Positions 1-46,829 of a stretch of DNA of 46,829 nucleotides are shown piece after piece. The notes beneath the pieces were generated by a model. That model made no database searches, was not told where the DNA came from, and was given only the letters and a program-made list of their open reading frames with translations. The stretch spans positions 1-46,829 of the forward strand of contig NZ_BCSR01000023.1 of the NCBI RefSeq assembly GCF_001570965.1. The letters run 5' to 3'. The translations under genes and the position numbers were made by a program. This DNA comes from Janibacter corallicola NBRC 107790 (lineage in GTDB: Bacteria > Actinomycetota > Actinomycetes > Actinomycetales > Dermatophilaceae). Position 1 is the stretch's first letter; each line of letters starts with the position of its first letter.

Positions 1-1
1 G

Positions 2-517
2 GGGCCGCCGCAGGTCGCCGGCCGGCGGGGCACCGCCTTCCACGCGTGGGTCGAGGAGCACTACGCGCGGGCGGGGCTGGTCGACCTGCTCGAGCTGCCC
101 GGCAGTGCCGACGAGGAGCTCGGGGACGTCGACCTGGCTCTGATGCAGCAGCGCTTCCTCGCCAGCGACTGGGCGGAGCGGGTGCCGTTGGACGTCGAGC
201 TGTCCCTGGAGACGGTGGTCGGCGGACACGCGGTCCGTGGCCGGGTCGACGCGGTCTTCGCCGACGAGGACGGCGGAGTCACCGTCGTGGACTGGAAGAC
301 CGGGCCGCCGCCGCGCGACCCGGACGAGGCCGCGGTGCGGGCGGTGCAGCTCTCGGCCTACCGGATCGCCTACGCCCGCTGGCGCGGCATCGACCCGGAG
401 CTGGTCCGGGGAGCGTTCTTCCACGCCTCGACCGGAGAGACGGTCCGGCCGCGGATGCTCGAGGAGGAGGCGTTGCTCGACGTCGTGGAACGGGGGCTCA
501 GCGGGACGGGTCGATGA
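2..517 (+). CDS. UvrD/RecB-like helicase-nuclease, C-terminal end (partial)
   Basis: The reading frame is open from the first bases of the window and ends in TGA, so only about the last 171 residues are present. They form a RecB-type PD-(D/E)XK nuclease domain: an entry helix with RRGTAFHAWVEEHY, then GRVDAVF (metal-binding Asp), VVDWKTG (the D-x-K core) and QLSAYR (the QxxxY motif). In actinobacteria such domains end the large UvrD-like DNA helicases (Rv3201c/Rv3202c type) that process DNA breaks, and the following nudC and uvrD2 genes fit that neighbourhood. The end overlaps the convergent gene by 20 bp. The helicase part lies outside the window, so the exact subfamily is inferred. Confidence 0.85.
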   Translation, partial: GPPQVAGRRGTAFHAWVEEHYARAGLVDLLELPGSADEELGDVDLALMQQRFLASDWAERVPLDVELSLETVVGGHAVRGRVDAVFADEDGGVTVVDWKTGPPPRDPDEAAVRAVQLSAYRIAYARWRGIDPELVRGAFFHASTGETVRPRMLEEEALLDVVERGLSGTGR

Positions 518-2015
518 CGTCGTCCGTGTCGTCCTCGACGAGCGGGGTGATCTCCTGGGTGTCGTGGTCATTCCCGCGCGCCGGCTGCCCGGACTCCGGC
601 TCGTCGGGCTCCGGTTCGTCGGGCTCCGACTGGTCCGGCGCGGCCGGGGTGATCCGTCCCGTCGCGCCCGGGGTCCCGGAGTCCTCGGCAGCTGCCGGCG
701 TCTCGTCCGCGGCGGGCGTCTCGGGCTCCTCGGGGTGTTCCGGCTCCTCGGCCGGCTCCGTCACGGCCACCGGGGTGGGCAGGTGCATGCCCTCGACCTC
801 GACGGCGTCCGAGTCGTCCTCCCCGTCCTCGGCGCCGGTGTCCTCCGCGGCCGGGTCCTCGGCGCTCGAGTGGTCGTCGGCCGGGTCCTGCGCGGCCGGG
901 TCCTCGACGCTCGGGTCGTCGTCCTCGGCCCCCGTGTCCTCGGCGGCCGTGCCGTCCCGCGGCTGCTCCGGCGACTCCTCGGGAGAGGAGGCGGCCCCCT
1001 TCGCCTCCGCGCCGGCCGCGGTCGCCCCGGCTGCCGCCGTCCCGGCGGTCCCCGGGGAGCCGGTGGCCTCGTCCCCGTCCGCCGGCTGCTCCTGCGGGGC
1101 CAGCTCCTCGTCGAGCTCGCGCAGCCGGGAGGCCTGGCGCTCGGCGCCGGTCTCGTCACCGGCGGCGATGACCGCCACGAGCGTGCGGGCCAGCTGCATC
1201 TGGTGGACCAGCCGGGCCCGCGTCAGCAGCCCGGCGTCCGGCCGCTCGATCCGCGCGTGCGCGTAGGACTCCAGGACGGTGTCGAGGGCCTCCGGCGAGA
1301 GCGCGCCGACCAGCTCCGCGAAGTCGTCCGCCGGGTCGGCCACCCGGGCCTCCTCCCAGCCGAGCAGCGCCTTGACGTCCGGCTCCTCCCCGTCGTCGGG
1401 GGTGGCCAGGATGCTGTGCTCGCCGACCGCGCCGTGGGTCGGGGTCGGGGTGAAGGACCACAGCTGCCGGTCCTGCAGATCGGACTCCCAGCGGTCGAGG
1501 AGCCGGGCGGGGACCCTCCCGGTGCCCGCAGCCCGGTCCAGATCGGCCAGCCGGCGGGTGCGGTGGGTCTCGGTGTCGTAGACGGGCACACCGGACTCCT
1601 CGTAGACGCCCGGCTCGAGGTTGTGCAGCTGCGCCAGGGTCCGGCCGATGCCGACCGCGAGGCGGGAACCGGCAGCGACGTCCTCGAGGAGGACCATCCG
1701 CCCGGTGAGGTAGGGATGCACGGCGGCCCGGCCCCCTTCGGGCAACGCCACCCAGCCCTTGACCGCCGGCACCGGCATCGTCAGGCGACGGGCGAGCAGC
1801 GAGAGCAGCGCCGCGGACTGCTCCAGCTGCGCCGACGCCGCGGCCGTGCGAGGGGAGCGGATCACCCACCGATGGTGGTCGTGGTCCTGGACGAAGGCCA
1901 CCTCGTAGGGGTCGAGTGCCCCCTGCGGCACGACTCCCTCGACGGAGGAGGGGTCGAGGCCGGACACGGCGGCGCTGGCCAGCGCGGCGAGGGCGAGTGG
2001 TCCACGGGAGGTCAC
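498..2015 (-). CDS. Degenerate aminoglycoside-phosphotransferase-like protein with long acidic tail
   Basis: About 505 residues from a GTG start; upstream AUG-type choices are poor. Residues 1 to about 320 look like a phosphotransferase (APH/maltokinase-like) fold, with a small N lobe and a central THGAVGEHSIL segment where active members have HGDxHxxN, and LLGWEEARVADPADDFAEL where they have a DW-type metal site followed by DPxxDLA. The catalytic Asp therefore reads Ala, and the metal Asp reads Gly, which suggests a pseudokinase. From about residue 330 the protein is a low-complexity tail rich in Glu, Asp, Pro and Ala, probably disordered. It lies divergent to nudC and converges on the helicase. 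The substrate or partner is unknown. Confidence 0.75.
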   Translation of the reverse strand: MTSRGPLALAALASAAVSGLDPSSVEGVVPQGALDPYEVAFVQDHDHHRWVIRSPRTAAASAQLEQSAALLSLLARRLTMPVPAVKGWVALPEGGRAAVHPYLTGRMVLLEDVAAGSRLAVGIGRTLAQLHNLEPGVYEESGVPVYDTETHRTRRLADLDRAAGTGRVPARLLDRWESDLQDRQLWSFTPTPTHGAVGEHSILATPDDGEEPDVKALLGWEEARVADPADDFAELVGALSPEALDTVLESYAHARIERPDAGLLTRARLVHQMQLARTLVAVIAAGDETGAERQASRLRELDEELAPQEQPADGDEATGSPGTAGTAAAGATAAGAEAKGAASSPEESPEQPRDGTAAEDTGAEDDDPSVEDPAAQDPADDHSSAEDPAAEDTGAEDGEDDSDAVEVEGMHLPTPVAVTEPAEEPEHPEEPETPAADETPAAAEDSGTPGATGRITPAAPDQSEPDEPEPDEPESGQPARGNDHDTQEITPLVEDDTDDVIDPSR

Positions 2016-2091
2016 GGCCCCCACCGTACGAGGAACCGGCGCCAGATGGCCGCAGCGACGCCCGGTGCCGGGCATCCGTACCGTGGGGAGG

Positions 2092-3018
2092 GTGGACCAC
2101 GACCCGATGCGCGACCTGCCTATGGCGACCTTCTCGCTGGATCGGGAGGGACCTGCCCGGGACCGGCCGGGCCGTCTGTCCGAGCTCCTCGGTGACCCCG
2201 ACACCCGGGTGCTCGAGCTCTCCGGGGACCGTGCCCGGACGAAGGGGGAGGCCCTCGCCCTGCGGGCGCCGCGGCCCGGCGACCTGGAGCAGCTGACGCT
2301 GCACCTCGGGAGCCACGACGGCACCGAGTACGTCGCGGTGTGCCGGCCCTGCCCGGAGGAGGAGGGCACGGAGGCCAGCCGCGAGGAACAGCTGGAGGAG
2401 GCCCCCTTCGCCTCGCTGCGTCGCGCGGCGAGCGGGCTCTCGGAGCTGGACGTGGCGCTCTTCACCACCGCCCTCGGCCTGGCGAACTGGCACCACCGGC
2501 ACCCGCGGTGCCCCCGCTGCGGCAACCCGACCGAGGTGGCCGCCGCCGGCTGGGTGCGCCGCTGCCCCCACGACGGGTCCGAGCACTACCCGCGCACCGA
2601 CCCTGCCGTCATCATGGCGGTCACCGACGCGCAGGACCGGCTGCTGCTGGCCCGCAACGTCAACTGGCCGGAGGGACGCTTCTCCGTCCTCGCGGGATTC
2701 GTCGAGCCGGGGGAGACCTTCGCCGGCGCCGTCGCGCGGGAGGTCGCCGAGGAGACCGGGGTGCAGGTCGCGGACGTGGAGTTCGTCGCCGACCAGCCCT
2801 GGCCCTTCCCGGCCTCGCTGATGATCGGCTGCGCCGCACGGGCCACGACGAGTGAGATCACCCCGCAGCCGGAGGAGATCGCCGAGGCCAGGTGGTTCAC
2901 GCGGGAGGAGTTCCTCTCGGACGTCGCCGCCGGGCGGGTCCTCACGGCCGGGCGGATGTCCATCGCAGCCCGCCTCATCGAGCGCTGGCTCGGGCGCCGA
3001 CTGGACCGGCTGGGGTGA
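2092..3018 (+). CDS. nudC: NAD(+) diphosphatase NudC
   Basis: NUDIX hydrolase that splits NAD(H), and in characterised homologues removes NAD caps from RNA. The middle holds a zinc ribbon, CPRCGNPTE followed about 12 residues later by RRCPHDG. The NUDIX box reads GFVEPGETFAGAVAREV then AEETGV, and it is followed by the NudC signature region DQPWPFPAS. The C-terminus keeps ARWFTREEF typical of the family. The start is unsure: GTG at 2092, GTG at 2065 and ATG at 2107 are all in frame, and no well-spaced Shine-Dalgarno sequence decides between them. It lies 47 bp before uvrD2, and the nudC-uvrD2 order is the same as in mycobacteria. Confidence 0.92.
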   Translation: MDHDPMRDLPMATFSLDREGPARDRPGRLSELLGDPDTRVLELSGDRARTKGEALALRAPRPGDLEQLTLHLGSHDGTEYVAVCRPCPEEEGTEASREEQLEEAPFASLRRAASGLSELDVALFTTALGLANWHHRHPRCPRCGNPTEVAAAGWVRRCPHDGSEHYPRTDPAVIMAVTDAQDRLLLARNVNWPEGRFSVLAGFVEPGETFAGAVAREVAEETGVQVADVEFVADQPWPFPASLMIGCAARATTSEITPQPEEIAEARWFTREEFLSDVAAGRVLTAGRMSIAARLIERWLGRRLDRLG

Positions 3019-3065
3019 CCGGCCCGGGCCTCGTCGGTGTCGGTCGCGGGTGAGACAGTGCACGG

Positions 3066-5222
3066 GTGAGCACCCCGGCCCTCCCGCAGTCCGCGGACCA
3101 GATCCTCGCCGCGCTCGATCCCGAGCAGCGCGAGGTCGCCGCGAACCCGAGCGGCCCCATGTGCGTGCTCGCCGGTGCGGGCACGGGCAAGACGCGCGCG
3201 ATCACCCACCGGATCGCCTACGGGGTGCACTCCGGTGCCTACGTGCCGCCGCGGGTGCTCGCCGTGACCTTCACCGCCCGGGCGGCCGGGGAGATGCGCA
3301 CCCGGCTGCGTGATCTCGGCGTCGCCGGCGTGCAGGCGCGCACCTTCCACTCCGCGGCGCTGCGTCAGCTGCACTACTTCTGGCCGCAGGCGATCGGCGG
3401 CGCGGCGCCGGAGATCCTCGGCCACAAGGCCCCGGCGGTCGGTGAGGCCGCGGCCCGGGTGGGGATGCGCCTGGACCGCAGCGAGCTGCGGGACGTGGCC
3501 GCCGAGATCGAGTGGTCCAAGGTCTCGCTGCTCACCCCGGAGACCTACCCGGAGGCCGCGCGGGCGGCGCGCCGGGAGCCGCCGGGCATGGACCCGACCG
3601 CGATGGCGCGGCTGATCTCGACCTACGAGGACGTCAAGGGGGAGCGCGGCGTCATCGACTTCGAGGACGTGCTGCTGCTGACCGTCGGCATCCTCGAGGA
3701 GCGGGAGGACATCGCGGCGACCGTGCGCTCCCAGTACCGCCACTTCGTCGTCGACGAGTACCAGGACGTCAACGCGCTGCAGCAGCGGCTGCTGGACCTG
3801 TGGCTCGGGGGCCGGGGCGACATCTGCGTCGTCGGCGACCCCGCCCAGACCATCTACTCCTTCACGGGGGCCACCCCGGAGCACCTGCTGCGTTTCGGCC
3901 GGACCCATCCCGGGGCCGAGACCGTGCGCCTCGTGCGCAACTACCGCTCCACCCCGGCGGTGCTCGGGCTGGCCAACCGGCTGCTCACCGACCCCTCCGG
4001 CGGGCGCCGGCACGGGTCCGTGGAGCTCGTGGCCCAGCGCGAAGGGGACAGCTCGGCTTCCCGACCGCGGCTCACCGCCCTCGACGACGACCCCGCCGAG
4101 GCGGCGTGGGTCGCCGAGCGGATCGGTGAGCTCGTCGAGCAGGGGAGGCCGCTGCGCGAAATCGCGGTGCTCTTCCGGACCAACGGGCAGTCGGAGGGCT
4201 TCGAGTCCGCGCTCACCGACGCCGGCATCCCCTACCTCGTGCGCGGCGGCGAGCGCTTCTTCTCCCGCAAGGAGGTGCGCGAGGCGGTGCTGCTGCTGCG
4301 CGGCGCCGCCCGCACCGACGACGGGAGCAAGCCGCTGCCCGCCCTCGTCGAGGACGTCCTCGGCGGCATGGGCTGGCAGCCGGAGGCGCCCGCCGGCAGC
4401 GGCGCCGTGCGGGCCCGCTGGGAGTCCCTCAAGGCGCTCGTCGACCTCGCCGGCCGGCTCGCCGCCAACCACCCGCAGGCCCGGTTGCCGGAGCTGGTGG
4501 GGGAGCTGGACGAGCGGGCCGCCGCCCAGCACGCGCCGGACGTCGAGGGCGTCACGCTCGCCTCGTTGCACGCCGCCAAGGGGCTGGAGTGGGACGTCGT
4601 CTTCCTCGCGGGCTGCTCCGACGGGCTGCTGCCGATCGTCATGGCCGAGGGCGCCGAGGAGATCGAGGAGGAGCGGCGCCTCATGTACGTCGGCGTCACC
4701 CGTGCCCGCGACGTGCTGCACCTGTCCTGGTCGCGGGCCCGCACCCCGGGCGCGCGCGCCAGCCGCCGGGTCAGCCGCTTCCTCGACCAGACCAGCGGCA
4801 TCCTCGGTGAGGGCGCGCGCTCACAGCCCAAGGGCTCCCGCTCCCGCTCCCGCGGCCGGCTCAAGGGCGCCCGCCCCCGGTCCTGCAAGGGCTGCGGCAG
4901 CGAGCTCGTCACCGCCGCGGAGCGGGCCTCCGGGCGCTGCGCGAACTGCCCGCCCGGCTATGACGAGGCGACCTTCGAGCGGCTGCGCGCCTGGCGTCTG
5001 GCGGTCTCGAGGGCGGCCTCCGTGCCCGCCTTCGTCGTCTTCACCGATGCCACCCTCGAGGCCATCGCCGAGGCCGAGCCCGGCGGTCAGCGCGAGCTCT
5101 CCGCTATAAGCGGCGTCGGCCCCCGCAAGCTCTCCCTCTACGCCGACCAGGTGCTCGCGGTCGTCGCCGGCGCGGACCCCGACGAGGTCGTGCGTTCGGC
5201 GAGCGGTGACCCCGAGGCCTGA
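3066..5222 (+). CDS. uvrD2: ATP-dependent DNA helicase UvrD2
   Basis: SF1A 3'-5' DNA helicase of 718 residues. Walker A is AGAGTGKTR near residue 36, Walker B is VVDEYQDVN, and further helicase motifs are GDPAQTIYSF, VRNYRSTP, SLHAAKGLEWDVVFL and EERRLMYVGVTRAR. After a basic Ser/Arg linker a tetracysteine motif (CKGCG then CANC) is followed by an HRDC domain ending in SAISGVGPRKLSLY. This helicase, Cys4, HRDC order is the known UvrD2 layout in mycobacteria. It is a DNA repair or replication motor. GTG start; it is followed directly by the whiB7 leader, as in mycobacteria. Confidence 0.95.
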   Translation: MSTPALPQSADQILAALDPEQREVAANPSGPMCVLAGAGTGKTRAITHRIAYGVHSGAYVPPRVLAVTFTARAAGEMRTRLRDLGVAGVQARTFHSAALRQLHYFWPQAIGGAAPEILGHKAPAVGEAAARVGMRLDRSELRDVAAEIEWSKVSLLTPETYPEAARAARREPPGMDPTAMARLISTYEDVKGERGVIDFEDVLLLTVGILEEREDIAATVRSQYRHFVVDEYQDVNALQQRLLDLWLGGRGDICVVGDPAQTIYSFTGATPEHLLRFGRTHPGAETVRLVRNYRSTPAVLGLANRLLTDPSGGRRHGSVELVAQREGDSSASRPRLTALDDDPAEAAWVAERIGELVEQGRPLREIAVLFRTNGQSEGFESALTDAGIPYLVRGGERFFSRKEVREAVLLLRGAARTDDGSKPLPALVEDVLGGMGWQPEAPAGSGAVRARWESLKALVDLAGRLAANHPQARLPELVGELDERAAAQHAPDVEGVTLASLHAAKGLEWDVVFLAGCSDGLLPIVMAEGAEEIEEERRLMYVGVTRARDVLHLSWSRARTPGARASRRVSRFLDQTSGILGEGARSQPKGSRSRSRGRLKGARPRSCKGCGSELVTAAERASGRCANCPPGYDEATFERLRAWRLAVSRAASVPAFVVFTDATLEAIAEAEPGGQRELSAISGVGPRKLSLYADQVLAVVAGADPDEVVRSASGDPEA

Positions 5223-5253
5223 GGCCGTTCGGCGACGTTGACCAAACTCGGAC

Positions 5254-5293
5254 ATTAATTCGGTGGCGCGCCCTCCCCGACGTGGTCTAGGTT
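5254..5293 (+). promoter_or_regulatory. Candidate WhiB7-type promoter of whiB7
   Basis: An AT-rich tract ATTAATT (5254-5260) stands out in otherwise GC-rich DNA. It sits a few bases before the expected -35 region (about 5265-5270), and a -10-like TAGGTT is at 5288-5293. WhiB7 is known to bind with the primary sigma factor and use its AT-hook on an AT-rich patch just upstream of the -35, including at its own promoter. The arrangement matches that model. The start site is inferred, not seen. Confidence 0.6.
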
Positions 5294-5360
5294 GTTTCTT
5301 GTCCGTCGGAGCGCAGTTGCGTGATCCGAGCAGAGCGCGAACGAGAGGAGGGCAGGACCG

Positions 5361-5528
5361 ATGAAGAACATCACGATGATCGCCACCGCGACTACCCCTG
5401 CCCTCGTGCCCTTCGCCGCTGTCGTCGGCGATGCCGTCGGCAGCTTCGTCGCTCGTGACCGGTTTGCGGTCATCGACCCGACGTCTGCCACGTTCGTGGA
5501 CCCGCGCCCCGCAGGACCTCCTCTCTAG
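5361..5528 (+). CDS. whiB7 leader upstream ORF (55 codons)
   Basis: This short ORF begins at an ATG preceded by AGGAGGG at 5346-5352, eight bases away, and ends with TAG at 5526-5528. The peptide starts MKNITMIATATTPALVP and ends in a Pro-rich PRPAGPPL. It lies between the whiB7 promoter and the leader terminator. In mycobacteria and Streptomyces, translation of such a uORF controls whiB7: impaired ribosomes let transcription pass the terminator. The segment CCGCG at 5502-5506, near the uORF end, could pair with CGCGG at 5561-5565 in the terminator stem, giving a possible antiterminator. The coding claim rests on the strong ribosome site and position; the pairing is inference. Confidence 0.75.
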   Translation: MKNITMIATATTPALVPFAAVVGDAVGSFVARDRFAVIDPTSATFVDPRPAGPPL

Positions 5529-5556
5529 ACGAGACCACTGGTCCTCACTTCTTGTC

Positions 5557-5593
5557 AGGCCGCGGCTTCCCGAACACGGGAACCGCGGCCTTT
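5557..5593 (+). terminator. Intrinsic terminator (attenuator) in whiB7 leader
   Basis: A strong hairpin with arms AGGCCGCGGCTTCCCG and CGGGAACCGCGGCCTTT around an ACA-rich loop is followed by a short T run. It lies 28 bp after the uORF stop and 62 bp before whiB7, where a default transcription stop is expected for ribosome-dependent attenuation. The T run is short (TTT then GTCGTG), so efficiency is uncertain. Confidence 0.85.
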
Positions 5594-5655
5594 GTCGTGT
5601 CCCACCCCGTCCCGACACCACACATTTTCTCGAGATCACCACAGGAGACCCCGAC

Positions 5656-5925
5656 GTGACGACGATGACCAGCCACCCACCCATACGGGCAGTGACGCCC
5701 TGCCAGCGCGAGGAGCCGGAGATCTGGTTCTCCCAGACCCCGTCCGGCGTCGAGTACGCCAAGGCGCTCTGCCTGGACTGCCCCTTCAGGACCGCCTGCC
5801 TCGAAGGCGCCCTCGAGCGCCGTGAGCCGTGGGGTGTCTGGGGCGGCGAGCTCTTCGAGCAGGGAGTGGTCCGTCCCCGCAAGCGGCCCCGCGGCCGCCC
5901 CCGCAAGTACCCGCTGTCCGCCTGA
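5656..5925 (+). CDS. whiB7: Transcriptional regulator WhiB7
   Basis: An 89-residue iron-sulfur regulator that activates intrinsic antibiotic-resistance genes together with the primary sigma factor. The four cluster cysteines are Cys16 and Cys39, Cys42, Cys48 (CLDCPFRTAC). The tryptophan/glycine turn GVWGGE is at residues 60-65, and the C-terminal AT-hook PRGRPRK at about 78-84 separates WhiB7 from other Wbl proteins. The GTG start is chosen because AGGAGA lies eight bases upstream; an in-frame ATG follows three codons later. The gene sits between uvrD2 and an ABC1 kinase as in mycobacteria, behind a full uORF/terminator leader, which supports the orthology. Confidence 0.95.
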   Translation: MTTMTSHPPIRAVTPCQREEPEIWFSQTPSGVEYAKALCLDCPFRTACLEGALERREPWGVWGGELFEQGVVRPRKRPRGRPRKYPLSA

Positions 5926-5951
5926 GCCGAGACGAGAAGGAGGTGACCGAC

Positions 5952-6092
5952 ATGAAGTTCTTCGACCGCTCCGTCCTGCGACGGGCCGTCCGTCCGCTGG
6001 AGTACTCGCCCGAGGTGGACGAGCACCTGGCGGAGGCCCTCGCGCAGCGCGAGCGCCACGTGCCCCACAGCGCACACCTGTTCGTGCGATGA
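5952..6092 (+). CDS. Small protein (46 aa) downstream of whiB7
   Basis: I do not recognise this family. It has one of the best ribosome sites in the window (AAGGAGGTGA at 5937-5946) and an ATG five bases on. The peptide starts MKFFDRSVLRRAVRPLEYSP, is rich in charged residues and has several His residues near the end (HVPHSAHLF). There is no signal peptide, membrane segment or cysteine. It starts 26 bp after whiB7 and its TGA overlaps the next ATG by four bases (ATGA), so the three genes probably form one operon and could share WhiB7 control. Function unknown. Confidence 0.75.
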   Translation: MKFFDRSVLRRAVRPLEYSPEVDEHLAEALAQRERHVPHSAHLFVR

Positions 6093-6703
6093 GTGGCAGG
6101 CTGGGGGCCATGGCCTCCCCGCAGCTGCAGATCGCCCAGGACGAGACCGCCGACGCGCTCCTCGCCACCGACCCCTTCGCGCTCCTGACCGGGATGCTGC
6201 TCGACCAGCAGTTCCCCATGGAGCGGGCCTTCGCCGGCCCCGCGAAGATCAAGGAGCGCTTCGGCGGTCTCGACCCGGCGGCCATCGCGGCCGCCGACCC
6301 CGAGGAGTTCGCCGACCTCTGCGCGACCCCGCCGGCCGTGCACCGGTACGGCCGGTCGATGGCCGGCCGCATCCAGTCCCTGGCGACCATCGTGCGCGAC
6401 GAGTACGACGGTCGGGCCGAGCGGATCTGGACCACCGCCGCCGACACCACCCAGCTGCTGGCCCGCCTGAAGGCGCTGCCCGGCTTCGGTGACCAGAAGG
6501 CACGCATCTTCGCCGCCCTGCTCGGCAAGCAGCTCGGCGTGCGCCCCGACGGCTGGCGCGAGGCCATCGGACCCTACGCCGAGGAGGGGTCCCACCGCTC
6601 GGTCGCCGACGTCGTCGACGAGACCTCGCTGCTCGAGGTCCGCGAGTACAAGAAGGCCGCCAAGGCCAGGGCGAAGGCCGAGAAGGCCGCGAAGGGCACG
6701 TGA
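6089..6703 (+). CDS. HhH-GPD-type base excision repair protein
   Basis: About 204 residues with an all-helical DNA glycosylase-like fold. The helix-hairpin-helix core reads LPGFGDQKARIFAALLG and is preceded by the LLDQQFPMERA helix seen in the HhH-GPD family. Family members excise damaged bases, but I see no iron-sulfur cysteine cluster and cannot name the lesion. The C-terminus is a Lys/Ala-rich basic tail. The start is the ATG overlapping the previous stop (ATGA); an in-frame ATG seven codons later is an alternative. Translational coupling to the 46-aa gene is likely. Confidence 0.85.
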   Translation: MSGRLGAMASPQLQIAQDETADALLATDPFALLTGMLLDQQFPMERAFAGPAKIKERFGGLDPAAIAAADPEEFADLCATPPAVHRYGRSMAGRIQSLATIVRDEYDGRAERIWTTAADTTQLLARLKALPGFGDQKARIFAALLGKQLGVRPDGWREAIGPYAEEGSHRSVADVVDETSLLEVREYKKAAKARAKAEKAAKGT

Positions 6704-6723
6704 ACGGGCGCCCCCTTCGCGGA

Positions 6724-8043
6724 CTATGAGCGGGGCTCGGCGAAGCCGGGCAGGTGACGCTCCATCGATGCCCGGGGCGCGACCGTGGCACCGAGCTGGC
6801 AGAGGACCCCGGTCGTGCCGAGGATGACGCGGTGGACGAGGGCGTACTCGCGCGGCATGTTCATCCGCATCCCGGTGGCGAACTCCGGGGTCCGCACGTC
6901 GGTGAAGCCCTGCGTCGCCTCCCGCATCCACTCCCGGCTGAAGTGGTGGGTCGGGGCGCGCAGCGGCTCGGCGAAGGGGGCGAGATACGCGATCACGTCC
7001 GCCGGCTCGACCTCGATGCCGGGCAGGACGAAGCCCGCCTGCGCCAGTCCCTCCAGGGCCGCCTCGCCGTCGCCGTCGAGCACGGTGCGGGCCACCCGTC
7101 CGACGACCGGGGGGATGCCCTCGGGCAGGTGCGCCACCGCGCCGTAGTCGAGCACGCCGAGCCGCCCGTCGCGAGTCAGCCGGAAGTTGCCCGGGTGCGG
7201 GTCGGCGTGCATCAGCCCCAGCCGCCCCGGCCCCGAGAGCACGAAGTCCAGGTAGAGCTGCCCCACCCGGTCGCGCACGTCCTGCTCGCCCTCCCGGATG
7301 ACCTGGCTGAGCGGCGCCCCACCGAGCCACTCGCCGACGAGCACGTGCGGTGTCTGCAGCACGACGTCGGGCACGGCCACGTCGGGGTCGTCGCGGAAGG
7401 CCTCGGCGAAACGGCGCTGGCTCTGCGCCTCGAGCCCGTAGTCCAGCTCCTCGTCGGCCGCGGCGAGCAGCTCCTCGGTGACCGGCTTGATGTCCAGCGC
7501 GGGCATCCACGCCGTGGCCACCCGCGCCAGCCGGGCGATCTGGCGCAGGTCGCTGCGCAGCGCGCGGTCCGCCCCCGGGTACTGCACCTTGACCGCGACG
7601 AGTCTCCCGTCGGCGGTGCGCCCGCGGTGGACCTGACCGATGGAGGCGGCCGCGACCGGCTCGTCCTCGAGCGCGGGCAGCTCCTCGCGCCAGCGCCGGC
7701 CGAGATCACCGGTGAGGACCTCGTGGACCTCCGCCGTCGACATCGGCGGCGCGGCCTCCTGGAGGCGCACGAGCATCTCCCGGTAGGGCTCGACCATGTC
7801 CTCGGGCATCGCCGCCTCGAGGACGGAGAGCGCCTGGCCGACCTTCATCGCCCCACCCTTGAGCGAGCCGAGCACCTCGAAGAGCTGCTCGGCGGTCTGC
7901 CGCTGGATGTCGGCGTCCACCGACTCGGTGGACGCGCCGCCGAGCCGCCGCCCGAGCCCGCGGGCGCTGCGCCCGGCGTACCCGAGCGGGAGCGAGGCGA
8001 GCCGGGCGGCACGCCTGGCAGGGCCTCCGGGGATCTGTGTCAC
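6724..8043 (-). CDS. ABC1/UbiB-family atypical kinase
   Basis: About 439 residues, GTG start, the Rv3197-type protein next to whiB7 in many actinobacteria. Diagnostic motifs are MKVGQ (KxGQ), the Ala-rich loop AAASIGQVHRG that replaces the Gly loop, VAVKVQYPG with the ATP Lys, the catalytic loop HADPHPGNF and the metal motif LDYGAVAHL. UbiB/ABC1 proteins bind ATP and act on lipids or quinones; Rv3197 has been linked to macrolide resistance in mycobacteria. It overlaps the upstream gene by four bases, so the two are probably co-transcribed. All kinase-like motifs are intact. Confidence 0.92.
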   Translation of the reverse strand: MTQIPGGPARRAARLASLPLGYAGRSARGLGRRLGGASTESVDADIQRQTAEQLFEVLGSLKGGAMKVGQALSVLEAAMPEDMVEPYREMLVRLQEAAPPMSTAEVHEVLTGDLGRRWREELPALEDEPVAAASIGQVHRGRTADGRLVAVKVQYPGADRALRSDLRQIARLARVATAWMPALDIKPVTEELLAAADEELDYGLEAQSQRRFAEAFRDDPDVAVPDVVLQTPHVLVGEWLGGAPLSQVIREGEQDVRDRVGQLYLDFVLSGPGRLGLMHADPHPGNFRLTRDGRLGVLDYGAVAHLPEGIPPVVGRVARTVLDGDGEAALEGLAQAGFVLPGIEVEPADVIAYLAPFAEPLRAPTHHFSREWMREATQGFTDVRTPEFATGMRMNMPREYALVHRVILGTTGVLCQLGATVAPRASMERHLPGFAEPRS

Positions 8044-8960
8044 ACCGCCATTGTGTCGCCCGAGCCTGAGTCCGCCGTGGACCCGGGGTGGCCGCGGTGT
8101 CGTGGCCTCCGCGCCGGCCCGACCGGCGCGGCCGCGGCCGGTGCGGCCGGCCCGCACACCGGGCAGCGCGGGTGCGCGGGCCACCGGTGCCGCTCGAGGC
8201 TCGGCCCCGGGGTCGCGACCTCGAGGGACCACCCCGGTGCCTCGACCCGACCCGAGAAGTGGTCCAGCACGAGCGCGGTCGTCAGGCCCGCCGCGAGGAG
8301 CCGCACCGCGGGCAGCCCGTCGACGGGTTCGGCCCCGGCCACGCGGGGGCGGCTGAGCTGGGCGCGCAGGTGGGGCCAGTCGGGATCGACGTCGACCCGG
8401 GTGAGCTCGATGCAGTGCAGGCAGGGTCGCCCGGCCGGGGTGAGGATCGGACCGATGCTCGCGTGCTCGGGCTGGCACCACAGCGGGACGACCGGTGTCC
8501 CCGCGCCGAGCCAGGGCTGGACGGTCGCCGAGTCCGCCGGGGCCGGGCCGACGACGACGGCGAGGTCCGTCGCCTCGCCCTCCCCGCCGGGACGCACCCG
8601 GGCGGCCTCGATCTGCTCGCCCTGGCGCAGGACGTCGGTGAGCAGCGCCGGGAGGGCCCCGGAGCCGACGACCGAGACCCGCGGGCACCGGTCAGCGGCG
8701 TCGGGGGAGAGGAGCGCGCAGCCGATGAGCCGGTCGAGCACCTCGCCGGCCCGCGCCGGCTCGATCCCCTCGAGCGCGGCGGCCGCCAGGGCATCGGTGG
8801 CCGCGCGAGCGGGGTCCAGCGCGGCCAGCCACCGCACCTCCGCGTCGGAGAGCCCGAGGAGCCGCACCGACCGTGGGCCCGTGCCGAGCTGCACGCTCCC
8901 GTCGGGCCGACGAAGGGGACGCAGCCGCGCCCCGCGTGGGGGTGGGGATGAAGGGGACAT
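8040..8960 (-). CDS. ThiF-like/TOMM cyclodehydratase-related protein (Rv3196-like)
   Basis: A 306-residue protein resembling the ThiF-like, leader-binding half of thiazole/oxazole cyclodehydratases. It has a winged-helix-like N-terminus, a Rossmann-like centre (VSVVGSGALPALLTDVL) and two Cys pairs, CLHC near residue 185 and CPVC near 275, that probably bind zinc. I see no adjacent YcaO, dehydrogenase or precursor peptide, so a RiPP role is not supported here. It lies upstream of the ABC1 kinase with a four-base overlap, and the same pairing occurs in mycobacteria. The last 30 residues are Pro/Arg rich. Function unknown. Confidence 0.7.
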   Translation of the reverse strand: MSPSSPPPRGARLRPLRRPDGSVQLGTGPRSVRLLGLSDAEVRWLAALDPARAATDALAAAALEGIEPARAGEVLDRLIGCALLSPDAADRCPRVSVVGSGALPALLTDVLRQGEQIEAARVRPGGEGEATDLAVVVGPAPADSATVQPWLGAGTPVVPLWCQPEHASIGPILTPAGRPCLHCIELTRVDVDPDWPHLRAQLSRPRVAGAEPVDGLPAVRLLAAGLTTALVLDHFSGRVEAPGWSLEVATPGPSLERHRWPAHPRCPVCGPAAPAAAAPVGPARRPRHRGHPGSTADSGSGDTMAV

Positions 8961-9028
8961 GGTCGCTCACTCGGTGACTGCGGGGTGGTGGGACCACCAT
9001 GGCGCAACTTCGCCGAGCACTCCGGCGG

Positions 9029-9580
9029 TCATCCACAGGCGAGGGCGACGAGCTCCCTGATCGAGTCCTCGGTGTCCGGCGGCAGCGCGGTCACCGGCCA
9101 CCAGGCGACGTCGAGCGACTCCGCGGAGACGACCGGATCGGCGAAGGGGGCGGCCACCGCGATCCACCGCAGGTCCAGGTGCTCGGTGCACCGGGTGAAG
9201 CCGGACCCGAGGGCGTGCCGGTCGAGCTGGACCGGGCCCGGCAGCAGGGTGAGCGAGCCGTCGGGCAGGCCCGACTCCTCGCTCGCCTCCCGCAGCGCGG
9301 CGTCGGCGACGGAGGCGTCGGTGGCCTCGATGTGCCCGCCGAACTGCAGCCACCGCCCGACCTTGCGGTGCAGTGTGAGCAGCACCCGCTCCCGCGGCTC
9401 GTCGACCACGAGGCAGGAGGCGGTGAAGTGCGCGGGTGGGCCCGTCCTGGCGCTCGCGTCCTCGTGGGTGGCCGCGTGCGCGAGATACTCGGTGCGCAGC
9501 CGCTCCTGCGCGGCATCCGGGGCGGACCACCCCTGCAGCAGGGCGCGCAGGTCCACCTCGAGGTGGGCGCGGGAGGTCAC
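9029..9580 (-). CDS. NUDIX hydrolase
   Basis: A 183-residue NUDIX protein. The box reads GGHIEATDASVADAALREA then SEESGL, with the catalytic REASEE core present, although the spacing is that of the long-tail subgroup. The preceding HRKVGRWLQFGGH segment is typical of small actinobacterial NUDIX proteins. The substrate cannot be told from sequence. The GTG start overlaps the stop of the upstream DUF2342 gene by four bases, so it is probably the second gene of that operon. Confidence 0.85.
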   Translation of the reverse strand: MTSRAHLEVDLRALLQGWSAPDAAQERLRTEYLAHAATHEDASARTGPPAHFTASCLVVDEPRERVLLTLHRKVGRWLQFGGHIEATDASVADAALREASEESGLPDGSLTLLPGPVQLDRHALGSGFTRCTEHLDLRWIAVAAPFADPVVSAESLDVAWWPVTALPPDTEDSIRELVALACG

Positions 9581-11013
9581 GTCGCGGGGGGCTCCTCCCC
9601 GCCGCCGGCGGAGCCCCCTTCGTCGGCCTCCCGCAGGATCGACTCCAACGCGGCGTCGAGGTCGCTCTCGTCGCCGCCGCCGGAGGCCCGGCGCTCGACG
9701 AAACCGAGGACGTCGTCCAGGTCGGCGCCGGTCGGGGCGACGTCCGGGTGGGCCCACACGCCGTCGCGGCCGGAGACCCCGGCCTTCTCCTCGAGGGCGG
9801 CGAAGAGGCTCGCGGCATCGCGCAGCCGGCGCGGTCGCAGCTCCAGCCCGACGAGCCCGGCGAAGGTCCGTTCCGCCGGCCCACCGGTGGCCCGGCGGCG
9901 ACGGATCGTCTCGGTCATCGCCGCGGTGTGGGGCAGCTGCCGCTCGGTCGCGCGGGAGGCGACGTGCTCGACCCAGCCCTCGATGAGCGCCAGCCAGGTC
10001 TCCAGCTGGGTCAGCGCCTGCTGCTGCGCCGGCGTCGGCGACGGGTTCAGGAAGCCGCCGGTGAGGGCCTCCTGCAGGGCCTGCGGGTCGGAGGGGTCGA
10101 TGTCACGGACCGCCTCGTCGATGGCGTCGGTGTCGATGGCGATCCCGCGGGCGTAGGACTGCACGGCCGCGAGGATCTGCGGGCCGAGCCACGGCACCGC
10201 GGTGAAGAGCCGCATCCGCGCGGCCTCGCGGGCGGCCAGGTGCAGCCACACCTCGTCCAGCTCGACGTCCAGGCCCTCCCCGAAGCCGGAGATGTTGCCC
10301 GGCAGCAGGCCCACCCGGCCGGTGAGGAGCGGCACGCCGGCCTCGGTCGCGGTGAGGGTGTCCTCGGCGAGGGCGCCCACGGCCTCCGCGATCTGGCTCG
10401 TCATCAGGTGCGAGGCCATCGCGTCGACGAAGGGGGCCATCGCCTGCGTCAACTGCGAGAGGTCCATCCCCGGCGGCAACCCGAGCATCTGCAGGTCCGG
10501 GGCATCCGGCCCCTGCATCCGGGAGGAGAAGGAGTCCCGGATCGCGCCCGAGAGGCCCTCGACCACCGGGTCGACGAGGCTCGCCCAGACCGGCATCGTC
10601 GCCTCGATCCACTCGGCCCGGCTCATCGCCTCGCCGGTGAGGCCCGGTGCCTCGAGCTCGGTGACCTGGTCCAGCCAGAGCGAGGCGACCTGCACGGCCT
10701 GCTCGGCCAGGACGGCGCCGCGCTCGCCGGTGGTGGCCGTCAGCTCCTCGGTGAGCCGCTCGCGGGCGGCGGTGGTGGCCGCGGCGACGTCGACCCCCTT
10801 CGTCTGGGCGCCGGGGGTGAACATGGCCTTGATCTGGGAGGTCATGCTCGCGACCTGGGCAGGGTCGGCATCGGCGATGCCCATCGCCTTGAGCTGCTGG
10901 ACGACCTGCGGTGGCAGGTCGCGTCCGCCGTTGAGGTCCCGGAAGATCCGGGCGAGCTCCTCCGGCAGGCCGTCGTCGTCGGCGGCACCCGGGGTGTTGG
11001 GGTCGTTGCTCAC
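9577..11013 (-). CDS. DUF2342 zincin-like protein (Rv3195-like)
   Basis: About 478 residues from a GTG start; GGGAG lies upstream of it. The family is often labelled a zinc-dependent metalloprotease. At the place where an HExxH helix is expected this copy reads HLAAREAARMRLFTAVPWL, so there is no HExxH here, and I find none elsewhere. The rest is mostly helical, with a Met-rich segment (AMAPFVDAMASHLM) and a flexible Gly/Glu C-terminus. Protease activity is therefore doubtful for this member. It is divergent from the PDZ/Lon-like protease and overlaps the NUDIX gene. Confidence 0.8.
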   Translation of the reverse strand: MSNDPNTPGAADDDGLPEELARIFRDLNGGRDLPPQVVQQLKAMGIADADPAQVASMTSQIKAMFTPGAQTKGVDVAAATTAARERLTEELTATTGERGAVLAEQAVQVASLWLDQVTELEAPGLTGEAMSRAEWIEATMPVWASLVDPVVEGLSGAIRDSFSSRMQGPDAPDLQMLGLPPGMDLSQLTQAMAPFVDAMASHLMTSQIAEAVGALAEDTLTATEAGVPLLTGRVGLLPGNISGFGEGLDVELDEVWLHLAAREAARMRLFTAVPWLGPQILAAVQSYARGIAIDTDAIDEAVRDIDPSDPQALQEALTGGFLNPSPTPAQQQALTQLETWLALIEGWVEHVASRATERQLPHTAAMTETIRRRRATGGPAERTFAGLVGLELRPRRLRDAASLFAALEEKAGVSGRDGVWAHPDVAPTGADLDDVLGFVERRASGGGDESDLDAALESILREADEGGSAGGGEEPPAT

Positions 11014-11102
11014 GCTGGCCGCTCTCCCTCTCCTGAGAAGATGTTTCCGATGAAGACAACCACGATCGGCTCCGGATGGTTCCCGCTGGGGCAGGAGGAC
11101 TT

Positions 11103-12179
11103 GTGACGCAACCACGTACGAGGCGCCCCCGAGGCGAGGTGATCGCCCGCCGGGTCCTGATCGCCGCGATCCTCCTCACCATCGTCGCGCTCGCCGGGAC
11201 GTTCATCAAGGTGCGGTACGTCATCGAGGAGCCCGGGCCGGTCACGAACACCATCGGCGGGAAGGGCGATCCGGCGCTCATCACCGTCAAGGGAGCCAAG
11301 ACCTACCCGACGAAGGGGGAGCTGTCCTTCACGACCGTGCGTGTCCGGGGCGGGCCGGACAGGCACATCTCGGCCTGGGAGTGGCTCTTCGCGAAGGCCG
11401 ACCCCGACGTGCGGTTGCTTCCCGAGGACGAGGTCTTCGGGGACCGCACGAGCAAGGAGGTCGAGCAGGCCAACGAGGCGATGATGCAGGGGTCGCAGCA
11501 CACCGCGGTCGCGGTGGGGATGCGCAGCACCGGGCTGACGGTGCCCTCGGTGACCATCGCCGCCCAGGTCGCGAAGGGCGAGCCGGCCGACGGCGAGCTC
11601 GAGGCCGGTGACGAGATCGTCTCCGTGGACGGCGAGGACGTCGACGACGCCGAGTCGGTCGCGACGGCGGTCGCCGACCGGGAGCCGGGTGACCCGGTGC
11701 GCATCGGGTACGTCCGTGACGGCGAGCGGAGTCAGGTGCGGCTGAAGACGACCGACATCGGCCAGGGCCGGGCCGGTGTCGGCATCGCGCTGCAGCCGAA
11801 GTACGACTACCCCTTCAAGGTGAGGATCGACGCCGGTGACGTCGGTGGCCCGAGCGCGGGCATGATGTTCGCCCTCGGTGTCCGGGACACGCTCACCCCG
11901 GGGCCGATGACCGGCGGCAAGTCGATCGCCGGGACCGGGACGATCGACGACGACGGCTCGGTCGGCCCGATCGGTGGCATCCAGCAGAAGATGATCGGCG
12001 CCCATGACGGGGGTGCGAGGTGGTTCCTCGCCCCCGAGTCCAACTGCGACGAGGTGGCCGGCCACGTCCCCGACGGCCTGAAGGTCGTCTCCGTGTCGGA
12101 CTTCGGTGACGCCACCGACGCCGTGGATGCCATCGCCGACGGCCACGCGAAGGGCCTCCCCACCTGCGACGCTCCGTGA
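11103..12179 (+). CDS. Membrane-anchored PDZ/Lon-like (S16) protease
   Basis: About 358 residues. A single N-terminal membrane segment (RRVLIAAILLTIVALAG) anchors it with the rest outside. A PDZ domain around LEAGDEIVSVDGEDV is followed by a Lon-type protease domain that keeps the Ser of VGGPSAGMMFAL and the Lys of GPIGGIQQKMIGA, so the Ser/Lys dyad is intact. The GTG at 11103 is preferred because AGGAGG (11093-11098) precedes it; an ATG 27 bases upstream lacks a ribosome site. It matches Rv3194c and lies between the same neighbours. Likely role: turnover of envelope proteins. Confidence 0.9.
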   Translation: MTQPRTRRPRGEVIARRVLIAAILLTIVALAGTFIKVRYVIEEPGPVTNTIGGKGDPALITVKGAKTYPTKGELSFTTVRVRGGPDRHISAWEWLFAKADPDVRLLPEDEVFGDRTSKEVEQANEAMMQGSQHTAVAVGMRSTGLTVPSVTIAAQVAKGEPADGELEAGDEIVSVDGEDVDDAESVATAVADREPGDPVRIGYVRDGERSQVRLKTTDIGQGRAGVGIALQPKYDYPFKVRIDAGDVGGPSAGMMFALGVRDTLTPGPMTGGKSIAGTGTIDDDGSVGPIGGIQQKMIGAHDGGARWFLAPESNCDEVAGHVPDGLKVVSVSDFGDATDAVDAIADGHAKGLPTCDAP

Positions 12180-12211
12180 GTCGGGCGCACCCACCGGTCC
12201 GCGCCAGACGT

Positions 12212-12288
12212 GTGCACAAGGGGTCGTCCTGGTGCATCTGGTGGCGTTGACTGGCGGGTAACCCCGGTTTCCACTACCTACCGTGCAC
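12212..12288 (-). repeat. 77-bp 3'-end element, copy 1
   Basis: One of four ungapped 77-bp elements. Read on the minus strand it begins GTGCACGGTAGGTAGTGG, carries the conserved AGATGCACCAG at element positions 50-60 and ends in TTGTGCAC. It starts seven bases after the stop of the PPA1309-family gene on the same strand and lies between convergent genes. Its central hairpin (GGGTTACCC) is the weakest of the four. It encodes no credible protein. Confidence 0.9.
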
Positions 12289-12295
12289 GCCCGGC

Positions 12296-12850
12296 TCAGT
12301 CCTCCAGCGTCGTCCGCAGCGCGTGCACGAGCCCGGGGGCGATGTCCTCACCGGTGGCGACGCGGTCGTCGCGGTCGTGGGCGCGCTGGCGCAGCAGGCA
12401 CACCGAGCGCCCGTCGCGGTGCACGGCGACCAGCAGGCGCACGTCCTGCCGCCGCGGGTGCTCGGCGAGAGCGCTCATGGCGGCGTCGGGGTCCTCGGGG
12501 AGCTCCTGCTCGGCCTCGGGCGGCAGCACGATCCGCTCCACCGCGAGGGCGGCGCCGTCGACGGTCTCCGGCCAGGCCATCTGACCGAGCAGCTCCTCGA
12601 GCGAGGCGGTCTTCGGCAGGTCCTCCTGCTCGATGGCGGTGAGCGCTCCGGGGGCCTGGTCGGCGGCCCCGAGGTCGGCCGCGAGCTGGGGCTCGGCCTC
12701 GAGCAGCGCGGCGGTGTGCACGAGCGCGAAGACCCGCGGGTTCTGGTCCCAGCCGCTCCCGGCGACGTGGCGCTCGGTCTCCAGCGCGGCGACGGTCAGC
12801 GGTTCGGTCGTGGTCGTGGCATCAGGCGTGGAGTCGGACACGGGCACCAT
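12296..12850 (-). CDS. PPA1309-family protein
   Basis: A 184-residue acidic soluble protein of the actinobacterial PPA1309 family, usually found beside the UPF0182 membrane protein as it is here. The N-terminus is Thr-rich, and the family core is QNPRVFALVHTAALL and EQEDLPKTASLEELLGQMAWP, followed by DVRLLVAVHRDG and a terminal RTTLED. No catalytic motif or membrane segment is visible. It is divergent from UPF0182 with 41 bp between starts, so they may share a promoter region. Function unknown. Confidence 0.8.
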   Translation of the reverse strand: MVPVSDSTPDATTTTEPLTVAALETERHVAGSGWDQNPRVFALVHTAALLEAEPQLAADLGAADQAPGALTAIEQEDLPKTASLEELLGQMAWPETVDGAALAVERIVLPPEAEQELPEDPDAAMSALAEHPRRQDVRLLVAVHRDGRSVCLLRQRAHDRDDRVATGEDIAPGLVHALRTTLED

Positions 12851-12891
12851 GCTGCCCCACGGGCAGGCGGGACGGATACGGTGTCCCCACC

Positions 12892-15837
12892 ATGACGAGC
12901 GCGAGCCGGCCACATGACGAAGGGGGCGAACCGCCCCAGGGACCGCCCCCTGCCCACCGGCCCCCACGCCTGGCCAAGTGGGTGGCCGGCCTCGCGGTGG
13001 TGGTCGTGCTGCTCAGCCTCGCGGCGAGTTTGTGGACCGAGTCGCTGTGGTTCTCCGCGCTCGGGTACTCGGACATGTGGTGGTCCCGGATGCGGACCCA
13101 GATCCTGCTCTTCGTCCTCGGCGGCCTCGCGACGGCGCTGCCGATCGGCGTCAGCCTCTACATCGCCTTCCGGGCCCGGCCGCTCACGGTGCCGATGAGC
13201 CCGGGGGAGCAGGCGCTGGCCCAGTACCGCAGGGCGGTCGAGCCCTTCCGCAAGATCACCGCGTGGGCGGTGCCGGGCGTGCTCGGCATCCTCGGTGGCC
13301 TCGCCGCGGCGGGTCAGTGGCAGACCTGGCTGCTGTGGCGCAACGGCGAACCCACGGGAGTGACCGACCCGGAGTTCGGCCGGGACGTCAGCTACTACCT
13401 CTTCGCGATGCCGTGGTGGAACTTCCTCGTCGGCTTCCTCACCGTCTCGCTGGTGGCGGCCCTGCTCGCCGCGGCCTTCGCGCACTACGTCTACGGCGGG
13501 ATCGTGCCGCCCTCGCGCGGGCGCTCGACCCGGGCCGCCTTCCTGCACCTGGCCGTGATCGCCACGGTGCTGCTCCTGCTGCGCGCGTGGGGGTACATCC
13601 TCGACACGCACGCCCTCACCACCCGCGAGGGCGAGGTCCTCACCGGTGTCGGGTACACCGGGGTGCACGCGATCGTGCCGGCGAAGTACATCCTCGCGGT
13701 CGCCGCCGTGCTCTGCGCCGCGCTGCTGCTCGTGTCGGTGCGGCTGCGCACCTGGCGGCTGCCGACGATCGCCGTGGGGACCCTCGTCGTCCTCTCCGTC
13801 GTCGTCGGCTCGATCTACCCCGCCCTCGTGGAGAGCTACAAGGTCTCGCCCTCGCGCAACTCCCTCGAAGAGCCCTACCTGCAGCGCAACATCGACGCGA
13901 CGAGGTCGGCCTACGGCGTGGGCGGGGTGAAGACCTCCACCTACGACGCGGTCTCGGACGCCTCCTCCGGCCAGCTGCGCCAGGACGCCTCCTCGATCCC
14001 GGGCATCCGGCTGCTCGACCCCTCGGTGGTCTCGCCGACCTTCCAGGAGCTGCAGGCGCAGCAGCCGTACTACACCTTCCCCAACACCCTGGACGTCGAC
14101 CGGTACAAGTTGGACGGCAAGACGACCGACGTCGTCGTCGGCGCGCGTGAGCTCGACCTGTCCAAGGTGCCGGACGACCGGCGCGACTGGGTCAACGACC
14201 ACACTGTCTACACCCACGGCTACGGGCTGGTCATGGCCCGGGGCACCCAGGTGCGGGCCGGCAACCCGCAGTGGATCCCGCAGAAGAAGCTCGGCGACTA
14301 CGAGCCGCGGATCTACTTCGGCGAGGAGATGGACCACTTCTCGATCGTCGGCGGCGAGGGCGCGGCGCGTGAGGTGGACACCCCCGCCGGTGGCGAGGAG
14401 TCCCGGTACAAGTACCAGGGCAAGGGGGGTGTCTCCCTGGGGTCCCCCCTTCGCCAGTTGGCCTATGCCACGACCCATCGCGACCTGAAGTTCATCCTCT
14501 CCGACGCGGTGGCCAAGTCCTCGCGGCTCCTGGAGCACCGGACCCCGACCGAGCGGGTGCAGCGCGTCGCGCCGTGGCTGGACATCGACGAGGACGTCTA
14601 CCCGGCGATCGTCGACGGACGGATCAAGTGGGTGGTCGACGGCTACACGACCTCCGACAAGTACCCCTACAGCACTGCCTTCTCGATGTCCGGTGTGCAG
14701 TCCGGGCAGGTCTCCTCGGTCCAGACCCAGCAGGCCAGCTCCCTCGTCGGGGACCGGGTCAACTACATGCGCAACTCGGTCAAGGCGACCGTCGACGCCT
14801 ACGACGGCACCGTGACCCTCTACAAGTGGGACGACTCGGACCCGATCGTCAACGCCTGGGACAAGGCCTTCCCCGGGCTGCTGAAGTCCAAGGACGCCAT
14901 CGACGGTGAGCTGATGTCCCACCTGCGCTACCCGGACGACATGTTCCGGATGCAGCGGGCGGTCCTCGCGGACTACCACGTGACCTCCGCCAGCGACTTC
15001 CGCACCGGCCAGGACCGGTGGCGGGTGCCGGACGACCCCACGCGCGGCGACGACGGCGTGGCCCAGCCGCCCTACTACCTCTCCCTGGCGATGCCGGACC
15101 AGAAGGAACCGCAGTGGTCGCTGACCTCGACCTACATCCCGCGCGGCAGCCGTAACGTCATGGCGGGCTACCTCGCGGTCGACTCCAATGCCGGCACCGT
15201 CGAGGGCAAACCGGCCTCGGACTACGGCCAGCTGCGCCTGCTGCAGGTGCCCCGTGACACGACCGTGCCCGGTGTCGGCCAGGTGCAGAACGACATCGTC
15301 TCATCCAATGCCACCTCCGGTGACAGCAGCCAGACGCTGCAGGACTACCTGAACAACGCCAACCGCGGCGGTTCCCGGGTGCACTTCGGCAACCAGATGG
15401 CGCTGCCGGTGGGGGAGGGCTTCCTGCACGTCGAGCCGATCTACCTCTCCTCCTCCTCGGGCACCTCCTACCCGCAGCTGCGGATCGTCATCGTCACCTT
15501 CGGTGGCAAGGTCGCCTGGGCGCAGAACCTCGACGCCGCCCTCGACCAGCTCTTCGGCGGCGACGCCGGGGTGAGCGCGGAGGACTCCGGCGGTGGCGCG
15601 GGCGGCGACAAGGGTGACTCCGAGGACGAAGGGAGCACCGAGGGCCTCTCGCAGCGCCAGCAGGACCTGCGCACCGAGATCGAGGGCATGGAGGAGGCCT
15701 ACGCGGAGGGCCAGAAGGCACTGAAGAAGGGCGACTTCGCCGCCTACGACGAGGCACAGAAGGAGCTGCGCGAGCACCTCGAGGAGGCGGCGCGGCTGCA
15801 GCCCGGTGGTGGGTCGGCCGACCTCGGGGGCAACTGA
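12892..15837 (+). CDS. UPF0182 large membrane protein (Rv3193c-like)
   Basis: A 981-residue protein with about seven N-terminal membrane segments (from about residue 25 to 310), then a large outer domain (about 320-900), and an acidic Gly/Asp/Ser-rich linker with a Glu/Lys-rich helical end that may form a coiled coil. Family hallmarks include FQELQAQQPYYTFP and the EPIYLSSSSGTSYPQL block. Function is unknown; it is a conserved actinobacterial envelope protein. No Shine-Dalgarno sequence precedes the ATG, and a -10-like GATACG lies only about 15 bp upstream, so a leaderless transcript is possible. Confidence 0.9.
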   Translation: MTSASRPHDEGGEPPQGPPPAHRPPRLAKWVAGLAVVVVLLSLAASLWTESLWFSALGYSDMWWSRMRTQILLFVLGGLATALPIGVSLYIAFRARPLTVPMSPGEQALAQYRRAVEPFRKITAWAVPGVLGILGGLAAAGQWQTWLLWRNGEPTGVTDPEFGRDVSYYLFAMPWWNFLVGFLTVSLVAALLAAAFAHYVYGGIVPPSRGRSTRAAFLHLAVIATVLLLLRAWGYILDTHALTTREGEVLTGVGYTGVHAIVPAKYILAVAAVLCAALLLVSVRLRTWRLPTIAVGTLVVLSVVVGSIYPALVESYKVSPSRNSLEEPYLQRNIDATRSAYGVGGVKTSTYDAVSDASSGQLRQDASSIPGIRLLDPSVVSPTFQELQAQQPYYTFPNTLDVDRYKLDGKTTDVVVGARELDLSKVPDDRRDWVNDHTVYTHGYGLVMARGTQVRAGNPQWIPQKKLGDYEPRIYFGEEMDHFSIVGGEGAAREVDTPAGGEESRYKYQGKGGVSLGSPLRQLAYATTHRDLKFILSDAVAKSSRLLEHRTPTERVQRVAPWLDIDEDVYPAIVDGRIKWVVDGYTTSDKYPYSTAFSMSGVQSGQVSSVQTQQASSLVGDRVNYMRNSVKATVDAYDGTVTLYKWDDSDPIVNAWDKAFPGLLKSKDAIDGELMSHLRYPDDMFRMQRAVLADYHVTSASDFRTGQDRWRVPDDPTRGDDGVAQPPYYLSLAMPDQKEPQWSLTSTYIPRGSRNVMAGYLAVDSNAGTVEGKPASDYGQLRLLQVPRDTTVPGVGQVQNDIVSSNATSGDSSQTLQDYLNNANRGGSRVHFGNQMALPVGEGFLHVEPIYLSSSSGTSYPQLRIVIVTFGGKVAWAQNLDAALDQLFGGDAGVSAEDSGGGAGGDKGDSEDEGSTEGLSQRQQDLRTEIEGMEEAYAEGQKALKKGDFAAYDEAQKELREHLEEAARLQPGGGSADLGGN

Positions 15838-15881
15838 TTTGGTGTGTCCCCGGCGGTCACGTAGAGTTGTCACCACAACGC

Positions 15882-15958
15882 CGCGGGGTGGAGCAGTTCG
15901 GTAGCTCGCCGGGCTCATAACCCGGAGGTCGCAGGTTCAAATCCTGCCCCCGCTACCA
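15882..15958 (+). tRNA. Initiator tRNA-Met (CAT)
   Basis: A 77-nt cloverleaf including an encoded CCA end. The acceptor arm is CGCGGGG with CCCCGCT, leaving position 1 (C) unpaired with position 72 (T), an initiator trait. The anticodon CAT is at 15916-15918, and the stem next to the loop has three G-C pairs (GGG/CCC), the hallmark of initiator tRNA. The T arm is GCAGGTTCAAATCCTGC. It is followed at once by a strong terminator. Confidence 0.97.
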
Positions 15959-15963
15959 GCGTC

Positions 15964-16009
15964 CTGGGCCGCGACATCGTTCACTCGGTGTCGCGGCCCA
16001 GACTTTTTT
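15964..16009 (+). terminator. Rho-independent terminator of the tRNA gene
   Basis: A perfect 13-bp stem, CTGGGCCGCGACA paired with TGTCGCGGCCCAG (15964-15976 and 15989-16001), is followed by AC and six T residues. It begins five bases after the tRNA CCA end. Confidence 0.95.
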
Positions 16010-16077
16010 GGTCGCCAGGCCCCGGTGCCCGGGGCGCATGTCGTGCGGCAGCTCATCCCCTCGAACCAGGGAGTGGC

Positions 16078-16863
16078 TCAGGCGGCGGCGGGCTCCCAGT
16101 CGAAGTGACGGCGCAGCGTCCGGTTCCAGCGGTTGGCCGGGAGCGAGGGGTCGAGCAGCGCGAGCCCGGCGCAGTACTTGCTCAGCGAGAGTGGTCGGTG
16201 GCCGCGGCGCCAGAGGACGGCATCCACCTGTCCGGCCGCGCCGACGGTCTTTGACTCGACGAGGACGAGGTCCCGGGGCCCGTGGCGGCGGATTCCGTGG
16301 CGGTCGAAGGACAGGTCCACGTCGCAGGTCATCCGGCTGCGGGTCTGCAGGTCGACCACGGTCGTGCGGTCGTACCGCGTGACCAAGGAGAGCTCCAACT
16401 TCTCGGCCGGGGACGGGCTCCCCAGCGTCGAGTCGATGAGCTCCCGGGCGCCGGTGTCCAGGGTGTACCGGTCCTGGAGCGCCCACGGGTGGCGGTCCTT
16501 GATCGTCTCGCCCCGGCCCCCTTCGCTCTTGATCTCCAGCGTGCACAGACCGGAGTCGAGGTAGGTGCGGGTGCGCACCTTCCACCGGCGCCGCCGGTCA
16601 TGGGCGTGGGCGTGGTGCGCCTCCAGCTCCGGGGTGTCGAAGTACACCGACTCGTAGTCGAAGCGCCGCAGCCCGTCGATCTCCAGCACCGCGAGAGCAC
16701 CGTCCAGCTCGCGCGTCATGGCGAGGAAGTCGGCGGCGGGCACGAGGTACTTCCGGTCGGTGCGGGTCTGCAGGTCGGCGGCGGCCTGGACCTCATCCAG
16801 GCCCAGGGGCGGCATCACGTCGACGGCGCGGTCCACCGCCTGCCGCGCGGTGAGCGGGTTCAT
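16078..16863 (-). CDS. VTC-domain polyphosphate polymerase-like protein
   Basis: A 261-residue triphosphate-tunnel (VTC) domain. Motifs are RTDRKYLVP near the N-terminus, DYESVYFDTPEL, RRRRWKVRTRTY, CTLEIKSEGGRGETIKDR, TRYDRTT and a C-terminal LVLVESKT. The alternating basic (R, K) and acidic (E) strand residues are what tunnel enzymes use to bind polyphosphate and metal. In yeast VTC4 the same fold makes polyphosphate. The gene overlaps DUF4956 by four bases (ATGA), and that pairing is common in bacteria. The actual product is inferred. Confidence 0.88.
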   Translation of the reverse strand: MNPLTARQAVDRAVDVMPPLGLDEVQAAADLQTRTDRKYLVPAADFLAMTRELDGALAVLEIDGLRRFDYESVYFDTPELEAHHAHAHDRRRRWKVRTRTYLDSGLCTLEIKSEGGRGETIKDRHPWALQDRYTLDTGARELIDSTLGSPSPAEKLELSLVTRYDRTTVVDLQTRSRMTCDVDLSFDRHGIRRHGPRDLVLVESKTVGAAGQVDAVLWRRGHRPLSLSKYCAGLALLDPSLPANRWNRTLRRHFDWEPAAA

Positions 16864-17477
16864 CGCTGCACCACCAGTCCGGCCTCGTCCAGCGCGGAGT
16901 GTGCCGCCGGGGCCGGCGCCGCCTCGACCTGCGGCGCCGGGCGGGTACGGAAGCGGACGTCGACGACCGTCATGTCCCGGACGAAGTCGATCTCCTGGAC
17001 GATGAGGTGCTTGACGTCGACCTCGAGGCGCTCCTCGATCAGTGCCTGCAGCTCGGACTCGACCGGCACGGCGCGGTCCATGGTCAGCATCTGGCGGCGG
17101 GCCCGGGGGAGCACCATCGGGTGGTCGACGACGAGCATCGCGATCACGATGAGTGCCGACAGGGCAGGGGCGACCCAGACCGGCCCGGGGTGCAGCCCGG
17201 CCAGCAGACCGAGTGCCAGCGCGACGAAGTAGTACGCGATCTCCTCCTGGGTGATCTGGTCCGAGCGCAGCCGGATGATCGAGAGCACGCCGAAGAGGCC
17301 CAGGCCGAGGCCGGCGCCCACCGAACCGGAGGAGAGCATCATCGTCACGGCGAGAACCCCGACGTTGAGTGCGACGTAGGCGAGCACCAGATCCCGGCGC
17401 TGGTGGCGGCGGAAGTAGGCCGACACCACGACGGCCAGGGCGAGCAGGTCCACCACGAGTGGCAGTGCGACAGTCAT
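16860..17477 (-). CDS. DUF4956 membrane protein
   Basis: A 205-residue membrane protein with about four N-terminal hydrophobic segments, the family motif FGVLSIIRLRSDQITQEEIAYY, and a soluble C-terminal region (VESELQALIEERLEVDVKHL). DUF4956 proteins nearly always travel with VTC-domain proteins and are thought to couple polyphosphate handling to the membrane. The ATG at 17475-17477 has AGGGAGAACA upstream and is preferred over an in-frame start 114 bases further up. It is the first gene of a two-gene operon. Confidence 0.88.
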   Translation of the reverse strand: MTVALPLVVDLLALAVVVSAYFRRHQRRDLVLAYVALNVGVLAVTMMLSSGSVGAGLGLGLFGVLSIIRLRSDQITQEEIAYYFVALALGLLAGLHPGPVWVAPALSALIVIAMLVVDHPMVLPRARRQMLTMDRAVPVESELQALIEERLEVDVKHLIVQEIDFVRDMTVVDVRFRTRPAPQVEAAPAPAAHSALDEAGLVVQR

Positions 17478-17607
17478 GATTGTTCTCCCTCTCCTGTGCT
17501 GTGTTCCCAGCGAGTGTGCGTCGCCAATGTGATGTGACGATGAGACGAGGATGAATGAGTCCTCATGTGCTCCCGCGCCGGTCGTGGACACCGGTGCCGG
17601 CGTGGCC

Positions 17608-18831
17608 TCAGCCGTTGCGCGTCAAGCTGACCCGCACCGTGTGGTCCTCCTGCAGGGACACGCCCAGGGAGACGACGGGTCCGCTGTAGTCGGAGTTCTC
17701 GAGCGTGTTCTCGGTGCCGGGCACGACGGCCGAGCAGAGGTAGTCCTTGTCGACCCCGGCCTCGCTGCAGTCCTTCACACGGATCTTCCCGAAGGGGGTG
17801 CCCGACTCGGCGTCGGTCCACGCATCCCCGTCGAGCCAGGCCTCGAGGTCCTTGCGGTCGAAGGAGTCAGGCACGCGGTACCACTGGGTCACGCCCTCCC
17901 CGTCCCGCGTGTTCTTGCCGTAGGCGTCGATCCGGAACCAGTCGGAGGGGATGGGGATCGAGCGTGCCTGCTCGATCGTCTCCTGCGAGACGCCCCAGTC
18001 CGGGGGTGAGTAGGCCCGGTAGGTCAGCCGGACCTGGACCCGGGTCTCGCCGGGCCCGTGCTCATCGGCCACGACCGTGAGGAAGTGCTCGGCTTCGCCC
18101 CCCGAGGGCGGCGTGAACTGTGCGGTGCACCGGGCCTGCTCCGCATCGCAGGTCTCGATCCGCAGCTCGCCGTACGGATCGCCTTCGGGGAAGCCCTGCC
18201 ACGTCGAGCCCTCCAGCCACTGCTCCAGGTCCTTCGCCGTGTACTCCCTCGGGGCGGTGAAGAGCTGCTCGACGTAGCCCCGTGGCTCGCTCTCCCCGAA
18301 CTCGGTGGAGGTGACGAACTCGGGGATCCCGGTCTCGGAGGCCGTGGTCCGTTCGAGCTGCCAGTCATCGGGCACCGGGATCTCCCTGGCCTGCGCGGGC
18401 AGTGCGTCCAGCGCCTCGGTCCCGGTGATGTGCCACACCCGGGTGTTCGACCAGGCCATGAACAGCGGGAAGATGATCAGGCCCGCCATGACCAGCTGCA
18501 TGAGCCACCGCAGCCATCCGAGCGCGAAGCCCGTCCCGGGGGAGAAGGTCTCGGTGTAGTCCTCACCGAAGCTGAGGCCCTGGGTCCGCGCCGTCGCCCA
18601 GGCACCGAACCGCACGAAGACGCCCAGCAGCAGCGCGATCACGACGAGGGTCTCCAGCGTCACCGGGATCCAGCGCAGGCCGTCGAAGACGGGCAGCAGG
18701 CCAAGGGCCCACGGGAGGAGCGCCAGCAGCGGTGCCGCCAGGTGGACGACGACGAGGATCAGGGCTGCGGGCAGCCCCCTTCGGTCCGTCAGGTCGGCAA
18801 GGTCCGCGGTCAGCCATCTCCCCATGGCCAC
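17608..18831 (-). CDS. Membrane protein with two duplicated outer domains
   Basis: A 407-residue protein. Three hydrophobic segments occupy roughly residues 20-130, and the rest is predicted outside. That part is an internal duplication: the first unit opens with EIPVPDDWQL and contains AKDLEQWLEGSTW and GELRIETCD; the second opens with SIPIPSDWFRI and contains RKDLEAWLDGDAW and GKIRVKDCS. Each unit has two Cys that could pair. I do not recognise the family. The start is a GTG; an ATG two codons later (18825) is equally possible. It lies behind the DUF4956/VTC pair but is not overlapped with it. Function unknown. Confidence 0.75.
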   Translation of the reverse strand: MAMGRWLTADLADLTDRRGLPAALILVVVHLAAPLLALLPWALGLLPVFDGLRWIPVTLETLVVIALLLGVFVRFGAWATARTQGLSFGEDYTETFSPGTGFALGWLRWLMQLVMAGLIIFPLFMAWSNTRVWHITGTEALDALPAQAREIPVPDDWQLERTTASETGIPEFVTSTEFGESEPRGYVEQLFTAPREYTAKDLEQWLEGSTWQGFPEGDPYGELRIETCDAEQARCTAQFTPPSGGEAEHFLTVVADEHGPGETRVQVRLTYRAYSPPDWGVSQETIEQARSIPIPSDWFRIDAYGKNTRDGEGVTQWYRVPDSFDRKDLEAWLDGDAWTDAESGTPFGKIRVKDCSEAGVDKDYLCSAVVPGTENTLENSDYSGPVVSLGVSLQEDHTVRVSLTRNG

Positions 18832-18917
18832 AGGCTAGGGGCCGCTCACCGCCGGTCGCCGATATCACGTCGGCCTGATTAGCCCTTCAACGGTCCTGCG
18901 GGGCAGAATGGCAAGAC

Positions 18918-20300
18918 GTGAGCGCCAACTCGAACAAGCACCAGGTCGTCATCATCGGATCCGGCTTCGGCGGACTCTTCGCCGCCAAGGAGCTCGCCGA
19001 CGAGGACGTGGAGATCACCCTGATCTCCAAGACGAGCCACCACCTCTTCCAGCCGCTGCTGTACCAGGTGGCCACGGGGATCCTCTCCGAGGGCGACATC
19101 GCCCCGACGACCCGCGACATCCTCGGCAACCAGTCGAACGTGCGGGTGATCCTCGGGGACGTCCAGGAGGTCGACGTCGAGGCGAAGACGGTGCGCTCGG
19201 AGTCGCTGAACCAGCACACGATCACCCACTACGACAGCCTGATCGTCGCCGCCGGCGCGGGGCAGTCCTACTTCGGGAACAACCACTTCGCGCGCTACGC
19301 CCCCGGCATGAAGAGCATCGACGACGCCCTCGAGCTGCGCGGTCGCATCTTCGGCTCCTTCGAGCTGGCCGAGACCTCCCTCGACCCGGAACAGCGCCGC
19401 CGGCTGCTCACCTTCGTCGTCGTCGGCGCCGGCCCCACCGGCGTGGAGATGGCCGGTCAGATCGCCGAGCTGGCCCAGCGCACCCTCGCCGACGAGTTCC
19501 GCCAGATCGACCCCAGCGAGGCCCGGGTCATCCTGCTCGACGCGGCCCCGAAGGTGCTGCCGAGCTTCGGTGACCGGCTCAGCGACCGGGCCCGCAAGAG
19601 CCTGCAGGACCAGGGTGTCGAGGTCCAGCTGAACGCGATGGTCACCGACCTCGACCAGTACAAGATCGACGTCAAGGACAGCGACGGCAGCCACCGGAGC
19701 ATCGAGACCATGACCAAGGTCTGGGCCGCCGGTGTGGCCGCCTCGCCGCTGGGACGGATGGTCGCGGAGCAGACCGGTACCGAGGTCGACCGCGCCGGCC
19801 GGGTGCACGTCGAGGATGACCTGACCGTCTCCGGCCACCCGGAGATCTTCTTCGTGGGCGACATGATCAACCTCAAGGGCTACCCCGGCGTGGCCCAGCT
19901 GGCGATCCAGTCCGGTCGCTACGCCGCCCGGCAGATCAAGGCCCGGCTCGCGGGCACCACGCCGCAGGGTGCCTTCAAGTACCGGGACAAGGGCAGCATG
20001 GCCACGATCTCGAAGTACTCGGCCGTGGCCAGCATCGGCAAGATCAACTTCACCGGGTTCTTCGCCTGGGTGGCCTGGCTGGCCGTGCACCTCATGGCGA
20101 TGGTCGGCTTCAAGAACCGCGTCTCCACGCTGCTGAACTGGGTCATCACCTTCGTCGGTGACAACCGCAACGAGCGGGTCTCGACCTTCCAGCAGGTCTT
20201 CGCCCGCACGGCGATGGAGGACCTCGGCCCGTCGGCCTTCCCGAACCTCAGTGACCCGGCACGCGACGGGGACGAGGACGAAGGGAAGGCCGCGTCGTAG
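18918..20300 (+). CDS. ndh: Type II NADH dehydrogenase (NDH-2)
   Basis: A 460-residue flavoprotein that passes electrons from NADH to menaquinone without pumping protons. The FAD-binding motif is VVIIGSGFGGLFAAKEL, and the NAD-binding motif is FVVVGAGPTGVEMAGQIAEL. PEIFFVGDMI is the second FAD contact, and KGYPGVAQLAIQSGRYAA is the quinone-side helix typical of Ndh. Hydrophobic C-terminal helices (FTGFFAWVAWLAVHLMAM) bind the membrane. GTG start. Length and motifs are normal for actinobacterial Ndh. Confidence 0.94.
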   Translation: MSANSNKHQVVIIGSGFGGLFAAKELADEDVEITLISKTSHHLFQPLLYQVATGILSEGDIAPTTRDILGNQSNVRVILGDVQEVDVEAKTVRSESLNQHTITHYDSLIVAAGAGQSYFGNNHFARYAPGMKSIDDALELRGRIFGSFELAETSLDPEQRRRLLTFVVVGAGPTGVEMAGQIAELAQRTLADEFRQIDPSEARVILLDAAPKVLPSFGDRLSDRARKSLQDQGVEVQLNAMVTDLDQYKIDVKDSDGSHRSIETMTKVWAAGVAASPLGRMVAEQTGTEVDRAGRVHVEDDLTVSGHPEIFFVGDMINLKGYPGVAQLAIQSGRYAARQIKARLAGTTPQGAFKYRDKGSMATISKYSAVASIGKINFTGFFAWVAWLAVHLMAMVGFKNRVSTLLNWVITFVGDNRNERVSTFQQVFARTAMEDLGPSAFPNLSDPARDGDEDEGKAAS

Positions 20301-20310
20301 GCTCGAGGGC

Positions 20311-21606
20311 ATGCCGCTCGACTTCGCCTACGAGGACCACACCCTGGCCAACGGCCTGCGGGTGATCGTCCAGCCCGACGACACGACGCCGACGGTCACC
20401 GTCAACCTGTGGGTCGGTGTCGGCTCGCGCCACGAGGAGGCGGGCCGCACCGGCTTCGCGCACCTCTTCGAGCACCTGATGTTCCAGGGGAGCGAGCACG
20501 TCGCCAACGGGGAGCACTTCCAGGCCCTGATGGGCGTCGGTGGCCGGCTCAACGCGACGACGTGGTTCGACCGCACGACCTACTTCGAGACGGTGCCCTC
20601 CGGCGCACTCGAGCTGGCGCTCTGGCTCGAGGCCGACCGGCACGCCCACCTGCTCGCGGCGGTGAACCAGGAGAACCTGGACAACCAGCGCGACGTGGTC
20701 AAGGAGGAGAAGCGCCAGCGCTACGACAACCAGCCCTACGGCCAGGCGCTGACCACCGTCTACGAGACGCTCTTCCCCGAGGGGCACCCGTACCACCACC
20801 CGACGATCGGGTCGATGGCCGACCTCGACGCCGCCTCCGTCGAGGACGTGCACGACTTCTTCCGGCGCCACTACGCCCCCGACAACACCGTCCTGGCGAT
20901 CGTCGGGGACGTCACCGCCGAACGCGGGATCGAGCTCGCGGAGCGCTACTTCGGCCACCTGGAGCACCACGCCGAGCCACGAAGGGGGCCGGTGGACCCC
21001 CTTCGTCCGCTGGCGGAGCCGGCCCGCCGGGAGCTGGTCGAGGAGGTGCCCAACGACCGCATCCACCTCGGTTTCCGCCTGCCGGCGGAGTCGACGGGGG
21101 ACTCCGCGGAGTTCCTCGCCGCGTCGATGGCCCTGGACTGCCTCGGGGGGCTGAGCTTCTCGCCGCTGGAGCAGCGGTTCGTCCGTGAGGAGCAGAGTGC
21201 CAACAGCGTCGAGGTGGGCGCGATGGGCTTCATCGACGGGGTCTCGCTCGGCTTGGTCGTCGCCGACGTCGCCGACGGCGTGGACACCGACGACCTCGAG
21301 GGGGCGATCTGCGCGGAGCTGACGCGGTTCGCCGACGAGGGCCCGACGCCCGAGCAGATGGAGGCGGTGCGTGCGCAGGCCGAGCGGGGGTGGCTCTCCG
21401 CGCTCGCCGCGCAGGACGAGCGCGCGGACGTCATCGCCCACTACACGCTGCTGCACGACGACCCCGGGTACATCAACACCTTCCTGGACCGCCTGGCGCG
21501 GATCACGCCCGAGGAGGTCGCCGCGGCCGCCGACACGTGGCTGCGGCCGCAATGCCGGGCCAGCGTCGTCTACCGCAGCGCCGAGACCCAGGAGGAGGTC
21601 GCGTGA
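20311..21606 (+). CDS. M16 zinc peptidase, catalytic subunit
   Basis: A 431-residue member of the pitrilysin/MPP family. The inverted zinc motif HxxEH appears as HLFEHLMF near residue 52, with the third ligand in the NQRDVVKEEKRQRYDNQPYG segment. It is followed by a second M16 gene that lacks the zinc motif, with a four-base overlap, as in bacterial M16A/M16B pairs that form one chamber. The ATG follows ndh by ten bases, so the three genes are probably co-transcribed. The substrate is unknown. An inverted pair of the CGAAGGGGG motif lies inside this gene at 20980-21005. Confidence 0.9.
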   Translation: MPLDFAYEDHTLANGLRVIVQPDDTTPTVTVNLWVGVGSRHEEAGRTGFAHLFEHLMFQGSEHVANGEHFQALMGVGGRLNATTWFDRTTYFETVPSGALELALWLEADRHAHLLAAVNQENLDNQRDVVKEEKRQRYDNQPYGQALTTVYETLFPEGHPYHHPTIGSMADLDAASVEDVHDFFRRHYAPDNTVLAIVGDVTAERGIELAERYFGHLEHHAEPRRGPVDPLRPLAEPARRELVEEVPNDRIHLGFRLPAESTGDSAEFLAASMALDCLGGLSFSPLEQRFVREEQSANSVEVGAMGFIDGVSLGLVVADVADGVDTDDLEGAICAELTRFADEGPTPEQMEAVRAQAERGWLSALAAQDERADVIAHYTLLHDDPGYINTFLDRLARITPEEVAAAADTWLRPQCRASVVYRSAETQEEVA

Positions 21607-22952
21607 GCACCGTCCCGCCCCGTCCCGAGGTCGCCCCGCCTGGGGCGTGGACCCTACCCGAGCCACGATCGCTGCAGCTGCCCAACGGCATCACCGGGCT
21701 CGTGCACCACGTGCCCGGGCAGTACGTCGTCTCGGTGCGGCTCTCGGTGCCCTTCGCGCTGCGGCAGGAGCCGCGGGACCGGGAGGGCGTCGCCTGGATC
21801 ATGGCCCGGCTGCTCGACGAGGGGACCGCCAGCCACGGGCAGCGGGAGCTCTCCGAGCTGCTCGAGCGCCGCGGCATCGCCATCGACGCCGGGATGAGCG
21901 AGGCGGCCCTCGGGGTGGACCTCGACGTCCCGCAGCGCTTCCTCGGTGAGGCGCTGGAGCTGCTCACCGAGTGCGTCCGTGAGCCCTCCTTCGAGGCGGG
22001 TGAGGTGGCGCGGGTGGCCCGCACCCGGCTGGCGGAGATCGAGCAGGAGCGGGCCTCGGCGGGTCGCCGGGCCTTCCTGGAGTTCGCCGCGACCTACCAC
22101 GACCCGCGGGGCCGGGCCAGCCGTCCGGCCGCCGGCTCGCCCGAGACCGTCTCCGCGATCACCCGCGAGGACGTCGTGGCCTGCCACCGGGAGCACGTGC
22201 ACCCGCAGGGTGCCACGGTCGTCGTCGCCGGCGACCTGACCGGGGTCGACGTCGACGGGCTGCTGACCCGCACCATCGGCGCCTGGACGACCGACGGACG
22301 GGCCCAGGAGGTCACCCGCGAGCCGGCCCCCCGCGCGCAGGACGCCGCCCGCGTCGTGCTCGTCGACCGCCCCGGGTCGGTGCAGTCCGAGATCGTCATC
22401 GGCGCCCCGGGGCCGGACCGGCGCAACGAGCACTGGCCTGCCTTCCCCGTGCTCGCCTGGATCATCGGCGGCGCGCCGAATGCGCGGATCGACCAGGTGC
22501 TGCGCGAGGAGAAGGGCTACACCTACGGCATCCGCTCCGGCTTCCGCACCCGGCAGGTCGGCGGCAACTTCGTCGTCGCGGGATCCGTGCGGGCGGACTC
22601 GACCGTGGACTCGCTGCGCCTGCTCGTCGACATCCTCGATCGGGTCCCGGAGGGCATCAGCGAGGAGGAGACCCGGGCCGGAATCGACTTCACGACGCTC
22701 ACCGCGCCGGGTCGCTTCGACACCGCGGACGCGATCGCCGACGAGACGGTGAGTCTCGCAGGCGACGAGCTGCCGCTGACCTTCACCGGGGACACGCTCG
22801 CGGCGACGCGGCGGCTGACCCCGGCGGACCTGGACACCGCCTGGCGCGAGGTCACCCCCGAGTGGACGATCGTCGTCGTCGGGGATGCCGGTCTCTACCG
22901 GGACGGGGTCGAGCAGCTCGGCCTGGGCCCGGTCACCGTCGTTCCGAACTGA
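21603..22952 (+). CDS. M16 peptidase-like partner, non-catalytic
   Basis: A 449-residue M16 protein. Where the zinc motif should be it reads WIMARLLDEGTA, so both His ligands are gone. It keeps the substrate-binding EEKGYTYGIRSGF motif, which M16B-type partners retain. It probably forms a heterodimer with the catalytic protein just upstream; the four-base GTGA overlap supports coupled translation and equal amounts. Its stop is followed 25 bp later by a 77-bp element. Confidence 0.9.
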   Translation: MSTVPPRPEVAPPGAWTLPEPRSLQLPNGITGLVHHVPGQYVVSVRLSVPFALRQEPRDREGVAWIMARLLDEGTASHGQRELSELLERRGIAIDAGMSEAALGVDLDVPQRFLGEALELLTECVREPSFEAGEVARVARTRLAEIEQERASAGRRAFLEFAATYHDPRGRASRPAAGSPETVSAITREDVVACHREHVHPQGATVVVAGDLTGVDVDGLLTRTIGAWTTDGRAQEVTREPAPRAQDAARVVLVDRPGSVQSEIVIGAPGPDRRNEHWPAFPVLAWIIGGAPNARIDQVLREEKGYTYGIRSGFRTRQVGGNFVVAGSVRADSTVDSLRLLVDILDRVPEGISEEETRAGIDFTTLTAPGRFDTADAIADETVSLAGDELPLTFTGDTLAATRRLTPADLDTAWREVTPEWTIVVVGDAGLYRDGVEQLGLGPVTVVPN

Positions 22953-22977
22953 GCCGGGCCCCCGAGTCGCGAGGCGC

Positions 22978-23054
22978 GTGCACGGACGGTAGTGCTTGCG
23001 CGGGAAACCGCCGGGCGAACGGCATGAGATGCACCAGGACGACCCTTCGTGCAC
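22978..23054 (+). repeat. 77-bp 3'-end element, copy 2
   Basis: Ungapped 77-bp copy, identical to copy 3 over element positions 39-77. It begins GTGCACGGACGGTAGTGC and ends CTTCGTGCAC. The central hairpin has become GCGG, GAAA, CCGC, a tetraloop hairpin that differs in sequence from those of copies 3 and 4 but keeps the fold. It lies 25 bp after the M16 partner gene stop, on the same strand, and 81 bp before the DUF559 gene. The similarity to copy 3 extends upstream into GAGGCGCG. Confidence 0.93.
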
Positions 23055-23135
23055 AGAGTGAGGGTCGATGGGCCGGTTGTCCCCAGCTCAGTCCGGGCTC
23101 TGGAGGTCAGCGACTCGTCACGGTGAAGTGGCCGG

Positions 23136-23972
23136 ATGATCCACACATATGGCCAGCTACAGGAGCAGTACACCCGCCGGGAGATCGACCGCTTCGTGTC
23201 CGAGGGGACGTTGGGGCGGGCGGGCCCGTACCTGGTGACCCCCGACACCGATGACGCGATCGTTGCGGCCCTGCGCAAGGGGCTGCGCAGCACCTGCCTG
23301 ACGGCGGCCCGCCACCACGGGCTCTGGACGCCCCCGGGGCCCGGCCGGCATGTGTACGGCAGACGGGGGAAGCGGGTTCCTCCGGGATGGATCGGGCACG
23401 GGTACCACCATGCGTGGCCCGAGGCCGACCCCGTGGCTTCACCCGCGTTGTTGATCGAGCACGCTGCTCGGTGCCTCGACCCCATCGATGTGGGGATCCT
23501 CGCCGACTCGGCTCTGCACCTGGAGCTGCTCCACGAGGCCGATGTCGAGGCGATCCGCCGAGCCTCCCCGCGGCGGGTGCAGCGGGTCCTCGCCCACGCC
23601 TCGAAGCTGGCCGAGTCCGGGACCGAGTCCAAGGTGCGCCTCCACCTCGCGCTGCGGCGGGTGCCCGTCCGTGCCCAGGCCATGATCGACGGGGTCGGCC
23701 AGGTCGACCTGCTCGTGGGCGAGCGCTGGATCCTCGAGTGCGACAGCAAGGAGTACCACAGGGGCGAGGAGGCCTACGGCAAGGATCGCAGGCGCGACTT
23801 CAACTCCGACGCGCTTGGGTACCGGTCGAGCCGGCTCACCTATGAGATGTGCTTCGCCGAGTGGGACGAGACGACAGAGTGGTTGACCCGGATGCTGGCC
23901 ACGGGGGAGCACCTCGTGCCTCCGGAGCAGTGGCGCCGCACCCGCCGGGTGAGGCGCGAGCACAGGAGGTAG
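23136..23972 (+). CDS. AbiEi-like N-terminal/DUF559 endonuclease-like protein
   Basis: A 278-residue protein. The N-terminus (YTRREIDRFVSEGTLGRAGPYLV) resembles the winged-helix AbiEi-antitoxin-like region common in actinobacterial DUF559 proteins. The C-terminal half resembles a Vsr/DUF559 nuclease core: QVDLLVGERWILECDSKEYH gives the D and E-x-D-like pair, then KDRRRDFNSDALGYRSSRLTYE. The nuclease motifs seem complete apart from the usual Lys being less obvious. It is bracketed by two direct 77-bp elements, and its last codons (REHRR and the stop) lie inside the second one. No toxin partner is adjacent. Function unknown; a nuclease acting on DNA is inferred. Confidence 0.75.
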   Translation: MIHTYGQLQEQYTRREIDRFVSEGTLGRAGPYLVTPDTDDAIVAALRKGLRSTCLTAARHHGLWTPPGPGRHVYGRRGKRVPPGWIGHGYHHAWPEADPVASPALLIEHAARCLDPIDVGILADSALHLELLHEADVEAIRRASPRRVQRVLAHASKLAESGTESKVRLHLALRRVPVRAQAMIDGVGQVDLLVGERWILECDSKEYHRGEEAYGKDRRRDFNSDALGYRSSRLTYEMCFAEWDETTEWLTRMLATGEHLVPPEQWRRTRRVRREHRR

Positions 23973-24034
23973 TGATTCGGCCCGAAATCGCGGGTCGAAC
24001 GGCATGAGATGCACCAGGACGACCCTTCGTGCAC
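23958..24034 (+). repeat. 77-bp 3'-end element, copy 3
   Basis: Ungapped 77-bp copy. Positions 19-27 (TTCGGCCCG) and 34-42 (CGGGTCGAA) form a nine-pair hairpin if the single G-T is allowed as G-U. GGTAGT is at positions 11-16 and AGATGCACCAG at 50-60. Its first 15 bases are the coding end of the DUF559 gene, and it ends six bases before the stop of the convergent hisN-like gene. Confidence 0.93.
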
Positions 24035-24040
24035 ACGCCC

Positions 24041-24838
24041 TCAGGCGTCGGGGGCGAGGCGCCGAAGCACGTCGTCGTGCAGCAGCCCGTTGCTGGCCAC
24101 GGCGTTGCCGCCCCACGGCCCGGGCTGTCCGTCGAGGGAGGTGAAGCGGCCCCCGGCCTCCTGCACCACGGCGACGAGCGCGGCCATGTCGTAGAGCTCC
24201 AGCTCCGGCTCGGCGGCGAGGTCGACCGCGCCCTCGGCGACGAGCATGTAGGACCAGAAGTCCCCGTAGGCCCGCGTGCGCCACAGGTCCGAGGTGAGGT
24301 TGAGGAAGGACATGCCCCGGCCGGTCTCGCGCCAGCCGTCCAGCGAGCTGTAGGACAGCGATGCGTCCGAGAGCCGGGAGACCCCCGAGACCGAGATCTG
24401 CCTCGCCTGGGCGAGTGAGCGGCCGGTCCAGGCGCCGGCGCCCTTCGCGGCCCACCAGCGGCGGCCCAGCGCGGGGGCGGCGACGAGGCCGACGACGCAG
24501 TCCTCGCCGTCGACGAGGCCGATGAGGGTGGCCCACACGGGGACCCCGCGCACGTAGTTCTTGGTCCCGTCGATCGGGTCGATGATCCAGCGGCGGGTCG
24601 AGGACCCCGTGGTGCCGTACTCCTCGCCGACGATGGCATCCCGGCCGCGGGAGCGGCCCAGCTGGGAGCGGATCACCTCCTCGCAGGCGCGGTCGGCGTC
24701 GCTGACCGGGGTCAGGTCCGGCTTCGTCTCCACGACGAGGTCATCGGCCTGGAAGCGGGAGAGGGTGATCCGCTCGACCTGGTCGGCCAGTACGTGGGCG
24801 AGGCGCAGGTCATCGGCATAGGGAGAGCTCTCGGACAT
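24041..24838 (-). CDS. hisN: Inositol-phosphatase-family protein, probable histidinol-phosphatase
   Basis: A 265-residue IMPase-fold phosphatase. Metal motifs are GEEYG (in the IVGEEYG segment), [12 protein letters not shown] and the C-terminal [16 protein letters not shown]. The short form with [14 protein letters not shown] resembles the actinobacterial HisN, which removes phosphate from histidinol phosphate, but inositol monophosphatase activity cannot be excluded from sequence. ATG start at 24836-24838. It is transcribed in the same direction as rsgA and aroA, separated from rsgA by 67 bp, so it may be the last gene of that operon. Confidence 0.8.
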
Positions 24839-24905
24839 TTCGTCAACGTACCCGAGGCAGGTGTGCGTCGCTTCGAGGCCCGCGCCCGCACCTCGTCGAC
24901 CGAGG

Positions 24906-25949
24906 TCAGCCGTCCTCGCCGGAGCGGGCCCGCAGCAGCCGGCGAAGGGAGTCCAGCCGCCCCTCACCACGCGGCCCGGCCTTCCCCTGCGCGACCCAGG
25001 CGTCGAGGGCGCAGTCCGGCTCGTCGTGGCTGCAGCCGCGGGGACAGTCGGCGACGCCATCGGCCAGCTCGGCGAAGTACCCGACGATCTGGTCCGGTTC
25101 GACGTGCGCCAGCCCGAAGGAGCGGATGCCCGGCGTGTCGATGATCCAGCCGCCCTCGGCGTCCCCGTCGAGCGGGGGCAGGCGCAGCGCCAGGACACTG
25201 GTCGAGGTGTGGCGGCCGCGACCGGTGACGTCGTTGACGTCACCGGTCGCCCGGTCCGCCTCGGGCACGAGCGCGTTGACGAGCGTGGACTTGCCCACCC
25301 CCGAGTGCCCGACGAGCACCGAGATCCGGCCGGCGAGCCGGCGGCGCAGCTCGGTCAGGCCGTCGTCCCCTTCGTCGAGGACGGAGGTCGCCAGGTACGG
25401 CACGTCGAGCGGTGCGTAGGTGGCGAGGAAGTCCTCGGCCGGGGCCAGGTCGGCCTTGGTGAGCACGAGCAGCGGGTCCATGCCGGCGTCGTAGGCGGCC
25501 ACGAGGCAGCGGTCGATGAGCCGGGGGCGGGGTTCGGGGTCGGCGAGGGCGCTGACGACGACGAGCTGGTCGGCGCCGGCGACGATGACGCGTTCGACGG
25601 GATCGGTGTCGTCGGCGGTGCGGCGCAGCACGGTCGCCCGGTCCTGCACGCGCACGATCCGGGCGAGGGTGTCGCGGCGGCCGGAGGTGTCCCCGACCAT
25701 GCCGACCCGGTCGCCGACGACGATCGAGGTGCGGCCGAGCTCGCGGGCCCGCATCGCGGTCACGACCCGTTCTGGCTCGTCCCCACCGGCGGGGACCAGG
25801 ACGGTCCAGCGGCCCCGGTCGACGGCGGTGACCATCCCGAACACCGCGTCCTCGTGCTTGGGCCGGGTCTTCGTCCGCGGGCGGGAACCGCGCCGGCCGG
25901 GGCGCACACGCACGTCCGACTCGTCCCAGTCGCGCGCCGAACGCCCCAT
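24906..25949 (-). CDS. rsgA: Ribosome small-subunit GTPase RsgA
   Basis: A 347-residue circularly permuted GTPase that helps finish the 30S subunit. The order is OB-like domain, then G4 (LTKAD), then G1 (GHSGVGKS), then G3 (DTPG), then a C-terminal zinc knuckle with [12 protein letters not shown]. The switch segment reads [16 protein letters not shown]. The N-terminus is Arg-rich. The ATG overlaps the aroA stop by one base (TGATG). A 33-bp perfect palindrome falls within the switch region. AroA and RsgA are neighbours in mycobacteria too. Confidence 0.95.
25218..25250. repeat. 33-bp perfect inverted repeat inside rsgA
   Basis: Two perfect 15-base arms (GCGACCGGTGACGTC and GACGTCACCGGTCGC) are separated by GTT. 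The DNA encodes the conserved switch region of RsgA, so part of the symmetry may come from protein constraint, but the complete 15-base match is not required by the code. It could form a hairpin in the mRNA or a cruciform. Confidence 0.9.
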
Positions 25950-27256
25950 CAGCCCTCCGCGGCCGCCACCGGGGAGAGCATGCCCTCCCACAGGCCGACG
26001 AAGTCGGGGACGGTCTTCGCGACCGTGCCCGGGTCCTCGATGACGGTGCCGGGCGCGGCGAGCGCGAGGACGGCCGCCGCCATGACCATCCGGTGGTCGG
26101 CGTAGGTGTGGATGGTCGCGGCCCGTGGCGTGCCGGGCGTGATGCGCAGCCCGTCCTCGAGCTCCTCGACGTGGGCGCCCGCGGCGGTCAGCTCGGTGCT
26201 CAGCGCGGCGATCCGGTCGGTCTCGTGCCCGCGGATGTGGCCGACCCCCCGGATGATGGAGGGGCTGGTGGCGCACGCGCAGAGGGCCGCGACGACCGGG
26301 GTGAGCTCGGCGGCGTCGTGCAGGTCGATGTCCAGGCCCACGGGGTGGCCGTTGCCGGTGACGGTCAGCGCGTCGGGGCCGAGCTCGACCTCTCCGCCCA
26401 TGAGCGCGAGGACCTCCCGCATCCGGTCGCCGGCCTGGGTGGTGTGCCGGGGCCAGTCGGGCACCCGGACGGTGCCCCCGGCCACGAGCGCGGCGGCGAG
26501 GAAGGGGGCGGCGTTGGACAGGTCCGGCTCCACCGTCACGTCCAGCGGCAGCAGCTCACCGGGCTCGACGCGCCAGGTGTCCGGGACGGAGTCGTCGACC
26601 TCGGCGCCGGCGTCGCGCAGCGCCTCGACGGTCATCTCGATGTGCGGGGTGGAGGGGACCGAGTCGCCCTCGTGGACGATCGTGATGCCCTCCTCGAAGC
26701 GGGACCCGGCCAGCAGCAGGGCCGAGACGTACTGCGAGGTGGCGGAGGCGTCGAGCACGACGCGCCCGCCGGTCACCGACCCCCTCCCGTGGACGACGAA
26801 GGGGAGCGTGCCGCGCCCTTCGTCCTCGACGCGGACGTCGAGGCCCCGGAGGGCGTCGAGCGAGGCGGACATGGGGCGTACCCGGGCCTGCGGATCGCCG
26901 TCGAAGGCGACCGGTTCGCTGCAGAGGGCGGCCATCGGCGGCAGGAAGCGCATGACCGTCCCCGCGAGACCGCAGTCGACGGGCCGGCCGCCGCGGAGGG
27001 CAGCCGGGGTGACGAGCCAGTCGGTGTCGGACCCGGGTGTCGAGGTGGCGTCCTCGATGCCGGTGCCGAGCTGGCGCAGCGCCTGGGCCATGAGCTCGGT
27101 GTCCCGGGAGCGAAGGGGGCGGCGCAACCGCGAGGTGCCGGAGGCCAGCGCCGCGATGACGAGGAAGCGGTTGGTGAGGGACTTGCTGCCCGGCAGCGTC
27201 ACGGTGCCGTCGAGGCGACCGGACGCTGCCGGGCCATGCCAATCAGGTGAGGGCAT
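25949..27256 (-). CDS. aroA: 3-phosphoshikimate 1-carboxyvinyltransferase (EPSP synthase)
   Basis: A 435-residue EPSP synthase, sixth step of the shikimate pathway: it joins shikimate 3-phosphate and phosphoenolpyruvate. Motifs are LPGSKSLTNRFLVIAALA near residue 22, the DCGLAGTVMRFLPP loop (the LAGT signature), DASATSQYVSALLLAG, and RVPDWPRHTTQAGDRM. The C-terminal YADHRMVMAAAVLALA is also typical. The ATG is at 27254-27256. It is followed by rsgA with a one-base overlap. Length and motifs are normal. Confidence 0.95.
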   Translation of the reverse strand: MPSPDWHGPAASGRLDGTVTLPGSKSLTNRFLVIAALASGTSRLRRPLRSRDTELMAQALRQLGTGIEDATSTPGSDTDWLVTPAALRGGRPVDCGLAGTVMRFLPPMAALCSEPVAFDGDPQARVRPMSASLDALRGLDVRVEDEGRGTLPFVVHGRGSVTGGRVVLDASATSQYVSALLLAGSRFEEGITIVHEGDSVPSTPHIEMTVEALRDAGAEVDDSVPDTWRVEPGELLPLDVTVEPDLSNAAPFLAAALVAGGTVRVPDWPRHTTQAGDRMREVLALMGGEVELGPDALTVTGNGHPVGLDIDLHDAAELTPVVAALCACATSPSIIRGVGHIRGHETDRIAALSTELTAAGAHVEELEDGLRITPGTPRAATIHTYADHRMVMAAAVLALAAPGTVIEDPGTVAKTVPDFVGLWEGMLSPVAAAEG

Positions 27257-27262
27257 CGGTGG

Positions 27263-27766
27263 TCAGGACACCGAGTTCCGCGCCTGCAGAGCGGCGATCT
27301 TGGCCTCCTGGCGTGCGTTGTGCGCGGCGCGCTCGACGTTGTCGCCTGCCATCCTGGCTCGGTAGGCGAGACCGGGGCGGCCCTCGGTGTCGGCGGCAGC
27401 GAGCATGAGGCCACCGAAGAGGCTGAGGTCCTTGATGAACTGGGTCAGCTTGCCGGCCTTGGCCTGCGGGTCGCTCTCGTCCCAGAAGTTGTGGGTCGCC
27501 GCGGTCGGGGCGAGGGTGCCCATGAGCACCATCGAGGCGAGACGCGGGAACTTGCCGGTCGCGAGCAGCAGGCCACCGCCGACCATGGCGGCGGCGTTGG
27601 CGCGCACGAGCAGCTCGGTGTCGTCGGGCAGACCGGTGGTCTGGGCGACCGGCTTGGTCACCGGCTCCGCGGCGGGGGCGTGCGCGGCCGGGTGACGCAG
27701 CGCGTTGTAGCCACCCCAGACGAAGATCCCCGCGAGCAGCGGGCGGGCGATGCGACGAACGATCAT
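27263..27766 (-). CDS. DoxX-family membrane protein
   Basis: A 167-residue protein of the DoxX/SURF4-like family. It has about four hydrophobic segments (LLAGIFVWGGY near the start, AAAMVGGGLLLATG, ASMVLMGTLAPTAATHNFW, SLFGGLMLAAAD) and a charged C-terminal helix rich in Ala and Arg. The THNFWDE segment is typical. CAGGAG lies upstream of the ATG. It lies six bases upstream of aroA's start and may head the operon. DoxX proteins are linked to redox or thiol homeostasis in mycobacteria, but a role here is not shown. Confidence 0.85.
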   Translation of the reverse strand: MIVRRIARPLLAGIFVWGGYNALRHPAAHAPAAEPVTKPVAQTTGLPDDTELLVRANAAAMVGGGLLLATGKFPRLASMVLMGTLAPTAATHNFWDESDPQAKAGKLTQFIKDLSLFGGLMLAAADTEGRPGLAYRARMAGDNVERAAHNARQEAKIAALQARNSVS

Positions 27767-27847
27767 GTGCGTTACTCCTGTCCTCAGGTGTGCGGAGCGC
27801 CCGGCGGGGCCGGGGTCACCGTCGTAGGTACCCCCACCGTAGTTCGT

Positions 27848-28438
27848 TCACTCGGAGCGCGACGTGGCGATCGAGGCCAGCGGCTGCCAGACCGTGTCGC
27901 CGAGCTCGGTGTTGTGCAGCCGGGCGAGGACGAAGAGCAGCGAGGAGACGCTGTTGAGGTACCTCGGGACGAGCGGGCTCATCGACCTCGGGTGCTCGGC
28001 CACCGCGGCGAGGTTGGCCCGCTCGGCCCGCCGGACCGAGGTCCTGGCGGTGAAGAGCAGGGTCGCGGGGATGGTCCCACCGGGGATGACGTAGCCCTCG
28101 ATCGGCTCCAGGCCGGCGGAGTAGTGCTCCACGGCGCGGTCCACCCAGGCGATGTGCTCCTCGGTGATCCGCACGGGGGTGGAGTCGGCAGCCACCTCGT
28201 CCATGGGCGCGCTCAGGTCGGCCATCGCGTCGAAGAGGTCGTTCTGCACGCTCGTGAGCGTGGCCGCCACCTCGTTGTCGAGATCGCCGAAGGCCAGCGC
28301 GGTGCCGACGGCACCGTTGGCCTCCTCGCACGCGCCGAAGGCGGTCAGCCGGATGTCGTGCTTGGTCACCTCACCCACGTCACCGAACCGGGTGCGCCCA
28401 AGAGTCGGTGTGGCCGAACCGTCCTGTGTGGCTGTCAT
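27848..28438 (-). CDS. Cob(I)yrinic acid a,c-diamide adenosyltransferase (PduO type)
   Basis: A 196-residue PduO-type ATP:cob(I)alamin adenosyltransferase that makes adenosylcobalamin. Motifs are TRFGDVGEVTKHDIRL (nucleotide-binding, usually TxxGDxGxT), then GTIPATLLFTARTSVRRAER and RYLNSVSSLLFVLAR near the end. The ATG at 28436-28438 is preferred; an upstream GTG adds eight residues without a ribosome site. It is divergent from the BCCT transporter, with 81 bp between starts. Enzymes of this type support B12-dependent mutases; none is in the window. Confidence 0.92.
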   Translation of the reverse strand: MTATQDGSATPTLGRTRFGDVGEVTKHDIRLTAFGACEEANGAVGTALAFGDLDNEVAATLTSVQNDLFDAMADLSAPMDEVAADSTPVRITEEHIAWVDRAVEHYSAGLEPIEGYVIPGGTIPATLLFTARTSVRRAERANLAAVAEHPRSMSPLVPRYLNSVSSLLFVLARLHNTELGDTVWQPLASIATSRSE

Positions 28439-28519
28439 GAAGTCTACGCTAACGCGTGTCATTGGGCTGCTGGGCGCTTGGCACCACGCGGATCAGTCCG
28501 GTTGTCCGGGAAGGTTGCG

Positions 28520-30229
28520 ATGCGTTCAGAGTCAGAACAGGCACCGACGGAGGTGCCGGACAAGATCCCCAACCGCGACGTGCGTGCCGGCTTGGCCAGC
28601 ATGGACTGGACCGTGTTCGGCTGGGCCTTCGGCGTCATCGCCGTGGTCACCGTGGTCGGCATGGCCTTCCCCGACAAGGTCAACGACGTCACCGGGTCGG
28701 CACTGACGTGGGTCACCGACTCCCTCGGCTGGTTCTTCATCCTCTCGGCGACCGGCTTCGTCGTCTTCTCCCTCGTCCTGGCATTCGGTCGTTACGGACG
28801 CATCCCGTTGTCGCAGAACGGCGAGGAGCCGGAGTTCTCCACGATCTCCTGGATCGCGATGATGTTCAGCGCCGGCATGGGGATCGGCCTGATGTTCTTC
28901 GGCGTCTACGAGCCGGTCACCCACCTGGCCTCGCCGCCCCCCTTCGCCGACGTGCAGGCGGGCAGCCAGGAGGCCGCCCAGGAGGCGATGGCCTACACCT
29001 TCTTCCACTGGGGTCTGCACCCGTGGGCCATGTACTCGGTCGTGGGGCTCGCGCTGGCCTACTCGACCTTCCGGATGGGGCGCGGCAACCTGCTCAGCGC
29101 CCCCTTCGAGGCCCTCTTCGGCGAGAAGGCGATCAAGGAGAAGGGCTGGGGCAAGCCCATCGACATCCTCGCCATCATCTGCACGAAGTTCGGCTCGGCG
29201 ACCTCGCTCGGCTTCGGCGCGCTCCAGGTCGCCGCGGGTGTGGCGCTGCTGCGCACGGGTGAGTTCCCGGACAAGGGCAGCACCTCCCTGGCGATCATCG
29301 TCATCATGGTCCTGACGGTCGGCATCGTCCTCTCCGCCGCGAGCGGGGTCTCCAAGGGCATCAAGTGGCTGTCCAACACCAACATGGTCGTCGCCTTCCT
29401 GCTCGTCGTCTTCGTCTTCGTCCTCGGGCCGACGGTCTTCATCCTCAACATGCTTCCGGCGTCCATCGGCGCCTACCTGACCCAGCTGGTGCCGATGAGC
29501 TTCACCACGGCGGCCTTCGGGGGGTCGGACTGGCTGGCCTCGTGGACGATCTTCTACTGGGCCTGGTGGATCTCCTGGACGCCCTTCGTCGGCACCTTCA
29601 TCGGCCGCATCTCCAAGGGCCGCACGATCCGTGAGTACGTGCTCGGCGTGCTGCTCGTCCCGACGCTGATCAGTGCCGTCTGGTTCGTCGTCTTCGGCGG
29701 TGCGGGACTGCACCTGCAGCTCGGCGGGGTCGACATCGCCGGTGCCGGCAACGAGGCGGCCGGGTTCTTCATGCTGCTGCAGGAGTACCCGCTGGTCTCG
29801 GTGACGGCCGGGTGCGTCGTCTTCCTGACCTCGATCTTCTTCGTCTCGGGCGCGGACGCGGGGGCGCTCGTGCTGAGCACGCTCTCCTCGAGGGGACGCA
29901 CCGAGCCGTGGGAGCCGCTGGTCATCGTGTGGGCGGTCATGACCGGTGTGGTCGCGGCGATGCTGCTCCTCGTCGGCGGGCTGACCGCGCTGCAGACCTT
30001 CACGATCCTCACGGCCACGCCCTTCGTGTTCGTGCTCATCGGCTTGTGCCTCTCGCTGTACATCGACCTGCGCAAGGACCCCTTGCGTCAGCGTCGTGTC
30101 GGGCCGGTCCGCTCCCAGCGGACGGTCGTGCCCTCGAGCGCGCCCTTCCTGGTCGCCCCCGACACGAACCCGGGCAACGGCACCGGTCAGGAGCCGCAGC
30201 CGGAGGAGGCGAGCGGCGGTACCGGCTGA
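28520..30229 (+). CDS. BCCT-family betaine/choline transporter
   Basis: A 569-residue secondary transporter with 12 predicted membrane segments. The substrate-binding TM region reads MFSAGMGIGLMFFGVYEPVTH, and the BCCT signature region reads TIFYWAWWISWTPFVGTFIGR followed by ISKGRTIRE. It probably imports glycine betaine or related osmolytes with sodium. The GMGIG motif is the sodium-coupled BetP-like form. The cytosolic C-terminus is about 55 residues and basic at first (RKDPLRQRRVG), which could sense osmotic stress as in BetP. GGGAAGG lies six bases before the ATG. Confidence 0.93.
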   Translation: MRSESEQAPTEVPDKIPNRDVRAGLASMDWTVFGWAFGVIAVVTVVGMAFPDKVNDVTGSALTWVTDSLGWFFILSATGFVVFSLVLAFGRYGRIPLSQNGEEPEFSTISWIAMMFSAGMGIGLMFFGVYEPVTHLASPPPFADVQAGSQEAAQEAMAYTFFHWGLHPWAMYSVVGLALAYSTFRMGRGNLLSAPFEALFGEKAIKEKGWGKPIDILAIICTKFGSATSLGFGALQVAAGVALLRTGEFPDKGSTSLAIIVIMVLTVGIVLSAASGVSKGIKWLSNTNMVVAFLLVVFVFVLGPTVFILNMLPASIGAYLTQLVPMSFTTAAFGGSDWLASWTIFYWAWWISWTPFVGTFIGRISKGRTIREYVLGVLLVPTLISAVWFVVFGGAGLHLQLGGVDIAGAGNEAAGFFMLLQEYPLVSVTAGCVVFLTSIFFVSGADAGALVLSTLSSRGRTEPWEPLVIVWAVMTGVVAAMLLLVGGLTALQTFTILTATPFVFVLIGLCLSLYIDLRKDPLRQRRVGPVRSQRTVVPSSAPFLVAPDTNPGNGTGQEPQPEEASGGTG

Positions 30230-30262
30230 TCCCCGAGGGGGCGGCTCACTAGGGTGGGTCCC

Positions 30263-31102
30263 GTGTGTGGACGCTATGCCGCAACCGCCAACCCCGGGGA
30301 GCTCGTCGAGGAGTTCGAGGTCGACGCCGATCGCACCGCCGAGCCCTCGCGCACCGTCCTGAAGTCCCCGCAGGACCCGCCCCCGGGCACCCCGGACCAC
30401 AACATGGCGCCGACGAAGCAGGCGCCCATCGTGCTCAGCCGGGTGCCGAAGGGGGAGGAGGGCGCCGACCCCCTTCGGCAGCTGCGGCTGCTGACCTGGG
30501 GGCTGGTGCCGTCCTGGGCCAAGGACCCCGGGGTGGGGCTGCGGATGACCAATGCCCGCGCGGAGACGGTGCTGGAGAAGAACTCCTTCGCCCGTGCCGC
30601 GGCCGCGCGGCGGTGCCTGGTGCCGGCGACCGGGTGGTACGAGTGGCAGGCCTCGCCGGTGGCGAAGGACGCGAAGGGCAAGCCGCGCAAGCAGCCCTTC
30701 TTCATCCACCGCGGTGACGGGGACGTCATCGGGTTCGCGGGGCTGTACGAGTTCTGGCGGGATCCCGAGGTGGCCGATCCGGAGGACACCCGCGCGTGGT
30801 TGACGACCTTCACGATCATCACGACGGCGGCGGACCCCGGGATGGACCGGGTCCACGACCGGCAGCCGCTGGTCCTCGAGCGCGGCGACTGGGCCCGCTG
30901 GTTGGACCCGGACCTGACCGACACCGGTGAGGTGGGGGAGATGCTCGCTTTCGCGCAGTCGGGGCGCTTCGAGGCGTACCCGATCTCCACGGCCGTCGGG
31001 GCGACCCGCAACAACGGCCCGGGACTGCTGGACCCGCTGCCCCGTGAGGAGCTGGTCGGGGTCGTCGACCCCGAGACCGGCGAGGTGGTGGGCGGTGGCT
31101 GA
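30263..31102 (+). CDS. SRAP-domain (HMCES/YedK) abasic-site-binding protein
   Basis: A 279-residue SRAP protein that forms a thiazolidine crosslink to abasic sites in single-stranded DNA through Cys2. The GTG start at 30263 is chosen because the next codon is then Cys (CGRYA), as catalysis needs the Cys at position 2 after Met removal. Other motifs are NMAPTKQAP, LLTWGLVPSWAKD, TNARAET, YEWQ and PGMDRVHDRQPLVL (the active-site His). Residues around 62-75 carry an inverted pair of the CGAAGGGGG motif. The following gene overlaps it by eight bases. Confidence 0.93.
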   Translation: MCGRYAATANPGELVEEFEVDADRTAEPSRTVLKSPQDPPPGTPDHNMAPTKQAPIVLSRVPKGEEGADPLRQLRLLTWGLVPSWAKDPGVGLRMTNARAETVLEKNSFARAAAARRCLVPATGWYEWQASPVAKDAKGKPRKQPFFIHRGDGDVIGFAGLYEFWRDPEVADPEDTRAWLTTFTIITTAADPGMDRVHDRQPLVLERGDWARWLDPDLTDTGEVGEMLAFAQSGRFEAYPISTAVGATRNNGPGLLDPLPREELVGVVDPETGEVVGGG

Positions 31103-31763
31103 GGAACGGGAGGTCCCGACCGCACGGGGCCCCGCGCGGGCGCACGTCCACGAGGCAAGTGCCTCGACTCCCGGGGCGAAGGGGGAGCCCGCGGGCTCCC
31201 TGCTGCTCACCCACGGCGCCGGCGGCGGGATCGAGGCCCTCGATCTCGCCACGGTCGCGGCGCAGCTGCCCGCCCTCGGCTGGCAGGTGGTGCTCGTGGA
31301 GATGCCGTGGCGGGTCGCGGGCAAGAAGGTCGCGCCCCCGCCCGCGCGGTTGGACCAGTCCTGGCGGGAGATCGTCCCGGCCCTCCGGTCGGCGGGTGTG
31401 CTGCCGGGGCGGCTCGTCATGGGCGGGCGCAGTGCCGGCGCGCGGGTGGCCTGCCGTCTCGCGGGGGAGCTGGGCGCGGATGCGGTGCTGTGCCTGTCCT
31501 TTCCGCTCGTACCGCCGGGCAAGGGGCCGGAGAAGTCCCGCATCGGCGAGCTCGTCACCCCCGTCGAGCACGGCCTGCCGGTGCACGTCGTGCAGGGGGA
31601 GAAGGACCCCTTCGGTCGGCCGGATGCGGTGCGCGAGGCGCTCGCGGGAGCCGGCGCGGACGGGGTCACCGTCGACGAGGCGCCGGGAACGCACTCCTTC
31701 ACGAAGGCCGGGATCGGTGAGGTCGTGGCCGCGGTCCGGGCGCGGCTCGTGGAGGCCGGCTGA
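31095..31763 (+). CDS. Alpha/beta-hydrolase-family protein
   Basis: A 222-residue alpha/beta hydrolase of the Tex30/KANL3-like or dienelactone-hydrolase-like group. The nucleophile elbow is MGGRSAGAR, the acid is in QGEKDPFG, and the His is in APGTHSFTK, so a Ser/Asp/His triad is visible. The oxyanion region is LLTHGAGGGIEAL. The GTG start overlaps the SRAP gene by eight bases, so they are co-transcribed. The substrate is unknown. Confidence 0.8.
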   Translation: MAEEREVPTARGPARAHVHEASASTPGAKGEPAGSLLLTHGAGGGIEALDLATVAAQLPALGWQVVLVEMPWRVAGKKVAPPPARLDQSWREIVPALRSAGVLPGRLVMGGRSAGARVACRLAGELGADAVLCLSFPLVPPGKGPEKSRIGELVTPVEHGLPVHVVQGEKDPFGRPDAVREALAGAGADGVTVDEAPGTHSFTKAGIGEVVAAVRARLVEAG

Positions 31764-31811
31764 CACCCCTGTCCAGGGACGTAGGCGCCGCACCCCCCTT
31801 GCGGAGGCCCG

Positions 31812-33086
31812 TCAGTCCGCCGGGGTCCGCCGACCGAGCGCCAGGACGAGCGCGAGCACCCGGTCGGGGTCGGTGAGGTCCTCGCCGAGCAGGTCGCGCA
31901 CCTGGTTCATCCGGTAGCGCACCGTCTGCGGGTGCACGTGCAGCTCCTCGGCCACGAGCTCGCGGCGCCCCTGCAGCAGCAGCCAGGCACGCAGCGTGTC
32001 CGCCAGCCGCTGGGCCGTCGACTCCGACACCTGAGCGAAGGGGGCCAGCGCCCCCTCCCGCAGGTCGGCGAGCGCCTCGGGGTCCGCGCGCAGCACGAGT
32101 TCCGGCAGCACGAGATCGGTGTCCAGCGGCCCGCCCGAACCGGCGAGCTCCACCGCTCGCAGGGCTCGCCGGTAGGACTCCACCGCTCGCTGCCAGGGCC
32201 GCACCGGCCCGACGACGGCGGCATGCCGGTCGAGCAGCTCGAGCAGGTGCCGGCGCGAGCGGCCCCCGGCGTCGGGGACGAGCAGCACCGCCTGGCCGGT
32301 GGGCCCCGGCACCTCGCCGTGCGGTGGCAGGTCCTCCTCGAGGGTGAGGGTGCGCGGGTCGAGGACCGCCGCGGTGTTGGTCAGCCGGTGGTGCGGGACG
32401 AGTACCGCCGTCAGGGTCCGTGGCGGGCTCCAGCCGGCGGCCGCCGCCCCGCGCTCGAGCTCCCCCTCGGCGGCGCCGGTGAGCAGCGCCCGGGTGAGTC
32501 GGTCCAGCTGCACGAGGCGGGCGCGCTCGACGCTGGCGACCTCGTTGCTGTGCCCGGCGACCGAGGCGGCCGACAGCTCGTCGATGTAGTCGAAGACCAA
32601 CCCGGCGAAGCCCGACAGCGTCCGCGCGTCGACCCCGTTGTCCACGGCCACGCCGGACATCTCCCGCCAGGAGACCCGCGCCCCGACGCGGTAGGCGGCG
32701 AGCAGCGCCTCGACCGGGCGACCGCGGCGTGCCTCGGCCTGCCCCAGCTCCCGCGCCGCGGTGATCCCGACGCCGATCCCGTCCGGTCCGCTCGCCCGGG
32801 CGCCCCCTGCGACCCGCACGAAACCCTCGAGCGAGACCACCACCGCCCGCTCGATGATCCGCCCCATCCGCCCCTTGAAGGGCACGTTGTAGGCGGGCAC
32901 CTCGCGCATGATCTCGCTGACGACGATCGAGGCCACGCGGGGCAGCTCACCGCGCAGCGCCGCCACGGCCCCGGGCGGCAGCGCGGACTGCGCCCCCTTC
33001 GCCCCAGCGGCACCACCCGCACCGTCGGCACCTGTAGCGCCCACACCGACCACGCCCTTTTGTCTCCCGCGCACAAATAACTGCAC
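31812..33086 (-). CDS. PucR/CdaR-family transcriptional regulator
   Basis: A 424-residue regulator. The C-terminal helix-turn-helix HVHPQTVRYRMNQVRDLLGEDL matches the PucR family. The centre holds a GGDEF-like-derived region and, near residue 150, an RsbR-type helical domain. The N-terminus is Gly/Ala-rich and may be overcalled: GTG at 33044 with AAAGGG about ten bases upstream is a likely start, because the listed GTG lacks a ribosome site. It is divergent from the reductase/desaturase pair and probably controls it. No effector can be told from sequence. Confidence 0.85.
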   Translation of the reverse strand: MQLFVRGRQKGVVGVGATGADGAGGAAGAKGAQSALPPGAVAALRGELPRVASIVVSEIMREVPAYNVPFKGRMGRIIERAVVVSLEGFVRVAGGARASGPDGIGVGITAARELGQAEARRGRPVEALLAAYRVGARVSWREMSGVAVDNGVDARTLSGFAGLVFDYIDELSAASVAGHSNEVASVERARLVQLDRLTRALLTGAAEGELERGAAAAGWSPPRTLTAVLVPHHRLTNTAAVLDPRTLTLEEDLPPHGEVPGPTGQAVLLVPDAGGRSRRHLLELLDRHAAVVGPVRPWQRAVESYRRALRAVELAGSGGPLDTDLVLPELVLRADPEALADLREGALAPFAQVSESTAQRLADTLRAWLLLQGRRELVAEELHVHPQTVRYRMNQVRDLLGEDLTDPDRVLALVLALGRRTPAD

Positions 33087-33088
33087 CG

Positions 33089-33113
33089 AACGCTACCCGC
33101 CGAGGACAGCGTT
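33089..33113. promoter_or_regulatory. Candidate operator between PucR regulator and desaturase operon
   Basis: AACGCT at 33089-33094 and AGCGTT at 33108-33113 are perfect inverted half-sites with 13 bases between them, in the 57-bp divergent spacer. This is a fair place for the regulator to act on both genes, but six-base arms occur often by chance. Confidence 0.35.
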
Positions 33114-33143
33114 TGGGCAGTGTTGTTGCGAAATGATGGAGCC

Positions 33144-34235
33144 ATGACCTCGAGTCCACCCATTGCCCGCGCCAAGGACACCGTGGCCCGCTTCGCGCGC
33201 GGCCTGGCCACCCCGGTCGTCCCGGAGGAGTACCTCGACCTCTTCGCCCCCCTTCGCTCCGGGGCGGACCTGCGGGGGCGGATCGTCGCGATCACGCCGG
33301 AGACCGAGGACGCGGCGACGATCACGATCCGGCCCGGCCGGGACTGGCAGGGGCACTCGCCGGGGCAGTACATCCGCATCGGGGTGGACGTCGACGGCGT
33401 GCGCAACTGGCGCGCCTACTCGCTGACCTCGGACACGAGCGCCCGCGACGGCCTGATCTCGATCACCGTCAAGGCCATGCCCGACGGCCACGTCTCCCAG
33501 CACCTCGTCCACCACGCCCGGCCCGGCACGATCATCCAGCTGGACCAGGCGACCGGCGACTTCATGCTGCCGCAGTCGGTCCCGCCGAAGGTGCTCTTCC
33601 TCACCGGCGGCTCCGGCATCACCCCGGTCATGGGGATGATGCGCAACCACGACTTCGACGGCCTCGACGTCGTCCACGTCCACTCCGCGCCCCGGGCCGA
33701 GGACGTGATCTTCGCCCGTGAGCTGGCCGATGCTCCCCCCGGGGTGCGCGCCATCGTGCGCCACACCGACGAGGAGGGCATGCTCACACCGGACCAGCTC
33801 GAGCAGGTCGTGCCCGACTGGCGCGAGCGCGAGACGTGGATCTGCGGGCCGACGCCGATGCTGGACGCCTTCGAGGAGCTCTACGAGGCGGGTGGCCGCA
33901 CCGAGATGCTCCACGTGGAGCGCTTCCGCCCCACCGTGGTGGAGGCGGGCGAAGGGGGCACCGCCTCCCTTCGCGTCGGTCGCGAGACCACGGAGCTGGA
34001 GCTCGACGGCGGCACCACGATCCTCGATGCCGCGGAGGACGCGGGCCTGCTCATGCCGAGCGGGTGCCGGATGGGCATCTGCTTCGGCTGTGTCCTGCCC
34101 ATGAGCGACGGAGCCGTGCGCGACCTGCGCAACGGCGACTTGACGACCACGACCCTCGACGACCCGCCGGTGAAGGTGCAGACCTGCATCTCGGCCGTCG
34201 CCGGCAACTGCACGATCCAGACCCAGGAGAGCTGA
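33144..34235 (+). CDS. Ferredoxin reductase-like flavoprotein for the desaturase
   Basis: A 363-residue electron-transfer protein of the Rv3230c type. It has a FAD domain (RAYSLTS), an NAD(P) domain ([16 protein letters not shown]) and a C-terminal 2Fe-2S plant-type ferredoxin domain (CRMGICFGC and a fourth Cys in VQTCISA). It delivers electrons from NADPH to the membrane desaturase encoded next, with its TGA overlapping the ATG of that gene by one base. Rv3230c and DesA3 act as such a pair in M. tuberculosis. The start is an ATG at 33144 with a close GGAG. Confidence 0.93.
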
Positions 34236-35473
34236 TGACCGCCACCCTGACCCGACCCACGACCGACGCCCGGATCACCGGCGGGAAGTCGGACGTCGTC
34301 CACACGACGGTGACGATGGACCCCAGTCCCATCGCGCACCTGAGCCCGCAGCAGATCGAGGACCTCGGCCGCGAGCTCGACGAGATCCGCACCGACGTCA
34401 TGGACTCCTTGGGGGAGGACGACGCCCGCTACATCCGCCGCGTGATCACGGTGCAGCGCTACCTCGAGATGGGGTCGCGTGCGGTGCTGCTCTTCTCCGG
34501 CAACCCGATCGCCTGGGTCGCGGGCACCGCGGGGCTGAGCGTCGCGAAGATCCTCGACAACATGGAGATCGGGCACAACATCATCCACGGCCAGTGGGAC
34601 TGGATGCGTGACCCGAAGATCCACTCCTCGACGTGGGAGTGGGACAACGTCACCCCGGCGGCGCACTGGAAGAACAGCCACAACAAGGTCCACCACACGT
34701 ACACCAACGTCGTCGGCCACGACAACGACCTCGGCTACGGCATCATGCGTGTCGACGACGCCCAGAAGTGGTACCCCGGCTACCTCGTCCAGCCGGTGAC
34801 GCAGTTCATCAACGCCACCTTCTTCCAGTACGGCATCGCCGCGTACGACCTCGAGCTCGGCAAGAACTGGGCGACCCGCCACGACAACCCGGAGTGGATG
34901 GCCGAGGCGAAGCAGGTCGTGAACAAGATCAAGAAGCAGGCTGGCAAGGACTACCTGCTCTTCCCGCTGCTGTCGGGACCGAACTTCCTCTCGACCCTCG
35001 CCGCGAACGGGGTCGCCAACCTCGTGCGCAACTACTGGACGCACTCGGTGATCATGTGCGGTCACTTCCCGGCCGGCGTGAAGACCTTCACGAAGAACTC
35101 GATCGACGGGGAGACCCGCGGTGAGTGGTACCTGCGCCAGATGCTCGGCTCGGCGAACATCTCCGGGTCGAAGGCGATGCACGTCGCGACCGGCAACCTC
35201 AGCTACCAGATCGAGCACCACCTCTTCCCGGACATGCCCAGCCGCCGCTACCAGGAGATCGCCCCGAAGATCGAGGCCCTCTTCGACAAGTACGGCCTCG
35301 ACTACGTCACCGGCCCGCTGCCCAAGCAGGTCGCGTCGGCGTGGAGCGAGATCGTGCGGCTGTCCCTGCCGAACGACACCTCGTTGTGGCAGACGATCAA
35401 GATCCTGCGCACGAAGGGCGTGAAGGGCCTGAAGGCCCGCGCCCGCGCCACGCGCAACGTCTACGCGCGCTGA
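34235..35473 (+). CDS. Membrane acyl-CoA desaturase (DesA3-like)
   Basis: A 412-residue integral-membrane fatty-acid desaturase that adds a double bond to stearoyl-type acyl-CoA. The three His boxes are complete: [16 protein letters not shown] and [12 protein letters not shown]. Hydrophobic stretches occur near [19 protein letters not shown] and [21 protein letters not shown] precedes the ATG. It is coupled to the reductase upstream. Position specificity is inferred from the DesA3 family. The C-terminus is basic. Confidence 0.93.
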
Positions 35474-35547
35474 CCCCGGCCCCTGAGGTGTGAGCTTGCG
35501 CAGCAAGCGAGCCTCGAAGGGCCGGAGGTCCGTCCCCTCAGCCGGGG
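35474..35547. terminator. Hairpin between convergent desaturase and galE genes
   Basis: Arms CCCCGGCCCCTGAGG (from 35474) and CCTCAGCCGGGG (to 35547) can pair, and the inner region holds a second hairpin around GCTTGCGCAGCAAGC. It starts right after the desaturase stop and reaches the galE stop, so it may stop transcription from both sides. There is no T tract, so the call is tentative. Confidence 0.5.
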
Positions 35548-36557
35548 TAACCCTGCGGGTTCCCCGACTGCCAGCGCCAGGTGTCGGCGCACATCTGCTC
35601 GATGGAGCGCTCCGCGCGCCAGCCGAGCTCGGTCTCGGCGCGGGACGCGTCGGCCCAGAACGCCGCCAGGTCGCCGGTCCGGCGCGGTGCCACCTCGTGG
35701 GGGATCGGTCGTCCGCTCGCGGACTCGAAGGCCGCGATCATCTCAAGCACCGACGTGCCGTGCCCACCGCCGAGGTTCCACGCCCGCTCGACGACGTCCG
35801 GGTGGTCGCTCAGGTACTCCAGGGCTGCGACGTGACCCTCCGCGAGGTCGACGACGTGCAGGTAGTCGCGCTGAGGTGTGCCGTCGGGCGTCGGATAGTC
35901 GTTACCGAAGACCTGGAGCTGCTCACGGCGCCCGACCGCGACCTGGGCGATGAAGGGCATGAGGTTGTTGGGGACGCCGTGCGGGTCCTCCCCGATGCGA
36001 CCCGAGGGGTGGGCCCCCACGGGATTGAAGTAGCGCAGCAACGCCACCCGCGGGCCGCCGGCCGTGGCGACGTCGCTCAGGAGCATCTCCTGCACGAGCT
36101 TGGTGCGGCCGTAGGGGTTGTTGGAGGCCAGTGGCTCGTGCGTCTCGACGTAGGGAACAGGTGCGAGCTCGCCGTAGACGGTGGCCGAGGATGAGAAGAC
36201 GAGGACCGGCACGCCGGCGCGATCCATCGCCCGAGCCAGAACCAGGGTTGAGCCGACGTTGTTGTCGTAGTACTCGAGGGGGATCTGGGAGGACTCACCG
36301 ACGGCCTTCAGACCGGCGAAGTGGATGACCGCGTCAAATCGTCCGTCGTCCAGGAGCGCGTTCGTCTTGTCGACGTCGCGCAGATCGAAGGAGTGGGTCT
36401 CGATCGTGCGTCCGGTCAGCTCCTCGAGGCGGGCGATCACGCTCGGCCGGGAGTTGACGAAGCTGTCGAGGACAACGGGCTCGTGCCCGTCCTCGACGAG
36501 TCGGACGACGGTGTGGGACCCGATGTACCCGGCTCCGCCGGTGACGAGGACGCGCAT
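35538..36557 (-). CDS. galE: UDP-glucose 4-epimerase
   Basis: A 339-residue short-chain dehydrogenase-type epimerase that converts UDP-galactose and UDP-glucose. The NAD motif is VTGGAGYIGSHTVV at the N-terminus, the catalytic pair is YGRTKLVQE (Tyr and Lys), and the Ser/Thr is in the FSSSATVYGE loop. RYFNPVGAHPSGRIGED and the NNLMPF segment are typical of GalE substrate binding. ATG start. It follows copy 4 of the 77-bp element; rsrA lies upstream but about 97 bp away. Confidence 0.95.
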   Translation of the reverse strand: MRVLVTGGAGYIGSHTVVRLVEDGHEPVVLDSFVNSRPSVIARLEELTGRTIETHSFDLRDVDKTNALLDDGRFDAVIHFAGLKAVGESSQIPLEYYDNNVGSTLVLARAMDRAGVPVLVFSSSATVYGELAPVPYVETHEPLASNNPYGRTKLVQEMLLSDVATAGGPRVALLRYFNPVGAHPSGRIGEDPHGVPNNLMPFIAQVAVGRREQLQVFGNDYPTPDGTPQRDYLHVVDLAEGHVAALEYLSDHPDVVERAWNLGGGHGTSVLEMIAAFESASGRPIPHEVAPRRTGDLAAFWADASRAETELGWRAERSIEQMCADTWRWQSGNPQGYPG

Positions 36558-36579
36558 GGGGCCACCCTAAACGCGCGGC

Positions 36580-36656
36580 GTGCACAACCAGTAGTACTGG
36601 TGCATCTCGCGTCGTTCGACCCCGGATATCGGGCCGAAGTACTACCTCTTGTGCTC
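36580..36656 (-). repeat. 77-bp 3'-end element, copy 4
   Basis: Ungapped 77-bp copy on the minus strand. It begins GAGCACAAGAGGTAGT, has the hairpin TTCGGCCC/GGGTCGAA at positions 19-26 and 35-42, and keeps AGATGCACCAG at 50-60. The segment after it is CCAGTACTACTGG, a near-perfect palindrome not present in the other copies. Its first two bases are within the rsrA stop codon. It lies 22 bp upstream of galE's start. Confidence 0.9.
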
Positions 36657-36954
36657 AGCCCTCGGAGATGTGGCGCACCTGTGTCACCGAGGTCCAGGCC
36701 CCGTCGTCGCAGATCGTCGTGATCCGCTGCATGATCGTCGTGCGCAGGGTCGGCGGTGCCTCCTCGCACGGGCAGGAGCGCTGGACGAGTTCCTTCAGCA
36801 CCCGGTCGACGTCGTGCTCCTCGAGGCACGGGCCGCAGGTGAGGAGGTGCTCGCGCAGGTGGTCGGCGTCGGCCGCGGTCATCTCACCGTCGAGGTACTC
36901 CATCATCCGGTAGATCGCCTCGGAGCAGTCGATGTGCCCTTTGTCGTCGTTCAC
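36655..36954 (-). CDS. rsrA: Mycothiol-system anti-sigma factor RsrA
   Basis: A 99-residue zinc anti-sigma factor. The ZAS motif is complete: His36, Cys40 and Cys43 (HLLTCGPC), with Cys10 near the N-terminus and further Cys in RSCPCEE and TICDDG. Under disulfide stress the redox Cys pair oxidises, zinc is lost and SigR is freed. It overlaps sigR by four bases (ATGA), so the two are made together. Its stop overlaps copy 4 of the 77-bp element. Length and motif are normal for RsrA/RshA. Confidence 0.93.
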
Positions 36955-37601
36955 TTGGCACTCCCCTTCGCCGCGGGGAGGCCACGATCGACGGCGTAGT
37001 CGGTGAGCTTCTCGCGCAGCTGCCGTCGTCCCCGGTGCAGCCGTGACATCACCGTGCCGATCGGGGTGTCCATGATCTGGGCGATCTCCTTGTAGGCGAA
37101 GCCCTCGACGTCGGCGAGGTAGACCGCCATCCGGAAGTCCTCCGGCAGATCCTGCAGCGCCCGCTTGACCTGGGTGTCGGGCATCCGGTCCAGCGCCTCG
37201 ACCTCGGCGGAGCGCAGCCCCTTGGAGGTGTGCTGCTCGGCCTTGTGCAGCTGGTAGTCCGCGACCTCGGGGGAGTCGGACTGCTTCGGCTCGCGCTGCT
37301 TCTTGCGGTAGCTGTTGATGTAGGTGTTGGTCAGGATGCGGTACATCCAGGCCTTGAGGTTGGTCCCGGGACGGTACTGGTGGAAGGCGGCGAAGGCCTT
37401 CGCGTACGTCTCCTGGACGAGGTCCTCGGCATCCGTGGGGTTCCGGGTGGTCCGCAGCGCTGCCGAGTAGAGCTGGTCGAGCAGCGGCATCGCCTCGCGC
37501 TCGAACCGGGCGCGGCGCTCCTCGGTGCTCTCCTGCTTCACGTCGACGGCCGCGTCCGCTTCTGCCTGGGCGTCGCGTTGGTCGGTCGTGGGATCAGTCA
37601 T
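36951..37601 (-). CDS. sigR: RNA polymerase sigma factor SigR (SigH/RpoE family)
   Basis: A 216-residue ECF sigma factor that directs the thiol-oxidative stress response. Region 2 is [17 protein letters not shown] with [13 protein letters not shown], and region 4 is [27 protein letters not shown]. The N-terminal extension is acidic. The ATG at 37599-37601 has GGTGGAG just upstream and is preferred over a start 54 bases further. RsrA follows with a four-base overlap. I found no clear SigR-type GGAA/GTT promoter upstream, so self-control is not shown here. Confidence 0.95.
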
Positions 37602-37760
37602 CGCGCTCCACCCTAGCGGGGTGGCTTCGCGCTCACCGGCATGCAGTACGAGCAAGCCTGGCTCCTGTCCGTGCGAGGTCTGCGTTCACCCCCGTGCAAC
37701 GAAGGGGGACCCCCGCGCATTCCCACCCCGCGCGGTGGCCGGCGAAGGGGGAGTGGGCAG

Positions 37761-37794
37761 AAAAAGGGCCCGTGTCCGACTCGGACACGGGCCC
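37761..37794 (-). terminator. Rho-independent terminator downstream of bL37
   Basis: On the minus strand a 14-bp stem, GGGCCCGTGTCCGA with its complement, is followed by TTTTT (the AAAAA at 37761-37765 on the plus strand). It begins 29 bases after the bL37 stop, so it ends that transcript. Confidence 0.93.
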
Positions 37795-37823
37795 CTCTTG
37801 TCCGCCCTCACGGGCGGAGGGCG

Positions 37824-37898
37824 TCAGCTGTTCGGCTTCTTGCCGTGGTTGGCGGCATTCTTCTTGCGTGCGCGACGCTTCCGGGAACGCTTGCTCAT
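37824..37898 (-). CDS. Ribosomal protein bL37 (24 aa)
   Basis: A very short gene missed by usual length limits. It encodes MSKRSRKRRARKKN followed by AANHGKKPNS and a stop. The basic first half and the ANHGKxPN end match the actinobacterial ribosomal protein bL37, known from mycobacterial 50S structures. GAGGAG at 37905-37910 is six bases before the ATG, and a strong terminator follows the stop, so it has its own transcription unit. It lies divergent from the NIDWA peptide gene. The family call rests on memory of the mycobacterial protein. Confidence 0.9.
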   Translation of the reverse strand: MSKRSRKRRARKKNAANHGKKPNS

Positions 37899-37998
37899 TG
37901 GTGTCTCCTCACTGTGGACTTCCCCCCGGTGAGCGGGGATCCAGATGCCCCAATTCAAACACACGGGCAAGGTCACGGTTTGGTCAGAGAGTCGGCGA

Positions 37999-38015
37999 CC
38001 CTCGTTATGCGAGGG
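37999..38015 (+). promoter_or_regulatory. Inverted repeat in the NIDWA gene leader
   Basis: CCCTCG, TTATG, CGAGGG is a perfect six-base-arm inverted repeat 22 bp before the NIDWA start. A -10-like TATGCG (38006-38011) lies inside it, with TTGGTC at 37980-37985 as a possible -35 (20-bp spacing). It may be an operator or a leader hairpin. No ribosome site is visible before the ATG. Confidence 0.4.
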
Positions 38016-38037
38016 GTCTGGCTGGCATCATGGAACC

Positions 38038-38268
38038 ATGAAGAAGACGATTGCTCCCCTCATCGCCGCCGCCACACTCTCCCTGTTCTCGGTCTTCTCG
38101 ATCGGTAGCCAGGCCAACATCGATTGGGCCATGACGACTGACAACATCGACTGGGCCCAGGTCACTGACAACATCGACTGGGCCCAGGTCACTGACAACA
38201 TCGACTGGGCGCTCACGACCCAGAACATCGACTGGGCGCTCACGACTGACAACATCGACTGGGCATAA
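38038..38268 (+). CDS. Secreted NIDWA-repeat peptide (76 aa)
   Basis: An N-terminal Sec signal (MKKTIAPLIAAATLSLF followed by SVFSIGSQA) has a likely cut after Ala26. What remains is 50 residues made of six NIDWA units joined by five four-residue linkers: MTTD, QVTD, QVTD, LTTQ and LTTD. No Cys, basic residue or other domain is present in the mature part. The ATG is chosen because it follows directly with MKK; an upstream in-frame ATG would add a poor start. No Shine-Dalgarno sequence is visible. Two membrane HD-GYP-like genes follow in the same direction. I do not recognise a described family; roles such as a pheromone precursor or receptor ligand are inference. Confidence 0.85.
   Translation: MKKTIAPLIAAATLSLFSVFSIGSQANIDWAMTTDNIDWAQVTDNIDWAQVTDNIDWALTTQNIDWALTTDNIDWA
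38116..38265 (+). repeat. 27-bp tandem repeats encoding NIDWA units
   Basis: Five full 27-bp units plus a 15-bp end, in the frame of the peptide. Each unit starts AACATCGA(C/T)TGGGC. Units two and three are identical, and units four and five differ by few bases, so the array grew by recent duplication. Confidence 0.95.
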
Positions 38269-38316
38269 CGACTGGTCTCCACTGCGCAACGGGCAAGGGA
38301 GTCGCACTCCTCGACC

Positions 38317-39528
38317 TTGCCCTATGTGGTCGCGGTTGTTGCGTGCGCACTGGCGGCCATCGTCGTCGTCGGTGTCTGGGAGGGCTTCACACAGCGGCTG
38401 AGTTGGTTCTTGGCGCTGCTGGCACTCAGCGTCATGGGGGCTTTGGGGCGCCCGCAGGCGATCGGGTCGATCAGCATCTCTGCCTCGGGCATCGTCCAGT
38501 TGACGGCCATTCCACTGGTCGGGCCCATGGGGGCCGCGATTGTTGGAGCCGTCCCTGAGCTAGCTGCTCCCCGTGAGCCCATCAAGCGCATTTTCAACGC
38601 GGCCCAGCGCGTTCTCCTTGTCCTTGCGGGAGGGGTCGCGTATCGGATGTTGGGAGGCGGTCCACTCGGTTACGGGCAAGCCGCCCAGAGTGATGTACTC
38701 GATCTCGCGTGGCGCCTTGGCCTTGCGACTCTGGTGGCGGCGCTGGCGAACGCAGCGCTTGTGGCCGGGGTCCTGACCGTTAGTTCTGCAGGGTCCTTCC
38801 GCGCTTTCGCCGTCGACCTCGTCAAGCAGGCAATCCCGGCGTACGCCATGTACTGGGTTGCCGGATACGCCCTCGCCGTCCTCTGGGCGCCCGCCGGTCT
38901 GGGCTGGGTGTCCGCGGTCTTCTTCTTCCCGTCGCTGTACGTCATCCAGTGGGCGTTGGCGCAGCACGCAGCGGTCTGGTCGGCTCGGCACGAGATCCTC
39001 AACCCCTTCGTCGTGGCGCTCGACGAGCGGTACCCGGGCGCGCAGCGGGAGAGCGAGCTCGTCGCAGGTGCCGCCACGGCGATCGCCAACACCCTCGGGA
39101 TCAAGCCCGGTGACGTCGACCATGTGGCGATCGCTGCCCAGATCCGCGACGTCGGCAAGCTCGCGCTGGACCAGGAGCCCGAGGCCATCCAGCGCCGGGA
39201 CCACGCAGGGGCGACCCGACGGGTCCTGTCCGACATCTCCTTCCTGGCCCCTCCGCTGGACATCGTGGTCAGCCACCACGAACGGGTCGACGGCCAGGGC
39301 TGGCCGGAGGGTCGTGCGGGCGGCTCCATCCCGCTGGGCTCCCGGATCCTCGCCGTGGCCGAGACCTGGGCCGACCGCCTCCTCGAGACCGACGACGCCG
39401 AGGCGGCGGTGGTCCGTTGCGAGACCCTCGTGGGCACCGGTCTGGACGGGCGGTGCGTGGCCGCCCTTCGCCGCGCCCACGAGCGCGACCGGCTGCCGGC
39501 GGCCGGAGGCACGAGGAGGCCGTCATGA
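38317..39528 (+). CDS. Membrane protein with degenerate HD-GYP-like domain (first of pair)
   Basis: About 403 residues from a TTG start; GTG at 38326 is also possible. Residues 1 to about 215 hold roughly six hydrophobic segments, a sensor-like region. Residues about 240-375 resemble HD-GYP: the HD motif reads RD (277-278, QIRDVGK), while the later HHERVDGQGWPEG (320-331) and IPLGSRILAVAE are kept, and His296 matches the HPxxG His. Thus the metal site is incomplete. Its frame is the same as the NIDWA gene's, with only one stop (TAA) between them. The membrane half has lower GC and rarer codons than the HD half. It overlaps the next gene by ATGA. Function unknown. Confidence 0.75.
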   Translation: MPYVVAVVACALAAIVVVGVWEGFTQRLSWFLALLALSVMGALGRPQAIGSISISASGIVQLTAIPLVGPMGAAIVGAVPELAAPREPIKRIFNAAQRVLLVLAGGVAYRMLGGGPLGYGQAAQSDVLDLAWRLGLATLVAALANAALVAGVLTVSSAGSFRAFAVDLVKQAIPAYAMYWVAGYALAVLWAPAGLGWVSAVFFFPSLYVIQWALAQHAAVWSARHEILNPFVVALDERYPGAQRESELVAGAATAIANTLGIKPGDVDHVAIAAQIRDVGKLALDQEPEAIQRRDHAGATRRVLSDISFLAPPLDIVVSHHERVDGQGWPEGRAGGSIPLGSRILAVAETWADRLLETDDAEAAVVRCETLVGTGLDGRCVAALRRAHERDRLPAAGGTRRPS

Positions 39529-40766
39529 CGGCGGTGCGCGGGAGCCACGCCGGACTGGTCCTCTTCCTCGTGGCGCTGCTCGTGGGGGGCTGGACCACCA
39601 TCGCCGGCGAGATCACCGCAGACGGCGTGACGCCGTGCGTGATCACCGCTGTCATCGCGATCATCATCGGTGAGCAGATGCCCACCGCGATGGCGGGGCG
39701 CGTCATCGCGCCCGTGACCACCGCCGCCGCGACCGGACTGGTCATGGCGCCCCCGGGGGAGGGCCTGGCCCGACCTGCCGCGGTGGGCGTCATCTGGCTG
39801 GCGATGCTCGCGGGTGTCCTCATCGCCCGCGTGCGCGGCAGGCCCCTCTTCGAGAGTGCGCTGGGGGCGCGCTTCCTCGGCATCGCCACGACGGCACTGC
39901 TCGTCCGCGGCCTCGGTGACAGCACGCTCGTGCAGTGGGCCTTCGCCGACGGGACGCGGCGGGCCCTGGCCGTGCTCGCCCTCTTCGGTGCGGCCCTGGT
40001 CGGAGGTCTCGTCGAACGCCTCCTCGAGGCACTCGTCGTGTGGCTGCGCGAGGGGATCACCATCGGGTCCTTTGCCGCGCGCGAGCCGAGCTCCCTCTAC
40101 GGCATCGTCGGGGTCACCGCCTCCGCCGGGTCCCTCATCGCCGTGGCCCAGCCGGTCCTGGACTGGGTCGCCTACCCGCTCCTGCTGCTGCCGGTGCTCC
40201 TCACCCACCTGGCCGTCCAGCGGGCGGTGGCGATCCGCCTCACCCTGGACGAATCCGTCCATGCCCTCTCCCGCCTCACCGAGGCCGCCGGCCGGAGCCA
40301 CGAGGGGCACGGCGCCCGGGTCGCGGACCTGTCCGTGCGGATCGGCCGGGCCATGGGTCTGGACGCACACGAGCTGCGCAAGGTGGAGCGCACCGCGCTG
40401 CTGCACGACGTCGGCCTCATGGGGATCGAGGAGCCGATCCCCGGCGGCGCGACGATCAACGCCTCGACGCAGGTCCAGGACCGCGCCGCGGAGGCGGGCA
40501 CCCGCATCGTCTCCTCGAGCCCTCAGCTGCGCCCCATCGCGGCGATGCTGGACCAGGTCCGCACGCCCTTCCGTATGTCGCGGGAGTTCGGTGAGTTCAT
40601 CCCCGTCGCGGCGCGGATCGTGCGCGTGGCCAATGCCTGGGACGACATCACGGAGGGCACGCGGACCCAGCGTGCCCACCAGGTCGCGCTCGAGCGGCTG
40701 CACCTGGGGCTCGGGTACGACTACGACCCGGAGGTCGTGACCGCCCTCGAGCGGACGCTGGGGTGA
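39525..40766 (+). CDS. Membrane protein with degenerate HD domain (second of pair)
   Basis: 413 residues from the ATG that overlaps the previous stop; ACGAGGAGG lies upstream. About six hydrophobic segments span residues 10-235. The C-terminal HD domain keeps His262 (GHGARVADL), His294 and Asp295 (LLHDVGLMG) and AWDD near 371-374, but the HH-E-GYP part is missing (AAMLDQVRTPF at about 339-349). So the residues missing here are those kept in the preceding protein and the reverse. Typical HD-GYP proteins break down cyclic-di-GMP, but this copy lacks a full site. It probably acts with its partner. Confidence 0.8.
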   Translation: MTAVRGSHAGLVLFLVALLVGGWTTIAGEITADGVTPCVITAVIAIIIGEQMPTAMAGRVIAPVTTAAATGLVMAPPGEGLARPAAVGVIWLAMLAGVLIARVRGRPLFESALGARFLGIATTALLVRGLGDSTLVQWAFADGTRRALAVLALFGAALVGGLVERLLEALVVWLREGITIGSFAAREPSSLYGIVGVTASAGSLIAVAQPVLDWVAYPLLLLPVLLTHLAVQRAVAIRLTLDESVHALSRLTEAAGRSHEGHGARVADLSVRIGRAMGLDAHELRKVERTALLHDVGLMGIEEPIPGGATINASTQVQDRAAEAGTRIVSSSPQLRPIAAMLDQVRTPFRMSREFGEFIPVAARIVRVANAWDDITEGTRTQRAHQVALERLHLGLGYDYDPEVVTALERTLG

Positions 40767-40770
40767 GCAC

Positions 40771-40821
40771 GACGAAGGGGGCCCCGCCGCGGCAGATCAC
40801 GCGGCGGGGCCCCCCTTCGTC
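40771..40821. terminator. Long hairpin between HD gene and sodN
   Basis: A 21-base left arm (GACGAAGGGGGCCCCGCCGC, then G) pairs with 40800-40821, which is its complement with one extra C. The loop is eight bases. The ends are the CGAAGGGGG motif and its complement. It lies between two convergent stops and could terminate both, but no T tract follows. Confidence 0.75.
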
Positions 40822-40836
40822 ATGGGGACGAGCAGG

Positions 40837-41238
40837 TCAGCCCTGCTTGGTCTCCCAGAAGATCTTGTCGATCTCGGCGATCTTCTCGAGCAGCTCGTCG
40901 GCCTTGGCCTCGTCGAACTCACCCTTCGTGCCGGAGGCGCCGGCCAGCTTGGTGGCCTCGTTGACGAGGGTGTGCAGCTGCGGGTACTTCTCGAAGTGCG
41001 GCGGCTTGAAGTAGTCCGTCCACAGCACCCACAGGTGCTCCTTGACCAGCTGGGAGCGCTGCTCCTTGATGACCACGGCGCGGGTGCGGAAGTCCGGGTC
41101 GTCGCTGTCGTTGGCCTTCTTGATGATCATCTTGACCGACTCGGCCTCGATGCGGGCCTGGGCGGGGTCGTAGACGCCGCAGGGCAGGTCGCAGTGGGCG
41201 CTGACCTCGGTGGGGCGGAAGATGTCGCGAAGTCGCAT
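40837..41238 (-). CDS. sodN: Nickel-containing superoxide dismutase SodN
   Basis: A 133-residue NiSOD precursor. The nickel hook HCDLPCGVYDP begins at His15; the first 14 residues (MRLRDIFRPTEVSA) are the propeptide removed before His binds nickel. The rest is the four-helix bundle with KKANDSDD and EHLWVLWTDYFKPPHFEKYPQLH. It detoxifies superoxide in the cytoplasm as a hexamer. GAGAGGAAGG lies upstream of the ATG. sodX is upstream with 64 bp between, and it supplies the processing protease. Confidence 0.96.
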   Translation of the reverse strand: MRLRDIFRPTEVSAHCDLPCGVYDPAQARIEAESVKMIIKKANDSDDPDFRTRAVVIKEQRSQLVKEHLWVLWTDYFKPPHFEKYPQLHTLVNEATKLAGASGTKGEFDEAKADELLEKIAEIDKIFWETKQG

Positions 41239-41302
41239 GTGTGCCTTCCTCTCGTAGGTGGCGTTTCAGCCGTCGAAGTACCCGGCGGCTTCACTGCCAA
41301 AC

Positions 41303-41653
41303 CTACCCCGCGGGGTCGGCCCCGTCACGCAAACCCCTTCTCTTGCAAGGTAGTCGCATTATCACGCGTGCCAGGACGTCCTCCGGGGCGATCGATCCGA
41401 CGAGCCAGGAGTCGACCCCGACCCGGGGGTTGTCCCGCTCGATCCACCACCGGGAGGAGTCCATCGGATCCCTTCCCGAGAGCCGCTTGACGGCGATCGG
41501 TCGCTCGGCGCCGTGCTGGTCGCGGGGGAGGCGGACCACGGCGAGGGAGCCGAGCCTCGGACGAGCTCCCCACAGCACGAGCAGCAGGGCACCGTCGCGG
41601 AGCGTCGGCTCCATCGATCGCCCGACGACACGGGCCAGGCCGGGATGAGGCAT
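41303..41653 (-). CDS. sodX: Nickel-type SOD maturation protease SodX
   Basis: A 116-residue S26-family (signal-peptidase-like) protein. The nucleophile is in VVGRSMEPTLRDGALLLV (Ser) and the general base in IAVKRLSGRD (Lys). It lacks a membrane anchor, as expected for an enzyme that cuts the SodN propeptide in the cytoplasm. The C-terminal tail (RLPCKRRGLRDGADPAG) is basic and not part of the usual core. ATG start at 41651-41653. It is divergent from the malic enzyme gene. Confidence 0.92.
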   Translation of the reverse strand: MPHPGLARVVGRSMEPTLRDGALLLVLWGARPRLGSLAVVRLPRDQHGAERPIAVKRLSGRDPMDSSRWWIERDNPRVGVDSWLVGSIAPEDVLARVIMRLPCKRRGLRDGADPAG

Positions 41654-41776
41654 GGGCTCATCGTCGCACCCCGGGGGTTGTGGAAGAATGCTTGTGGCTC
41701 ACCCCGCCGCCCGCCGCGACCCGACCCGATCGCACCAGGGCGTTCACCGAACCACTGCTGCCAGATGAGGATTGAC

Positions 41777-42937
41777 GTGTCCGTTACCGAGCCCACCACC
41801 ACCCACGACCTGACTGCCCCGCAGTTCGTCGCGCACGAGGGTGGCAAGCTCGAGGTACGAGCCACCAAGGCACTGCGCGATCAGCACGATCTCTCCCTCC
41901 TCTACACGCCCGGCGTCGCCGACGTGTGCCTGGCGATCCAGGAGGACCCGGACCTCTCCCGGCGCTTCACCGCCCGCAACAACACCGTCGCGATCGTCAC
42001 CGACGGCACCGCGGTGCTCGGTCTGGGCGACATCGGGCCGGCTGCGGCGATGCCGGTGATGGAGGGCAAGGCGGTCCTCTTCAAGACCTTCGCCGGCGTC
42101 GACGCGATCCCGATGTGCCTCGAGTCCGGGTCCGTCGACGAGCTCGTGGACTCGATCGTGCGCATCGCGCCGAGCTTCGGGGGGATCAACCTCGAGGACA
42201 TCTCCGCCCCGCGCTGCTTCGACCTGGAGCGTCGGCTGCGCGAACGGCTGGACATCCCGGTCTTCCACGACGACCAGCACGGCACCGCCATCGTCGTACT
42301 CGCCGGCCTGATCAATGCCTGCCGGGTGACCGACCGGCAGATCTCCTCGCTGAAGATCGTCGTCGGCGGCGCCGGCGCCGCCGGTGTGGCCGTGACCCAG
42401 CTGCTCCAGCTGGCCGGCGCGACCGACGTCCTCGTGTGCGACTCCCGCGGGATCATCGGCTCCCACCGCAACGACCTCGTCGCGCACAAGGAGATGCTCG
42501 CCGCGACGACCAACGCCAGCGGCCGGACCGGTGGCCTGGGCGATGCGCTCGTCGACGCGGACGTCTACATCGGCGTCTCCGGGGGCAGCGTGCCGGAGGA
42601 GCAGGTCGCGGCCATGGCCGAGGGCCCGATGATCTTCGCCCTCGCCAACCCGACCCCCGAGGTGCACCCGGACCTGGCGCACAAGTACGCCTCCGTGGTC
42701 GCCACGGGGCGCAGCGACTACCCGAACCAGATCAACAACGTGCTCGCCTTCCCGGGGATCTTCCGCGGCGCGCTCGACGCCGGCGGCGTGCAGATCAGCG
42801 ATGAGATGAAGCTCGCCGCCGCGCGGGCCATCGCCGACATGGTCGCGGAGCCGACGGCCGAGCAGATCGTGCCGCCCGTCTTCCAGGACGGCGTCGCCGA
42901 GGCGGTCGCGGCCGCGGTCGCCGCCCACGCGGTCTGA
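41777..42937 (+). CDS. NAD(P)-dependent malic enzyme
   Basis: A 386-residue malic enzyme of the short bacterial type. Motifs are LLYTPGVADVCLAI (Tyr catalytic), VLGLGDIGPAAAMPVMEGKAV, FHDDQHGTAIV (metal site) and VVGGAGAAGVAVTQLLQ (nucleotide site). It decarboxylates malate to pyruvate, making NADPH or NADH. The GTG at 41777 is preferred because GAGGA lies six bases upstream (41767-41771); an ATG four codons earlier has no good site. The last part (ADMVAEPTAEQIVPPVF) is typical. The coenzyme is not decided. Confidence 0.93.
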   Translation: MSVTEPTTTHDLTAPQFVAHEGGKLEVRATKALRDQHDLSLLYTPGVADVCLAIQEDPDLSRRFTARNNTVAIVTDGTAVLGLGDIGPAAAMPVMEGKAVLFKTFAGVDAIPMCLESGSVDELVDSIVRIAPSFGGINLEDISAPRCFDLERRLRERLDIPVFHDDQHGTAIVVLAGLINACRVTDRQISSLKIVVGGAGAAGVAVTQLLQLAGATDVLVCDSRGIIGSHRNDLVAHKEMLAATTNASGRTGGLGDALVDADVYIGVSGGSVPEEQVAAMAEGPMIFALANPTPEVHPDLAHKYASVVATGRSDYPNQINNVLAFPGIFRGALDAGGVQISDEMKLAAARAIADMVAEPTAEQIVPPVFQDGVAEAVAAAVAAHAV

Positions 42938-42940
42938 GGG

Positions 42941-44200
42941 ATGCCACTCGCCGGTGAGCGGCCCACGCCGGTCGCGCCGGAGCGGGTCGCGGAGTGGATC
43001 GAGCGCTTCGCGGCGATCAGCGAGCCGGACTCCGGGCCGGGCGTCACCCGCCTCGCGCACACCGCGCTGGAGCGCCGTGCCCACGAGGTCTTCACCGACT
43101 TCATGGCCGGCCTCGGCCTGACGGTGTGGACCGACGCAGCCGGCAACACCATCGCCGAGAAGCCCGGCACCGAGGAGACCGCCGCGGTCGGCACCGGGTC
43201 GCACCTGGACTCCGTGCCGTCCGCCGGGAGGTTCGACGGGATCGCCGGGGTGGTCGCCGCGATGCTCCTCGCCGAGCGGGTCGTGACCGATGGTGTGGGG
43301 CACCGACGCCCCCTTCGCTTTGTCGCCTTCGCGGGTGAGGAGGGGGCCCGCTTCGGCCGGGCCTGCATCGGGAGCCGGATCGTCGCCGGGCTCACCACCA
43401 CCGCCGACCTGCACCAGCTGCAGGACGCGAAGGGGGTGGGCCTCGCCGAGGCGATGGCCGGCGTCGGTCTCGACCCGGATGCCGTGGCCGACGCCCGGTG
43501 GTCCCCGCGGGAGTGGGCCGGCTTCGTCGAGCTGCACATCGAGCAGGGGTCGGTGCTCGCCGACGCCGGCGCCGCGGTCGGAGTCGTCGACGTGATCTCG
43601 GGCAGCACCCGCCTGGAGCTGACCGTGGACGGTGTCGCGGCGCACTCCGGCGGCATGCCGATGCACCTGCGCCGGGACGCCCTCACCGCGGCCGCGGAGG
43701 TGGTCCTCGAGCTCGAGGCGCTCGCAGGCACCGCGGACGACGGGCGGCGGATCACGGTGGGCCGGCTGGAGGCGCTACCGGGGTCGATCACGACCATCCC
43801 GGGTCGGTGCGTCCTCACGGTCGACATCCGTGACATCGACCTGGAGCGACAGTGCGCGACCGCCGAGGACGTGCTGGAGCGCGCGGCGGCCATCGCCGAG
43901 CGGCGCGGGGTCACCCTGACGAGTCGCCACCTGGCCGAGGCGAGCCCCGAGGAGCTGACGCCGTCGGTGCGCCGCACCCTGATCGACGTCGCTCGCGAGG
44001 TGGGCACCGAGCCGCTGGTCCTGCCGAGCGGTGCCAGCCATGACACCCAGATGATCAAGCAGGTGTGCCCGGTGGGGATGCTCTTCGTGCCGAGTCGCGC
44101 TGGGGGAGTGAGTCATTCGCCGCACGAGGACACCGACTTCGGCGACCTGGCGCGGGGCGCGGACCTGCTGGGGGCGGCGCTGCTGCGCCTGGCTCGCTGA
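42941..44200 (+). CDS. M20-family amidohydrolase (allantoate/N-carbamoyl-amino-acid hydrolase type)
   Basis: A 419-residue zinc hydrolase. Metal motifs are TGSHLDSVPSAGRFDG, FAGEEGARFGRACIGS, and HIEQGSVL, with GVAAHSGGMPM and LPSGASHDTQMI in the dimerisation and active region. The family covers allantoate amidohydrolase, beta-ureidopropionase and L-carbamoylase; which one cannot be told here. It follows the malic enzyme by three bases, so they share a transcript although no metabolic link is clear. ATG start. Confidence 0.9.
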   Translation: MPLAGERPTPVAPERVAEWIERFAAISEPDSGPGVTRLAHTALERRAHEVFTDFMAGLGLTVWTDAAGNTIAEKPGTEETAAVGTGSHLDSVPSAGRFDGIAGVVAAMLLAERVVTDGVGHRRPLRFVAFAGEEGARFGRACIGSRIVAGLTTTADLHQLQDAKGVGLAEAMAGVGLDPDAVADARWSPREWAGFVELHIEQGSVLADAGAAVGVVDVISGSTRLELTVDGVAAHSGGMPMHLRRDALTAAAEVVLELEALAGTADDGRRITVGRLEALPGSITTIPGRCVLTVDIRDIDLERQCATAEDVLERAAAIAERRGVTLTSRHLAEASPEELTPSVRRTLIDVAREVGTEPLVLPSGASHDTQMIKQVCPVGMLFVPSRAGGVSHSPHEDTDFGDLARGADLLGAALLRLAR

Positions 44201-44203
44201 GTC

Positions 44204-45355
44204 CTAGACGACGGGGTTGCTCTTGTCGGCTTCTCGCGCCTCCCGGGCCGAGGACACGTCGTCGACGATGATGGTGATGTGCCGCACGCTGGTGATCAGC
44301 GATCCGTACACGGGCCAGAGCGCACCCGCGGCGAGGGTCCCGTCCGAGAATTGCCGCGAGAGGCCGTCCAGGCGGTCGTAGATCGACTCGACCTCGGCGT
44401 CAGGGTCCTTGATCGAGCTCCCGGCATCGTGCACGAGCGCGACCCACTGGCTGCGGAACTCCTCGTCCCACGCGCTGTCCGAGTAGGAGGATTCGCGCAG
44501 CGTCCGCGCCAGGTGCCGCAAGTGGGAGACGCCTTCGCCGAGGCGCGTGAGGATGTCCTCGTAGCCGGCCTGCTTGCCCGCCCCGTCGTACTGGTTCCTC
44601 CAGTGACGAGGGTGCCCCGGGACCGGTACGTGGTGACGCGGGTTCAGCCGTCGGCTCTCGCGGGCGAAACGCACCGTCTGCCACGCCGAGTCGAGCTCGT
44701 CATCCATCGCAACGGTCTCGTCCACCCACGTGTCGGCACTGTCCGTGTCCCACGAACGGCCCAGCTCGTCGGCCATGCTGATCATGACCTCGCCCATGCG
44801 GCGGTTCATGCTGTCGACGTACCGGGCTGCCTGACGGTCACGCAGCGGCGGCAGGAAGGCGAGGTTCACGATGATCCCGAACGCCACGCCGAGGCCCACC
44901 TCCAGCAGCCGGTCGTCGAGGAATGGCGCCTGCTCCTCGAACCCACCAGCAAGGATGAAGATGGCGGTCGTCGCGATCGCGACGCCCTCGTCCCGCAGCC
45001 AGCTGATCCGCGAGACGACCAGACCGACGAGTATCGCCAGTGCGAACGTCCAGACGTCGACGCCGAGGAAGTAGCCGATGACGAACGACAGGGCCACCCC
45101 GGCCGTGGAGGCCACGGTCGTCTGAGCCCCCCGGGAGAGGGATCGGTACGCCGTGGCGTGGACCGTCAGGAGCGCGGTCCACGGCGCCAGGAAGGGCATC
45201 GGTGAGCCCAGCACGGCCGTCGACACGTACCACGCGGCGGTCGCGGCGACCACGGTCTTGGTGATCTGGATGCCGTCGGTCACGGCCTCCGGCGAGCGCA
45301 GCGCGTCCACCAGACGGGACCAGGGTCGTTCCATGGCACGTCGGACACGGCTCAC
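44204..45355 (-). CDS. FUSC-family (aromatic acid exporter-like) membrane protein
   Basis: A 383-residue protein with about six N-terminal membrane segments (residues 30-170) and a soluble C-terminal helical domain. Motifs like TVASTAGVALSFVIGYFLG and LEVGLGVAFGIIVNLAFLPPLRDR match the DUF939/FUSC group of efflux-like proteins. Substrates are unknown. The GTG start overlaps the stop of DUF2267 by four bases (GTGA), so the two are coupled. The C-terminus has several His/Arg-rich stretches. It ends three bases after the M20 gene's stop, which is convergent. Confidence 0.85.
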   Translation of the reverse strand: MSRVRRAMERPWSRLVDALRSPEAVTDGIQITKTVVAATAAWYVSTAVLGSPMPFLAPWTALLTVHATAYRSLSRGAQTTVASTAGVALSFVIGYFLGVDVWTFALAILVGLVVSRISWLRDEGVAIATTAIFILAGGFEEQAPFLDDRLLEVGLGVAFGIIVNLAFLPPLRDRQAARYVDSMNRRMGEVMISMADELGRSWDTDSADTWVDETVAMDDELDSAWQTVRFARESRRLNPRHHVPVPGHPRHWRNQYDGAGKQAGYEDILTRLGEGVSHLRHLARTLRESSYSDSAWDEEFRSQWVALVHDAGSSIKDPDAEVESIYDRLDGLSRQFSDGTLAAGALWPVYGSLITSVRHITIIVDDVSSAREAREADKSNPVV

Positions 45356-45732
45356 ACGAACAGCGGCGCGAATCCGGCCGGCAGCTGCGAACGCAGGTCG
45401 GTGACCTCTCCTTCCGAGATGAAGCCGGCGATCGTGGACAGCACTGCACGTGCGTGCTCCAGGGCCTCCTCCGGGTCGCAGCCTCGACCCTCGTGCTCGG
45501 CGACTCGGCGCAGGAACGCGTCCAGGTCATCGTCCGTCTCCTGCTCCCCGTCGTGCTCCAGCAGGGCCTGCTGCAGCTCTGGGGGGAGCTGGCTGGCCAG
45601 GTCGTGCGGCTCGTTGCTGGCCAACCGCTTGCCGAGGTCCGCCAGGACCGTGCGGGTGGCTTCGTCGGCGTGCTCGCGGTCGGTGGGCCCGCCGTTGTCC
45701 GCAACAGCGGTGAGGAACTCGTCGTACTTCAT
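45352..45732 (-). CDS. DUF2267 protein
   Basis: A 126-residue acidic, helical, cytosolic protein of the DUF2267 family, which has the pattern RTVLADLGKRLASNEPHDLASQLPPELQ (first unit) and ARAVLSTIAGFISEGEVTDLRSQLP (second unit), two related repeats. Function unknown. ATG start at 45730-45732 with AGGAGTC near. It is immediately upstream of the FUSC-like gene with a four-base overlap, so the proteins probably work together. Confidence 0.88.
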   Translation of the reverse strand: MKYDEFLTAVADNGGPTDREHADEATRTVLADLGKRLASNEPHDLASQLPPELQQALLEHDGEQETDDDLDAFLRRVAEHEGRGCDPEEALEHARAVLSTIAGFISEGEVTDLRSQLPAGFAPLFV

Positions 45733-45804
45733 GTGTGACTCCTGACTGGAACTTCGTCGACAGCTACGCACCGACTACCCGGTGGTGGCCGAGGTCAATC
45801 GGCG

Positions 45805-45881
45805 GCGGAGGGCGCGCCCTCCGCGGCACAGCGGTCCAGAGCGCCCCGGGTGAGCATGCGACAGCAGCTCCCCCGGGGCGC
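45805..45881. terminator. Two hairpins downstream of the CysQ-like gene
   Basis: The first is a 20-base perfect palindrome (GCGGAGGGCGCGCCCTCCGC, 45805-45824). The second has perfect ten-base arms, GCGCCCCGGG (45841-45850) and CCCGGGGCGC (45872-45881), with 21 bases between. Neither has a T tract. They lie in the 155-bp spacer between the CysQ-like stop (45888) and the DUF2267 start; I see nothing else in it. Termination of the CysQ-like transcript is likely. Confidence 0.6.
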
Positions 45882-45887
45882 CGGACG

Positions 45888-46655
45888 TCAGTCCTTCCCC
45901 ACCTCGCTGATGGCCTGCAGCACCGTCTCGGCGACCTCGGGGCGGCAGACGAGCAGGTCGGGCAGGTAGGGGTTCTCGTTGTTGTAGACGAGCGGGGAGC
46001 CGTCGATGCGGCTGGTGTGCAGGCCGTGGGCGCGGGCGACGGCGACCGGTGCGGCGGAGTCCCACTCGTACTGGCCGCCGGCGTGCACGTAGGCGTCGGC
46101 GACCCCGTCGAGGACGGACATCGCCTTCACCCCGGCTGAGCCCATCTCGGCCAGGTCGGCGCCGAGGTGATCGGCCAGGGACGTGACGAAGGCGGGCGGC
46201 CGGCTGCGGCTAACGGCCAGGCGAAGGGGGGACCCGGCCTGCCCGTGGGCGGGGGCGGACTCCGCGCTGGTGTAGGTGACCCCCTTCGCCGGGCGGGCCA
46301 CGGCTCCTGCGGTCAGCTCGCCGTGCTCCCAGAGGGCCACGTGCACGGCCCAGTCGTCCCGGCCGATCTCGCTGAACTCGCGGGTCCCGTCCAGCGGGTC
46401 CACGATCCACACCCGCTCGGCGCTCAGCCGCGCGCGGTCGTCAGCACCCTCCTCGGAGAGGACGGCGTCCTCGGGGCAGAGCTTCGCCAGCTCGGCCATG
46501 AGGAAGTCGTGGGAGGTCTTGTCGCCCAGGTCCTTCAGCTCCTTGGGATCCAGATCGGCGTGTTCGGCCCGCGTGCGCAGGAGGAGTTCCCCCGCTCGGG
46601 TCGCGAGGTCGGAGGCCGTGGTGTGGTCGTTGCTGACGCTCATGCCGCTGAGCAT
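45888..46655 (-). CDS. cysQ: 3'(2'),5'-bisphosphate nucleotidase CysQ-like
   Basis: A 255-residue IMPase-superfamily phosphatase. Metal motifs are VLSEEGADD, WIVDPLDGTREFSE and a C-terminal YEWDSAAPVAVARAHGL. The DPLDGTREF form and the QYEWDSAAP segment match CysQ, which removes phosphate from PAP to recycle AMP in sulfate assimilation; activity on inositol phosphates is possible in actinobacteria. The start is ATG at 46655 (GAGAG upstream) or ATG at 46643. It is divergent from a cut gene at the window end. Confidence 0.85.
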   Translation of the reverse strand: MLSGMSVSNDHTTASDLATRAGELLLRTRAEHADLDPKELKDLGDKTSHDFLMAELAKLCPEDAVLSEEGADDRARLSAERVWIVDPLDGTREFSEIGRDDWAVHVALWEHGELTAGAVARPAKGVTYTSAESAPAHGQAGSPLRLAVSRSRPPAFVTSLADHLGADLAEMGSAGVKAMSVLDGVADAYVHAGGQYEWDSAAPVAVARAHGLHTSRIDGSPLVYNNENPYLPDLLVCRPEVAETVLQAISEVGKD

Positions 46656-46679
46656 ATGGCTCTCACTATGCTGCGGGGC

Positions 46680-46829
46680 ATGACGGTCCCCGACGGCGAG
46701 CAGAGGTGGCGCCTGCCGGACGGTGTCGCGTGGGTCGCCTTCGAGGGCCGCGTCGCCCTCATCAACACCGCGGTGCCGGACGCCGAGCCGATGATCATGG
46801 CCGAGCCGGTGGCCAGTCTGTGGCGGGGG
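46680..46829 (+). CDS. Hypothetical protein, 5' end only
   Basis: An ATG at 46680 opens a frame that runs off the window after 50 codons. The start reads MTVPDGEQRWRLPDGVAWVAFEGRVALINT, which is similar in pattern to small PqqD-like proteins, but too little is present for a firm assignment. It is divergent from the CysQ-like gene with 24 bp between starts, so the start may be leaderless. Confidence 0.5.
   Translation, partial: MTVPDGEQRWRLPDGVAWVAFEGRVALINTAVPDAEPMIMAEPVASLWRG

Follow-up and report, generated by a model that had tools for sequence, protein, structure and literature searches.

Analysis of a 46,829-nucleotide stretch of Janibacter corallicola DNA (here called the window) points to an undescribed peptide signalling system, composed of an upstream peptide and an HD-GYP sensor. 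We estimate at roughly 0.7 the probability that a small open reading frame (ORF) and the HdgA/HdgB-type genes downstream of it form a peptide signalling module, with the tail of the peptide as the ligand of the sensor. The ORF, the selection acting on it, its linkage to the sensor, the exchange of tail and sensor as a block in one genus and the predicted sensor fold were obtained by computation.

The precursor gene (positions 38038 to 38268; all features given here lie on the plus strand) starts with ATG and encodes 76 amino acids. Its predicted Sec-type signal peptide, MKKTIAPLIAAATLSLFSVFSIGSQA (38038 to 38115), has a charged start, a 12-residue hydrophobic stretch (KD 2.2) and the residues S-Q-A before the first repeat, where cleavage would occur. 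Six NIDWA units follow (38116 to 38130, 38143 to 38157, 38170 to 38184, 38197 to 38211, 38224 to 38238, and 38251 to 38265) at a spacing of 27 nt, the last forming the C-terminus of the precursor. Summed over the 15 pairs of units, there were 16 differences at 35 synonymous sites and none at 190 non-synonymous sites. Since the units differ at synonymous sites only, the NIDWA repeat is kept at the protein level, and a chance repeat or a DNA-level array was ruled out. The linkers between the units vary at both classes of site (synonymous, 12/28.7; non-synonymous, 34/91.3). No second copy of the precursor was found in the same genome, where the sole other match had an E value of 0.38. A conserved -10-like element, TGGCATCAT (38023 to 38031), lies 6 nt before the start codon and is a probable leaderless promoter. 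The form TGGCAT[C/A]AT was found immediately 5' of the start codon in 13 of 14 Janibacter loci, which backs the assigned start. A sigma-70 consensus scan gave no match at this element, and no terminator-like site was found between 37890 and 38420. The genes adjoining the precursor are the HD pair and those for SigR, RsrA, SodN, and an S26-type peptidase.

The first HD gene (HD1; 38317 to 39528), 48 nt beyond the precursor, has an uncertain TTG start and encodes a membrane sensor half (residues ~1 to 220; 38317 to 38976) joined to an HD domain located by Pfam scan (residues 235 to 353; 39019 to 39375; HD_5, E value of 1e-14). The second (HD2; 39525 to 40766; HD_5, E value of 1e-9) overlaps it by ATGA and encodes another membrane protein. 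These observations confirm the layout given in the preliminary description: a 76-residue precursor with six NIDWA units, followed by two overlapping genes for membrane HD proteins. In the window, HD1 carries RDVGK in place of the HDxGK of HD-GYP proteins, a change of H to R, and retains HHERVDGQGWP; HD2 retains the HD motif, and the HD2 consensus is devoid of HHExxDGxGYP. We took HD2 from 147 of 155 Actinomycete loci, in two of which it is fused to HD1.

The pair corresponds to HdgA and HdgB of Streptomyces (vnz24090/vnz24095), of which HD1 and HD2 are likely orthologues, as judged from the architecture and from the RsrA-like ORF that, by eye, adjoins the pair in Streptomyces-like loci. The available text on Streptomyces venezuelae describes a membrane HD-GYP protein followed in the same operon by a membrane HD protein without the GYP residues; in that text, no phenotype of hdgA and hdgB deletions is reported on standard medium and no signal is named (PMC6205966). 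The Janibacter pair differs from its Streptomyces counterparts in having a peptide ORF upstream, and Janibacter HD1 differs from HdgA of S. venezuelae in lacking the catalytic histidine. The initial view that no family with this layout had been described needs correcting as regards the HD pair, which is a described one. In the open literature, by title and abstract, we found nothing linking HD-GYP proteins to peptides, pheromones, or small ORFs, or pheromones to c-di-GMP. The word "peptide" is absent from the available main text of the HdgA/HdgB papers found there, no paper was found for SCO5218 or TM0504, and MASE9 returned an unrelated paper only.

To describe the sensor half, we used an AlphaFold2 model of HD1 (pLDDT, 87.9). 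The predicted fold of the membrane half matches the S-components of ECF transporters (RibU, FolT, ThiT, and NikM/CbiM), with VIA-align matches covering residues ~1 to 199, and was modelled as an ECF S-component fold. The likeness is one of predicted fold, and HD1 differs from the S-components in being fused to an HD domain. A scan for MASE9 (PF20972) gave no match for HD1 of the window and scores above the cut-off for 5 of 10 relatives (L210, L212, L225, L162, and L025).

A small ORF, in most cases with a Trp-containing tail, lies 5' of HD1 in 141 of 155 curated Actinomycete loci, in 46 of 49 assessable loci from deeper Actinomycetota, and in 24 of 24 Clostridiales-type loci. It had been considered that homologous HD pairs might never have a peptide upstream, or that the repeat ORF might show no coding conservation; the counts contradict the former and the codon statistics the latter. 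Computed on sequence pairs hand-picked by eye, these statistics show a signature of protein-level selection on the upstream ORF of the relatives. Among the 141 positive loci, 22 were found by reading alone and one (L077) is weak; L116, with just 180 nt of upstream DNA, was not assessable yet was counted as negative. The deeper loci were best matches and not a random draw (30 from the list of matches and 20 from further down it); L387 is weak, L317, L321, and L375 were negative, and L310 was not assessable. A one-criterion test for the upstream ORF recovered 17/24 and 18/28 loci, a lower yield than reading by eye. The peptide ORF was found in none of the nine Streptomyces-like loci of the curated set and was also absent from the named Streptomyces loci L209 and L228 and the full-length loci L221, L224, and L262; L208 is weak and L215 was not assessable. 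In one set of 36 loci, 12 were picked by eye. As a control, 14 genomes devoid of HD1 were queried and 12 sigR loci read, where two flagged ORFs look like chance. This control is weak: the bL37 anchor pattern matched in none of the loci, so the last 1,200 nt of each was read instead.

The precursors vary in form. The typical Clostridiales-type precursor consists of a 25-residue hydrophobic leader ending in AGGA and a variable short tail. A clear export helix is missing in half of the Actinomycete precursors, 19 of 141 of which have no hydrophobic stretch. The micro-genes are longer and repeat-bearing in some Actinomycetes; some relatives carry up to 10 identical units, or tandem precursor genes. 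A search of 30 precursors with unit patterns chosen on the protein sequence found units in all except L132; they agreed in 22 and differed in 7. By reading, each Trp after the signal peptide lies inside an exact unit in L001, L008, L010, L014, and L076. Tails without Trp were seen in 24 of 70 deeper peptides (12/27, 5/19, and 7/24 across the three deeper sets). Repeats turned out to be a minority form, and Trp to be common without being universal.

The strongest evidence that the tail may be the ligand is its exchange together with the sensor. Three genomes belonging to a single genus share the same leader, with 58 to 59 of 60 nt matching. Homology breaks off right at the first codon of the tail and is regained about 4.6 kb further on, so the tail was exchanged along with the sensor, another protein, and that half of a BTAD regulator which does the sensing. 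The exchanged blocks, with the tails FTKM, SYVVSR, and LKIPTQ, look like pheromone types. The boundary falls sharply after AGGA/GGGA and looks like a cleavage site; 16 peptides of the deeper groups, picked by eye, were used for it. The earlier proposal that the HD proteins sense the peptide gains strong indirect support from this exchange. In the broader reading given below, leader and regulator output stay constant, and tail and sensor are swapped as a block with the regulator's sensing half.

The exchange would be explained equally well if the small protein were a membrane-bound subunit of an HdgA/HdgB complex, never released, whose tail contacts the sensor in the same cell. The fixed adjacency of the genes and the many precursors made of one helix and a short tail agree with such a microprotein, and the amphipathic type of leader, such as MKKIVSAVEQFL, might rest against the membrane from the inside. 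However, up to 10 identical units and tandem precursor genes are odd for a one-to-one subunit, the 19 precursors without a hydrophobic stretch fit it poorly, and so does a boundary that resembles a cleavage site. We regard this explanation as unlikely, though the most credible of the alternatives.

Considerably less probable is a leader ORF whose translation, through ribosome arrest or Trp supply, controls the HD genes, and perhaps secA, which lies two genes past the HD gene in the Clostridiales-type loci L210 and L212. The position of a short ORF directly 5' on the same strand would suit this role, as would the WWW of a few members (L078, L082, L108, L139, and L124). Against it stand the non-Trp residues of the window units, which are fixed (0/190 non-synonymous against 16/35 synonymous), and the 24 of 70 deeper tails without Trp; spaced repeats numbering six to ten are out of keeping with an arrest motif and with an attenuator alike. 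Nine loci gave no Rfam match, and RNA folding z-scores for seven stretches were modest (-0.2 to -2.7). A Trp attenuator is weakened by these results. We give slightly less credence again to a modified-peptide core, its Trp bearing a ComX-style prenyl group or a cross-link, made and exported by enzymes whose genes lie elsewhere. The combination of a leader with a variable Trp core, and the precursors lacking a Sec leader, are reminiscent of ComX and of the precursors of ribosomal natural products, and WxW or WW occurs in 84 of 141 Actinomycete precursors; tails such as FTKM, from the exchanging genus, contain no Trp, and no modifying enzyme was found among the window proteins or the neighbours scanned (L210/L212 and L389 to L391). 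Finally, an antimicrobial or host-directed peptide that the neighbouring sensor just regulates or protects against is hardly credible: the Janibacter product is predicted to be secreted and is repeated and Trp-rich, but NIDWA/NVDWA units contain an acidic but no basic residue, which sets them apart from typical Trp-rich antimicrobial peptides, and across very large distances the gene has stayed next to a single type of sensor.

According to our model of a released ligand, the N-terminal helix of the precursor would guide the chain to the membrane or across it; signal peptidase would cut after A-x-A or AGGA, where present, freeing the tail outside the cell. The active part would be this short C-terminal tail, namely the NIDWA units here and about 4 to 9 residues elsewhere. 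HD1 (HdgA), probably acting as a pair with HD2 (HdgB), may then bind the tail in the pocket that its ECF-S-like (MASE9-type) membrane domain would present to the outside, and the cytosolic HD domains would be altered as a result. We infer release, binding, the direction of the response, and its output. Where the HD-GYP site is intact, the tail would set phosphodiesterase activity. The HD motif has its canonical H in 24 of 24 loci (L162 to L185); in Janibacter, R takes its place in all 15 loci. A GGDEF domain (PF00990) was present in 19 of the 58 genomes searched and was not found in any of 16 Janibacter genomes, a few of them incomplete. Since Janibacter has lost the HD histidine and no GGDEF gene was found, we rejected c-di-GMP hydrolysis as its output; another output, most likely protein contact, would apply.

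Known peptide systems share parts of this arrangement. ComQXPA has a hypervariable tail around Trp and an adjacent polytopic sensor, both exchanged as types, and the Janibacter-type module shares with it the Trp-centred variable tail beside a polytopic sensor; no ComQ-like prenyltransferase or ComP-type histidine kinase was found among the seven window proteins scanned. AgrD combines an amphipathic leader with a variable C-terminal core, as does part of the HD-linked precursor family. NIDWA differs in having neither Cys for a thiolactone nor Ser, and the same seven proteins included no AgrB-type protease. In the ComS/XIP-ComR and SHP-Rgg systems of streptococci, according to the available text, a small ORF beside the receptor encodes a short precursor with an active C-terminal end, with WW in type II (PMC5131902). 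The Janibacter layout is alike in that the small ORF adjoins the candidate receptor and in its proposed active C-terminal end. The streptococcal receptor is a cytosolic DNA-binding protein, whereas the Janibacter candidate is a membrane HD-GYP sensor, and no Rgg-type receptor was found among the genes adjoining the precursor.

Taken more broadly, at somewhat better than even odds, these loci represent an ancient, previously unseen class of peptide signals, in which micro-genes of about 20 to 30 codons encode tails of about 4 to 9 residues, to be recognized by ECF-S-type (MASE9) membrane receptors with HD-GYP domains. The class would span Actinomycetota and Clostridia-like bacteria with exchangeable specificity types, and in lineages without c-di-GMP the receptor would have given up its enzyme function and retained the peptide. 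In Janibacter, the system would offer a natural example of an HD sensor retained although no c-di-GMP synthesis was found. The system would be easily missed because its genes are so short, below the size that most gene finders report. In its available part, a 2022 census of c-di-GMP signals treats MASE domains, with MASE1 as the example, as sensory domains without discernible physiological purpose, and its single mention of peptides there concerns periplasmic binding proteins (PMC8846402). If the micro-gene encodes the ligand, what MASE-type membrane sensors of c-di-GMP enzymes detect becomes directly testable with synthetic peptides of 4 to 9 residues in many genera. The receptor in this peptide communication would be a membrane HD protein, in place of a kinase or of a cytosolic Rgg/Rap protein; HdgA and other orphan HD-GYP sensors would gain a gene-encoded ligand, and the system would range from Clostridia-like bacteria to Actinomycetes.

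On the plus strand of the window, a 76-aa open reading frame (ORF; 38038-38268) is followed by the genes of two membrane HD proteins, HD1 (38317-39528) and HD2 (39525-40766), the second overlapping the first by ATGA. A Sec-type start opens the small protein, which carries six NIDWA units spaced 27 nt apart. The preliminary description of a NIDWA precursor before two HD genes was right. Scans of the precursor against Pfam and NCBIfam gave no family match, and a search of the window genome with it gave a sole further match, at an E value of 0.38. An imperfect palindrome, GACCCTCG-TTATG-CGAGGGGTC, lies upstream of the peptide gene at 37997-38018; a repeat finder (≥12 nt) reported no inverted repeat there, and at roughly the matching place in two other loci, L003 and L005, different short inverted repeats were seen by eye. 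The plus-strand genes are flanked by sigR-rsrA on one side and sodN on the other, both on the minus strand. sigR and rsrA were called with the models SigH_actino and antisig_RsrA, and beside them is a gene that we take to be bL37-like. The opposite flank (40837-41653, minus strand) holds the nickel superoxide dismutase gene sodN and an S26-type peptidase, which scored 36.8 bits against the model of the sodN maturation protease, below the cut-off of 63.25.

HD1 matches were obtained in 42 of 58 related genomes and in 172 of the 186 genomes of the family. Janibacter precursors adjoin HD1 upstream, and their units differ by lineage: NVDWA (7 and 10 units), NVEWA (6), NVDWV (5), SWDWA (4), NWEWA-like, GADWA, and SVDWA. 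When 29 repeat precursors were pooled, the units gave a pS of 0.458 and a pN of 0.016, and the linkers gave 0.446 and 0.357, respectively. Units within one precursor were alike in 22 of the 29 and differed in 7. The sequence TGGCAT[C/A]AT stands directly 5' of the start codon in 13/14 Janibacter loci, which would explain their weak Shine-Dalgarno sequences.

The peptide-HD layout reaches far past the scope of the preliminary description. Actinomycete HD1 loci were taken from whole genomes, and 155 that differ in their HD1 sequence were kept. A relaxed automatic test flagged a candidate ORF in 121 of these; two were dropped and 22 added by reading, giving a peptide ORF upstream of HD1 in 141/155 curated loci. 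A strict test was positive in 89/153 loci, compared to 242/7650 shuffles, 7/153 on the opposite strand, and 4/149 in windows further upstream. The 14 loci without a peptide comprise nine Streptomyces-like loci, L070, L116 (at a contig end), L174, L198, and L199. The rsrA-hdgA gap of the Streptomyces-like loci L186-L194 holds no peptide ORF; by eye, a AACGTGCTAATCCGCGGGT-like element recurs there in the seven loci inspected for it. The last Trp lies three residues or fewer from the C-terminal end in 108/141 precursors. Their tails, the short variable C-terminal parts, vary widely (TWTWGG, GWGWGG, LDGWQW, VSWED, VGWNPT, ANWRW, and GWSWW), and in several lineages the precursor holds its tail as a repeat (RGWEWRG, FIGWNPTGR, GYTWQG, AWSWGPQS, and GYHNWEPKA). 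Locus L074 has a pair of distinct precursor ORFs about 140 to 390 nt before HD1, and both contain several exact copies of GYHNWEPKA. In two genera (L116 and L124), HD1 and HD2 form a single ORF of 1017 and 1054 aa; the two proteins therefore probably act together, and the fusion suggests a heteromeric sensor.

In a scan of named genomes, two MAGs, one of Clostridiales (L210) and one of Atribacteria (L212), encoded HD1-like proteins, and in both a small Trp-tailed ORF precedes the HD1-like gene. Of 12 assessable named full-length loci, seven have the peptide (L206, L207, L208, which is weak, L210, L211, L212, and L225) and five do not (L209 and L228, both Streptomyces, L221, L224, and L262). 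A phylum search at an E value of 1e-80 matched 93/296 genomes; among the 30 best-matching loci listed, 27 of the 29 judgeable ones carry a peptide of 20 to 27 aa, some in two tandem copies. Among 20 more full-length matches lower in the list, 19 have a peptide, a weak one in one of these 19. Centring a class search on the Clostridiales MAG gave matches in 31/196 genomes, and a peptide is present at each of the 24 examined loci whose sensor is full-length (17 by the automatic test, 7 by reading). HD-GYP genes with other sensors had a peptide in 0/11, three of them without upstream DNA, by a one-criterion test whose sensitivity was 17/24 and 18/28 in two peptide-bearing groups.

The Clostridiales-type peptide has the form MKKIIxILxTxLSLxLAGGA, followed by a variable tail (HASWL, HQTWF, GWNWR, GFFWW, NFTLI, and GFKVV, among others); tails lack Trp in 12/27, 5/19, and 7/24 peptides of three deeper sets. 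For the 16 peptides whose length is exactly 25 aa, the mean is 0.59 bits at positions 13 to 20 and 2.15 in the tail. Ten close pairs gave a pN/pS of 0.23 for the leader and 0.29 for the tail, with codon-position differences of 45/19/95. In L300, L301, and L303-L307, the whole 20- to 23-codon peptide gene occurs in two tandem copies with identical tails; such tandem genes may be an alternative way of multiplying the product. In L210 and L212, the genes stand in the order hpf, an unnamed gene, peptide, HD-GYP, DUF5317, and secA; hpf was identified by Pfam in L210 and by eye in L212, and secA by Pfam in L212 and by eye in L210. The DUF5317-type membrane protein 3' of the HD-GYP gene, found by Pfam in these two and by eye in many of L340-L362, is followed by secA in several loci and may belong to the module as well.

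Three genomes of one genus (g363) share an unchanged leader, MKRIAFLLASLAALVLGGGA, and have wholly unlike tails: FTKM, SYVVSR, and LKIPTQ. In 100-nt DNA blocks, identity is about 74 to 90% just upstream (lower in the first, edge block), 98 to 99% in the block holding the leader start, and 25 to 60% past the leader. We mapped the exchange on 11 kb of each locus. Upstream homology (81 to 85%) stops at the leader's last base in all three pairs, with 58-59/60 nt identical before the breakpoint and 12-19/60 after; it picks up again some 4.6 kb further along, at 75 to 78%. The exchanged block (L389, 3626-8263; L390, 3585-8188; L391, 3595-8230) runs from the first tail codon into the gene of a BTAD regulator. 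It comprises the remainder of the peptide, the HD-GYP sensor (10 to 65% identity per 60-aa block, with the HD half highest), a second protein that matched nothing in a Pfam scan, and approximately the first 720 residues of the 1,100-residue regulator. The regulator matches NTPase and TPR weakly in its N-terminal part, and its C-terminal part, with the BTAD transcriptional activator domain, is 70 to 93% identical in all but the last block. A constant leader and output with swapped tail, sensor, and regulator input would be the expected look of a signalling specificity type, and the break would mark the start of the active tail.

Judged from sequence, the tail peptide is probably (roughly 70%) released to act as a ligand for the membrane sensor, a reading to which the block exchange adds weight. 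The main doubt is export: among the 141 Actinomycete precursors, the hydrophobic helix is clear in 71, intermediate in 51, and absent in 19. Five precursors (L078, L082, L108, L139, and L124) contain WWW and lack a hydrophobic leader, and resemble the Trp leader peptides of actinobacteria; they may work by a different route or mechanism.

We know of no described kind that the receptor and the peptide family match; the module would belong broadly to peptide signalling. The closest parallel in design is XIP/ComR, where a small ORF adjoins its receptor, which is of a different class; in S. mutans, a C-terminal WW motif is required for activation (PMC5131902). HD1/HD2 corresponds to HdgA/HdgB as judged from the published description. 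Two S. venezuelae papers describe the first as an HD-GYP protein bound to the membrane and the second as its degenerate partner, with low expression and a deletion without detectable consequence on standard medium; the word "peptide" is absent from both main texts (PMC6205966, PMC13232838). A search of the open literature found no paper linking HdgA/HdgB to a peptide.

HD1 has the full set of HD-GYP residues in 24 loci (L162-L185) and in the nine Streptomyces-like loci; two positions are altered in 2/11 members of f35. In Janibacter, Arg replaces the His of HD in 15/15 HD1 proteins. Searches found no GGDEF in any of 16 Janibacter genomes, and the same held for a number of further family members carrying the HD pair. 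A role in c-di-GMP signalling is likely ancestral; given the His-to-Arg change and the GGDEF result, this role is therefore gone in Janibacter, with the peptide and sensor kept.
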